Below, one piece after another: positions 1-64,000 of a stretch of DNA of 64,000 nt. Each line of letters begins with the position of its first letter. Position 1 is the stretch's first letter. The position numbers and the translations under genes are program-made. The DNA comes from Chondrosia reniformis. Its lineage: Eukaryota > Porifera > Demospongiae > Chondrillida > Chondrillidae. The notes beneath the pieces are model-generated. The model saw only the letters and a program-made list of their open reading frames with translations. It ran no database searches and was not told where the DNA came from. Where the stretch lies: assembly GCA_947172415.1 (NCBI GenBank), contig OX359193.1:6628501-6692500 (forward strand). Direction: 5' to 3'.

Positions 1-655
1 TTTGACTAGTTTGTTTGGAAAATCATGGACTAGCTATTATATTAACAAGTAGATCAATTAGTATACTCATATTTTATGTAACTGATTAACTAATTTATCT
101 GAAAATGTACAATACATGTATCACATGTAATATGCATAACCCCAATAGTATTATGTAAAATTAATGCTACATTTTTTTTAATAATTGTATACATATTATA
201 TAATAGTTTATTTCAATTAAAACATAATATGTGTATGTTTAATTGTATGGTAACAATTAATTATCAAAGCTAATACAAAAGCCTTTTTATACATATATAA
301 ATGTTTATAACTATGCAAAGAATGTCCATATTATATTATATAATATGAGTGTGTGTATATACGTATATACATATATATATGACAGCATACATATACATAT
401 ACATGTATTGATACATGCTTGCACACCATGAGTTTCTGCATGAGTGTCAATTTCAGACTTTTGTACATTTATCAGACGTCAACATGATTAGTACTGATTT
501 GAAATAGTGACACATGAAAATATTTATCTGTTTACATATCTTTAGGCGTACCCCATCCTCTAGACTGCATATTGAAAAAAGTTTTATAATTTTTGTTTAC
601 ATTGATAGTGTGTTGTACATACTGTCAGAAGCAAGTTAAGTGTAACTTCCACTAA

Positions 656-893
656 GAGGAAATATTTCATTGAATAAATATTCCCATTAACAACAGAAGA
701 CAGCAAAAATTGGATTCTTAAAAGCACAAATAGTAACTATATACTCTCAAATTGATTTATAATGTTCAGATAAAATGTTATTCCATTGAAATAATATTCC
801 CATTAACAACAGAAGACAACAAAAATTAGATTCTAATTTAAAAGCACAAATAGTAGCAGCTGTACATGTGTACTCTCAAATTGATTTATTATT
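656..893. repeat. Two-copy direct repeat, ~110-bp unit
   Basis: Positions about 656-765 and 780-893 share a segment that runs from 'attcccattaacaacagaag' through 'aaaagcacaaatagta' to 'actctcaaattgattta', with small indels. It is a local tandem duplication with no coding signal. Confidence 0.8.
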
Positions 894-1088
894 ATACGTA
901 TGTAATGTATAAATATATAAAATGCTTATATACTTCAGCTCTTGAGTGGTATATTTAGGATTAATAACAGTGGAGACCACAGCTTATATGTGATTATGAT
1001 CAGTGCTGTAAGATTTAATATTAATGTTCTCTGAAATGTGTTAAAAGCTGCCTATTTGAGTCACATGATTCTCCCAAGAGCCAATTTG

Positions 1089-1310
1089 CAGGATCAAATT
1101 TCAGGTTTCCTATTGCATGAAACCTATTTGAAACTTCTTGAACAGGAAGGTTTCAAAGGGTGCTCAAGTGTGTGCTAATAGATTAATTTCACGGGTTTCA
1201 AATTTTAACAGCACCCTTTCCGCAATCATACCTTTTGAAACCTGGCTGTTCAAAGAGTTTCAAATAGGTTTCATGCCTTCTGAAACCTGACATTAATATT
1301 TGATCCTGTG
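1089..1310. mobile_element. Foldback MITE, copy 1
   Basis: Starts caggatcaaattTcaggtt and ends atttgatcctgtg. The interior repeats the motifs gaaacctatttgaaac and gtttcaaataggtttc in inverted orientation. It belongs to the same family as the copies at 2228 and 13839. The left terminal bases are altered (tgcagg instead of cacagg) and no target duplication is clear, so this looks like an older copy. Confidence 0.75.
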
Positions 1311-1593
1311 CAATGAATTATATTTACTTTAGATTGCTATGATATGTATAAAGATATATGGCAAACACATGAAATGCTTATGATTAATTCATTTCAGTAA
1401 ATAGTAAACAACCTCATTGTTCTAAATGTCCTAAAATATACTATAGTCCATTATCTTTAATAAAGTGGTAACTAAACCACAAGTCTTAGAGTATAAACAA
1501 GATAGTTCAATCTTGCTTGTTGGAGGTTGTTCTGAAGAAACACATTAACTTGAGCCTGGTCCTCGTTTCTTGTTCAAGAAACATCTGAACCTA

Positions 1594-4500
1594 TCAGGAG
1601 TCTTCCTTGAATCTGGTACCTAATACAGTATATATGGTATATAAATAAATAATCACAAGCAATGTAAGCATATATATATATATAGCAAGAAATGTGTATA
1701 TCCTTATTATATATGTATACAGTAAGTAACACACATCTGCATATCTGGAGCGCTTGGTGATGCAACTTCCGAGTCTGTTCAGACATCTTTGCCTATCAAA
1801 GGCTTGCACTCTGCACTGGAATTCTGTGATGCTGCTGCACCTTCTTGGAATGATCTTATCTTGTTTGTTGTAATAGCAGGAAGCACAAGTTGTAACAGGG
1901 AAGCAATCACCAGATGGATGCACATACTGAATGGTTCCTAGGGAAACATCAGCATCTCTAAATCATGCAAGGAGAAAAACCAGTGATTAGGTTTTTTGTT
2001 TCAATTGTTTTAGAATTATGTTGTAAGATAACGTGATTAAAATGGGTATACATGGTGATTTTTATTATCTTCCACTGAAGTACTCACTTGCAATGGAAAT
2101 GAGTGATGCATTACACTTACATGTAACAATAGGTGCTAATCTGTTCTTCATCATTCAAACTATCACAGAGGTCATGTGAACACTCTGGCATAGGTTCTAA
2201 GTAGTGAATTAGATACTCTTTAAAATACACAGGATCAAATGTCAGGTTTCATAAGGCATGAAACCAATTAGTATGTATAAAACTCAGAAAGGGGACTGTT
2301 AAAATTTGAAACCCATGAAATTAATTTATTAGTACATGTTTGAGCATCCTTTGAAACCTGGCTGTTCAAGAAGTTTCAAATAGGTTTCATCTCATATGAA
2401 ACCTCCTGTGATACAGCCTACACTTACACACATATACATATACACACATTCTATTAACAAAGAATACGTATTGCTTCTTACCACAATCATCAGAAGTACA
2501 AGTACGAGTTCCATCCACTGCACAGTTACTATGCAGACACAATAAATAATGGTATACATCTCTACTTATGTTTTGTATGTGTTGAATACAAACATATGTT
2601 GAAAAACATACGTACGTATATAGGGCATTTTAAGATCTAAAACTTTTCTTAAAATCTTTATCTTCATTATATACGTAGTGATCAGCCATACTTTGGCTCA
2701 GAAACTTTGTAAGCATTATTAGCAGAGTATATAGCCACGGATGCTTCCATTAATACATACTGTTCATATTTGTAGTGTAACCTATTGATCGTATACCATA
2801 TACTGACGAGTCCTAATGAGAATGAAACAACTGTATATGGCTTGAACATTTTAAGTGGCAAAGAGGAGACTCCCATTAAAGTGGACTACAGTTCCACCCA
2901 TTAGCTCATTGCACTCCTCAGGGGACATGAGTAGGTGGGGTAAATCTAGGGTCAGATTATGATCATTATATATAAATAAAAGGCTTACCATGTGTTACAC
3001 CCATCTCCAAAGGCAAAGGTTTCTCCAGGCATAAAATCTCTCCCCTTATATGGACAGGCACACACATTGCAACATTCACCGTCAGGAGCTGGTAATACTT
3101 TAGCACTTGCAGCACAAGTGGGGCATGTGATTTCCTTAAATGGAAGGATTTGTGAGATATTTCAGAATTAGTACAATGGGTATATACGTATAAATATATA
3201 TGTAGTAGCTACATGATAGGAGCAGTGTCTCAGGATATATGTGTATATGTATGTGTAAAGGTCTGGGTCATTAGGTATAGGTCATTAGGTGATTTACATA
3301 TTAGGGGGAGGAAAAGGATTCAACTTTATCATAACACAATGGAAAACCTACAGTTATTATCAATTGTATATAGAGGCTGTTGATTTTTGGCATCTTTTTA
3401 CACTGAAACTGTATGTTTTCAAACAGTTAGTAACATTCTACAATGCATCAGTATTAAAATCTTAAAATAGGACAGATGATGATCCAAATTGACCCTTTTC
3501 CCAGTCCTGGGTATACACAATTATTTATATAGATAGGCTGGATAGACTCACTGGACAAACAGCAATTCCCTTTGTGCAAGTACTAATACAAATAGAAAGT
3601 ATATAATATAATGTACGTATCACTTAAAACTTGAAAATATGGACATTATTAAATCTTTGAGTTACCAATCTGGCATGCAGGGATTTCCAGATTTAAAGCT
3701 TGCCCCATCATCCACCATAGAACCATCAGGAAGAGTGCATGGTATTGCTTCAACTAAACATAAAAAGCATCAGAAATACTTCAAACTACTTCCAATGTGT
3801 GCCCCCCTCTCAACTTACGATCTTCACACAATGCACCAGTGTATCCATCTTCACATTCACACATATTAGGAGCAACACAAGTACCATGCTCACAGGAAGG
3901 AGAGCAGACAGCTAAATAGCCAAAAATGGAACATGTGACTCCAAATAATTACAAGAAACTAACTTAGAGGAGTATTTTTTATTAAATACTTACGATCTTC
4001 ACATTTTTCTCCTGTATATTCTGCAGGACAGTCACATTCTGCCTCTTTCGTAATCAGCTTCTGTCTTCTACATGTCCCTCCATTTTTACACAGATTAGCG
4101 ACACACTCTCCATATTCTAAAAATTAGTGGTATATACGTATATCCATAATCATTACTGACATGTGTATAATACAAATAGAGGATGGCTAAACATTCTTGT
4201 TTAAGTCTTACCCTCTTCAGCACATGTTGGACCTGTGTATCCATAATCACATCTACATACATTATGATCCACACATATCCCATGTTCGCAAGCAGGAGAA
4301 CATACAGCTAGAAAATTTTAAAGAAATTTAAGTAAGCTAGATTTATGACACACGTATGTATATATCTTTAACCTTCTTCAGAGCAATCAGAGCCAATAAA
4401 TCCAGCTGGACATACACATATATTTGCTTCAGTACAGTTTCCACAGTTTTGACAGGGTGGTGAACAAGTTAAACCTATAAAATAGATAATATAACTGATT

Positions 4501-7083
4501 GAAGTTAACTCTATAAACAATAATATTATCATATACCTTTTGGCGGTCCAGCTGGGTAGGTAGTATCGAGATCAATGGTAAACGCTCTTCCCTTTTTATC
4601 AACTCCACAGAAAACAAATTTATATTCAACTGTTGGCAAAAAGTATCTACCTTCATAGAAGCCACTACACTGGGAAAGTGGGATTTCCATTAGGACAGAG
4701 CCATCGGTAGCAATTGCTTTAAGAGTTGGATTTTCAGTTTCAGACAGGTCATCAAGGCGGTCGGAGAATACTAGAACTGGAACCTCTTCGATAGTGCTGG
4801 GAGGATCTCCTGTAGAAATATATACATCTCGCTCTTCATCAAATGTTGTATATTCAACAGCAATGTCAAATCTTATATCTTGTGTCTGTCTTATTTCTGC
4901 TTCCCCACTCAAAATACAGACAATCCATGAGCCATCTTTGAAGGAGGTTTCAGGGACATTGAAGATCTTCAGACTTGTCAAGGTCTGATCAAAAGCAACA
5001 ACACTATCAGGATCCTCTAGAGTAATATGTGTAGATGAACCACTGGCAGGATTAAAGGAGAATGTCAGGGATTCAGTCAAGCAGGAAACGTTAACAGAAG
5101 CGCACATCTTTGTGCCTCCTTCAGGTAGAGGAACTTCTTCAAAGTCATCTATTATAGTACCATGTCCACATAATGTCACACCTGTCTCATGGGTAGTACG
5201 AGCAAGTTCATTAAACCCTATTAGATCATTTACTTGAAAACCATTAGTAGCAGCAGCTATCCTTCGGAAATTATCAAAGTTAGTTCCACAGCCTTCTCTG
5301 CTGAAAATGGTATGCACACAAGCACCCAGCTTAAATGCTGCTTGAATAACTTCATCAGTGCGGCTAGCATCTTTAGCAGAAGCATCCGTGAGAACAATAA
5401 CATTGCCTCCCTTTGATGATAGGCTGAGTCCATTCAGAATACCAGCCATACCTAGCTCGGGACAGTCTCCTCCTCCACGAGGTGATACCAGGCTAACAGC
5501 TGTTTTGAGCTGAGCCAATTCAGTTGCAGATGTTGCAGAGTACTTTACTGGAGTACCCACAGCTATATAAATATACAAATACATTCAAGATGTGTCAATA
5601 CAGTACATGGTATATTACTAATGCTCTTTATCTGCCATCTGTTTATCAAAATATACTTATACCAGGGGTGGCGACAGAGGGGGGCAGGAGGGCATCAGCC
5701 CCCTCATTCTTAAGCTTAGCCCAGGTCCCCATTAATGAGACTTTTTAACAAATTCAGTAGTAGTACTAGTGTAGTGGTAGTAAATATGTACGTATATATG
5801 AAACAATAATAGTACTATTTATATAATTGTATTGATGTCAACCATATTAACAGGAAAATGGTGTTTTTATATTATAAATGAGGACAGGATTGCTATTACT
5901 CTCAGATCTGTATGGACTTGATCCATATATACTTTGCTTGTTTAAAGAGGACATGCACCTACGTATAGATACCTTATATGTAATCACAGTATGACATACT
6001 TGGATCATTGAAAGTTGTTAAGATGTAATCTGATATAGCAACATCAGTTGATGAAACAAACAAATTAATGATACTTTGAACAGCAGCAATTTCATTAGCC
6101 ATACTGCCAGTATCATCAACTACAAATGCCAGGGAGAGAGGAGCCCCTTCCAAACAGAATATTTTTGCTTGATTTTCTGGAGTGATAGCATGGCCAAGAA
6201 AGGCTTTGATTGTTTCAGTGGCATCCATCAGCTTTGCTTGCAAACAGAGAATTTGTCCGTACAATTTTCTAATGACACTGATATCAGCTCCGTCCTCTAA
6301 TTCACGCTGCAGTTGAGTACCCAGGAGTATAACGTTTATTTTAGCCAGTTCGTCATCAGTGGTAACAGTACAGTAAGCTACGGAATATTGATTTATTTCT
6401 GCAAAAGCCTTATTAAAAGACCTTTCTCGCTCAGGGGTATCAGGTAGCCCTACAACTGTTAGGAGTTCCTTATAAAGGTCTTTGGCAGAGGTACTAGTAC
6501 TTGCACCTCTAGTCAGAGCTGACAGAATAAAGTTTGTGGAAAACTCATAGATCTGCTCTCTTACAATAACATAGTAGTTGCTCACTGTTGCTGCACAGGT
6601 GCTCCTGGTCACTAGGATAGTATACAACTTACGTATACGTATATGTATATCAAATAAGGGTTTGTTGTTTTAACTAGATAATATGTTAAACATACATATC
6701 TGTATCTTTAAGTCAAATACACATAATTCTATCACTCTATATTATGCATGTACATCTTCAGTATACAATGAAATTTGAAAAGGAGCATTACTTAATTGCA
6801 CAAAGCCTCCTGTGTGAAGGTAATAATTATATAAATGTAAATAATCTTATGCTGAACCAGCCAAGTGACCAAAATCTTCAGGGGATCAAAGTCCCATAGC
6901 AACCAATGATGGCCCCACAGTAATCCGAGAATGTAATATCCTTAAAGATCTACATATAACCAACTTAAAGGTAAAACACTTACTTGAGTCACAAAAGGGT
7001 ACATCTCCAGTTTGAGCAGCTAATATCTGTGAGAGTAGGAGTACTGCAACAAGTGGATTAGCACCTGTCACCTTCAATTTCAT
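1594..7083 (-). CDS. Gene A: secreted/membrane vWA-EGF-VWC protein (13 exons)
   Basis: Model (minus strand, high to low): 6984-7083, 6000-6611, 4537-5562, 4373-4474, 4212-4307, 3994-4116, 3819-3911, 3666-3753, 3552-3582, 2989-3134, 2482-2528, 2121-2196, 1594-1957. This gives 967 codons plus stop with GT-AG introns throughout. Visible: signal peptide with core VAVLLLSQILAA; a helical region; a vWA domain with MIDAS-like DDTGSM and the block GGGDCPELGMAGILNGLSLS; four EGF modules, one per phase-1 exon; then Cys-rich VWC-like segments (CMPDCTC, CPTCAAS, GECCNVCAC). The vWA type resembles hemicentin/VWA7. Gene B is a tandem paralogue with identical intron positions through the first EGF exons. 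A role in extracellular adhesion or matrix is inferred. The last exon is the weakest part: its final ~40 codons run through TA-rich DNA and could be intron. The start at 7083 is chosen because it opens a clean signal peptide; in-frame ATGs upstream would bury it. Confidence 0.75.
2228..2410. mobile_element. Foldback MITE, copy 2, intronic in gene A
   Basis: Termini cacaggatcaaatgtcagg and cctcctgtg, with internal inverted gaaacc/ggtttc motifs. It is flanked by ata on both sides (2225-2227 and 2411-2413), a probable 3-bp target duplication. It lies in the intron between exons 11 and 12 of gene A. It is shorter than copy 3 and its left arm is partly degraded. Confidence 0.8.
5664..5740. mobile_element. 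Possible transposon-end fragment in gene A intron 2
   Basis: The intron contains ccaggggtggcgacagaggg, then G-runs and a C-run (gcatcagccccctc). CAGGGGTGGC-type starts followed by G-rich then C-rich sequence are common at animal hAT-like element ends. No matching opposite terminus or target duplication was found, so this is only a suggestion. Confidence 0.25.
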
Positions 7084-8391
7084 CTCTATTAAGATTATTA
7101 AAGTATGCTGGTAAATCCAGTCGGAATGATACACAGGGAGATGGGTGATAAGTTACTAAATAGACTCTAAAATGAATGTCATTCACATGTATTATACTAA
7201 ATACTGTTAATTTAAAGTGTATTAACATAAATACGTACAGTTATGGAGAATATAATTACCTATACAACATCAAAGATGTATAAAATATATTTACAACATT
7301 ACCTTGGCACAGCTTGAGTTAGACTTTGAGCTAGACTATGTATTCCCAGCTTTAGAGCAGAAACAACAGGATTAACCTACTTAGCCAGCAAACTGAAGCA
7401 AGTCCTGTGCCTTGCTCTTTTATAAGTACCCAATCCTCAACATGAAACACATTATGTTCTGGCACTTAGAATACTCCACCCAATGCTGTAGGTGGTGTAA
7501 CCATAGACTATACTTATGTAATTGTTCATGTAAGTATAGATAGTCTATGGTGTAACAGAAACAAAAATGGTAACCAATTCTATTTCCATTCTATGATCTA
7601 TCAAATTCAGTGATCATTCAAATGTCCTAGGAGTGTTAAATGTATCAATCATATAATATGGTCACTGAGAGAAAGAGATATTACTGTAACCGGTTGGTAT
7701 ATCAGCTGAAAAGTTTGTTCAATCCAACTTGAATGGATCAAGGACTTTTAATGAGCAGTCAATTTGCTGCTTATAATAGTGATCACAATTATGACCACTT
7801 TCTTGAGATTCAACCTTTTTGATAAGTTAGTTTCTTCATCTGTACTTCCATTTTCGAAAAGAGAACAAAGGTGAACTTTTGTTTGTATTATAGAACAATA
7901 GAACAGACAAAGTTAGCACTACAACATGAAAATTTACATAACACTTGGGGATTACTTATTTAATTATGCATTTCCATAATGCTAAATGAGGCAGATTAAA
8001 TGCTGACAGTTACATAATATAGGTACAACCATAAAGATATAAGATATATAGGTCTTCTGTTTTTATAAATAAATGATTTATTGATGAACTTCCTGCATAT
8101 ACACAATGGGCAATGGGCTGACATTGGTGCTATATGTGCTTAGTACAATGACCTAGTTCAGACTTATACAATACTTATACTTTCACAGAATATTTGTATT
8201 TTGTGACTACCTAACCAGTAGATACCTCACAAATTATTGATCGAGTCATCTTAAAAGACTTTTTGGCTCATGAGAATGCACAGAGACACAGTAGTGTATA
8301 TTTGATTACAAACATGTTAAACAACTGTACAAACAATGACAGCTACAGAACGCGTTCAGGGGTAATGATTAAATGAAAAAAATGGCTGCGA
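7084..8391. promoter_or_regulatory. Divergent intergenic region between gene A and the GNAT gene
   Basis: This ~1.3-kb AT-rich region separates gene A (minus) from the acetyltransferase (plus). It must hold both promoters. No core promoter motif is clear. It contains a ~50-bp inverted repeat at 7499-7551. Nothing coding is seen. Confidence 0.4.
7499..7551. repeat. Imperfect inverted repeat (hairpin)
   Basis: The arm accatagactatacttatg is mirrored by cataagtatag...agtctatggt-type sequence on the other side of an attgtt loop. The right arm reads catgtaagtatagatagtctatgg, with a small bulge. About 18 bp pair. It could be a short foldback element remnant or a regulatory hairpin. Confidence 0.6.
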
Positions 8392-8922
8392 ATGAATTGC
8401 TTCATGGATAGTAGCTATATAGAGCTACCCTGTAATTGCCGCGCTAGAATTTGGAAATCAGAAGACAGGGAAATCGTTGGAGAAATTATTAAGGAAATAT
8501 TAGAATCCTATGGATTCCCTTTTGAACCAGACAACACCGATAAAGACGCATTGCTAGTAGAGGAATACTACATCAGGGATAATAGAGGCGAATTTTGGGT
8601 AGTGGAGACTCACTCGGGGAGAATCGTGGGTACTGCTGCCTTCTACGAGTCAAACAAAGGCGATGAAAGTGTTGAAATACGTAGAATGTATCTGGTTCCA
8701 GAAATGAGAGGCAAAGGTCTTGGAAAGGCTCTTTTAAACTTAATCGAACAGAGGATTAAGGCCAAAGGTTACGTGAAGGTGTATATTAAGACCGCCTCGG
8801 TAATGAAGGAGGCCTGCATTATGTATTAACGAGCTGGATACTTGCCTACTTGTGGAGTCGAATCAAAAAGATGTGACGTAATGCTGGTTAAAGAATGCAC
8901 TGACATAGTAACCTTGAAATGA
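8392..8922 (+). pseudogene. GNAT-family N-acetyltransferase with in-frame stop
   Basis: A single exon opens at 8392 and reads 145 codons to TAA at 8827-8829. The product has a GNAT fold pattern: an N-terminal strand-helix, central strands (FWVVETHSGRIVGTAAFY, EIRRMYLVPEMRGKGLG) and the acetyl-CoA pyrophosphate-binding motif RGKGLGKALL at about residues 104-113. The stop falls inside the last conserved motif. Beyond it the same frame continues as RAGYLPTCGVESKRCDVMLV... to TGA at 8920-8922, which is the expected C-terminal strand of GNAT enzymes (Y-x-x-x-G-Y/F). One nucleotide change (TAA from CAA, GAA or AAA) explains the break. It is either a recently broken gene, a nonsense allele in the sequenced individual, a sequencing error, or a readthrough case. 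Substrate is unknown. It lies between paralogues A and B on the opposite strand. Confidence 0.7.
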
Positions 8923-9474
8923 TATTTAAATGAAATTCTATTTATGCAGTACACTGTTCATATATAATTATAATTACTTTCGTACTACTATGCTCCCAGT
9001 GTGCAGTAAATGATTTCTGTTTTGTCAAATAGGTAATATTGCTTCAGCAATAACAAAAAGCTAATAATGCATAAGATACTACTTATTATAAGTTGTACAG
9101 TGTTTAAAATCTAACATCTCTCTTGTGCTATGAAACTAATTGTTGGCTTATGTATCAGCAGTTATGGGTCCAATGTTCTTGGTGACATCAAATAAACATT
9201 AGATTGCCTGGTCAGCGTTCTTGGTGATCATTTCATGGGGACCTGCAGGTGCAAAATTTGTAGCTGCTAGAATCTATATCAGCATATGTGCTCAGACTAT
9301 CCAAACATTTGCACTGATCAAGGAATGCTCAAGATTGCTTACTCATTAAAGTTTCATCCCCTTTTCTGCCTTGAGTTACTGCTATATTTCTGTATAAACA
9401 AATTGTGAAATATTTGAAACAAACTGATAGAGTAACTATGTTTACTAAACAGGGATATTTTTTGCTAAATTGGG
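8923..9474. other. Convergent intergenic region
   Basis: The region lies between the 3' ends of the acetyltransferase (plus) and gene B (minus). It is AT-rich with no coding, repeat or RNA signal that I can support. Confidence 0.4.
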
Positions 9475-12400
9475 TTACATACAAAAAGGAACTAACTTTT
9501 TGGAAGATTTTTTCCTGGAAATAGCCACAGCAACAGCTAGTGTTATTATAAGGATGACAATTATACCACCCAAAACTCCACCAATTGCACCACCTATTAT
9601 GGCACCTGTGTCAACCACAGGAATAGTTGTGGTTGTGTTATCACCTATAACTGTAAGATAGAATGCAAATGTGTGATAAGTGTACATGTATAAAAATGTT
9701 ACAGAATTAGAAAGAACTGGTACTTAAGGAAGCTAAAAGTTAAAGCTATTAGTTATATATTTTTGTGGTGTCAGTGTGTAATATATTGCATAGGGTGGCC
9801 TTTTGCATCAGTTTTTTTGTGTCAGGTTTGGATCATCTTAGAGAGTACTACCATGAGGTTGTGGTCTTGCAGTAACTTACAAACTTCACACAGTGTCCCA
9901 TTGAAGTCACGAGGGCATTCACAAAATTGAGCTAAAATATGCTGAGTGCAAGTGGCAAAGTTCTGACACGGATTGTTATCACATTCAATAAAATCTGCAG
10001 AAACACAAATTAAGCATTTTGGGGACTAGACATGGGAAAAGATCTATATAAATTAGTACAAACACTACAAATTATAAAACGTATAATATACATATAACAA
10101 TAATATACAAATTACATATATACATACATATATATGATCTATTCTTTTGTATACGTATGTAGTGTCATTTTAGCTCATTATCTCTGCTTTATACACATAA
10201 TGTGATGCTCCCATACCTGATTCAGAACAATATCTTCCACTAAATCCAATTCCACATGCACAAGTGTCTTCGGCTATACAAACTCCATTTTCACAAGGGG
10301 GATCACAAACCACTAAACAATCGTACAGCCAAAGAGCTTAATATTTGGATAATGTGCATGCATTAGAGACAATATTTACTTGGTATTGCTGCTTCCATTA
10401 TTTCATTTACCTCTCTGCTACTGCCTAAGGTTTCCATGCCAACATCAAGGCTTCCAGTAGCGGCCACATCGAACAGACAAGCAATGTCTTCATTACAGAG
10501 ATCTTCAGCCTTTGCTTGTAACTCAGGATCCGTGAAATTTGTTTGAAAGACAGGTATAAAACTAGGATCATGAAAATCATTCCAATCCATTCCTTCAGTA
10601 TAATAAAACAAACTATTGATCCCTGAGGTTAAGATCCCTGTATAAAACAATATGACTTTTACTTCATGTTCTACCTGTCCCTTTAATTGTGCAATATGGA
10701 CATATACTTACATGAAACTCCAAATTCTTTATGAATATCTTCTAAAGTAGTATTGATTGACAAGTGTTCTGTACTGTTTCTTGGTAGTAAATCATCTGAG
10801 GAATTTCCATTATAGTTACCCAGCAACCCTTGCACAAGTCCTCTTAAGGAATTGGGAAGTACAATTTTAATTGTAGAAAGAATGTCAGAACTACCCTTGA
10901 CTTCAATTACATATCCACCATCAAGAGTGATTATATAGGTATTGTTAGACTTCTGAATGCTGCCACCAGCAAATTCCTCAACCACCATGGGTACAACATT
11001 GACAACCTCCTTTTGAATTCTTACTACTACATCACTCCCGTTTACCTCCAACTGAATGACATCAGACACATTAGTCTGTACTGCAATAGCAGTGAATACA
11101 GTTGCGGGTAAAATTGTTCCATTACTGTTCACAGCCTGCTCCATTCTTCCTTGTACTATGAAGGATCCATTTAAATGCTCCACTAGGGTGAACTCACCTT
11201 TACCATTAAAAGTATATGAATGCCCATCCAATGTGACAATATGAGGATCACCATATAAGTAGGCTATATACATATATGTACATGTAAATCACATATATGT
11301 AGCAATGTATATATAATATATGTACATATATTACGGTTGCTTGTATCCATTTCTCCTACACCTTCATATAGTATTAGATTTAGGAACAAAAACATGGTGT
11401 GTCCTACCTGGTTGAGGTTGCATATATCCGCTGCCATTATTTGATTTAAAAGTAGCTACATAGTCTTCACACCTTGCTACCTTTCCAGTCCCCACTTTAC
11501 AGCAATATAGAAGTGGCAAAATGGTGTTCTCAATATTTGTCACAAGCATAGTTTGAGTTTCATAGAGTGGTGTTCCTACATTTGGTCTGCCAGCATTCAA
11601 AAGAAGGTTTCCATCCAACCCGTAGCAACATTGTTGCACAAGAGACCTACTGTATATGTACATACGTAGTAAAGAAAGATTGCTTCAGCTAGATTCAAAT
11701 ATATAGATAACAATTGCCATGGTTACAGTAATAATGCAAGTATATACATATATACGTATAATATTGATATTTGCATACTTGAAGATTGCATAAAAAGATT
11801 TATGTACAGTTACTGTATATCTATGAATACTATATTATTGTAAATGTACCTTTCAATATTTTCTTCTACAAAGCAAGATTTTACATCCATTGATTTAATA
11901 CTATGTATAGACTGCACATACATGCTTTGATATGAATCACTGTTTGTTTGAATTGATATTCTATCTTCCTTCTTGAAGCCACTTCCAGCCAGTAGAGCTT
12001 GACGTTCATAGAGAGGACAAGGAGGCAACAGTGAAGTGTCAATCTTTGGAATAGTACAACGATTGCCCAGACTATCCCGCTTATTAATGGCTCCAAAAAA
12101 GTACACACCACTCCATTTGCTGAAGCTTGTGTTGCTAACTCTGACATTTACAATAAATGGAATAATACTATTTATTTTAAATGGTATGCCCCCTTTTAAA
12201 TGGTAATTTATGATTTCAGTTTGAAGATCTTTCACCCTTCCATCCGTATATTCCCCTGTGTTCTCCACAGCCTGATATGCTGTAAATACATTCCATTCTC
12301 CATCTCGGAGATTAAGAAAATAAAATTCAATTTCTAAATCATAAGAAGTGTCATCATTTGGGAGTATCTTCTGTAGCCACCTTATAGTGAATGTGGACTG

Positions 12401-15400
12401 TAGATAGATTTCAAATCCTAATTTTGAATTAGATCCTTCAATCTCTACTTCATGAGAATTGTATGGAGGAGCTATAAAAGAGGGAAATAGATCTAGAGGC
12501 AGATCCAGAAAATTTTAAAGGGGGGGATGCTAAGTTATCTAGGAGTGTATAACAGAAAGAATGGAATTAGGAATACGTATATATGTACATTATACAGACG
12601 TATTGCAGTGTGTGATTTAATCAATTTGCACAAGGGGAAGCTATATACTATAAGCATATAAGCCATGCATGGGGGTGAATCTCATATATTCGTATGAGAC
12701 AATGAGAAAGGCCAATCTGTACTTTAATAATGAATTCAATATTTGGTAAGAGAGTTGAAGGAATATAAACTATATAACACTTATATACTGCATCTCTGCT
12801 ATATTTATGTATACACTAGCTATCCAACATAATACTGTATACAGTACTCACTTAAATAGAAATTGAAATATTTTGTAAACATTGCTTCCCAAGAGGTAGT
12901 TCCTTTAATTCTGAGTAGAATTCTCCCTACTGACGGGAACATGGGAACTGGACAGACAAATGATCCATCTTGAATAATTTTGACAGCTACAGAATCAGTG
13001 GAATCAAAAGTACAAACCAATGTATCGGTATTGTTCAAGCAGTATTGCTCTAATTCAACTGTAACTGGTGTTCCTCCAAACATGTGACCAAATACTGGGT
13101 TAATACTTTTGATACAACCCCCTATGATAAAGAAAAATTGTATTAAATTTGTTGCAAATAGTATATCGTGAAACCTCTAATTGATGTTACTGAAAATACA
13201 GATTTGCAATTGCTAACTTACGTATCATTATTGAGTTTTGGTAAGTGAAACCGCCATTTGATGCCGTTTGACCCTCAATTTGAAACACATGTTCACCAGT
13301 TTTCTCCAAAGATGGAACTTGACAGCTAAATCTTTTGTTATCTGAAGAGGTAGCCTCTATACTCTCTTCATTGATTGTACATGTTACATTATCTGAATCA
13401 GATATCTGGCAGAGATCTGACAGCTGAAAGTTTATGTCAAAACCTCCAATGATGTAAGCATATTCAACTTCATATGTCACCAAGGTTACTTCACATTTAA
13501 CTACATGTGTATACAATTCACCAGTATTTATATATATTATTATATTTACACTGTATTTATATTAGCTATATAAAATTGCATATAATTCCCTTCACCTTGT
13601 TCACAATAAGATCCGGTATATTGTTCAGTACATGTACAAATGATTTCCTTAGTTGTCAAAACCTGTCTGCAAGTTCCTCCATTATTGCACTGATTTACTA
13701 TACAATCTCCATATTCTATAATACAATTTCAATTCGTCTAAGTTGGAGTGACTGCTTTAACACAATGTGAAGATATATGATCACTAGCTGGAAGTATATA
13801 TATATAAATAGAATGGTCAATGAAGTTACTATAAATTACACAGGATCAAATTACAGGTTTTAGATGGAATGAAACCTATTTGAAACTTCTTGAACGGCCA
13901 GGTTTCAAAGGGTGGACAAGTATGCACTAGGAGATTAATTTCACAAGTTTCAAGTTTTTCCCAGATCCTTTTCCAAGTTTATCATGCTTTCATGTCTTTT
14001 GAAACCTGACAGTTCCCAAGAGTTTCAAATAGGTTTCATTCCATATGAAACCTGTAATTTGATCCTGTGTTACCTATATGTCTTATACATTGCTTGTGTG
14101 GTCAAAGAAGAAGAAGGCCTATAGGTCCTATATAAGGACTTCAGTCTCCCAAGAAATTAAGAGAAATCTGGTGTCGTTGGTTATTTGGTCTGGTATGTTT
14201 TTGCCAGTACTATATCTTTAAAATGCTATAGTACCTACCTTGTGTTTCACATGCTTGACCAGTATATCCAAAATGGCACATACAAACATTATGATTGGTA
14301 CACAAGCCATTAACACAGGAAGGCAAGCAGACCACTAGAGATAAAAGAAAGTATGTATATACATACGTGTATGTACGTACGTATATATGAAATCACTTGA
14401 AGTACACACATATATACGTAACTACCACACAGATACTGATATGTAATTAAAATCTCCTTTTATAATTGCCACAATACTAGAAGCCCAGCCCCAATATCTA
14501 CATATATATACATTGGCAGGGTTGTATACATTTTACAATTTAGTGCCTAGTATATTGATCCATTGAATGCTAAGGACTACAAAGGGTCATTGTTGAAGGG
14601 TGGGGAACCACCCCACTAGAGAAGGAGAAGGAAAATTAAAGAGAAGAATTTGAAGACTGTACATATGTATATACATATATCCTTATCTTAGCTGGTGTGT
14701 ATAGTTATATATATATGCAGGTAGTCATAGGAAAATGGGATAATGTATGTAATATGTGAAAACCTTCTTCAGAGCAATCTGAGCCAACAAAACCAGTTGG
14801 GCATATACAAGTGTTCCCTTCATCACAAGTGCCACCATTTTGACAGGATGGAGTACAACTCACTAGGGGGGTGCACCAGATATGATACATGTAAGATATG
14901 CAGTCTCAGTCTATACACACACCTGGCATGGGTCCTGGAGGGTATGTACTTCTCAGGGCTATTATCAGTGGCTTGTTGTCGCTATCAAAACCATAGAACA
15001 CCAGTCTGTACTCAACTGTTGGTAACAAGTATTTCCCTTGAAGATACCCATTACATAAGGAAAGTTCAACTTCCATGACTACAATGCCATCTCCATTAAT
15101 TAACTGCAGAGTCTGATTCATTGAACTAGAGAGATCGTTAATCCTTGAAGAAAATAGCAAGACAGTCACTTCTTCTCTGGTGTGGGGAGGCTGAGCAGCG
15201 GTGTAGTATACCTCACTTAATTCATCAAATTCTAGAAATTCTACAGCCAAATCAAATCTGATATTTTGAGTTTGCCTAATTTCAGCTTCTCCACTCAATA
15301 TGCACACCATCCAAGAGCCACTCTTAAAAGACGATTCTGGAATATTCAAAATTTCCAGACTAGTGATTGTCTCATTGAATGTGAGGTTCCTGTCTGGATC

Positions 15401-16799
15401 ACTTAGAGTAATAGCTGCTGATTCTGATAGTGGATTGAAGGAGAAAGATAAAGACTCACTCAAGGAAGATACTTCTATTACTTTGCAACGTTTAATTGTC
15501 CCATCAGGATTAACAGTTTCATTAAAAGTTGATTCACCAGTATCTTCTACACACAGTCGAAGACCTGTTTTCTGGGTCTGGTTTGCTAACGTATTAAAAC
15601 TTATGAGATCGTTAAAATTACTTCCTTTTGTTGCCTGAGATACTCTTCTGTAGTTGGAGAAACCAGTTCCACAGCCTTCTCTGCTAAAAATAAAGTTCAC
15701 ACAAGCACCCAGCTCAAATGCAGCTTGAATAACTTCATCAGTGCGGCTAGCATCTTTAGCAGAAGCATCTGTGAGAACAATAACACTGCCTCCCTGTGAT
15801 GATAGGCTGAGTCCATTCAGAATACCAACCATACCTAGCTCGGGACAGTCTCCTCCTCCATTAGCTGTTATAACATTAACAGCTGTACCGAGCTGCGCTA
15901 ATTCAGTTGCAGAAGTTGCAGAATACTTTGCTGGAGTACCAACTCCTTTATAACACATAATTAAAGAATAAATTTTGCAGGACTCATTCATTCTATACAT
16001 GTATATAGATTATACATATGTATACGTACATGTATGTAGCCATATATATAATGATTTATTTTAATTACATATATATATGTATTACGTATAATGCTACACT
16101 GTATAATATACATATATAAATGAGTATATATATATTACCTGGATCATTGAAGGTTGTTAAAATGTAATCAGTAACTGCTGAGCTATTAGATGAAATAAAA
16201 CTGTTAATAATGGCTCTGACAGCGGCAATTTCTTCAGACATGCTTCCTGTATCATCCACCACAAAGGCCAAGGTCAACGGCTGTTGCTGCAAACCAAAAA
16301 TCTTAGCTTGGTCTTCTATTGAGAGGCTACTCAAAAACAGAGTTATTTCACTGTTGTTAAACTTACTGCTTATGCATAGCACCTGGCCATACAGTTCCCT
16401 AATGCCTTCTGATTCAGCGTCAAGACCTTGTTGGAGTTGGTTCAGTAACTGACTTACATTAACAGCTGAGAGGAAACTATTTGAATTTCTAGTACAAAAC
16501 GAAGTAGATGCCTGTATAATTTCAGAGAAAGCCTGATTGAACGAATCCTGTCTCTCAGATGTATCGGCTAACTGCAAAAGTTCTAGCAACCTCTTGTATG
16601 TACTCTGGGAACCATTTTCCGTGGAGTTAGATGTACCAGGAAGTGCAGAAAGGATTACTTTAGTTCCTTGAGAAAATATCTGCTCTCTCGTATTAACATA
16701 GTAATTGCTAATTGATGTGGCACATTCATCACTACTTTGTCCGCGAATATTGAGTAGACAGAGCGCTATGACCAGCACTAGAATGCACAGCGCTTGCAT
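9475..16799 (-). CDS. Gene B: vWA-EGF-E-set/IPT-AMOP-VWD-EGF-TM cell-surface protein (14 exons)
   Basis: Model (high to low): 16139-16799, 14923-15945, 14764-14862, 14239-14334, 13596-13715, 13222-13500, 12852-13121, 11850-12471, 11408-11649, 10712-11263, 10380-10637, 10217-10312, 9881-9994, 9475-9650. The total is 4,608 nt, 1,535 residues, all GT-AG. Order: signal peptide (1-20); helical region; vWA from ~176 with MIDAS-like DDTGSM at 182-187; three EGF modules (~562-667); an Ig/E-set-like exon; an IPT-like segment (INPVFGHMFGGTPVTV); an AMOP region (CPLYERQALL, VQQCCYGLDG, LLYCCKVG); VWD (YGDPHIVTLDG); two more EGF modules; one TM helix (IIGGAIGGVLGGIIVILIITLAVAVAI); and a short basic tail ending LVPFCM. 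AMOP followed directly by VWD is the order known from Mesh, SUSD2 and MUC4. Nearly all introns are phase 1, typical of shuffled extracellular modules. A cell-adhesion or epithelial-junction role is inferred. It is a tandem paralogue of gene A. Confidence 0.85.
13839..14069. mobile_element. Foldback MITE, copy 3 (best preserved), intronic in gene B
   Basis: Begins cacaggatcaaattacaggt and ends acctgtaatttgatcctgtg, a perfect terminal inverted repeat that extends imperfectly inward for ~80 bp (aatgaaacctatttgaaact on the left, agtttcaaataggtttcatt on the right). It is flanked by tta on both sides (13836-13838 and 14070-14072). It has no coding capacity. A 3-bp target duplication would fit a PIF/Harbinger-type source, but the termini are not diagnostic. 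Confidence 0.85.
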
Positions 16800-17337
16800 C
16801 TTAATATCTAGAGCCTTGCTATAGACACTGCAGTTACGAAGGTTACCTCAAATATAAGTATCGAGAAATGTAGAAAACGGAAGATTAAGGTATACTTCCG
16901 GGAGTTTTATAAGTATATAACGACTCTTACATTACTTATATGATTCGTGTTTTCAATCCTGTTACGTATAGAGTTATATTATTAATAGTACGACGCTCGT
17001 AACTCCAAATGAGCGCTTATTGTGGATTCGCGACCTCGAGCGTCGTGCTGTGTACTGCGTCATATACATTACTTTCAGAAACATATATTCTGCCTGGGCG
17101 CATTAAGCCATCGCCACTTAAGGCTACCAGGCCGCACTTCCCAGACAGCCACATACAAGCACCGAGTTCGGAGGTGGTGCATCATATAAGTGATAATGAA
17201 TGTTTGGTGTGGTGTATGTGGGTGTGGTTGTATACACAAATAAGGTGAGTGAATATACATGTGAATAATAATAATTTAAACGTATACATATGTATAAAAA
17301 CAAGGGTGATATGCAGGTGAGGGAGCCATGGGGGTTA
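16800..17337. promoter_or_regulatory. Upstream region of gene B
   Basis: The 5' flank of gene B is less AT-rich than its surroundings near 17000-17160, with several CG dinucleotides (gagcgtcgtg, ctgcctgggcg). It probably contains the promoter. No specific element can be named and no coding exon is supported. Confidence 0.35.
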
Positions 17338-17601
17338 ATTGCCAGGGTAGGTACGTTTTTTCCACATTGTCAACAGTAACGAACCAATTCTTTTACTTTT
17401 ACAGGCCTCTCTTAATACTACTAATAATTTCTCTTCATGCATTTTACTGTCAAAGCTATTATCTATTTCTTTTAACTCTTCAAGCAGACTAGCTCTTACA
17501 TTTCTGAGACTAGGTTTTCCACACCTAAAGATAAAATGGGCACAGTCTTCCACTTCTATTAAGTTACAATTTTGGCATATTCTATCTTCCCTTTCTATCT
17601 G
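17338..17601 (-). mobile_element. 3' relic of a non-LTR (LINE-type) retrotransposon
   Basis: The minus-strand frame reads ...ERED-RICQNCNLIEVEDCAHFIFRCGKPSLRNVR..., matching the C-terminal Cys/His motif downstream of many LINE reverse transcriptases (IC-x2-C ... VED-x-x-HF-x-F-x-C). Only this tail survives; no reverse-transcriptase palm motifs are seen upstream. The frame ends at a stop about 17335. It is a dead fragment. Confidence 0.6.
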
Positions 17602-17754
17602 TTATATATTATATATAATTTCATAAATATAGGGTAATCCAGTATATTATTGTGAATATGTGTATACAAAATATCATATCACCTATAACCCTCAACTTAA
17701 TCAGAAAGTGTCATATATCAAAGGGAAAACATGCATATACACACAATCATGCAG

Positions 17755-18140
17755 AACTGAAATTCATTTCATGTAATTTATTCTCCATTCTTCTCATTCC
17801 TTTTCCTTTGAAGTTTACAAGAAAACATCTTTCCTCTTCGAATTCCCATTTGAACAATGCATGACCCTTTTGATAACCCTACATATATATGAGTTTGAAT
17901 AACTACAATGCCTTTCACTATAAGAGGCTTCCATGTTCCCAGAGAATTGAAACTGAAGAAACATACATTGGGCATTTCACTACCTCCAGTCCATCATGAG
18001 TAATTCATGAACTTGATCTAATATATACACCACTTTCTTATAATCTATTCTGTAATATTAAGTTATATAATAAAAAAGCCCATATGGAACTAAACCTGGT
18101 GAGAGCTTTGGATAAGGATACAGGAGTCTTCTGTGCACTA
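17755..18140 (-). pseudogene. Degenerate distal copy of the TTLL12 terminal exon and flank
   Basis: Reading minus, the segment retains GMRRM-x-x-KL-x-EMNFS but then hits an early stop, so the C-terminal -SPDC-x-RACKYHP- tail is lost. The expected acceptor has changed from ATAG to AAAG. Flanking non-coding sequence (cagtccatcatgagtaattc, ctaaacctggtgagagcttt) matches the other copies. This is the oldest-looking of four copies. Confidence 0.8.
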
Positions 18141-18580
18141 CTGAATCCAGACCACTGGATCATGAGAGGAGTTGCTCTGTTGTGTGATACTTAATGAACT
18201 GACACTTATATTAAGCAATAAAAACATATTGAAATGAGAGACTGTAATATATGTATTTTAGTGTACGTACGTATATGTATAAAGTTAATTTTCCTTTAGT
18301 TCATTAAGTATGAAAGAGGTATGATGTATATGATGAAATAATATATGTTTTCAGTAATTCCAAGTGTTCACAACATGCAAGAAGATTAGAGTATGAACAT
18401 TTCTTGCTTTAATGTAGATACGTACATATATAATAATAATACTTATGGACATTTATATAGAATTGGCCATGAAAGGCTGGGGCCTTTAATATAATATATG
18501 TCATGTACAATGTCCCTTGTGTGCAAGTTACCAAATGGTCTCTCACCCTGTTGTTTATGTGATTACATGCAACCAACCGT
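18141..18580. other. Non-coding AT-rich DNA
   Basis: TA/TACGTA-rich sequence with no supported gene, lying between the distal relic exon and the first unit of the 1.89-kb tandem duplication. Confidence 0.4.
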
Positions 18581-19384
18581 CAGTATTCCTAGCTCCCTCT
18601 CAAGGCTAATCAAATCTGTGACTATTGGCTGAGACCCCCTGAGACTGGAATTTTTGTTGACAATGGCATGCAGATGCATCGTCCTTAGTCTATACTAAGG
18701 TGTGAAAAGGTAATTGGAAGGCCATGTGTTTAACCTTGTATGATCTGTAGAAGCTACTCTGTATGCAGAAGTTGAGAATTTCGATCCTTTTTAAGCCTGC
18801 AGCAGTGTGGCTAAAGTTTTGTAGTGTTTAATATACCTGATTCACCTGCATCCGGTGTGTATTATATATAAATTTGTAACTTGCACTATATATACAGTAT
18901 ATATGTATATAGCTATCAACTGCACGTTGTTGTTTCTTAGATGCATTGCTTTGTACGTATATAGATAATATATAGGCGTGTACAGGTATATAAATGGTCA
19001 CATTAACAACTGTACATGTGAAAGCAAATACCTCGCAATTAAAGTTATACAGCACATATTTATCATAATCAATAATAACAATTAATAAACTATTCATTAG
19101 TAGCTGAGTCTAAATTAGGTAAGTTTGTAGTTAATGTTTATCTTGACCAATAATATGGTTGCATGATTTCAATTTTCAGGACATTCTTTAGAGGAACACA
19201 CTTTCCTGCATCAGTGTCTATCACTTGACAATCAGAGCAGGTTTCACACCATGCATCTAAGACAACCTAGCTTCTCATAAATATATACACTATAATGTAT
19301 ACATACATACGTACGCACGTATATAGAAAATTGATAATGTCATACATTTAGGTTCAAATCATTATCTAATTAATGTATATCATT

Positions 19385-19542
19385 TTATATCAGTTTTATC
19401 ACAGAGTTATCTTCAATATCTCCAAGAAAAAGAGTGGCAAACATGTGGTTGTAGAACTGTGGATGATATTTACATGCCCGCACACAATCAGGACTGAAAT
19501 TCATTTCAAGTAATTTAGGTCCCATTCTTCTCATTCCTTTTC
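19385..19542 (-). pseudogene. Second intact copy of the TTLL12 terminal exon
   Basis: Encodes the same 51 residues as the proximal exon at 21275-21432 ([34 protein letters not shown]... to stop), with the same TAG acceptor. It could serve as an alternative last exon by skipping the proximal copy, or simply be unused. I label it a pseudogene only because no transcript evidence is available; the sequence itself is undamaged. Confidence 0.7.
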
Positions 19543-20245
19543 CTATGAAGTTTACAAGAAAACATCTCTCCTCTTTCTTGTTTGATAATCCTAAATTTGA
19601 GCTTGAATAACTACAAATGCCTTTCACTAAGAGGCTTCCATGTTTCCAGAGAATTGAAATATGCATTGGGCATTTCACTCCCTGCAGTCCATCATGAGTA
19701 ATTCATGAACTTGATATACACCACTTTCTTACAATCTATTCTGTAATTATATTAAGTTATAATAAAAAAGCCCATATATGGAACTAAACCTGGTGAGAGC
19801 TTTGGATAAGGATACAGGAGTCTTCTCTTTCTTCTTCTGGTCCACTGGGCCAGACAACTGTATAAAAAGTAGGAAAAACATGCCTGAAAGGAGCATTTAC
19901 TGGGAATTGAGCCCTGTATGTATATATATCACAAGGCAGTGTGATTTTGGAATTGATAATGTATATAATGCAAATATCAATATAAAAAGTAACAGGGATT
20001 TCCATGATAACAACTTTACAGTGACCCACACAAACAAAACATAATGACAAAATCAGACCTTTCATTGGACAATCATAGTTCATGTAGAAAGCTTGGAGAC
20101 CATGTACAGACCAATGTATATAGACCCGGTACTAGTTAATATAAATATATACACTAATGTATACATTTAATCTATAATGACATACATTTATTTTCCAATT
20201 CATTATCTAATTATATTATCAACTGTACTTTATGATTCAGTTTTA

Positions 20246-20367
20246 TTACGGAGTTATCTCCAAGAAAAAGAGTTTGTAGAACTGTGGATGATATTTACAT
20301 GCCCGCACACAATCAGGACTGAAATTCATTTCAAGTAATTTAGGTTCCATTCTTATCATTCCTTTTC
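20246..20367 (-). pseudogene. Damaged copy of the TTLL12 terminal exon
   Basis: Keeps the acceptor and [30 protein letters not shown], then a deletion relative to the intact copies shifts the frame to KLFFLEITP and stop. It also carries substitutions (RRMGP to IRMEP). It lies at the junction of the two 1.89-kb units. Confidence 0.85.
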
Positions 20368-21274
20368 CTATGAAGATTACAAGTAAACATCTCTCCTCTT
20401 CCTTGTTTGATAATCCTAATTTTGAGCTTGAATAACTACAAATGCCTTTCACTAAGAGGGTCAGAGTCAGTATTCCTAGCTCCCTCTCAAGGCTAATCAA
20501 ATCTGCAGTGATTATTGGCTGAGACCCCCTGAGACTGGAATTTTTGCTGATAATGGCATGCAGATGCATCGTCCTTAGTCTATACTAAGGTGTGAAAAGG
20601 TAATTGGAAGGCCATGTGTTTAACCTTGTATGATCTGTAGAAGCTACTCTGTATGCAGAAGTTGAGAATTTCGATCCTTTTTAAGCCTGCAGCAGTGTGG
20701 CTAAAGTTTTGTAGTGTTTAATATACCTGATTCACCTGCATCCGGTGTGTATTATATATAAATTTGTAACTTGCACTATATATACAGCATATATGTATAT
20801 AGCTATCAACTGCACGTTGTTGTTTCTTAGATGCATTGCTTTGTACGTATATAGATAATATATAGGCGTGTACAGGTATATAAATGGTCACATTAACAAC
20901 TGTACATGTGAAAGCAAATACCTCGCAATTAAAGTTATACAGCACATATTTATCATAATCAATAATAACAATTAATAAACTATTCATTAGTAGCTGAGTC
21001 TAAATTAGGTAAGTTTGTAGTTAATGTTTATCTTGACCAATAATATGGTTGCATGATTTCAATTTTCAGGACATTCTTTAGAGGAACACACTTTCCTGCA
21101 TCAGTGTCTATCACTTGACAATCAGAGCAGGTTTCACACCATGCATCTAAGACAACCTAGCTTCTCATAAATATATACACTATAATGTATACATACATAC
21201 GTACGCACGTATATAGAAAATTGATAATGTCATACATTTAGGTTCAAATCATTATCTAATTAATGTATATCATT

Positions 21275-24200
21275 TTATATCAGTTTTATCACAGAGTTAT
21301 CTTCAATATCTCCAAGAAAAAGAGTGGCAAACATGTGGTTGTAGAACTGTGGATGATATTTACATGCCCGCACACAATCAGGACTGAAATTCATTTCAAG
21401 TAATTTAGGTCCCATTCTTCTCATTCCTTTTCCTATGAAGTTTACAAGAAAACATCTCTCCTCTTCCTTGTTTGATAATCCTAAATTTGAGCTTGAATAA
21501 CTACAAATGCCTTTCACTAAGAGGCTTCCATGTTTCCAGAGAATTGAAATATGCATTGGGCATTTCACTACCTGCAGTCCATCATGAGTGATTCATGTCT
21601 AATACACCAGTTTCCTATGCCTATTCTGTAATAAGTTAAAAGCTCATATGGAACTAAACCTGGTGAGAGCTTTGGATGAGGATACAGGAGTCTTCCCTTT
21701 CTTCTTTTGCTCTACTGGGCCAGACAACTATTTCTGGGAATACCACCTTTCATCATGACCCTGAAATTGCTTCGTGCACACTTAAAATTTGTATGTACTT
21801 TGAATTTACTCTTAGAATTAAAGTGTGACATTTTAGTAATTGGTATAACAACATTCTGAAAGCTTATTGGAATGTTGGAATGCATTTCACTTGAAAATGG
21901 AAGTAATTTTAAAATAATAATAATATATGTACATATACACAGGATCACTGATGAAAGGTGAAAATCCCTGTCTGGCCTAGTGGAGAAGTGAAGAAAAGGA
22001 AGAAATTAAGTCTAACTGTATCCTTATCCAAAGCTCAACAGGCTCACCCTAATTCTCTTATTAGTCTATTACATATTCTTTGTTTCCTTGGTCCCTTAAT
22101 AGTGATTGATTGATGGACTAAAATACCCTATCCAAAAACTTATCAACTAACCAACAATAATAAACTGACTCACCTGGTCCAGAAGTTTTCCACTCCAGCA
22201 TCAGATCTGCAGCATAAATAGCACGGCTCTAAATAGGGAATACCGAGAAAGCATTTCAAGCCTGGTAAACTTCAAAGACAAGTCGAATGGCAAGGAATTA
22301 GAAGTACATATATGTTGCTACTGTCAACAGTACTCTTGTATCTTGAAAAGAAAAGTGTGTTGTCAAGTACAGTTGTAATCGACAGTGGTTTTGTTTGTAC
22401 ATATTTCACCATTCGAACCACAAGCTATGGGACTTGGTGCTGCATTTGTATATGTGCCCCATATTTTACCAAGCCTTTTAATATAAGAATACAAAGGGGA
22501 CTTCTGCACTAAATACTAGAGTGGGCGTGTCCATGAGCCACTTTAGTGTAGACTATACCTCCATGCAACTCTGCACAGGGAGGGGGCTCACCTGAGGACA
22601 GTGGGCTATTCCAGCAGGAGGAGGTAGACTAGTAGCAGCTCTGAAGAACTCCTTGAAGACTTCAAACACGGACTCCTACAATACTATCACTTGTTACTCA
22701 TGTTTAAGTACAGAGTACATATGCATATAAGCAATGCATACATGCTGATTTCTAGACAACACATACCAATATACCAATATACAGATGCAAGGTAGCCAAG
22801 GAGAATATCTTTGTGGTTCAAAAGAGTAACAGATAGCTCAGGTCTGCATGCAGCATGTATCTTCTCATTGTTCTACCAATACGTCAGACTTTGCATATGC
22901 ACTAGCTTGCACACAACACAGCATATGCAATTAAATCTTAGACCTCTACAGTCTGCCAAGATTGCTCCGGATACTGCCTGTTAAACATTGGTACAAAGTC
23001 ATGACAGTGAATCTGCTTGAGATCTGTCTCTTCTCTGTAGTTCATCACAGTAAAATGAGTCTCATAGTCATATAAGTCTTCCAAACTGTAGGGTCTGTAT
23101 GTATAGGATAGCCAGACTGTACAAATATAGGACTGTAACCACTAATATAGGTCTGTGCCCACTAATATAGGACTGTACCCACTAATATAGGACTGTAACC
23201 ACTAATATAGGTCCGTACCCACTAATATAGGTCCGTACCCACTAATATAGGTCTGTACCCACTAATATAGGTCTGTACCCACTAATATAGGTCTGTACCC
23301 ACTAATATAGGACTGTACCCACTAATATAGGACCGTACCCACTAATATAGGTCCGTACCCACTAATATAGGTCCGTACCCACTAATATAGGTCCGTACCT
23401 ACTAATATAGGACTGTACCCACTAATATAGGTCCGTACCCACTAATATAGGACTGTACCCACTAATATAGGTCCGTACCTACTAATATAGGACTGTACCC
23501 ACTAATATAGGTCCATACCCACTAATATAGGTCCGTACCCACTAATATAGGTCTCTACCCACTAATATAGGTCTCTACCCACTAATATAGGTCTGTACCC
23601 ACTAATATAGGACTGTACCCACTAATATAGGACTGTACCCACTAATATAGGTCTCTACCCACTAATATAGGTCCGTACCCACTAATATAGGTCTCTACCC
23701 ACTAATATACGTACGTAGGTCTGTTGTGCTTACTTGTTAGCAAATCTAAGCCAAAAGACTTTGTAGGCATAGAGCTCCAGGGGTTGTACAGATTTCAGAA
23801 GGAGCATGTATCGAAAGTCAAACTTAACTAAACCACCCAAGTCATCCCTTTTAAAGAGAACAGGAGATGCAAGGTATCGACAGGCTACCTATGTGACAGA
23901 AAAAGTGAAGATAATGCTACAGAAATAAAGAAAAAAGAATACAAGAGAGATTTTACACCGACTACAAATGCATACCTTAGGCGAGGGAAGACTCATTCGA
24001 ATAATCACATTAATATCATCAGTGACACAAGTATCCAAGCTTCTTCCAAGATTCCATGGCTTGATGATCCAGTAATTTGGCTGGTTACTGAAAAAAGACA
24101 AAGCTATCAAGAACTAATAAACATAACCATCATTAAATAAGCAGTAAATGGATATCATTAAATATTTTTTAATAAAAATTTTAATTGTGTTACAAGACAA

Positions 24201-27116
24201 ACTTGTTGTGATCAAAAGATCATTCCACATTGTATCTAAGACAGAGAGGTAGGTATGTGGGGATTGATAGGATAGGCTTACTTTGCCTTCCTTTTCAGAT
24301 ATTCATGAACCATTTTAGGTAGTTCATGAAAGAGGTTGTATGTCTCTGGTAACCATCCTGGAAAGGAAGCACCACTCCCTTCCATCTCAGCAGCCCTCTG
24401 TCCAACCACTGCCAACTGATCCTTACAAGTAATAACAAACTCACAAGGAAATTGGTTGATGAACTTGTTTGTAGAGGAAAGGGATCTAACACAATAATGG
24501 TAAGTGAGAGAGTAAGAGAAAAGTGGCTAATGAGAGAGAAAAGTGGACTAGGATGAGAAAAGACAAGCACAAAGTAATGTGGGAATGACATATGGTGACA
24601 GAATGAGAGGGGGAGTTAGATGTCGGTATCTGTGGGAACATTGTGAGGTCAAATAAAAATCAATAGATTGTGTACTTGAAATTTTTGAAGTTTGTAGTTA
24701 ACCACAAAATGTCCGCTTGCTCCTCTTTGTCAGCTATCTTGAATTCCTTGCGCGTCAGGAAGGACTTCACTAATTCCAAATCAGTGTACACAGAGAGAGG
24801 TCTCACTTGAGGCAGGTCAGCAGGACCCTGAGGGAGGTCTGCCGGATCACACCATACGTCACCATGGCGACTCTGCACATAGAGTGGAGGAGAAGCACAA
24901 GTGACTCCATCCACAGTAAGATGTGGCCGGGAGACAGTTGAACCTTTTGTGGTGGAACTGTGAACATTTTGACTTCCTCCCAAACAAAGTGGTCATGAGC
25001 TAGCAAGGAGTCTGGTCTCCATGGTAACAGGTGAATAGCTCTTAACAGTCCAGCCTGTATGTTAGGTGCCATGTCCACTGTCACTGCATCTGAATGAATA
25101 CACACATACACATACAGCACCACTACATACCTCACGTTAGGCATGCTTTATAATACGTATGTCTGTTAAAATAGATGACTGTAGATATATGATATACATT
25201 GCACAGTAACATGTTCACTCCATTCATACACACATTGTGACATGTCCACTCGGACACACATTGTGACATGTCCACTCGGACACACATTGTGACATGTCCA
25301 CTTGGACACACACATAATAACAGACCTCCAAACACAATATCCTTGAGAGGCCAGAGGATGTTGTATGCCAACTGTCGATTGGCAAAGTAGAAAGGCTTCA
25401 TGGCAAAGGTAGGCTCATCTGAATGCTGTATGGAGGAGCCAAACTCATCCAAGATATACCACAGGGGCACTCTCTCCTCAATAGAGTCCTAGCAAAAGTA
25501 GAATATACGATACCGGTTTACATAAGGAGAAACACTTGAAAGTGGGTCATTGCTAGAACATAAAACTCAAGTGATTAGTATAAGACAGTATACTGTTTAT
25601 GTGTGCTGTACCTTTGTTGGGAAGGAGTAAGCTGCATTAAATCTACATATATTGGAGTAAAGAAGAGTAATCTGCAATCTAGACACACACGGAAATCATA
25701 CTAAATATAGAAAACAATTGATGGCTAGCTGATTTGAAGTACTCATCCACTTTGACATGCCCAACCGAGTGCTAATGAGTACTACCAGTTTGAGGGATGT
25801 TCAGGCCTGCTACAGATACTCATCTCTTGGTTAGTCTTAAGTTATGCATGTGAGGTGGTTCACATTGTTTTTCTTGTTAAAGCACTGTAGTTGAGCACTT
25901 GTAGAGAATACTGATCAGCATCAGTAAATAGTGTCTAACGTATCCCTAGAATTCTCATGTAAACGGATTCATGATTACATTTCCTAAGCAAGGGAGATCC
26001 TCTTCAGGTTATTCTGAAAATGTAACTTGGATTATAGACACTCAGCATTCTTAGAATGGGGCCATGGTGAGGTGGCTAATGAAAACTGTACATTTATCAA
26101 ACTCCTGTTACTTTCAAGAAAGTTACAAGAGAAACTGAGGCACAAGTGGATGGGAGTGACTAGTCACCATCAAATCACAAGTTATATCAATTAGAAAATA
26201 AGCTGAATCTATGAGTGAACCTACATATTTCCTGCAAGGGACTCACTTCCACATCTCCTTTAAAATGCATTCCACTAGATCCTCATCTGGAGGTCCACCA
26301 TTCATAAGACCCTGATCTGTGCTCACTATGAGATGAGGGCAGAGATCAGAGAAGTATGGGTCAACATATGCTTCTCTGCTACTTGAACTTACTGACCTCC
26401 TTCTCCCTCTCCTTCTTTCCTTCCCTCTCCTTCTCTCCTTCCCTCTCCTCCTTCCTCTCCCTCTCCCTCTCCTCTCCCATTATCCTTGGTGCAGTTTCCC
26501 AGCTCCTTGCTGAGGCCCATCAAGGTAGCTATCCTATGGGCAAGACCTGGTATCCCTAGCAACTGTTTCTTAGCATACTCCACCTGATAGGTCCAGGCAT
26601 GGTCAATAAGGTATACACTACAAAACAATAACAATATATCCGGCACACAATATAGTCATCATGTGCCTCCATTTAATAATGATAGCAGGCAATATAGGGT
26701 ATTGGTTACATAAGACCTACCTATTTTCATTGTCTTTAGACACACCAGTTTCACAAGACACCACGACCTTGTAAGGACCTCTGACCTGCTCCTCATCCTC
26801 CAACTTAGTCAACATGAAACTGGCTCCAGCATCGTACACCTACACACCCAATAATTGTATGGTCATAGAATAGCCCTGAGCTCTCTGTAAAGCAGCCAGA
26901 TCAAGCTAAGATCTGCACCAGTGTAATAATGTTATAAATCTTTAATTGTGATGCAACTATATGTAAGAGCAATAGAAATCGCAAGATCAGCCGTGCCTCG
27001 TTAACAAGCTTTCTGTACAGTGCACTCCAGTATATATTGGGTATCTCTTCCAGCTGTTGTGAGTGAACCAGCTTAAACTGCTCGTATTCATCCACAGTAG
27101 TAACGGTTGTCGCCAT
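21275..27116 (-). CDS. TTLL12: TTLL12, tubulin-tyrosine-ligase-like protein 12 (15 exons)
   Basis: Model (high to low): 26997-27116, 26721-26839, 26397-26617, 26247-26325, 25612-25642, 25326-25488, 24944-25089, 24676-24872, 24282-24485, 23976-24087, 23734-23888, 22944-23094, 22592-22675, 22174-22228, 21275-21432. The total is 1,995 nt, 664 residues; remembered human length is about 644. Diagnostic blocks: [96 protein letters not shown] and [10 protein letters not shown]-x-RACKYHP. TTLL12 is a divergent TTL-family member reported to lack ordinary ligase activity and to affect tubulin and histone modification. Oddities: intron 1 seems to use a GC donor (GAG|GCACGG); exon 3 encodes a Gly/Glu-rich insert from a purine microsatellite; exon 7/8 needs a 71-bp intron to keep frame; the terminal exon has three further downstream copies; introns 6 and 11 (counted from the 5' end) contain minisatellites. 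Confidence 0.9.
21662..22048. mobile_element. Possible MITE with ~70-bp inverted ends in the last TTLL12 intron
   Basis: The left end ggtgagagctttggatgagg ... ctactgggccagacaac is mirrored on the right by gtctggcctagtggagaag ... ccaaagctcaacaggctcacc. The interior has no coding capacity. Left-end-like sequence also stands alone near 18100 and 19788 as part of the duplicated exon units. No target duplication is evident. Confidence 0.5.
23121..23710. repeat. 20-bp minisatellite, ~29 copies, in a TTLL12 intron
   Basis: Unit actaatataggtctgtaccc, with variants at the middle positions (gactg, gtccg, gtctc). From 23141 the array keeps an exact 20-bp register. It fills nearly all of the 639-bp intron 23095-23733 and reaches to about 25 bp from the acceptor used on the minus strand. 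It is not CRISPR: there are no unique spacers. Confidence 0.95.
25228..25312. repeat. 26-bp tandem repeat (~3 copies) in a TTLL12 intron
   Basis: The unit contains cacattgtgacatgtccact followed by cggaca, present three times with one C/T variant. It starts about a dozen bases inside the intron from the donor of exon 6. No function is suggested. Confidence 0.9.
26395..26482. repeat. Purine/pyrimidine microsatellite inside TTLL12 exon 3
   Basis: The plus strand is a run of ctccctctcc-type units; the coding (minus) strand is GGAGAG-like and would encode a Gly/Glu/Arg-rich stretch at the end of exon 3. The insert is absent from the vertebrate protein as I recall it. An alternative upstream donor that removes it was looked for and not found. 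Confidence 0.7.
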
Positions 27117-27164
27117 TTCTACGAGATTAATTAGTAGGTTGGTAATTTCCCCTTACTGCTAAAA
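27117..27164. promoter_or_regulatory. 48-bp bidirectional promoter between TTLL12 and RWDD2
   Basis: The two ATGs are only 48 bp apart on opposite strands. Both start codons sit in a YY1-like context: aaaatggctgcc on the plus side and AAATGGCG on the minus side. At least one transcript must start inside or beyond the neighbour's coding start, or both have extremely short leaders. No TATA box is evident. Confidence 0.6.
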
Positions 27165-28094
27165 ATGGCTGCCAAATCGAAGCAGTTACTCACACAGCAG
27201 TTGGAAGAAATAGACCTTATCCAATCCATGTATAGTAATGAGACGACAATAGAAGATGAGAAAGCGTTGTTGATGCTTCGTACGTATGTGAATAGTGTTG
27301 GTAACGAGCTACCTAAGGAAGTAGTCTTAAAAATTACGTGTGAGATTGATAACCCTACGTGTGCACGCACGGTGACAGTGAGTGACGAAAAAGATGGCGG
27401 CCAAATGACTACTACAAAGAGCAATAGTGTCTCGCACAAAGTAGAACTGATTCTCAGACTTCCTCCAAGCTATCCATCTAGTCATCCTGATGCTTCTGTT
27501 TGGAGCAATAACCTGACTCGTCACAGCCAGGATGCTCTTAATGAAGACCTGAAGGACTATATTCTTGAAGACATGGAATTAGGCGAGACCTTTCTCTTGC
27601 AGTGCATCCAATGGGTAACAGACAATGGAGGGAAATACTTTCCCATTTTAGAGAGACAGCCTTCAGCCTCAAGTGGTACTGAGGGGAAGGAGGACAAAGC
27701 TGAGAGCTTCTGTAGAATGTGGCTCTACATGCATCACATATACAGCAAGACAAAGCGGCGAAATATCCTTCAGCTTTCAAAGGACTATGATCTCACAGGA
27801 TTCTGTCTGCCAGGAAAACCCGGGGTGGTCTGTGTTGAAGGAACTATAAGGAATACAAAGGAATTCTATCAGCACCTGCGAAGTTGGAACTGGAAATCCA
27901 TCACTTGTAAAAAGCGTGAAATTGAGGATGTTTGTGAAAGTGATTTGAACTCATTTCGTAAGGTATCCAATTTTCAAGAGCTAACCTTTGATACTCACGG
28001 TCACAGATCAAATCACATGGATATGGGACAGTTTAGACAGTATTTAAGTGAACATAAACTTGACTATGCATTCAAACTTCTGTTTGATATTTAA
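27165..28094 (+). CDS. RWDD2: RWD domain protein of the RWDD2 family, intronless
   Basis: A single exon of 309 codons. Residues ~8-140 form an RWD domain (QQLEEIDLIQSMY at the start, LRLPPSYPSSHPDASVW in the middle). Residues ~175-305 form the RWDD2-type C-terminal domain (DUF1115): MWLYMHHIYSKTKRRNIL, DLTGFCLPGKPGVVCVEG and WNWKSITCKKRE are strongly family-like. Length agrees with RWDD2A/B (about 290-320 residues). The molecular role of RWDD2 is not well established; RWD domains mediate protein-protein contacts. It is head-to-head with TTLL12 and convergent with the SLC19 gene. An AATAAA lies at 28333-28338. A versus B orthology cannot be decided here. Confidence 0.9.
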   Translation: MAAKSKQLLTQQLEEIDLIQSMYSNETTIEDEKALLMLRTYVNSVGNELPKEVVLKITCEIDNPTCARTVTVSDEKDGGQMTTTKSNSVSHKVELILRLPPSYPSSHPDASVWSNNLTRHSQDALNEDLKDYILEDMELGETFLLQCIQWVTDNGGKYFPILERQPSASSGTEGKEDKAESFCRMWLYMHHIYSKTKRRNILQLSKDYDLTGFCLPGKPGVVCVEGTIRNTKEFYQHLRSWNWKSITCKKREIEDVCESDLNSFRKVSNFQELTFDTHGHRSNHMDMGQFRQYLSEHKLDYAFKLLFDI

Positions 28095-28441
28095 ATTTAT
28101 TTTACAATTATATCTTTATAGGAAATATTTATGTATATTACACACTTGGAATACTAACACTACTGTACTTGCTTGGGATTTTGTAAGATTTAGTAGAACT
28201 TTACGCTATTCTAGTTGTTGATCTGGTTGATAGCTCTCTGCAGCTTATGATGTAGTGCAACTATGGCTGTCTATATATACTGTGATCCATCCAATTTATT
28301 AAGATACATTATTGAAAGTATAAAATATTATGAATAAAAGTGTATTTTATACCTCAAAATGCAAACAATACATACTGTATGTAAATAATGGGCAATAATA
28401 AAAAAAATGAGCAAAATCACTGTACAAAAGCTGAAAATGGC
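28095..28441. terminator. Convergent 3' region of RWDD2 and the SLC19 gene
   Basis: The 347-bp region between the two stop codons contains AATAAA on the plus strand (28333-28338) and TTTATT on the plus strand near 28096, which is AATAAA for the minus-strand gene. The two 3' UTRs probably overlap. Confidence 0.5.
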
Positions 28442-30207
28442 CTAATCAATTTGATTGGCCTGGCTTGGTTCCAATAGACTTTTACTTTCCGTTAAACTGC
28501 TGTCACTATCATCCCTGTGCAATTTTGATTCTTTGGGTATCCAGCAGGGCTTGCAACTGTTCTTCCAGCCTGTGCTAGTCAACTTATATATTCCACTGAA
28601 CACAAATATCACTGCCAAGACATAGTAATAGAAGCTATACACTTTGAACTGCAGATTAATGATAACAGAAAGGAAATACTAATTGTATTTTTATTAGCCT
28701 ATTTATTAAATTATGTAAAGCAGTAAATGAACAAAGTCTAAACATAAGGAAACCTCTACTGCAATTTATATATTAGATGAAGTATTTGCTTTTTGAATCT
28801 TAACAGTAATAACTGTATAAACATGGCACAAACGTTTCTCAACCTACCTGTATCCTTGCATCTAAGTGGAGTCCAATCTTATCGGTCACTATAATGGTCA
28901 GAATGGTTTCAAGGAAAAGTGCTACTGTCATATTAATCCCAAATATTAGGCCATAGTTACGGTGTAACACTTGACAAGATATCTCTACCCTGTAGCAATG
29001 TAAAGCAATAACCTAGCTAGAGAGTACAATATGTACATTTAATACTCTAATTTATAAATGCACTTCAAATACTTTTTATTCTTGTATATCTGATTATTAT
29101 TCCTAATTCTACTTACGATGCAATTGTAATAAGAAATGAGTATGTTCCTCTGAACAGTATTTGGCAGATGTATGCCAACCACAGACTGTCAGCAATGGAT
29201 GCAACAAAGAGAAAACCACAATCAGCCAGACTGATGATACCGAGCACAATTTCCCCCCAAAGAGACCAGTTTACTCTCAGCACCGACACTGTAAGAGCAG
29301 CACCTGCACCAACTAGAGTGTCCGTAGCTACTACCAAACCATTGTACAACTTTTGTTGTTTGTGAGCTGTACTGTTTGATTCAGTCACTTCACTGTCTGA
29401 TTCGGCTGCAATATCTGTCCACAAGGATTGTACAAAGTTGCCAACCTGCAGCATACCACAAGTGGCAATGGCCCACCAAACAGACCATTTCAGTAGATGC
29501 AAGTTGCAATAAAACTGCTTTATGTCAGCAAATGCACAATTGATGTGTTTCTTGATATTTGTTTTAAAATTCCTTGGACAGGTACTCTGTCCGTAGCAAG
29601 AGCAGAGAGAGCGCGGTGGGTTAGGGAGCAACAGAGAAAATAGAGAAGCCACCAGAATACTGGCCAAAGAGAAATAGTGAAGGCCTTCTAAATTCAAAAC
29701 GGAAGTAGAATACAACAGTTGACCTAGATAACCTGATATAGACCTCCCCAGTAATACCGCAGCGCGGGTGAAGCTAGTGTACACTTTAAAGTGTCGCTTG
29801 TCTATCATAATGTAGATATATGCGTAGTAAGCTACTTCTGTTCCAGTAGCAATCCCGTACAACAACTGCATCAGCTTCATGAGCCCTAGAGAAGAGCCCC
29901 AGAGTAACAGCACCCGCGTCGACAAATAGGCAAGACTCTCCAATATTATAACCGGCTTGTAGACCAGAACATCCGAGAGCAGAAGGGCGCCGACACTCGC
30001 TACGAGATAACTGTAGGTCCAAATCGGGTAGACATCTTCTTCTAAGACGGAATTAGAGAATCCTTTTCCCGGGTTTGTGGGATCGCTCCGGTTGTGAGTC
30101 AGGAAGGGATTAAGGAATGGTTCCGACGGCTTAAACTCCTTAAAAAATCCATACAAACAAAGGACAATCACTGGAAGAGCTGCCTTAATCTTAGCTCGGA
30201 GACCCAT
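28442..30207 (-). CDS. SLC19: SLC19-family thiamine/folate transporter (3 exons)
   Basis: Model: 29117-30207, 28848-28989, 28442-28648; 479 residues, GT-AG introns. The protein opens ALPVIVLCLYGFFKEFKPSE, followed by PFLNPFLTHN; the family's 'RPSEPFL-x-P-Y/F' motif after TM1 is recognisable. Further hydrophobic segments follow (YSYLVASVGALLLSDVLVY, LMQLLYGIATGTEVAYYAYI, VWWAIATCGMLQVGNFVQSL, ETILTIIVTD, YYYVLAVIFVFSG), consistent with 12 TM helices, and the tail is a hydrophilic Ser/Asp-rich cytoplasmic end. Family length is about 490-600 residues. SLC19 members carry thiamine (A2, A3) or reduced folate (A1) across the plasma membrane. The block TGTEVAYYAYIY suggests the thiamine-type branch, but substrate cannot be decided from sequence alone. 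It is divergent from NME8 with 303 bp between start codons. Confidence 0.9.
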
Positions 30208-30510
30208 AAGTAGTGATAGTTAAATGGGTTCACAGGATATTGTGTAACATGCATAAATTTCGAGGATTGATTTGCACTGCCGTATACCATATATAGAGTA
30301 TATCTAGGCGGAAAAAAGATCAAAGCACCTCAACATACCATGAATAACTAGATAAATATGAATCTGTTTACTCTATGCTTACAGATTACGAGAATATAAT
30401 TTCAGTAGCTGGTGGTATTGCTAAATGTATATTACAATCCTCAAACAGCGCTACATCCGACGTTACTCTGAAGACACTGTCACTGTGGTTGTCTCGGCAA
30501 CCATTACAAA
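30208..30510. promoter_or_regulatory. Divergent promoter region of SLC19 and NME8
   Basis: This 303-bp region lies between the two start codons. The NME8 side carries an RFX X-box-like site (30488-30501). Nothing else is specific; a TATA-like tatatagagtatat run lies near 30290. Confidence 0.5.
30488..30501 (+). promoter_or_regulatory. RFX X-box-like site upstream of NME8
   Basis: GTTGTCTCGGCAAC matches the X-box pattern GTNRCC-N(0-3)-RGYAAC at every position but one (T for C). It lies 9 bp before the NME8 start codon. X-boxes bound by RFX factors mark ciliary genes from nematodes to vertebrates, and NME8 is an axonemal gene, so a functional site is plausible. Confidence 0.6.
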
Positions 30511-33500
30511 ATGCCGGCTAAGAAACAGGCGCAGTTGCAGGTACGGATTACTTGCTTAGCGATCCTGAATATCTAATCTATTTGCTAGGATTACTGAATA
30601 TACTTTTAATTTTAAAGGAAGAAGTTAGCACAGACGAAGATTGGAAAAATCTTGTAACTTCAAAAAAAGGCCTACTAGGTAAGAGAGTGTTATATTATTG
30701 GACTTTCAATTAGTCTATATTTAACCATGCAGGTATTTCTTATATTAAGTCAATGGCAGTAAGATTATTTATTAGTGTCTGCCTTGCAATACTAACATTT
30801 CGTTACTTACACACTCACAGTGTTAGATGTGTACTCGGAATGGTGTGGGCCTTGCAAGGCTGTGCATGGACTTTTCAGGAGACTTAAAAACGAATTAGGG
30901 GCGGAATTACTCACCTTTGTCGCAGTAAGCTATCTAGCATGTAATGGTTTAGCTCATTAGCAGGTTATTACAACTAAACACCCTATATATTATATCTGAG
31001 GCTTAACAATAATAATATTATTATTACTTGGATAACTTGGCTGATTGCTTACACATGTACATATATGGATATACTAGGACCCAGCTTGATGATAGGTTTA
31101 TATGGCATGTAGGCCAAGGCGGACACTCTAAGCTCCTTTGAAAAGTACAGGGGAAGGTCCCAACCGTGCTTCCTGTTCATGGCTGTAAGTGAATGTCTGC
31201 TTGTCAACAGCATGTATATTATGTGCATATATTATGTACTTACGTGTCCTTGAATGACTGGGAGGTGATCACTGGTTGACATTTTAGTAAGACTTTGGTC
31301 ACTTGGCTGGTCGGCGTAATATAATAATATATATAATAGTTATTATTCACTTCTTCTCCATAGTCCTTGCAGAGGTGTTAGTGCAATGAGCTTCTTGTTT
31401 CCTTATATGTATGTATACACTGTGTGTATCATGTATAATTTGCATATGCTTTGGCTTCTGTGTGTTCACTCCATCCCTGTTCTGTGTGTTCACTCCATCC
31501 CTGTTCTGTGTGTTCACTCCATCCCTGTTCTGTGTGTTCACTCCATCCCTGTTCTGTGTGTTCACTCCATCCCTGTTCTGTGTGTTCACTCCATCCCTGT
31601 TCTGTGTGTTCACTCCATCCCTGTTCTGTGTGTTCACTCCATCCCTGTTCTGTGTGTTCACTCCATCCCTGTTCTGTGTGTTCACTCCATCCCTGTTCTG
31701 TGTGTTCACTCCATCCCTGTTCTGTGTGTTCACTCCATCCCTGTTCTGTGTGTTCACTCCATCCCTGTTCTGTGTGTTCACTCCATCCCTGTTCTGTGTG
31801 TTCACTCCATCCCTGTTCTGTGTGTTCACTCCATCCCTGTTCTGTGTGTTCACTCCGTCCCTGTTCTGTGTGTTCACTCCGTCCCTGTTCTGTGTGTTCA
31901 CTCCGTCCCTGTTCTGTGTGTTCACTCCGTCCCTGTTCTGTGTGTTCACTCCGTCCCTGTTCTGTGTGTTCACTCCGTCCCTGTTCTGTGTGTTCACTCC
32001 GTCCCTGTTCTGTGTGTTCACTCCGTCCCTGTTCTGTGTGTTCACTCCGTCCCTGTTCTGTGTGTTCACTCCGTCCCTGTTCTGTGTGTTCACTCCGTCC
32101 CTGTTCTGTGTGTTCACTCCGTCCCTGTTCTGTGTGTTCACTCCGTCCCTGTTCTGTGTGTTCACTCCGTCCCTGTTCTGTGTGTTCACTCCGTCCCTGT
32201 TCTGTGTGTTCACTCCGTCCCTGTTCTGTGTGTTCACTCCGTCCCTGTTCTGTGTGTTCACTCCGTCCCTGTTCTGTGTGTTCACTCCGTCCCTGTTCTG
32301 TGTGTTCACTCCGTCCCTGTTCTGTGTGTTCACTCCGTCCCTGTTCTGTGTGTTCACTCCGTCCCTGTTCTGTGTGTTCACTCCGTCCCTGTTCTGTGTG
32401 TTCACTCCGTCCCTGTTCTGTGTGTTCACTCCGTCCCTGTTCTGTGTGTTCACTCCGTCCCTGTTCTGTGTGTTCACTCCGTCCCTGTTCTGTGTGTTCA
32501 CTCCGTCCCTGTTCTGTGTGTTCACTCCGTCCCTGTTCTGTGTGTTCACTCCGTCCCTGTTCTGTGTGTTCACTCCGTCCCTGTTCTGTGTGTTCACTCC
32601 GTCCCTGTTCTGTGTGTTCACTCCATCCCTGTTCTGTGTGTTCACTCCATCCCTGTTCTGTGTGTTCACTCCATCCCTGTTCTGTGTGTTCACTCCATCC
32701 CTGTTCTGTGTGTTCACTCCATCCCTGTTCTGTGTGTTCACTCCATCCCTGTTCTGTGTGTTCACTCCATCCCTGTTCTGTGTGCATGGCTAGACTGGCG
32801 GTATCCTGGTAGCTGTAGTGCGCGGTGCTAATGGACCTTTACTGGAGCATACCATTAAGGAACAGTTGGAGAGAGAAAAGAAAATCTTGGAAGGCAATGG
32901 GGAGAGAGTAGAAGTGAGAAGTACCTAGGCCTACAAATGGTTATATATAATATTGCTTATGTATGTATGTATGTTCATATGTACATATATGACATGCTAG
33001 ATTGAGGATGAACTTCCTGAGGAGGAATTGTTGGAAGATGAAGTAAAAGAGGAGAAAACTGAAGAAGAAGAAGTTCCAGGTACAATGTGTATGTGTAAAG
33101 GAATCGTTATCTATAAAAGAGGTTTAAATCCAATTGATGGTTGCTTGTAATTCACATACATACATGTTCTGTACTTACTATTGTAGAGTGTACATACATG
33201 TGATTATGCATCTTATGTGATAAAGTATGCCACACAATGTGCATCCATACCAGTGACACTATAGCTTGAGAGGAGTTTGATGGCATTCACCTTTCACCTC
33301 AAACTCCAAACACTGATCTAGTGTATGGCCCGTACGGTACATATATGTAAGTGTAGTATATATAAACACATATGATTGTGTATACACTTGTGCAGTGCCT
33401 ACAAGGAAGCAGTACACTATCGCCATCATTAAGCCTGACGCAGTGGAGGCCGGTGTTGTGGGCGACGTCCTGACCAAAGTGGAGGCAGCAGGACTAGAGG

Positions 33501-36172
33501 TGCTCTGTAAGGAAGAGAGAACAATGACTAGAGAAGAGGCCGCAGAGTTTTACAAGCAACATGAAGGATCTGTCAGTAGCTACATGTAGCACCTTGTACA
33601 TACGTATATGTGATATGCATAAAAGTGTTACTGTAAACTTGTTCCTTTGCTGTATTGTACACACTACACTAATTCACTTACTGTACAAATGTTATGCATT
33701 CTTGTTCACTGTTTAGGAACATTTTGAGGAACTTGTGGAATTCATGACAAGGTAAATGATATAATATGTATTTCAGAGGAGAAGAGAATTTGTGATGTAA
33801 GAGAGTAATGTAGGAACGCAAATTAGGCCAAATTAACTAACAATGATGTTACTATCTCATGTGAAGTGAGTGGATGTGATGGGATTTGCCGACTGATGTT
33901 GAGTGTCTCTCATCTGACTGATAGTGGTCCATGCATGACATTGGTGATCAGCAAGGGCGACACAGGAGAGGGAGCAGTGGAGAGCTTTAGAGACCTCCTT
34001 GGTCCCACTCTTGTTGAAGAAGCTAAAGAACAGAATCCCGAGAGGTTGGCAACATTGCATATTATAATCTCATTCTGTGTCACCACCTGGTTCCTATGTC
34101 TGGTGCACATGCAGCTTACGTAGTCAGTTTGGGACAGGCTCTTGGAAGAATGCTTTACATGGAAGTGACAGTGCTGAGAATGCTGCAAGGTTAAACTTGA
34201 TTTAACATTACCTATGTACAACTAGACACAGGCTGTATACACTTTACTTCATAATAATGGACATTCACTGTTGCAGCAAAGTGTTTCCGGGGCAGACTAG
34301 ATATTCTCTTTTCCTTTTCTCTTCTTGTAGAGAATTAGCCTTCTTCTTCCCAAAGTATTCTGTGCCGTGGGTTCCTGGGACAGAGCCTCCCATCCAGCGG
34401 ACCTTAGCAATCATCAGACCAACTGCTTTTGAAACACACAAAGGTAAGACTAGTGATGCTGCTCAACCTATCTCAAGATCATAACTCCATCTGTACTTTT
34501 AGACCAAACCAGTCATTCTATCTTATGGCTGTTTTCTTAAACTCTGTTCCTCCTAGATGAGATTGTTGAAAAGATCAAGGAGTCTGGTTTTGAGATTGCT
34601 ATGACCAAGGAGCTGGAGCTGACAAAGGAAGAAGCTGAAGAGTTTTACAAGACACACCAGGAAGAAGACTTTTTTGATGCACTCACAACACACATGTCAA
34701 GGTAGGCGCCTGCTCTCAAGACTGTAATGTGCCCCTTTTGTATATTGCACAATAGTACTAATTAGGAGCATTATCTTTAAATATACAGTAGACTCCATTA
34801 CATTATGCATTATGCACGCATCTTTGCACAAAGAAACCTACAGAAGAAAACACTGGTTGATTTCCCCCGGTCTTGAGGTTGTACAATTAGAGGAGCCACT
34901 GTGTGTACATCCTCTGTGCTCTGGATGTTGATATTGTGACAATCTGTGGTGTTGTCCCTCCCATCCTCTGCAGTGGTCCCTTTCTGGTGTTGGCCTTGGC
35001 TAGGGAGGATGCTGTGGATGAGTGGAGGAAGGCTCTGGGTCCTAAAGTAGTTGAGGAAGCCAAGGAGAAGGAGCCTGGCTCTCTTCGTGCTCAGTACTCA
35101 GTTGAAGATGCTCCCTTAAATCAGCTCCATGGATCAGAGACAGTGGAGGATGCTGACAGAGAACTCCAGTTCTTCTTCCCTCCGGAACAGACTGTTGCAG
35201 TCATCAAACCCAATGCTCTCAGTGAAAAGGGTGAGCTATCTTGTGTGTAATTGTAAGTGGTCTTTGGTTATGCGTTTGTACATGTTGTACTGTGCAGATC
35301 AAATCATCTCCAAGATTGAAGAGGCTGGCTTCACTGTGTCTATGAATAAGGAGACCCATTTGAGCAAGGAACAGGCAGAGCAACTCTACAGTGAACATAA
35401 AGACAAAGACTTCTTTGACGACCTCACCACCTTTATGAGCAGGTTGGTACCAATTAGATATACATGAACAATCTAGAACACCATATTTCAAGAAATTATG
35501 ATTAATCCATATGCCTAACCTATGTAATTGTATATACGTACCTACCCTATGTATTAGTATACCTACCCTATGTATTAGTATACCTACCCTATGTATTAGT
35601 ATATCTACCCTATGTACTCGATGTCTACCCTATGTACTTGTATATCTACCCTATTATGCATATGTGGTGCTGTACACTTGTGTCCCTATAGTGGTCCCTC
35701 CTTGTTCATGGTGCTGACAAAGCATGAGGCCATAACTGGATGGAGAGCACTGATGGGACCAGTAGATCCACTTGAGGCTAAAGAGCAAGATCCAAACTGG
35801 TAGGATATGGCTCATTTGTGTGTAATGCCATATTCTGTTTCATCAATCAATGACATTCTGCTAAAATGTGAGTTTGTGACGCAAAGCCTGATATTCTCAC
35901 TCAGTATTCGAGCACTCTTTGGAGTTGATAAAATCCAAAATGCCGTGCATGGATCCTCAGCCAAGGAAAAGGCAGACAACCTTATCAAAGAAATGTTTGG
36001 TACATAAAGCTGCACTCCGTTGTATAACAATATGTAGCATCATTTGTATGATATAAATCCTTGTACATAAACAGTGTATGTATGTGGTGTGCCCAATGAT
36101 CACTACAGATTCTTGTTGCTTATAGATAAACAGGAAGATGAGGAAGATGAGGAAGATGAGGAAGAGAAATGA
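30511..36172 (+). CDS. NME8: NME8/TXNDC3: thioredoxin plus three NDPK domains (17 exons)
   Basis: Exons: 30511-30540, 30618-30678, 30821-30924, 31113-31184, 32794-32913, 33001-33079, 33396-33571, 33717-33751, 33925-34044, 34115-34189, 34331-34443, 34557-34701, 34974-35230, 35298-35442, 35692-35799, 35905-35999, 36126-36172. The total is 1,782 nt, 593 residues; remembered human length is 588. Thioredoxin domain with WCGPC (Cys39, Cys42) and FEKYRGRSQPCFLFMA; an acidic linker; then three NDPK repeats, each beginning like YTIAIIKPDA, RTLAIIRPTA and TVAVIKPNA. The catalytic-histidine motif is HGSDS in repeat 1 (His281), HGSE in repeat 2 (His429) and HGSS in repeat 3 (His562). NME8 is tied to ciliary and flagellar axonemes, and mutations cause ciliary dyskinesia in humans. 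Intron 4 is filled by a minisatellite. The last exon adds an acidic tail (DEEDEEDEE); failing to splice it would end the protein at MFGT. Confidence 0.92.
31455..32784. repeat. 24-bp minisatellite, 55 copies, in NME8 intron 4
   Basis: The unit is tgtgttcactccatccctgt plus tctg, repeated about 55 times without length change. A single site (ccAtcc or ccGtcc) divides it into blocks of about 16 A units, 32 G units and 7 A units. Because 24 is divisible by three and the unit lacks stops in several frames, long repetitive open frames appear on both strands; these are not genes. The array ends 9 bp before the exon 5 acceptor. Confidence 0.97.
35521..35653. repeat. ~21-bp tandem repeat in NME8 intron 14
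   Basis: About six imperfect units of the form taccctatgtattagtatac, with later units varied (gtactcgatg, gtacttgtat). The array lies wholly in the intron 35443-35691 and ends about 40 bp before the acceptor. Confidence 0.9.
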
Positions 36173-36565
36173 GAAAGAAGAGGATCAGTTAACTTTTTTT
36201 GCAATCTCATCGTTGTTACTATATTTGTCAATTACATCATATCTAAAACAGCTATTGCACAATTGTACCGTAATGCTTTACACATATAAGAAGGAAAATA
36301 AGAGTAGCATTCACTGAATAGAGTTGAGAGCTGAATTAAGTTTGAAGATCAGACAGCCGAACAACGTGCTAGTGAGTTGTTATCCGATCGACAGTGTGAC
36401 ATATAACTTGATCATAAGGTACCGTATATAAATAGGTACGTATACGTACATACACTTGCAGTTGGTAAATTAGAATTTACTGACTCAAACGTGATCTCTA
36501 GTGACATGATTGCAATCGGTGTACATGTGCTACGACTAATGTTGTACTTTCTGGTCCATATAGTT
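36173..36565. other. Intergenic region between NME8 and the RNA-repair gene
   Basis: Both flanking genes run on the plus strand. The 393-bp gap must hold the NME8 3' end and the promoter or 5' UTR of the next gene. No AATAAA or promoter motif can be assigned with confidence. Confidence 0.4.
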
Positions 36566-39500
36566 ATGGAGACTGGAAACCTTGACGAGGAAGTCGCTAG
36601 CTTGCAAGCAATTTTTGGACTAAATTCAGTCATCGTGTCCAAGAATAATGTACTCACCTTAGTCACTGAAGAGCTGCGAATAACATTCAGCATTCCCAGT
36701 GAGTGTGCGCATATATTAGCATTCACTACAATACTTATACATACTCTGTTACTAGAAATATAGCTAGACTTCGATGATTCACTATAGATACTCTATGATA
36801 GTAGGTTTCGTCTCCTATATAGCCTTTTGATTTAAAAATAATGTAAATTTTGCTGTCCCATAATAGTTCACCTCTTGACCTATTTATTGGATCAACGATT
36901 AATTTAAACCAGTGAAATTGTTCACTTTCATTTGTCACATTTCACTCAATTAGGAGACAATAATGGATACATAGTACCTCCTTAAGAGCTACTACCTCTG
37001 TATAGATATACTCATTGAGAATCCCATCTTTCCTCTGTTTTAGGTGGTTATCCAAATAGCTTACCAGCCATTGCATTTCCTGAGGCTGTCCTTGAGAAGT
37101 CAGAGCTGAAGAGTGTATTGCTTGACGAAGCCAGGCTCCGCCTTGGGGGTCCCATGTTATATCAACTTGTGCAGTTGGCTCAGGATTGGGTTAGGGAACA
37201 CTTCTCTGCTCAAGCTGATAAGGGAACCACAACTCCACCACCAATTAAGGATTCTTACACTCCAAGCAAGCAGACCACTTCATCCCAGAAAATCTGCCAT
37301 TTTTTTCTGAGAGGAAAGTGTAAGTTTGGAGCTAAATGTCATAATTTGCACTCCAAATCAGCACCTAAGATGCAGTCTTCTGCGAATGGCTCCTTGCACA
37401 GTGAAATGATGGCCAGACAGCCAGCCCAGCAGACAAGCAGTGATACTGCAGAAGGAGATGAGGACTCGGTTGTTCTTTCAGAACAAGATGCCCAGGAATC
37501 TGCAAAGGTGACTGGAAGCGCAGGTGGAAAGAAGCCATCAATGAAGACAGCAACAAATGTCATTCACAGGATCCTCTGGGATGAGCAGTTACCATCTAAA
37601 CACTTTACAGTAGGCTACTTGGATCGGTTTCTTGGTATTCTTGAAAAGCCCTTTAAGGCCTTTAGCTGGGAGGACCTCTCAACAGTTGGCTATGATGTAC
37701 TTGCTATTCCTAAGCACCGGATCCAATACTTCAAATACAAGGGTGTCATTGTGTGGGACAAGAGGAGCCAATTTGATAATGTCTTTGGCTCTAGAGGGAC
37801 AGGTAAAACGATACTTGACATCATAGCAGAGTTAGGAGGTGAAGACAAGGTTGCTGTGGAAGGAACACATGAAGGAAATGAAGGTTCCTCTGATTCAGAT
37901 TTTGATCCAGAGGACAATGATGAGGTCAGAATACCTTCTAAAATGGGCATCTATAAAGCCAAGATAGACAAGAATCGACCCACCCATTTCATATACATAC
38001 CTGTATGTCAGTCAAAGGACATAGTTTCAAAGGTTAAGGAGCTGCAGGACCACATTACTGAGAGGGATCCAAGATTTGTGGATGGAAAACTGCCGTTGGA
38101 CAATCTTCACGTTAGTGTGGGCTACGTGCGTCTGGAGACTGAGAGTGATTGTCAGAAGGCAACTTCTGTGCTGAACAGCCTGCAGCCACATTTTGCTTCC
38201 ATTCTCCCTTCAAACATCGACTTGCATGTGAAAGGAGTAGATACATTTCGTGATCAGCTAATTTTTGCTAAAGTTGACAACTTTCCTGCTTTGATTAAGT
38301 TTGTGCATTTACTGTTACAGAGGTTTGAGGCTGCAGGGATCCCAACTCCTGGAAATCACAGTCCGTATGTCCCTCATGTGACCTTGTTACGACTAAGGCG
38401 AGGTATGATGCGTGAAATGAACCAAAGTGTTATTGAGAGCTGGCTGTATCAGCCATTCAAGGATGCCACCTTTGGTAATCAGGCCATTCAGGCACTCTGT
38501 ATAGGCGAGATGGCAGATTTTTATGTCAGATATAGGCACTCCATCACAAACAGTCCTCTAACCATTTCCCCACAAGTCCTGCCTCTTGTATGCACAACAG
38601 TTGACTGCTTGGCTAGTAATGGAATGTGCCCTGCCGATACAGCAGAGGAAGTCAAGTCAGCCATTTTAAGCTTCCAAAATGGAGATCTGTCAAAATCCTC
38701 AAAAGCTGTAGAATATGTGCACAAACTGATCATGAAGAGCTTCAGTGGCAAGAGAAAGAAGTTTCCTGTTGACAGCCTGCCCTTCACGCTGGATACTCCT
38801 ATAGTTGTTGTATTGCGTGGACTTCCTGGGAGTGGGAAGTCTTGGATAGTTAGCAATTGTGCAGAAATGAGGACACCTGATAAGATGGCCGTCTGCAGTG
38901 CTGACAAGTACTTTACAAACGTTGAAACAGAATCATACGAGTTCTCCTCCGACCTTCTTCCTCTTGCACACCAGCAGTGCCTTGCACAGTTTGTGCATGC
39001 AATTGCTGAACACAAACCACTTGTGGTTATAGATAACACCAATGTCCAGGAGTGGGAATATAGGATCTACAAGTACCTTAGCACTCTCTTTGGGCTCCGG
39101 TGCTATCTGCTGGAAGTGCCTTGCTTGTCCGAGGAGATGGTCCACTTGTATGCAGTGCGCAACCAACACAATGTCACATTTGAGGCTGAATTGAGGATGT
39201 TTAAGAATTGGGAGAAGGATGATAGTGCTATTTTAGTACCTCCTTCTGTAGCTAATCCATACCACAATAGTGTGCCATATAGTTTCTCACTTCGTGAGAT
39301 CTGCTGTCAGGACCAGCTGCTTTTCCAACTTGTCAAGGATAGAGGATATTCTGTTTCCATAGTATTTTCTGGATTATTCCTGTTGCCAGAGTATCGCTGG
39401 AATCTCTTATCGGCAGTTAAACCACTGCATCCTACGGTGTACACAGAGCACATCACACTTGTGTACAAGCCTACCCTTGCTCAGATAGGAGGCCTCATGC

Positions 39501-41941
39501 TAGGGCAGCAGCTGGACATTGTCCCTATCGGCTGGGCATCCGATCAGCGTGTTCAGGCAGTTGAGGTTGAGAAGCCCTCGGGGTTTACCCTCACTAACAG
39601 GCACACTCACATCACCATCAGCACAGAGAGAGGAGTGAGTCCTAAGTACTCAAATGACCTCTTGCTGTCTAGGCCCCAGCTTCAAAATGTTCCTGAATCT
39701 GCAATGCCACTGAAAGGAAGAGTGGGACTTCTACTGACATTGACACAACTTGGTGAAGTGGATGACCAACTGAAAGACAGTACTTTTCATATTTTTGATG
39801 AGAGCAAGCTACAAGCCATATTGCCCTACATTCAAGACAATCCAGCATCCAGTAATGTGCAAGGCACCTCTATCAATCCAGCACCTTGTTCTGCTCCAGA
39901 GATCCTCTTCCAACAAAGTGGTGCCAGCATCTTGCCTGGACTGCAGAAGATTACCAAACTATTTGTGTTTGACTTTGATGGGACCCTGTTTCATACTCCT
40001 GGTCCTGCTGATGGTAGGATGGAATACGAGAAGCTGACAGGAAAGAAGTGGCCTCATGAAAGAGGTTGGCTTATATGGCCAGAATCCCTTCTTCCACCAT
40101 TCAGGATTCATCCAGGTCCTGCTCTGCAATACTTTCACACTCATTGTGGCCAAGCAGATGCTCTCACAGTAGTCATAACTGGACGTATACAGAAACTGGA
40201 AGACACAGTTACCAAGGTATTGCACAATCACAACATCTTTCCAGATAAATGTTTCTTCAAGGACACACCCATCCAAAAGGAATCCACTTCTAGTTATAAA
40301 GTTCGGATTGTTCAGGAGCTATTGACACAGAACCCAAGCATTGATTGCATTAAAGTGTTTGATGACCTTGATGATGTATTATTAGCTTTTAGTGACCTTG
40401 CAGTAAGTCTAGCTAGGAATGGAGTTGCAGTTGACATTGTGGACTCCAAGATTTTGGAGCTTCCACGGGATGATGAAGCTAGGGGGGCAGTGGAAGCATT
40501 ACTCAAGCAGACTGGACTTCTACCCTCTCAGTCACATGGCCTAGCTGCTACGGCCGGCATCAATCTGATAGCATCCCTTTGGTCTCAGTGTGTACATTTT
40601 GCTGGACCTCCCACTCATCTAGTGCTCCAGTTTGGGTCACACCCGCTGGGAAGGAGCAGCGATGTTGACCTTTGCCTCCTTGCTCCGCCATTTGTGTCTC
40701 ACTTTGAATGCATAGATCTGCTTTCCCGACAAATGCAGGCTGCTGGTTCAGTCTATATTCATAAAGGTTACAGTTCTCGGTGTCCAAAACTCAAAGTTAT
40801 GCTTCAGTTTAAGGACCAGCCCAGTATCAATTATGATGTCATTTTCTACATTGTTTCCAATGAAGAATACTTTAAGAATGACTTGTTGAAGACTACACCT
40901 AATATTTCCACTTTAAAATCACTTTTAAAAGCTGGTGATAGCATTAGCAAGACAGCCCTGACTGGACCAATATTTCTTCATCATGTTTTGAACAAAATTG
41001 AAAAGCATATTGCAATTCAGGAGTTTGGAATGGCAGTGGAAATGGTTGTCTGGTACTTGAGGGTTTCCAGGCAAAAGGGAAATGGTTGTTCATGTATCCG
41101 AACCTTCCACATTGTTCAAATTTTAGCAGATCTAGTTCCCAGAATGTCTGAAGAGAGACTTCAAGTAAATCCTCCCTCAACAGTTTCAAAGACAGATAAT
41201 TTGTTTTCCTTGTTTATTGTGAGGACTTCAACTTTGGATAAGCACAAATGGTTGCAGCTATTTAATGACCGTGTGCCTGCCTCTTATATTGCTCCACTAC
41301 AAGAGTCTCTTGATAGAGCAAGAGCAGTTCTAGCAGCTTACGATGATGTTGTTTCACGTGAGTTCCTTTATAGCCTTTTGGAACCATCTCTCTATCCTCC
41401 ACAAGGATATGTTGGGGTGTGTATCAGCTATAACAGTCAAGAGAAGAAATTGGCTTGGGAATTGGACAGTTTTCTAGAGGGTAGAGTGTCAGCCTACATT
41501 TACAAGATAATCAGCAAAGGTGTGTCCGTCCTTCCAGGAGGAAATGGAAATCCTGGCTCTATTTGTTTTGCCGTCAAAGATGAAACATCTTCTACTGATG
41601 CTGTCCATGATGTTCTGAAATCATTGTGGACCGAATTGGCTCATTATAGAAAGCATCCTTCTGTGCACTTTCAGCTGATCATTGGCAGCTCTCCAACCAG
41701 TTTGGACTGCATTAGAGGCACTCTCCTGACAGGGATTAGTGACTACAATATTGTTGAACAAATCATGACTTTTGCAACAAGTGTCAAATTGCAAAGCAAA
41801 GAACCTGGAGTGCTACGTCTACCATCCTCTCTTACAAGCTATGAGCGTATGCTGGTACATGACTGTGCTGAAAGATTAGGACTGGACCACTTGAGTTCAG
41901 GGGATGGGAAGAATAGACATGTTATCTTGAAACACAAATAG
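36566..41941 (+). CDS. Multidomain RNA end-processing protein of 'Swiss Army Knife' type (LENG9-like N-terminal half)
   Basis: Two exons (36566-36698 and 37044-41941) give 1,676 residues. Domains: RWD (~1-105; EEVASLQAIFG, SGYPNSLPAIAFP across the splice); CCCH zinc finger C129-x7-C137-x5-C143-x3-H147; MJ1316/DUF504 domain (~212-295); 2H phosphoesterase with H400-V-S402 and H489-V-T491; P-loop kinase with GLPGSGKS at 637-644 and VVIDNTN (Asp708); a second region with a pair of H-x-T motifs (H847, H900), probably another 2H fold; HAD phosphatase with DFDGT (Asp1021), ITGR (Thr1090) and FDDLDD (from 1151), like the HAD family of 'Swiss Army Knife RNA repair' proteins; nucleotidyltransferase with GSHPLGRSSDVD (Asp1251, Asp1253) and Asp1309, followed by poly(A)-polymerase-like helices; C-terminal R3H (R1646-x3-H1650). 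These activities would trim, phosphorylate, dephosphorylate and extend RNA ends. No KxDG ligase motif was seen. CCCH-MJ1316-2H matches human LENG9 as I recall it. The start at 36566 is the ATG directly before the RWD; upstream in-frame ATGs add an unrelated hydrophobic stretch. Confidence 0.88.
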
Positions 41942-43553
41942 TCTACCCTTTCAATTTTAGTACAATTTGTGGAATATGTAGCTTTGTAAAAGATGAAATA
42001 GTGAACATAATTGTGTGCATGTATCTGAGTGAAATATGTTAACGTTAACATTCTCTGTGGACTATCTAAACAGGGCTCAGATAACCTCCAAAACAAGGAG
42101 TAGGTGGAATAACCTTAAGAGAAATCACACAATGTGGTTAAAAATTACATGAGGATCTTTTATTAGTGGCCAAACTACCCAAAGCCTAACTTTGAACGTC
42201 GAAACTCATACTTTTTGAAGAGTTCTAGCTATGGTGTATATATATATACGGACCAATACGGTCATGTGAAGGTACTTTCCCTTTAGTCCAGTATATGCAT
42301 TTTATAATTATTAGTTAATATTTGAAATTCAATCTTAATACAAATCATCCAATACATTTGCCATCATGGTAAAATGGTTAAATATTTTGTAGAGTATACG
42401 AGTCCAGTATCAAACTTCAAACAATGCATTGATCAATACATTAAGTAGATTGAATATGATGCAATATGCTCCATACTATTACATTACTGGCTTCTACACA
42501 TGAATCGGTTTTGCCTTTTGATTCAACTTTAATTCTAATACATTCATAAGGGTTGATACAAACTTACCACTCAGGGACACTCTCTTAGTGAGTGCAATGC
42601 AATGCAGTTGGTGAACTGGTTGTTAATATCTCTCAATTACATGAGATTTGTATTCCAGGCAGCCTTAATTGATATTTTGGATGTACCTTTAGAGGAAGCA
42701 AAAAGACATTTCTTGGTTATGTAGCACAGCAATTTGCAGAACTTATCTAGCTATAGCTATATAGAGCTAGCTAATGCACACAGGTTGTTAATAAAATTAC
42801 GTATTGTATGTCCTAAGTATTGTCCTTTTCTGGGGTATGACTAGAATTTGGAGATCAATTTAGAGCCAAAAAAATGCTTAATTATGTCTATCATCTTCCT
42901 TTTTTCTTTTTTCTTTTTTGTGTACTTTCTTTTTTCTTTTTCGCCTTGTTTTTTCCTTTTTCTTTGGTATTCCTCTTTACCTATACAAATAACATTATGA
43001 ATATCGACGTAGCCACAATCCTAGGAACATGGACCGGCCTTGTACTTTAAATGTATAGACGATTCTTGAGCAATCCATATCGCTCTTCTCTGTCAGTAAT
43101 TAGGTGTACATAGTATTCTTAACTCTGGCACCATCCCAGTCAAATCTCATGCTGGTTTCATGGACATGGAACAGCAATGCCATTGTTAGGATCACCTCTC
43201 TTGGTGCCCCACTTTTATTCTCTTACACATCACGTGCAGAATACATCTTTCTTTTTTCCTTTTTTCTTTTTCGGTTTACAAGCTTTCTTTCTTCCTTATT
43301 TTCTTTATTTTCCTTTTTCGTTTACTTTCCTCCGTTTGCTTTCATTCTTTTTTTCTTTTTTTCTTTTTTTTCTTCTTTTCTTCGTTTCCTTTACAACACG
43401 TTATGACACACATGTCTGCGCGTCGGCCTTTCGATTTTATAATTTTTGTTATGCAATAATTTACAAGAGTATACTGAATACTTACATAAATGTATATGCT
43501 CTGGCGATGAGCTGGGTTATACATCTTATTATACCAATTTCATTATGAAACAT
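41942..43553. other. Non-coding region between the RNA-repair gene and the satellite field
   Basis: AT-rich DNA without a supported gene. Two T-rich pyrimidine blocks occur (about 42893-42972 and 43243-43395, units like cttttttctttttt). Open frames through the second block encode only Phe/Ser/Leu runs and are not credible. Confidence 0.5.
42893..43395. repeat. Two poly-pyrimidine (T-rich) low-complexity blocks
   Basis: Blocks at ~42893-42972 and ~43243-43395 consist of runs of ttctttttt-like sequence, separated by ordinary sequence with a short CG-containing patch. They lie between the last gene and the satellite and could be a boundary element or simple slippage products. Confidence 0.7.
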
Positions 43554-44128
43554 TATCGATTAGGAGGCAGCTTCAGAGTCTAAGCGCTACCAACCTCTAT
43601 GGGAACCGCAACCACCATAGAGATGTGTCCAGGTAGGCCTACTATATAAGGTTTTTCGCTTCTATTTATATGAAGTTTTGTCCAAAGAAAACGGTTGTGG
43701 TTGGGACTTTTTTAATATATTTCTCGTTATTTCCAGATCAGTGAATTGTTTCAAGCAAGTTTAAAGACATAGGCAGTATTAGTGATTCACCTGAAAACTG
43801 AGAAAAGCGAAAAAAATCCTGTAAGTGTCTTGATGGGCCGAGGAGAACGACTTTTCTGATCCCAATTATTTTCGAGAAATCGTCAATTTATTCCACTTTA
43901 ATTCCAGAGCAGTGAATCGTTCCAAGCAATTTTACACACATACGCAGTATTTCCAATACATCTCAAAACTGTGGCAAATGGAAAAAAGCATGTATGTGTC
44001 TTGGTGGAGGGAGGAGAGTGACTTTTCATGATAGAGAAAACTAGATATAGCGAGAGGTCCGATATTTATCGTCTGTACGATATTAATGTCAATGATCGAT
44101 ATTTCAATTAGGCCCGTTTTATTATGTG
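43554..44128. repeat. Satellite spacer, partial copy S0
   Basis: Begins within the spacer at cgattaggaggcagcttcag and continues to the gttttattatgtg edge; the first ~480 bp found in full copies are absent. It marks the left border of the satellite field. It differs slightly from full copies (gaggcagc instead of gagacagc). Confidence 0.9.
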
Positions 44129-47058
44129 TGTGAATGCTGACACAAAGATGTAGCTTCATATCTCTCCATTTGATAGAGTGACAGCCCTCAATGTACATTA
44201 AATTCTGTTATACCAAGTTAATGTATGGTGAGAGATAGGGCAAATTTTAAGTTTCATCAAAATTTCAAAAACCCATTGGACATGCTCTATAGATGTCTGT
44301 GAATGCTGACACAAAGATATAGCTTCATATCTCTCCATTTGATAGAGTGACAGCCCTCAGTGTACATTAAATTGTGGTATACAAAGTTAATGTATGGTGA
44401 GAGATAGGGCAAATTTTAAGTTTCATCAAAATTTCAAAAACCCATTGGACATGCTCTATAGATGTCTGTGAATGCTGACAGAAAGATTTAGCTGCATATC
44501 TCTCCATTTGATGGAGTGACAGCCCTCAGTGTACATTAAATTGTGGTATACAAAGTTAATGTATGGTGAGAGATAGGGCAAATTTTAAGTTTCATCAAAA
44601 TTTCAAAAACCCATTGGACATGCTAAATAGATGACTGTGAATGCTGACACAAAGAGTTAGCTTCATATCTCTCCATTTGATAGAGTGACAGCCCTCAGTG
44701 TACATTAAATTGTGTTATACAAAGTTAATGTATGGTGAGAGATAGGGCAAATTTTAAGTTCCAGAAAAATTTCACAAACCCATTGGACATGCTCTATAGG
44801 ATATCTGTGAATGCTGACAGAAAGATTTAGCTTCATATCTCTCCATTTGATAGAGTGACAGCCCTCAATGTACATTAAATTGTGGTATACAAAGTTAATG
44901 TATGGTGAGAGATAGGGCAAATTTTAAGTTTCATCAAAATTTCAAAAACCCATTGGACATGCTCTATAGATGTCTGTGAATGCTGACACAAAGATATAGC
45001 TTCATATCTCTCCATTTGATAGAGTGACAGCCCTCAGTGTACATTAAATTGTGGTATACAAAGTTAATGTATGGTGAGAGATAGGGCAAATTTTAAGTTT
45101 CATCAAAATTTCAAAAACTCATTGGCCATGTTCTATAGAAGTCTGTGAATGCTGACAGAAAGATTTAGCTGCATATCTCTCCATTTGATGGAGTGACAGC
45201 CCTCAGTGTACATTAAATTGTGGTATACAAAGTTAATGTATGGTGAGAGATAGGGCAAATTTTAAGTTTCATCAAAATTTCAAAAACCCATTGGACATGC
45301 TCTACAGATGTCTGTGAATGCTGACACAAAGATATAACTTCATATCTCTCCATTTGATAGAGTGAAAGTCCTCAATGTACATTAAATTGTGGTATACAAA
45401 GTTAATGTATGGTGAGAGATAGGGCAAATTTTAAGTTTCATCAAAATTTCAAAAACCCATTGGCCATGTTCTATAGATGTCTGTGAATGCTGACACAAAG
45501 ATTTAGCTTCATATCTCTCCATTTGATAGAGTGACAGCCCTCAGTGTACATTAAATTGTGTTATACAAAGTTAATGTATGGTGAGAGATAGGGCAAATTT
45601 TAAGTTCCAGAAAAATTTCACAAACCCATTGGACATGCTCTATAGATGTCTGTGAATGCTGACACAAAGATTTAGCTTCATATCTCGCCATTTGATAGAG
45701 TTACAGCCCTCAGTGTACATTAAATTGTGGTATACAAAGTTAATGTATGGTGAGAGATAGGGCAAATTTTAAGTTTCATCAAAATTTCAAAAACTCATTG
45801 GACATGCTAAATAGATGTCTGTGAATGCTGACACAAAGAGTTAGCTTCATATCTCTCCATTTGATAGAGTGACAGCCCTCAGTGTACATTAAATTGTGGT
45901 ATACAAAGTTAATGTATGGTGAGAGATAGGGCAAATTTTAAGTTTCATCAAAATTTCAAAAACCCATTGGACATGCTCTACAGATGTCTGTGAATACTGA
46001 CACAAAGATATAGCTTCATATCTCTCCATTTGATAGAGTGAAAGTCCTCAATGTACATTAAATTGTGGTATACAAAGTTAATGTATGGTGAGAGATAGGG
46101 CAAATTTTAAGTTTCATCAAAATTTCAAAAACCCATTGGACATGCTCTATAGATGTCTGTGAATGCTGACACAAAGATATAGCTTCATATCTCTCCATTT
46201 GATAGAGTGACAGCCCTCAGTGTACATTAAATTGTGGTATACAAAGTTAATGTATGGTGAGAGATAGGGCAAATTTTAAGTTTCATCAAAATTTCAAAAA
46301 CTCATTGGCCATGTTCTATAGAAGTCTGTGAATGCTGACAGAAAGATTTAGCTGCATATCTCTCCATTTGATGGAGTGACAGCCCTCAGTGTACATTAAA
46401 TTGTGGTATACAAAGTTAATGTATGGTGAGAGATAGGGCAAATTTTAAGTTTCATCAAAATTTCAAAAACCCATTGGACATGCTCTACAGATGTCTGTGA
46501 ATGCTGACACAAAGATATAACTTCATATCTCTCCATTTGATAGAGTGAAAGTCCTCAATGTACATTAAATTGTGGTATACAAAGTTAATGTATGGTGAGA
46601 GATAGGGCAAATTTTAAGTTTCATCAAAATTTCAAAAACCCATTGGACATGCTCTATAGATGTCTGTGAATGCTGACACAAAGATATAGCTTCATATCTC
46701 TCCATTTGATAGAGTGACAGCCCTCAGTGTACATTAAATTGTGGTATACAAAGTTAATGTATGGTGAGAGATAGGGCAAATTTTAAGTTTCATCAAAATT
46801 TCAAAAACTCATTGGCCATGTTCTATAGATGTCTGTGAATGCTGACACAAAGATTTAGCTTCATATCTCTCCATTTGATAGAGTGACAGCCCTCAGTGTA
46901 CATTAAATTGTGTTATACAAAGTTAATGTATGGTGAGAGATAGGGCAAATTTTAAGTTCCAGAAAAATTTCACAAACCCATTGGACATGCTCTATAGATG
47001 TCTGTGAATGCTGACACAAAGATTTAGCTTCATATCTCGCCATTTGATAGAGTTACAG
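44129..47058. repeat. Satellite array M0, ~17.3 monomers of ~169 bp
   Basis: Head-to-tail monomers, each starting tgtgaatgctgacacaaaga and containing catatctctccatttgatag, agccctcagtgtacattaaa, ggtgagagatagggcaaatt and caaaaacccattggacatgc. Successive starts at 44295, 44464 and 44633 give a period of 169 bp. Variants include ccagaaaaatttcacaaacc in place of the usual tcatcaaaatttcaaaaacc segment. The last monomer is truncated at agagttacag before the spacer. Confidence 0.97.
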
Positions 47059-48110
47059 AACTACAGTTCATGTACTGTTTTGTTAGAGAAAATTGCGTAA
47101 TACTATATATGGCCGACCGTTAGAAGGTATATGATAAAGACAAAATTCCATACTATATCTGAAAATCTAGAATACTTTCCAATTTTTATACATAGGGATA
47201 TGCACTGTGTAGTACTTGATTGTTATTGAAGTACTATCTATCCATATATTTTATATGGATCTCGTTAAAGTGAAATTTCGTCAATCGACAGCCAACGAAA
47301 CTCCAAAGAAAAAAAGTTGGACCATACCGAACGCTACCATCCACGACGCTCATAGGCCGGGATCGGTGGTAACGCTCTGCCGAGTTGAGCTTTGGGTGTC
47401 ACTTGCGTGAGAAGAACCAGTTCTTCTCGATATGGCCGACTCATATGAATCCTAAGATATCAGATGCCAATCCCACATTACGTGGAACCCCCCCGAAATC
47501 CGGATTATTGGTGAGCACGTCTCTATGGCACCAACCGATTAGGAGACAGCTTCAGAGTCTAAGCGCTACCAACCTCTATGGGAACCGCAACCACCATAGA
47601 GATGTGTCCAGGTAGGCCTACTATATAAGGTTTTTCGCTTCTATTTATATGAAGTTTTGTCCAAAGAAAACGGTTGTGGTTGGGACCTTTTTTAATATAT
47701 TTCTCGTTATTTCCAGATCAGTGAGTTGTTTCAAGCAAATTTAAAGACATAGGCAGTATTAGTGATTCACCTGAAAACTGAGAAAAGCGAAAAAAATCCT
47801 GTAAGTGTCTTGATGGGCCGAGGAGAACGACTTTTCTGATCCCAATTATTTTCGAGAAATCGTCAATTTATTCCACTTTAATTCCAGAGCAGTGAATCGT
47901 TCCAAGCAATTTTACACACATACGCAGTATTTCCAATACATCTCAAAACTGTGGCAAATGAAAAAAAAAGCCTGTATGTGTCTTGGTGGAGAGAGGAGAG
48001 TGACTTTTCATGATACAGAAAACTAGATATAGCGAGAGGTCCGATATTTATCGTCTGTACGATATTAATTTCAATGATCGATATTTCAATTAGGCCCGTT
48101 TTATTATGTG
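47059..48110. repeat. Satellite spacer S1 (~1,052 bp)
   Basis: Non-monomer segment running from aactacagttcatgtactgt to ggcccgttttattatgtg. It contains a perfect 9-bp-arm hairpin gagaagaac-ca-gttcttctc at 47409-47428, a second hairpin ctctatgg...ccatagag, and two diverged ~171-bp internal repeats (ttccagatcagtga..., ttccagagcagtga...). Short open frames (64 and 76 codons) recur in each copy but have no family resemblance. Confidence 0.95.
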
Positions 48111-49349
48111 TGTGAATGCTGACACAAAGAGTTAGCTTCATATCTCTCCATTTGATAGAGTGACAGCCCTCAGTGTACATTAAATTGTGGTATACAAAGT
48201 TAATGTATGGTGAGAGATAGGGTAAATTTTAAGTTTCATCAAAATTTCAAAAACCCATTGGACATGCTCTACAGATGTCTGTGAATACTGACACAAAGAT
48301 ATAGCTTCATATCTCTCCATTTGATAGAGTGAAAGTCCTCAATGTACATTAAATTGTGGTATACAAAGTTAATGTATGGTGAGAGATAGGGCAAATTTTA
48401 AGTTTCATCAAAATTTCAAAAACCCATTGGACATGCTCTATAGATGTCTGTGAATGCTGACACAAAGATATAGCTTCATATCTCTCCATTTGATAGAGTG
48501 ACAGCCCTCAGTGTACATTAAATTGTGGTATACAAAGTTAATGTATGGTGAGAGATAGGGCAAATTTTAAGTTTCATCAAAATTTCAAAAACTCATTGGC
48601 CATGTTCTATAGAAGTCTGTGAATGCTGACAGAAAGATTTAGCTGCATATCTCTCCATTTGATGGAGTGACAGCCCTCAGTGTACATTAAATTGTGGTAT
48701 ACAAAGTTAATGTATGGTGAGAGATAGGGCAAATTTTAAGTTTCATCAAAATTTCAAAAACCCATTGGACATGCTCTACAGATGTCTGTGAATGCTGACA
48801 CAAAGATATAACTTCATATCTCTCCATTTGATAGAGTGAAAGTCCTCAATGTACATTAAATTGTGGTATACAAAGTTAATGTATGGTGAGAGATAGGGCA
48901 AATTTTAAGTTTCATCAAAATTTCAAAAACCCATTGGACATGCTCTATAGATGTCTGTGAATGCTGACACAAAGATATAGCTTCATATCTCTCCATTTGA
49001 TAGAGTGACAGCCCTCAGTGTACATTAAATTGTGGTATACAAAGTTAATGTATGGTGAGAGATAGGGCAAATTTTAAGTTTCATCAAAATTTCAAAAACT
49101 CATTGGCCATGTTCTATAGATGTCTGTGAATGCTGACACAAAGATTTAGCTTCATATCTCTCCATTTGATAGAGTGACAGCCCTCAGTGTACATTAAATT
49201 GTGTTATACAAAGTTAATGTATGGTGAGAGATAGGGCAAATTTTAAGTTCCAGAAAAATTTCACAAACCCATTGGACATGCTCTATAGATGTCTGTGAAT
49301 GCTGACACAAAGATTTAGCTTCATATCTCGCCATTTGATAGAGTTACAG
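48111..49349. repeat. Satellite array M1, ~7.3 monomers
   Basis: Same ~169-bp monomer family, 1,239 bp. The end monomer is truncated at the same base as in M0. The block S1+M1 is almost repeated as the start of S2+M2 with an offset of about 2,291 bp. Confidence 0.95.
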
Positions 49350-50402
49350 AACTACAGTTCATGTACTGTTTTGTTAGAGAAAATTGCGTAATACTATATA
49401 TGGCCGACCGTTAGAAGGTATATGATAAAGACAAAATTCCATACTATATCTGAAAATCTAGAATACTTTCCAATTTTTTATACATAGGGATATGCACTGT
49501 GTAGTACTTGATTGTTATTGAAGTACTATCTATCCATATATTTTATATGGATCTCGTTAAAGTGAAATTTCGTCAATCGACAGCCAACGAAACTCCAAAG
49601 AAAAAAAGTTGGACCATACCGAACGCTACCATCCACGACGCTCATAGGCCGGGATCGGTGGTAACGCTCTGCCGAGTTGAGCTTTGGGTGTCACTTGCGT
49701 GAGAAGAACCAGTTCTTCTCGATATGGCCGACTCATATGAATCCTAAGATATCAGATGCCAATCCCACATTACGTGGAACCCCCCCGAAATCCGGATTAT
49801 TGGTGAGCACGTCTCTATGGCACCAACCGATTAGGAGACAGCTTCAGAGTCTAAGCGCTACCAACCTCTATGGGAACCGCAACCACCATAGAGATGTGTC
49901 CAGGTAGGCCTACTATATAAGGTTTTTCGCTTCTATTTATATGAAGTTTTGTCCAAAGAAAACGGTTGTGGTTGGGACCTTTTTTAATATATTTCTCGTT
50001 ATTTCCAGATCAGTGAGTTGTTTCAAGCAAATTTAAAGACATAGGCAGTATTAGTGATTCACCTGAAAACTGAGAAAAGCGAAAAAAATCCTGTAAGTGT
50101 CTTGATGGGCCGAGGAGAACGACTTTTCTGATCCCAATTATTTTCGAGAAATCGTCAATTTATTCCACTTTAATTCCAGAGCAGTGAATCGTTCCAAGCA
50201 ATTTTACACACATACGCAGTATTTCCAATACATCTCAAAACTGTGGCAAATGAAAAAAAAAGCCTGTATGTGTCTTGGTGGAGAGAGGAGAGTGACTTTT
50301 CATGATACAGAAAACTAGATATAGCGAGAGGTCCGATATTTATCGTCTGTACGATATTAATTTCAATGATCGATATTTCAATTAGGCCCGTTTTATTATG
50401 TG
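49350..50402. repeat. Satellite spacer S2
   Basis: Near-identical to S1, including both hairpins and the internal ~171-bp duplication; one extra T occurs in the caattttttatacat run. Confidence 0.95.
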
Positions 50403-51980
50403 TGTGAATGCTGACACAAAGATGTAGCTTCATATCTCTCCATTTGATAGAGTGACAGCCCTCAATGTACATTAAATTCTGTTATACCAAGTTAATGTAT
50501 GGTGAGAGATAGGGCAAATTTTAAGTTTCATCAAAATTTCAAAAACCCATTGGACATGCTCTATAGATGTCTGTGAATGCTGACACAAAGATTTAGCTTC
50601 ATATCTCTCCATTTGATGGAGTGACAGCCCTCAGTGTACATTAAATTGTGGTATACAAAGTTAATGTATGGTGAGAGATAGGGCAAATTTTAAGTTTCAT
50701 CAAAATTTCAAAAACTCATTGGACATGCTAAATAGATGTCTGTGAATGCTGACACAAAGAGTTAGCTTCATATCTCTCCATTTGATAGAGTGACAGCCCT
50801 CAGTGTACATTAAATTGTGGTATACAAAGTTAATGTATGGTGAGAGATAAGGCAAATTTTAAGTTTCATCAAAATTTCAAAAACCCATTGGACATGCTCT
50901 ACAGATGTCTGTGAATACTGACACAAAGATATAGCTTCATATCTCTCCATTTGATAGAGTGAAAGTCCTCAATGTACATTAAATTGTGGTATACAAAGTT
51001 AATGTATGGTGAGAGATAGGGCAAATTTTAAGTTTCATCAAAATTTCAAAAACCCATTGGACATGCTCTATAGATGTCTGTGAATGCTGACACAAAGATA
51101 TAGCTTCATATCTCTCCATTTGATAGAGTGACAGCCCTCAGTGTACATTAAATTGTGGTATACAAAGTTAATGTATGGTGAGAGATAGGGCAAATTTTAA
51201 GTTTCATCAAAATTTCAAAAACTCATTGGCCATGTTCTATAGAAGTCTGTGAATGCTGACAGAAAGATTTAGCTGCATATCTCTCCATTTGATGGAGTGA
51301 CAGCCCTCAGTGTACATTAAATTGTGGTATACAAAGTTAATGTATGGTGAGAGATAGGGCAAATTTTAAGTTTCATCAAAATTTCAAAAACCCATTGGAC
51401 ATGCTCTATAGATGTCTGTGAATGCTGACACAAAGATATAGCTTCATATCTCTCCATTTGATAGAGTGACAGCCCTCAGTGTACATTAAATTGTGGTATA
51501 CAAAGTTAATGTATGGTGAGAGATAGGGCAAATTTTAAGTTTCATCAAAATTTCAAAAACTCATTGGCCATGTTCTATAGATGTCTGTGAATGCTGACAC
51601 AAAGATTTAGCTTCATATCTCTCCATTTGATAGAGTGACAGCCCTCAGTGTACATTAAATTGTGTTATACAAAGTTAATGTATGGTGAGAGATAGGGCAA
51701 ATTTTAAGTTCCAGAAAAATTTCACAAACCCATTGGACATGCTCTATAGGATATCTGTGAATGCTGACAGAAAGATTTAGCTTCATATCTCTCCATTTGA
51801 TAGAGTGACAGCCCTCAATGTACATTAAATTGTGGTATACAAAGTTAATGTATGGTGAGAGATAGGGCAAATTTTAAGTTTCATCAAAATTTCAAAAACC
51901 CATTGGACATGCTCTATAGATGTCTGTGAATGCTGACACAAAGATTTAGCTTCATATCTCGCCATTTGATAGAGTTACAG
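50403..51980. repeat. Satellite array M2, ~9.3 monomers
   Basis: Same monomer family, 1,578 bp, two monomers longer than M1. It includes a variant carrying ctctataggatatctgtgaa at the monomer junction. Confidence 0.95.
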
Positions 51981-53034
51981 AACTACAGTTCATGTACTGT
52001 TTTGTTAGAGAAAATTGCGTAATACTATATATGGCCGACCGTTAGAAGGTATATGATAAAGACAAAATTCCATACTATATCTGAAAATCTAGAATACTTT
52101 CCAATTTTTTATACATAGGGATATGCACTGTGTAGTACTTGATTGTTATTGAAGTACTATCTATCCATATATTTTATATGGATCTCGTTAAAGTGAAATT
52201 TCGTCAATCGACAGCCAACGAAACTCCAAAGAAAAAAAGTTGGACCATACCGAACGCTACCATCCACGACGCTCATAGGCCGGGATCGGTGGTAACGCTC
52301 TGCCGAGTTGAGCTTTGGGTGTCACTTGCGTGAGAAGAACCAGTTCTTCTCGATATGGCCGACTCATATGAATCCTAAGATATCAGATGCCAATCCCACA
52401 TTACGTGGAACCCCCCCCGAAATCCGGATTATTGGTGAGCACGTCTCTATGGCACCAACCGATTAGGAGACAGCTTCAGAGTCTAAGCGCTACCAACCTC
52501 TATGGGAACCGCAACCACCATAGAGATGTGTCCAGGTAGGCCTACTATATAAGGTTTTTCGCTTCTATTTATATGAAGTTTTGTCCAAAGAAAACGGTTG
52601 TGGTTGGGACCTTTTTTAATATATTTCTCGTTATTTCCAGATCAGTGAGTTGTTTCAAGCAAATTTAAAGACATAGGCAGTATTAGTGATTCACCTGAAA
52701 ACTGAGAAAAGCGAAAAAAATCCTGTAAGTGTCTTGATGGGCCGAGGAGAACGACTTTTCTGATCCCAATTATTTTCGAGAAATCGTCAATTTATTCCAC
52801 TTTAATTCCAGAGCAGTGAATCGTTCCAAGCAATTTTACACACATACGCAGTATTTCCAATACATCTCAAAACTGTGGCAAATGAAAAAAAAAGCCTGTA
52901 TGTGTCTTGGTGGAGAGAGGAGAGTGACTTTTCATGATACAGAAAACTAGATATAGCGAGAGGTCCGATATTTATCGTCTGTACGATATTAATGTCAATG
53001 ATCGATATTTAAATTAGGCCCGTTTTATTATGTG
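51981..53034. repeat. Satellite spacer S3
   Basis: As S1/S2, with an extra C in the C-run before cgaaatccgg and the variant gatatttaaattaggcc, the latter shared with S4 only. Confidence 0.95.
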
Positions 53035-54953
53035 TGTGAATGCTGACACAAAGATGTAGCTTCATATCTCTCCATTTGATAGAGTGACAGCCCTCAATGT
53101 ACATTAAATTCTGTTATACCAAGTTAATGTATGGTGAGAGATAGGGCAAATTTTAAGTTTCATCAAAATTTCAAAAACCCATTGGACATGCTCTATAGAT
53201 GTCTGTGAATGCTGACACAAAGATTTAGCTTCATATCTCTCCATTTGATAGAGTGACAGCCCTCAGTGTACATTAAATTGTGTTATACAAAGTTAATGTA
53301 TGGTGAGAGATAGGGCAAATTTTAAGTTCCAGAAAAATTTCACAAACCCATTGGACATGCTCTATAGGATATCCGTGAATGCTGACAGAAAGATTTAGCT
53401 TCATATCTCTCCATTTGATAGAGTGACAGCCCTCAATGTACATTAAATTGTGGTATACAAAGTTAATGTATGGTGAGAGATAGGGCAAATTTTAAGTTTC
53501 ATCAAAATTTCAAAAACCCATTGGACATGCTCTATAGATGTCTGTGAATGCTGACAGAAAGATTTAGCTGCATATCTCTCCATTTGATGGAGTGACAGCC
53601 CTCAGTGTACATTAAATTGTGTTATACAAAGTTAATTTATGGTGAGAGATAGGGCAAATTTTAAGTTTCATCAAAATTTCAAAAACCCATTGGACATGCT
53701 CTATAGATGTCTGTGAATGCTGACAGAAAGATTTAGCTGCATATCTCTCCATTTGATGGAGTGACAGCCCTCAGTGTACATTAAATTGTGTTATACAAAG
53801 TTAATGTATGGTGAGAGATAGGGCAAATTTTAAGTTCCAGAAAAATTTCACAAACCCATTGGACATGCTCTATAGGATATCCGTGAATGCTGACAGAAAG
53901 ATTTAGCTTCATATCTCTCCATTTGATAGAGTGACAGCCCTCAATGTACATTAAATTGTGGTATACAAAGTTAATGTATGGTGAGAGATAGGGCAAATTT
54001 TAAGTTTCATCAAAATTTCAAAAACCCATTGGACATGCTCTATAGATGTCTGTGAATGCTGACAGAAAGATTTAGCTGCATATCTCTCCATTTGATGGAG
54101 TGACAGCCCTCAGTGTACATTAAATTGTGTTATACAAAGTTAATTTATGGTGAGAGATAGGGCAAATTTTAAGTTTCATCAAAATTTCAAAAACCCATTG
54201 GACATGCTCTATAGATGTCTGTGAATGCTGACAGAAAGATTTAGCTGCATATCTCTCCATTTGATGGAGTGACAGCCCTCAGTGTACATTAAATTGTGTT
54301 ATACAAAGTTAATGTATGGTGAGAGATAGGGCAAATTTTAAGTTACAGAAAAATTTCACAAACCCATTGGACATGCTCTATAGGATATCTGTGAATGCTG
54401 ACAGAAAGATTTAGCTGCATATCTCTCCATTTGATAGAGTGACAGCCCTCAATGTACATTAAATTGTGGTATACAAAGTTAATGTATGGTGAGAGATAAG
54501 GCAAATTTTAAGTTTCATCAAAATTTCAAAAACCCATTGGACATGCTCTATAGATGTCTGTGAATGCTGACACAAAGATTTAGCTTCATATCTCTCCATT
54601 TGATAGAGTGACAGCCCTCAGTGTACATTAAATTGTGTTATACAAAGTTAATGTATGGTGAGAGATAGGGCAAATTTTAAGTTCCAGAAAAATTTCACAA
54701 ACCCATTGGACATGCTCTATAGGATATCTGTGAATGCTGACAGAAAGATTTAGCTGCATATCTCTCCATTTGATAGAGTGACAGCCGTCAATGTACATTA
54801 AATTGTGGTATACAAAGTTAATGTATGGTGAGAGATAGGGCAAATTTTAAGTTTCATCAAAATTTCAAAAACCCATTGGACATGCTCTATAGATGTCTGT
54901 GAATGCTGACACAAAGATTTAGCTTCATATCTCGCCATTTGATAGAGTTACAG
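53035..54953. repeat. Satellite array M3, ~11.3 monomers
   Basis: 1,919 bp, two monomers longer than M2. A three-monomer block is duplicated inside it with an offset of 508 bp (53273 and 53781). Confidence 0.95.
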
Positions 54954-56006
54954 AACTACAGTTCATGTACTGTTTTGTTAGAGAAAATTGCGTAATACTA
55001 TATATGGCCGACCGTTAGAAGGTATATGATAAAGAAAAAATTCCATACTATATCTGAAAATCTAGAATACTTTCCAATTTTTTATACATAGGGATATGCA
55101 CTGTGTAGTACTTGATTGTTATTGAAGTACTATCTATCCATATATTTTATATGGATCTCGTTAAAGTGAAATTTCGTCAATCGACAGCCAACGAAACTCC
55201 AAAGAAAAAAAGTTGGACCATACCGAACGCTACCATCCACGACGCTCATAGGCCGGGATCGGTGGTAACGCTCTGCCGAGTTGAGCTTTGGGTGTCACTT
55301 GCGTGAGAAGAACCAGTTCTTCTCGATATGGCCGACTCATATGAATCCTAAGATATCAGATGCCAATCCCACATTACGTGGAACCCCCCCGAAATCCGGA
55401 TTATTGGTGAGCACGTCTCTATGGCACCAACCGATTAGGAGACAGCTTCAGAGTCTAAGCGCTACCAACCTCTATGGGAACCGCAACCACCATAGAGATG
55501 TGTCCAGGTAGGCCTACTATATAAGGTTTTTCGCTTCTATTTATATGAAGTTTTGTCCAAAGAAAACGGTTGTGGTTGGGACCTTTTTTAATATATTTCT
55601 CGTTATTTCCAGATCAGTGAGTTGTTTCAAGCAAATTTAAAGACATAGGCAGTATTAGTGATTCACCTGAAAACTGAGAAAAGCGAAAAAAATCCTGTAA
55701 GTGTCTTGATGGGCCGAGGAGAACGACTTTTCTGATCCCAATTATTTTCGAGAAATCGTCAATTTATTCCACTTTAATTCCAGAGCAGTGAATCGTTCCA
55801 AGCAATTTTACACACATACGCAGTATTTCCAATACATCTCAAAACTGTGGCAAATGAAAAAAAAAGCCTGTATGTGTCTTGGTGGAGAGAGGAGAGTGAC
55901 TTTTCATGATACAGAAAACTAGATATAGCGAGAGGTCCGATATTTATCGTCTGTACGATATTAATGTCAATGATCGATATTTAAATTAGGCCCGTTTTAT
56001 TATGTG
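54954..56006. repeat. Satellite spacer S4
   Basis: Fourth full spacer, closest to S3 (shares gatatttaaattaggcc). It is the last spacer in the window. Confidence 0.95.
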
Positions 56007-59000
56007 TGTGAATGCTGACACAAAGATGTAGCTTCATATCTCTCCATTTGATAGAGTGACAGCCCTCAATGTACATTAAATTCTGTTATACCAAGTTAAT
56101 GTATGGTGAGAGATAGGGCAAATTTTAAGTTTCATCAAAATTTCAAAAACCCATTGGACATGCTCTATAGATGTCTGTGAATGCTGACACAAAGATTTAG
56201 CTTCATATCTCTCCATTTGATGGAGTGACAGCCCTCAGTGTACATTAAATTGTGGTATACAAAGTTAATGTATGGTGAGAGATAGGGCAAATTTTAAGTT
56301 TCATCAAAATTTCAAAAACTCATTGGACATGCTAAATAGATGTCTGTGAATGCTGACACAAAGAGTTAGCTTCATATCTCTCCATTTGATAGAGTGACAG
56401 TCCTCAATGTATATTAAATTGTGGTATACAAAGTTAATGTATGGTGAGAGATAGGGCAAATTTTAAGTTTCATCAAAATTTCAAAAACCCATTGGACATG
56501 CTCTATAGATGTCTGTGAATGCTGACAGAAAGATTTAGCTGCATATCTCTCCATTTGATAGAGTGACAGCCCTCAGTGTACATTAAATTGTGGTATACAA
56601 AGTTAATGTATGGTGAGAGATAGGGCAAATTTTAAGTTTCATCAAAATTTCAAAAACCCATTGGACATGCTAAATAGATGACTGTGAATGCTGACACAAA
56701 GAGTTAGCTTCATATCTCTCCATTTGATAGTGTGACCGCCCTCAATGTACATTAAATTGTGGTATACAAAGTTAATGTATGGTGAGAGATAGGGCAAATT
56801 TTAAGTTTCATCAAAATTTCAAAAACTCATTGGACATGCTAAATAGATGACTGTGAATGCTGACAGAAAGATTTAGCTGCATATCTCTCCATTTGATGGA
56901 GTGACAGCCCTCAGTGTACATTAAATTGTGTTATACAAAATTAATGTATGGTGAGAGATAGGGCAAATTTTAAGTTTCATCAAAATTTCAAAAACCCATT
57001 GGGCATGCTAAATAGATGACTGTGAATGCTGACACAAAGAGTTAGCTTCATATCTCTCCATTTGATAGAGTGACAGCCCTCAATGTACATTAAATTGTGA
57101 TATACAAAGTTATGTATGGTGAGAGATAGGGCAAATTTTAAGTTTCATCAAAATTTCAAAAACTCATTGGACATGTTAAATAGATGTCTGTGAATGCTGA
57201 CACAAAGAGTTAGCTTCATATCTCTCCATTTGATAGAGTGACAGCCCTCAATGTACATTAAATTGTGGTATACAAAGTTAATGTATGGTGAGAGATAGGG
57301 CAAATTTTAAGTTTCATCAAAATTTCAAAAACCCATTGGACATGCTCTATAGATGTCTGTGAATGCTGACAGAAAGATTTAGCTGCATATCTCTCCATTT
57401 GATGGAGTGACAGCCCTCAGTGTGTGTACATTAAATTGTGGTATACAAAGTTAATGTATGGTGAGAGATAGGGCAAATTTTAAGTTTCATCAAAATTTCA
57501 AAAACCCATTGGACATGCTAAATAGATGACTGTGAATGCTGACACAAAGAGTTAGCTTCATATCTCTCCATTTGATAGAGTGACAGCCCTCAATGTACCT
57601 TAAATTGTGGTATACAAAGTTATGTATGGTGAGAGATAGGGCAAATTTTAAGTTTCATCAAAATTTCAAAAACTCATTGGACATGCTAAATAGATGTCTG
57701 TGAATGCTGACACAAAGAGTTAGCTTCATATCTCTCCATTTGATGGAGTGACAGCCCTCAGTGTACATTAAATTGTGGTATACAAAGTTAATGTATGGTG
57801 AGAGATAGGGCAAATTTTAAGTTTCATCAAAATTTCAAAAACCCATTGGACATGCTAAATAGATGACTGTGAATGCTGACACAAAGATATAGCTTCATAT
57901 CTCTCCATTTGATAGAGTGACAGCCCTCAATGTACATTAAATTGTGGTATACAAAGTTATGTATGGTGAGAGATAGGGCAAATTTTAAGTTTCATCAAAA
58001 TTTCAAAAACTCATTGGACATGCTAAATAGATGTCTGTGAATGCTGACACAAAGAGTTAGCTTCATATCTCTCCATTTGATAGAGTGACAGCCCTCAATG
58101 TACATTAAATTGTGGTATACAAAGTTAATGTATGGTGAGAGATAGGGCAAATTTTAAGTTTCATCAAAATTTCAAAAACACATTGGACATGCTCTATAGA
58201 TGTCTGTGAATGCTGACAGAAAGATTTAGCTGCATATCTCTCCATGTGATGGAGTGACAGCCCTCAGTGTACATTAAATTGTGTTATACAAAGTTAATGT
58301 ATGGTGAGAGATAGGGCAAATTTTAAGTTTCATCAAAATTTCAAAAACCCATTGGACATGCTAAATAGATGACTGTGAATGCTGACACAAAGAGTTAGCT
58401 TCATATCTCTCCATTTGATAGAGTGACAGCCCTCAATGTACATTAAATTGTGGTATACAAAGTTATGTATGGTGAGAGATAGGGCAAATTTTAAGTTTCA
58501 TCAAAATTTCAAAAACTCATTGGACATGCTAAATAGATGTCTGTGAATGCTGACACAAAGAGTTAGCTTCATATCTCTCCATTTGATAGAGTGACAGCCC
58601 TCAGTGTACATTAAATTGTGGTATACAAAGTTAATGTATGGTGAGAGATAGGGCAAATTTTAAGTTTCATCAAAATTTCAAAAACCCATTGGACATGCTC
58701 TATATATGTCTGTGAATGCTGACAGAAAGATTTAGCTGCATATCTCTCCATTTGATGGAGTGACAGCCCTCAGTGTACATTAAATTGTGGTATACAAAGT
58801 TAATGTATGGTGAGAGATAGGGCAAATTTTAAGTTTCATCAAAATTTCAAAAACCCATTTGACATGCTCTATAGATGTCTGTGAATGCTGACAGAAAGAT
58901 TTAGCTGCATATCTCTCCATTTGATGGAGTGACAGCCCTCAGTGTACATTAAATTGTGTTATACAAAATTAATGTATGGTGAGAGATAGGGCAAATTTTA

Positions 59001-62000
59001 AGTTTCATCAAAATTTCAAAAACCCATTGGGCATGCTAAATAGATGACTGTGAATGCTGACACAAAGAGTTAGCTTCATATCTCTCCATTTGATAGAGTG
59101 ACAGCCCTCAATGTACATTAAATTGTGATATACAAAGTTATGTATGGTGAGAGATAGGGCAAATTTTAAGTTTCATCAAAATTTCAAAAACTCATTGGAC
59201 ATGCTAAATAGATGTCTGTGAATGCTGACACAAAGAGTTAGCTTCATATCTCTCCATTTGATAGAGTGACAGCCCTCAATGTACATTAAATTGTGGTATA
59301 CAAAGTTAATGTATGGTGAGAGATAGGGCAAATTTTAAGTTTCATCAAAATTTCAAAAGCCCATTGGACATGCTCTATAGATGTCTGTGAATGCTGACAG
59401 AAAGATTTAGCTGCATATCTCTCCATTTGATGGAGTGACAGCCCTCAGTGTGTGTACATTAAATTGTGGTATACAAAGTTAATGTATGGTGAGAGATAGG
59501 GCAAATTTTAAGTTTCATCAAAATTTCAAAAACCCATTGGACATGCTCTATAGATGTCTGTGAATGCTGACAGAAAGATTTAGCTGCATATCTCTCCATT
59601 TGATGGAGTGACAGCCCTCAGTGTACATTAAATTGTGTTATACAAAATTAATGTATGGTGAGAGATAGGGCAAATTTTAAGTTTCATCAAAATTTCAAAA
59701 ACCCATTGGGCATGCTAAATAGATGACTGTGAATGCTGACACAAAGAGTTAGCTTCATATCTCTCCATTTGATAGAGTGACAGCCCTCAATGTACATTAA
59801 ATTGTGATATACAAAGTTATGTATGGTGAGAGATAGGGCAAATTTTAAGTTTCATCAAAATTTCAAAAACTCATTGGACATGCTAAATAGATGTCTGTGA
59901 ATGCTGACACAAAGAGTTAGCTTCATATCTCTCCATTTGATAGAGTGACAGCCCTCAATGTACATTAAATTGTGGTATACAAAGTTAATGTATGGTGAGA
60001 GATAGGGCAAATTTTAAGTTTCATCAAAATTTCAAAAGCCCATTGGACATGCTCTATAGATGTCTGTGAATGCTGACAGAAAGATTTAGCTGCATATCTC
60101 TCCATTTGATGGAGTGACAGCCCTCAGTGTGTGTACATTAAATTGTGGTATACAAAGTTAATGTATGGTGAGAGATAGGGCAAATTTTAAGTTTCATCAA
60201 AATTTCAAAAACCCATTGGACATGCTAAATAGATGACTGTGAATGCTGACACAAAGAGTTAGCTTCATATCTCTCCATTTGATAGAGTGACAGCCCTCAA
60301 TGTACATTAAATTGTGGTATACAAAGTTATGTATGGTGAGAGATAGGGCAAATTTTAAGTTTCATCAAAATTTCAAAAACTCATTGGACATGCTAAATAG
60401 ATGTCTGTGAATGCTGACACAAAGAGTTAGCTTCATATCTCTCCATTTGATAGAGTGACAGCCCTCAGTGTACATTAAATTGTGGTATACAAAGTTAATG
60501 TATGGTGAGAGATAGGGCAAATTTTAAGTTTCATCAAAATTTCAAAAACCCATTGGACATGCTCTATATATGTCTGTGAATGCTGACAGAAAGATTTAGC
60601 TGCATATCTCTCCATTTGATGGAGTGACAGCCCTCAGTGTACATTAAATTGTGGTATACAAAGTTAATGTATGGTGAGAGATAGGGCAAATTTTAAGTTT
60701 CATCAAAATTTCAAAAACCCATTTGACATGCTCTATAGATGTCTGTGAATGCTGACAGAAAGATTTAGCTGCATATCTCTCCATTTGATGGAGTGACAGC
60801 CCTCAGTGTACATTAAATTGTGTTATACAAAATTAATGTATGGTGAGAGATAGGGCAAATTTTAAGTTTCATCAAAATTTCAAAAACCCATTGGGCATGC
60901 TAAATAGATGACTGTGAATGCTGACACAAAGAGTTAGCTTCATATCTCTCCATTTGATAGAGTGACAGCCCTCAATGTACATTAAATTGTGATATACAAA
61001 GTTATGTATGGTGAGAGATAGGGCAAATTTTAAGTTTCATCAAAATTTCAAAAACTCATTGGACATGCTAAATAGATGTCTGTGAATGCTGACACAAAGA
61101 GTTAGCTTCATATCTCTCCATTTGATAGAGTGACAGCCCTCAATGTACATTAAATTGTGGTATACAAAGTTAATGTATGGTGAGAGATAGGGCAAATTTT
61201 AAGTTTCATCAAAATTTCAAAAGCCCATTGGACATGCTCTATAGATGTCTGTGAATGCTGACAGAAAGATTTAGCTGCATATCTCTCCATTTGATGGAGT
61301 GACAGCCCTCAGTGTGTGTACATTAAATTGTGGTATACAAAGTTAATGTATGGTGAGAGATAGGGCAAATTTTAAGTTTCATCAAAATTTCAAAAACCCA
61401 TTGGACATGCTAAATAGATGTCTGTGAATGCTGACACAAAGAGTTAGCTTCATATCTCTCCATTTGATAGAGTGACAGCCCTCAATGTACATTAAATTGT
61501 GGTATACAAAGTTAATGTATGGTGAGAGATAGGGCAAATTTTAAGTTTCATCAAAATTTCAAAAACCCATTGGACATGCTCTATAGATGTCTGTGAATGC
61601 TGACAGAAAGATTTAGCTGCATATCTCTCCATGTGATGGAGTGACAGCCCTCAGTGTACATTAAATTGTATTATACAAAGTTAATGTATGGTGAGAGATA
61701 GGGCAAATTTTAAGTTTCATCAAAATTTCAAAAACCCATTGGACATGCTAAATAGATGACTGTGAATGCTGACACAAAGAGTTAGCTTCATATCTCTCCA
61801 TTTGATAGAGTGACAGCCCTCAATGTACATTAAATTGTGGTATACAAAGTTATGTATGGTGAGAGATAGGGCAAATTTTAAGTTTCATCAAAATTTCAAA
61901 AACTCATTGGACATGCTAAATAGATGTCTGTGAATGCTGACACAAAGAGTTAGCTTCATATCTCTCCATTTGATAGAGTGACAGCCCTCAGTGTACATTA

Positions 62001-64000
62001 AATTGTGGTATACAAAGTTAATGTATGGTGAGAGATAGGGCAAATTTTAAGTTTCATCAAAATTTCAAAAACCCATTGGACATCCTCTATATATGTCTGT
62101 GAATGCTGACAGAAAGATTTAGCTGCATATCTCTCCATTTGATGGAGTGACAGCCCTCAGTGTACATTAAATTGTGGTATACAAAGTTAATGTATGGTGA
62201 GAGATAGGGCAAATTTTAAGTTTCATCAAAATTTCAAAAACCCATTGGACATGCTAAATAGATGACTGTGAATGCTGACACAAAGAGTTAGCTTCATATC
62301 TCTCCATTTGATAGTGTGACAGCCCTCAATGTACATTAAATTGTGGTATACAAAGTTAATGTATGGTGAGAGATAGGGCAAATTTTAAGTTTCATCAAAA
62401 TTTCAAAAACTCATTGGACATGCTAAATAGATGTCTGTGAATGCTGACACAAAGAGTTAGCTTCATATCTCTCCATTTGATAGAGTGACAGCCCTCAATG
62501 TACATTAAATTGTGGTATACAAAGTTAATGTATGGTGAGAGATAGGGCAAATTTTAAGTTTCATCAAAATTTCAAAAACCCATTGGACATGCTCTATAGA
62601 TGTCTGTGAATGCTGACAGAAAGATTTAGCTGCATATCTCTCCATTTGATGGAGTGACAGCCCTCAGTGTGTGTACATTAAATTGTGGTATACAAAGTTA
62701 ATGTATGGTGAGAGATAGGGCAAATTTTAAGTTTCATCAAAATTTCAAAAACCCATTTGACATGCTAAATAGATGACTGTGAATGCTGACACAAAGAGTT
62801 AGCTTCATATCTCTCCATTTGATAGAGTGACAGCCCTCAATGTACATTAAATTGTGGTATAGAAAGTTATGTATGGTGAGAGATAGGGCAAATTTTAAGT
62901 TTCATCAAAATTTCAAAAACTCATTGGACATGCTAAATAGATGTCTGTGAATGCTGACACAAAGAGTTAGCTTCATATCTCTCCATTTGATAGAGTGACA
63001 GCCCTCAATGTACATTAAATTGTGGTATACAAAGTTAATGTATGGTGAGAGATAGGGCAAATTTTAAGTTTCATCAAAATTTCAAAAACCCATTGGACAT
63101 GCTAAATAGATGTCTGTGAATGCTGACACAAAGAGTTAGCTTCATATCTCTCCATTTGGTAGAGTGACAGCCCTCAGTGTACATTAAATTGTGGTATACA
63201 AAGTTAATGTATGGTGAGGATAGGGCAAATTTTAAGTTTCATCAAAATTTCAAAAACTCATTGGACATGCTAAATAGATGTCTGTGAATGCTGACACAAA
63301 GATATAGCTTCATATCTCTCCATTTGATAGAGTGACAGCCCTCAATGTACATTAAATTGTGGTATACAAAGTTAATGTATGGTGAGAGATAGGGCAAATT
63401 TTAAGTTTCATCAAAATTTCAAAAACCCATTTGACATGCTAAATAGATGACTGTGAAAGCTGACACAAAGAGTTAGCTTCATATCTCTCCATTTGATAGA
63501 GTGACAGCCCTCAATGTACATTAAATTGTGGTATACAAAGTTATGTATGGTGAGAGATAGGGCAAATTTTAAGTTTCATCAAAATTTCAAAAACTCATTG
63601 GACATGCTAAATAGATGTCTGTGAATGCTGACACAAAGAGTTAGCTTCATATCTCTCCATTTGATAGAGTGACAGCCCTCAATGTACATTAAATTGTGGT
63701 ATACAAAGTTAATGTATGGTGAGAGATAGGGCAAATTTTAAGTTTCATCAAAATTTCAAAAACTCATTGGACATGCTAAATAGATGTCTGTGAATGCTGA
63801 CACAAAGAGTTAGCTTCATATCTCTCCATTTGGTAGAGTGACAGCCCTCAGTGTACATTAAATTGTGGTATACAAAGTTAATGTATGGTGAGAGATAGGG
63901 CAAATTTTAAGTTTCATCAAAATTTCAAAAACCCATTGGACATGCTCTATAGATGTCTGTGAATGCTGACAGAAAGATTTAGCTGCATATCTCTCCATTA
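56007..64000. repeat. Satellite array M4, >47 monomers, runs off the window
   Basis: Uninterrupted ~169-bp monomers with no spacer. Subtypes are recognisable: a 2-bp-shorter form (aagttatgtatgg), a form with extra GTGT (cagtgtgtgtacatt), and junction forms taaatagatga, ctatagatgtc and ctatatatgtc. Their order repeats over long distances (for example an ~1,865-bp offset between 58702 and 60566). The true end lies beyond the window. Confidence 0.97.

Follow-up and report, generated by a model that had tools for sequence, protein, structure and literature searches.

The genome of the demosponge Chondrosia reniformis encodes a predicted protein of 1,676 residues that probably (a chance of roughly 70%, in our estimate) is a ligase-free RNA end-healing enzyme, combining in one chain a 5' kinase, a cyclic phosphodiesterase, a phosphatase, probably a nucleotide-adding activity, and RNA-end-binding domains. 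At the sequence level this reading draws on the modules themselves, their active-site motifs, the homology of the kinase-2H and HAD portions to viral proteins, and the location of viral kinase-2H genes near RNA ligase genes. One account of animal RNA joining describes it chiefly through RTCB, with CNP, ANGEL2, CLP1 and RLIG1 as separate proteins for other end chemistries (PMC13247085). An animal protein uniting every healing step in one chain would allow a 5'-3' repair route to be tested directly.

Gene structure and domain content

The gene lies on the forward strand of the window, the 64,000-nucleotide stretch analysed here, and comprises two exons (36566-36698 and 37044-41941) separated by an intron with GT-AG boundaries (36699-37043). 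Exon 1 holds the start codon and the first half of an RWD domain, and exon 2 holds the remainder of the split codon, 1,631 complete codons uninterrupted by stops, the stop codon, and every other module. The join is supported by the RWD match (residues 7-93; 36584-37189; PF05773, E = 1.3e-6), since it crosses the splice at residue 45. A preliminary description had read a single open frame from 36566; this holds for exon 2, with all modules but half of RWD, and not for exon 1, which the intron splits off. A misreading of at least two separate genes, or of a chimera in decay, as one protein is highly improbable, given this one long open exon and the presence of all the active-site motifs that we searched for.

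From N- to C-terminus we found nine modules: RWD, CCCH, MJ1316, an AKAP7-type 2H, a P-loop kinase, a second 2H, HAD_SAK_1, a Pol-beta-like nucleotidyltransferase (by motif only), and R3H. The preliminary description had proposed at least eight RNA-binding or RNA-end-processing modules in one animal polypeptide. Both the number and the animal origin hold up, and the motifs that it named are present where it placed them; its label fits eight of the nine modules, the exception being RWD, a protein-binding fold. Paralogues were judged from family searches only, in which MJ1316 and HAD_SAK_1 each had one match in the genome, at the present locus.

The CCCH zinc finger (C129-C137-C143-H147; 37289-37354) is assigned from its pattern and a PF00642 score of 19.6 bits against a cut-off of 20.5. 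It is followed by the MJ1316 RNA cyclic-end recognition domain (residues 211-284; 37541-37762; PF04457, E = 2.6e-25) and by the first 2H phosphoesterase (residues 357-535; 37979-38515), whose AKAP7-type membership is indicated by the AKAP7_NLS profile (PF10469, E = 1e-26) and the presence of both H-x-S/T motifs (H400-x-S402 and H489-x-T491); among PDB entries this domain matches A-kinase anchor protein 18 (E = 1.7e-13). The P-loop polynucleotide kinase (residues 632-767; 38804-39211; PF13671, AAA_33, E = 2.1e-10) carries GLPGSGKS at 637-644, DNTN at 708-711 and RNQH at 750-753.

The second 2H phosphoesterase, of CPDase type (residues ~806-950; 39326-39760), has the pairs H847-x-T849 and H900-x-T902. 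Its tRNA_lig_CPD match (PF08302) reaches 22.2 bits in the whole protein (cut-off 23) and 25.6 bits (E = 1e-5) with the region alone, and covers only the second half; the domain by itself had no match in the PDB. The HAD_SAK_1 phosphatase (residues ~1015-1175; 39953-40435; PF10307, E = 5.2e-8), with D1021, D1023, T1090, K1130 and D1151-D1152, scores 33.3 bits in the whole protein and 37.8 bits alone, above the curated cut-off of 25.6, and its profile found no match in the PDB. The putative nucleotidyltransferase core (40583-40870) is assigned on the motif G1242-S1243...D1251-x-D1253...D1309, with the third Asp placed by eye. Residues 1321-1600 (40871-41710), which may form the C-terminal portion of that domain, had no Pfam or PDB matches. 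The chain ends with an R3H domain (residues 1630-1674; 41798-41932; R1646-x3-H1650; PF01424, E = 5.6e-10) that matches SMUBP-2 in the PDB (E = 9e-5).

How often such motifs arise by chance was gauged in 20,000 shuffles of the protein, using patterns composed after the sequence had been seen. The Walker A pattern occurred in none of the shuffles, the nucleotidyltransferase pattern in 6 (full) or 36 (short), HAD DxDGT in 31, CCCH in 71, R3H in 466, and the 2H pair in 758. Since the last two are common in shuffles, the R3H and 2H assignments depend on their profiles, the motifs alone being weak proof.

Viral relatives of the kinase, second 2H and HAD

Relatives of the predicted enzyme core occur among bacterial-virus proteins with a presumed role in mending cut tRNAs. 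On IMG/VR contigs we found 29 open reading frames (21 distinct) encoding kinase-2H fusions and 9 (4 distinct) encoding 2H-HAD fusions, one of the latter with a CCA-adding enzyme in between. By predicted domain content, these viral fusions show the kinase-2H-HAD order of the sponge protein, divided between two genes. A model built solely from viral sequences (19 kinase-2H proteins) matched in the sponge protein first the kinase (E = 6.5e-9) and then the second 2H (E = 2.1e-5, residues 816-917), a collinear match of 33.7 bits, where the highest-scoring of 1000 shuffles reached 3.8. When the sponge protein is aligned with 18 viral rows, GxxGxGKS, DNTN and RNxH do not vary, nor does either HxT pair. 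The invariant kinase Asp in this alignment is D657, whereas the motif would point to D665.

The sponge kinase also matched phrog_2071, annotated "ATPase" (E = 1.7e-19), and phrog_505, polynucleotide kinase (E = 2.1e-9), and the kinase-2H profile matched T4 polynucleotide kinase (1ly1) over the kinase domain (E = 6e-5). The preliminary description had proposed a comparison with N4BP2-like kinases; the relatives that we recovered were phage polynucleotide kinases and the T4 enzyme. The sponge HAD matched viral HADs with blastp E-values down to 2e-24 and a huge phage by tblastn (E = 2e-10), and 80 of 225 HAD-related IMG/VR stretches were kept; D1021, D1023, T1090, K1130 and D1152 are invariant between the sponge HAD and three phage HADs. 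Compared with the viral 2H-HAD proteins alone, the second 2H showed a modest link, equalled by 2 of 1000 shuffles. Searches of the viral contigs with single-sequence patterns, taken from the whole of exon 2 and from three of its parts, retrieved no close relatives. Among prokaryote genome contigs, the HAD alignment found none (with one short pattern only), and the kinase-2H alignment found 17 loci, each within query residues 2-167, the kinase part alone.

Of the distinct viral kinase-2H genes with enough surrounding sequence, 16/20 are followed, on their own strand and within 3 kb, by a T4-Rnl1-type ligase gene. Within the same distance, a ligase gene accompanied 0/32 2H-only, 0/4 2H-HAD and 0/71 HAD genes. 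Ligases in these neighbourhoods were detected with a model built from the viruses' own ligases; the PaulScherrer RNA ligase, as a query, detected none there. By record, 16 of the 18 searched (chosen from our own matches) had a ligase match. The remaining two, L119 and L146, carry a 2H-HAD and a 2H-CCA-HAD fusion, respectively, so no ligase link was seen for these two. One viral protein joins a 2H (custom model), a CCA-adding tRNA nucleotidyltransferase and a HAD, and a gene for the repair nucleotidyltransferase RlaP lies 1.7 kb further on. In jumbo phages, one report assigns 2H, polynucleotide kinase, "Swiss-army-knife" HAD and nucleotidyltransferases to tRNA repair together with ATP-grasp ligases (PMC7824862).

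The end-healing reading, which the preliminary description had already predicted, is supported by virus relatives that have the same fused domains, the kinase-2H ones lying near RNA ligase genes. The viral fusions offer an independent, testable functional link.

A predicted route of RNA end healing

On this reading, a broken RNA would be held by MJ1316, CCCH and R3H, with MJ1316 recognising the 2',3'-cyclic phosphate that metal-independent RNases leave. The second 2H, perhaps together with the AKAP7-type 2H, would, by homology, open the cyclic phosphate; the HAD domain would take off the remaining terminal phosphate, and the kinase would phosphorylate the 5'-OH. Least certain, the nucleotidyltransferase may put back lost 3' nucleotides. 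RWD may recruit a partner. Pfam scans of the protein for an ATP-dependent ligase domain gave no ligase profile, and it has no K-x-D-G motif; with no recognisable ligase in the protein, the healed ends would have to be sealed by a 5'-3' RNA ligase encoded elsewhere, unless the RNA is destined for another fate.

RtcB is present in the genome; it would not require such end healing. RLIG1, the animal 5'-3' ligase, gave no match in an exon-wise genome search whose controls were silent too. The presence of RtcB and, with less weight, the missing RLIG1 match speak against the repair reading and for a view in which the protein removes 2',3'-cyclic phosphates either to stop RtcB from joining fragments or to mark the fragments for decay or tailing, rather than to repair them; in mammals, CNP and ANGEL2 are described as clearing cyclic ends and thereby lowering ligation by RTCB (PMC13247085). 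Such a role nevertheless appears unlikely to us: clearing cyclic ends needs no 5' kinase (though a kinase would block RtcB too), and the viral kinase-2H relatives lie near ligase genes.

For the nucleotidyltransferase region, neither Pfam nor the PDB gave a match at E-values up to 10. The motif spacing suggested that residues 1195-1600 might be a poly(A) polymerase, which neither profile pieces nor a bovine alignment supported above chance level. The best of three profile pieces was matched by 7/500 shuffles and fell outside 1195-1600, and the others were matched by 63/500 and 146/500; the pieces of the bovine enzyme were equalled by 64/500 shuffles, with other parts of the protein scoring equally well. 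A 991-residue Calothrix plasmid protein combines MJ1316, Exo_endo_phos, 2H and a poly(A)-polymerase-type nucleotidyltransferase, indicating that MJ1316 has similar partner domains in bacteria. Its poly(A)-polymerase-type region aligns over sponge residues 1203-1543 (equalled by 1/500 shuffles, and by 7/1000 in another run) and gave nothing against five regions elsewhere in the sponge protein; against the sponge nucleotidyltransferase region, neither its three relatives nor a profile built from all four gave a match. This weak and inconsistent likeness is at most a hint. As for other identities, similarity to RlaP was not above chance, and a class II CCA-adding enzyme scored 1.0 bit, barely above chance (equalled by 1 shuffle, with 500 made and 216 reported).

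A nucleotidyltransferase in such company could alternatively make a signal molecule, 2',5'-linked oligoadenylate or one like it, that the AKAP7-type 2H degrades, with the other domains tuning this. AKAP7 and NS2A cleave 2-5A, sponges have 2-5A synthetases, and the first 2H is of AKAP7 type and matches Corona_NS2A weakly, below the threshold (E = 0.11). We consider such signalling quite unlikely, as it leaves the kinase, HAD_SAK and second 2H unexplained, the viral kinase-2H genes accompany RNA ligases, and the nucleotidyltransferase region lacks any Pfam match over the range searched.

Comparison with known repair proteins and LENG9

"Swiss Army Knife" RNA repair proteins were reportedly already published by Burroughs and Aravind in 2016. 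The sponge protein resembles them in its HAD_SAK_1 domain, which scores above the family cut-off and carries the D-x-D-G-T, T, K and D motifs of HAD_SAK proteins, and in having several RNA end-processing modules in the same chain. With the phage RNA-repair proteins (kinase-2H, 2H-HAD, stand-alone HAD_SAK, CCA enzyme and T4 Rnl1-type ligase) it shares a related kinase, second 2H and HAD in the same order. However, the phage modules are spread over at least two genes and come with a ligase gene in 16 of the 18 records searched, and RWD, CCCH, MJ1316 and R3H were found in 0/13 viral proteins scanned with Pfam. The Calothrix/actinomycete protein resembles it in MJ1316 (38% identity over ~80 residues), which likewise shares a chain with a 2H, a phosphatase-type domain and a nucleotidyltransferase, but its phosphatase-type domain is Exo_endo_phos, and it has no kinase and no HAD_SAK.

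T4 Pnkp and bacterial and mammalian PNKP also join a 5' kinase and a HAD phosphatase on one chain; the sponge protein differs in the 2H between them, in the SAK family of its HAD, and in six further modules. In fungal Trl1 and lancelet PNK/CPDase (CNP family), a kinase is followed by a 2H cyclic phosphodiesterase, as in the sponge protein with its match to Pfam tRNA_lig_CPD, and we know of no HAD_SAK in either. Trl1, in contrast to the sponge protein, has its own ligase, and the lancelet enzyme is, as far as its description goes, a protein with PNK and CPDase domains only (PMC5434554).

The front half was previously called LENG9-like, with the suggestion that vertebrate LENG9 may be a reduced descendant. 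The domain content bears out the likeness of the front half, a likeness to LENG9 as generally described rather than to its sequence, and no other MJ1316 match was found in the genome. LENG9 has CCCH, MJ1316 and AKAP7-type 2H domains in that order, as does the sponge front half, and to our knowledge lacks the kinase, second 2H, HAD, nucleotidyltransferase and R3H, which is consistent with LENG9 being a reduced descendant of such a protein. More speculatively, and with considerable doubt, animals may have, or may ancestrally have had, the kinase-2H-HAD tRNA-healing cassette of tailed phages; the sponge would keep it, fused to an MJ1316 cyclic-end sensor and to domains that bind RNA, for protection from RNase attack or stress, and vertebrate LENG9 would be the remnant after loss of the repair half. 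The sponge protein offers a concrete candidate origin for the little-understood vertebrate LENG9, whose mRNA is, according to one report, up in activated macrophages (PMC2478707).

Gene model and genomic setting

The preliminary description had proposed that a single polypeptide combines many RNA end-repair modules, and Pfam scans together with a long, stop-free second exon bear this out: the multi-enzyme gene is real and well formed. It lies on the + strand at 36566-41941, with two exons (36566-36698 and 37044-41941) separated by a 345-base GT-AG intron, and encodes 1,676 residues; the splice point is crossed by the RWD profile match, and exon 2 holds 1,631 complete codons. The scans placed RWD at residues 7-93, CCCH at 127-148 (19.6 bits, against a cut-off of 20.5), MJ1316 at 211-284, AKAP7_NLS (the first 2H) at 357-535, AAA_33 (the kinase) at 632-767, HAD_SAK_1 at 1079-1171 and R3H at 1630-1674. 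The second half of the second, CPDase-type 2H domain (about residues 806-950) matched tRNA_lig_CPD with 22.2 bits in the whole protein and 25.6 when scored alone (cut-off 23). Neither Pfam nor PDB yielded a match (E up to 10) for the putative nucleotidyltransferase region; its full pattern, drawn up after the sequence had been seen, arose in 6 of 20,000 protein shuffles.

Searches of the sponge's own genome (117 Mb, 15 contigs) returned one match each for MJ1316 and HAD_SAK_1, both inside the repair gene. RtcB and the 2'-phosphotransferase family PTS_2-RNA are present, and RLIG1 was not found in an exon-wise search whose controls were silent too. On contig C9 (G000:C9:548059-556500), AKAP7-type 2H matches recur about 3.3 kb apart, apparently as tandem gene copies. 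The mitochondrial contig (C15, 17,451 bases) has a COX1 that requires TGA to be read as Trp, and an open frame reading as ATP9, named by eye. An animal-type mtDNA that combines the table 4 code with atp9 is indicative of a demosponge.

Elsewhere in the window, the repair gene is closely preceded on its own strand by a nucleoside diphosphate kinase domain (34903-35247), and about 9 kb upstream lies another gene with RWD, here combined with Prp3_C (27147-28091). A 24-base repeat occupies 31456-32784 in about 55 near-identical copies; several long open frames that it creates on both strands most likely do not represent genes. From 44124 to the window end (63999) there are 169-base repeat arrays with several interruptions. 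On the - strand, open frames at 4529-6669 and at 14906-16847 have long similar stretches in common, including LTDASAKDASRTDEVIQAAF, and apparently represent a local duplication.

Viral relatives of the kinase, 2H and HAD modules

Searching 50,697 phage records with exon 2 (tblastn) matched 28; among the 15 of these that were listed, the kinase was matched in 11 and the HAD in 4, the latter hits being to huge phages, with E between 2e-10 and 9e-7. On translation, three of these HADs proved to be stand-alone proteins (HAD_SAK_1, E 1.4e-15 to 8.5e-10); the Swiss-army-knife HAD of jumbo phages is described as tending toward a stand-alone form (PMC7824862). The kinase gene matched in phage PaulScherrer carries a polynucleotide kinase annotation and is preceded by an RNA ligase gene and a phosphoesterase gene.

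An alignment of the sponge HAD with these three retrieved 225 related stretches from IMG/VR, of which 80 were kept. Four ORFs in this set, each roughly 300 aa long and three of them distinct, combine a 2H domain with the HAD; two of the three distinct proteins score above the tRNA_lig_CPD cut-off and one below, and all three fall slightly below that of HAD_SAK_1. A second scan with these proteins gave 173 relatives (80 kept). The resulting set comprised 160 loci with 2,205 ORFs (60 aa or longer) once overlaps were removed. Our own models, the kinase one being built from three sequences including that of the sponge, marked 29 ORFs as kinase-2H, 9 as 2H-HAD, 103 as HAD only, 50 as 2H only and 7 as kinase only. 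A phage-family ATP-dependent DNA ligase found near one kinase-2H gene of these IMG/VR contigs is consistent with a phage.

A further fusion, of 707 aa, unites 2H, a CCA-adding tRNA nucleotidyltransferase and HAD_SAK_1 (L146:4974-7097, IMG/VR 3300017917_002458). PolyA_pol matches it at 4.8e-24 and HAD_SAK_1 at 24.1 bits (cut-off 25.6), and its 2H domain comes from our own model, Pfam not listing it. Judged by sequence, it appears to be a viral enzyme for 3'-end repair in one chain; an RlaP gene begins 1.7 kb past its end. HAD_SAK-type domains also occur in IMG/VR viral proteins of 570-802 aa (L037, L052, L057, L060, L062, L080, L083, L086, L087 and L114) with no domain assigned to their remaining parts; Pfam, run on those of L037 and L062, gave no further match. 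In seven other IMG/VR loci (L124, L141, L161, L166, L170, L171 and L173), very long ORFs (1,415-1,796 aa) carry a C-terminal 2H and have a HAD gene directly downstream. The kinase-2H, 2H-HAD and 2H-CCA-HAD fusions go unmentioned in the passages of the RNA-repair literature considered.

Homology of the core and ligase neighbours of its viral relatives

A viral kinase-2H model built from 19 proteins less than 90% alike, without the sponge sequence, scored 33.7 bits against the sponge protein, compared with at most 3.8 in 1000 shuffles. The matches are collinear, at residues 631-724 (6.5e-9) and then 816-917 (2.1e-5). Taken alone, the 2H portion of the 2H-HAD proteins matched residues 806-917 more weakly, a score reached by 2 of 1000 shuffles; their HADs matched the sponge HAD with E down to 2e-24. 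When the sponge protein was aligned with 18 of the 19 viral proteins (the shortest omitted), GxxGxGKS, DNTN, RNxH, both HxT pairs and the SN pair following the second HxT were invariant; D657 was also invariant, but the alignment is doubtful there. Against PDB, the top matches of the kinase-2H profile were UvrA proteins, confined to a short segment at the P-loop; across the whole kinase domain it matched T4 polynucleotide kinase (6e-5 and 2e-4), followed at lower significance by L-seryl-tRNA(Sec) kinase (3e-3).

Family scans of 18 virus records picked from the 160 loci found an RNA_lig_T4_1 ligase in 16 and HAD_SAK_1 (E<=0.001) in 15, 14 of them above cut-off; the two records with no RNA_lig_T4_1 match were L119, which holds a 2H-HAD fusion, and L146. 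All ten records entered via a kinase-2H gene had the ligase, and eight the HAD. There are 21 distinct kinase-2H genes, 20 of them with more than 3 kb of downstream sequence. A same-strand ligase gene lies no more than 3 kb downstream in 16 of these 20, and in none of the 2H-only (0/32), 2H-HAD (0/4) or HAD (0/71) genes; anywhere in the locus, the counts are 20/21, 0/37, 0/4 and 2/77, respectively. Ligases from this same set of records went into the ligase model, so these neighbourhood counts describe the loci at hand and are no independent sample.

Relation to known RNA-repair systems

From its domains and their viral kin, the sponge protein would most likely heal RNA ends for a separate ligase. 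In jumbo phages, 2H, polynucleotide kinase, PNK-HAD or 'Swiss-army-knife' HAD, RlaP and CCA enzymes are assigned to tRNA repair together with ATP-grasp ligases (PMC7824862). Passages of PMC6514570 citing Burroughs and Aravind (2016) describe MJ1316 as a recogniser of RNA 2'-3' cyclic ends that is fused with RNA repair domains across eukaryotes. Excerpts of expression studies concern LENG9, suggested in the preliminary description to be, in vertebrates, a reduced descendant: Leng9 mRNA is raised in activated mouse macrophages (PMC2478707), a LENG9-annotated Daphnia gene ranks in the top ten for induction by Cu, and likewise by Zn (PMC11331620), and a LENG9-annotated transcript is listed at -1.4 in prawn intestine challenged with virus or poly(I:C) (PMC6161888).

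A search of 72,556 plasmid records with exon 2 gave a single match, through its MJ1316 domain, to a gene of Calothrix brevissima (plasmid AP018209.1, L228:2376-5351) annotated as RNA 2',3'-cyclic phosphodiesterase. Its 991-aa product carries MJ1316, Exo_endo_phos, 2_5_RNA_ligase2 (2H), PAP_NTPase and PAP_central, each above the Pfam cut-off, and has relatives in three more plasmid records (two Embleya, one Nonomuraea; 94-96% coverage, 28-31% identity). Bacteria, therefore, also have one-chain proteins uniting MJ1316, a phosphatase-type domain, 2H and a nucleotidyltransferase, a module set similar to that of the sponge protein but drawn partly from different families.

The general kind is already known from the 'Swiss Army Knife' repair proteins. 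The analysis contributes a two-exon gene model, an apparently single-copy status and the active-site residues, and it shows that the kinase-2H-HAD core is homologous to fused phage genes, among which kinase-2H has RNA ligase genes nearby.
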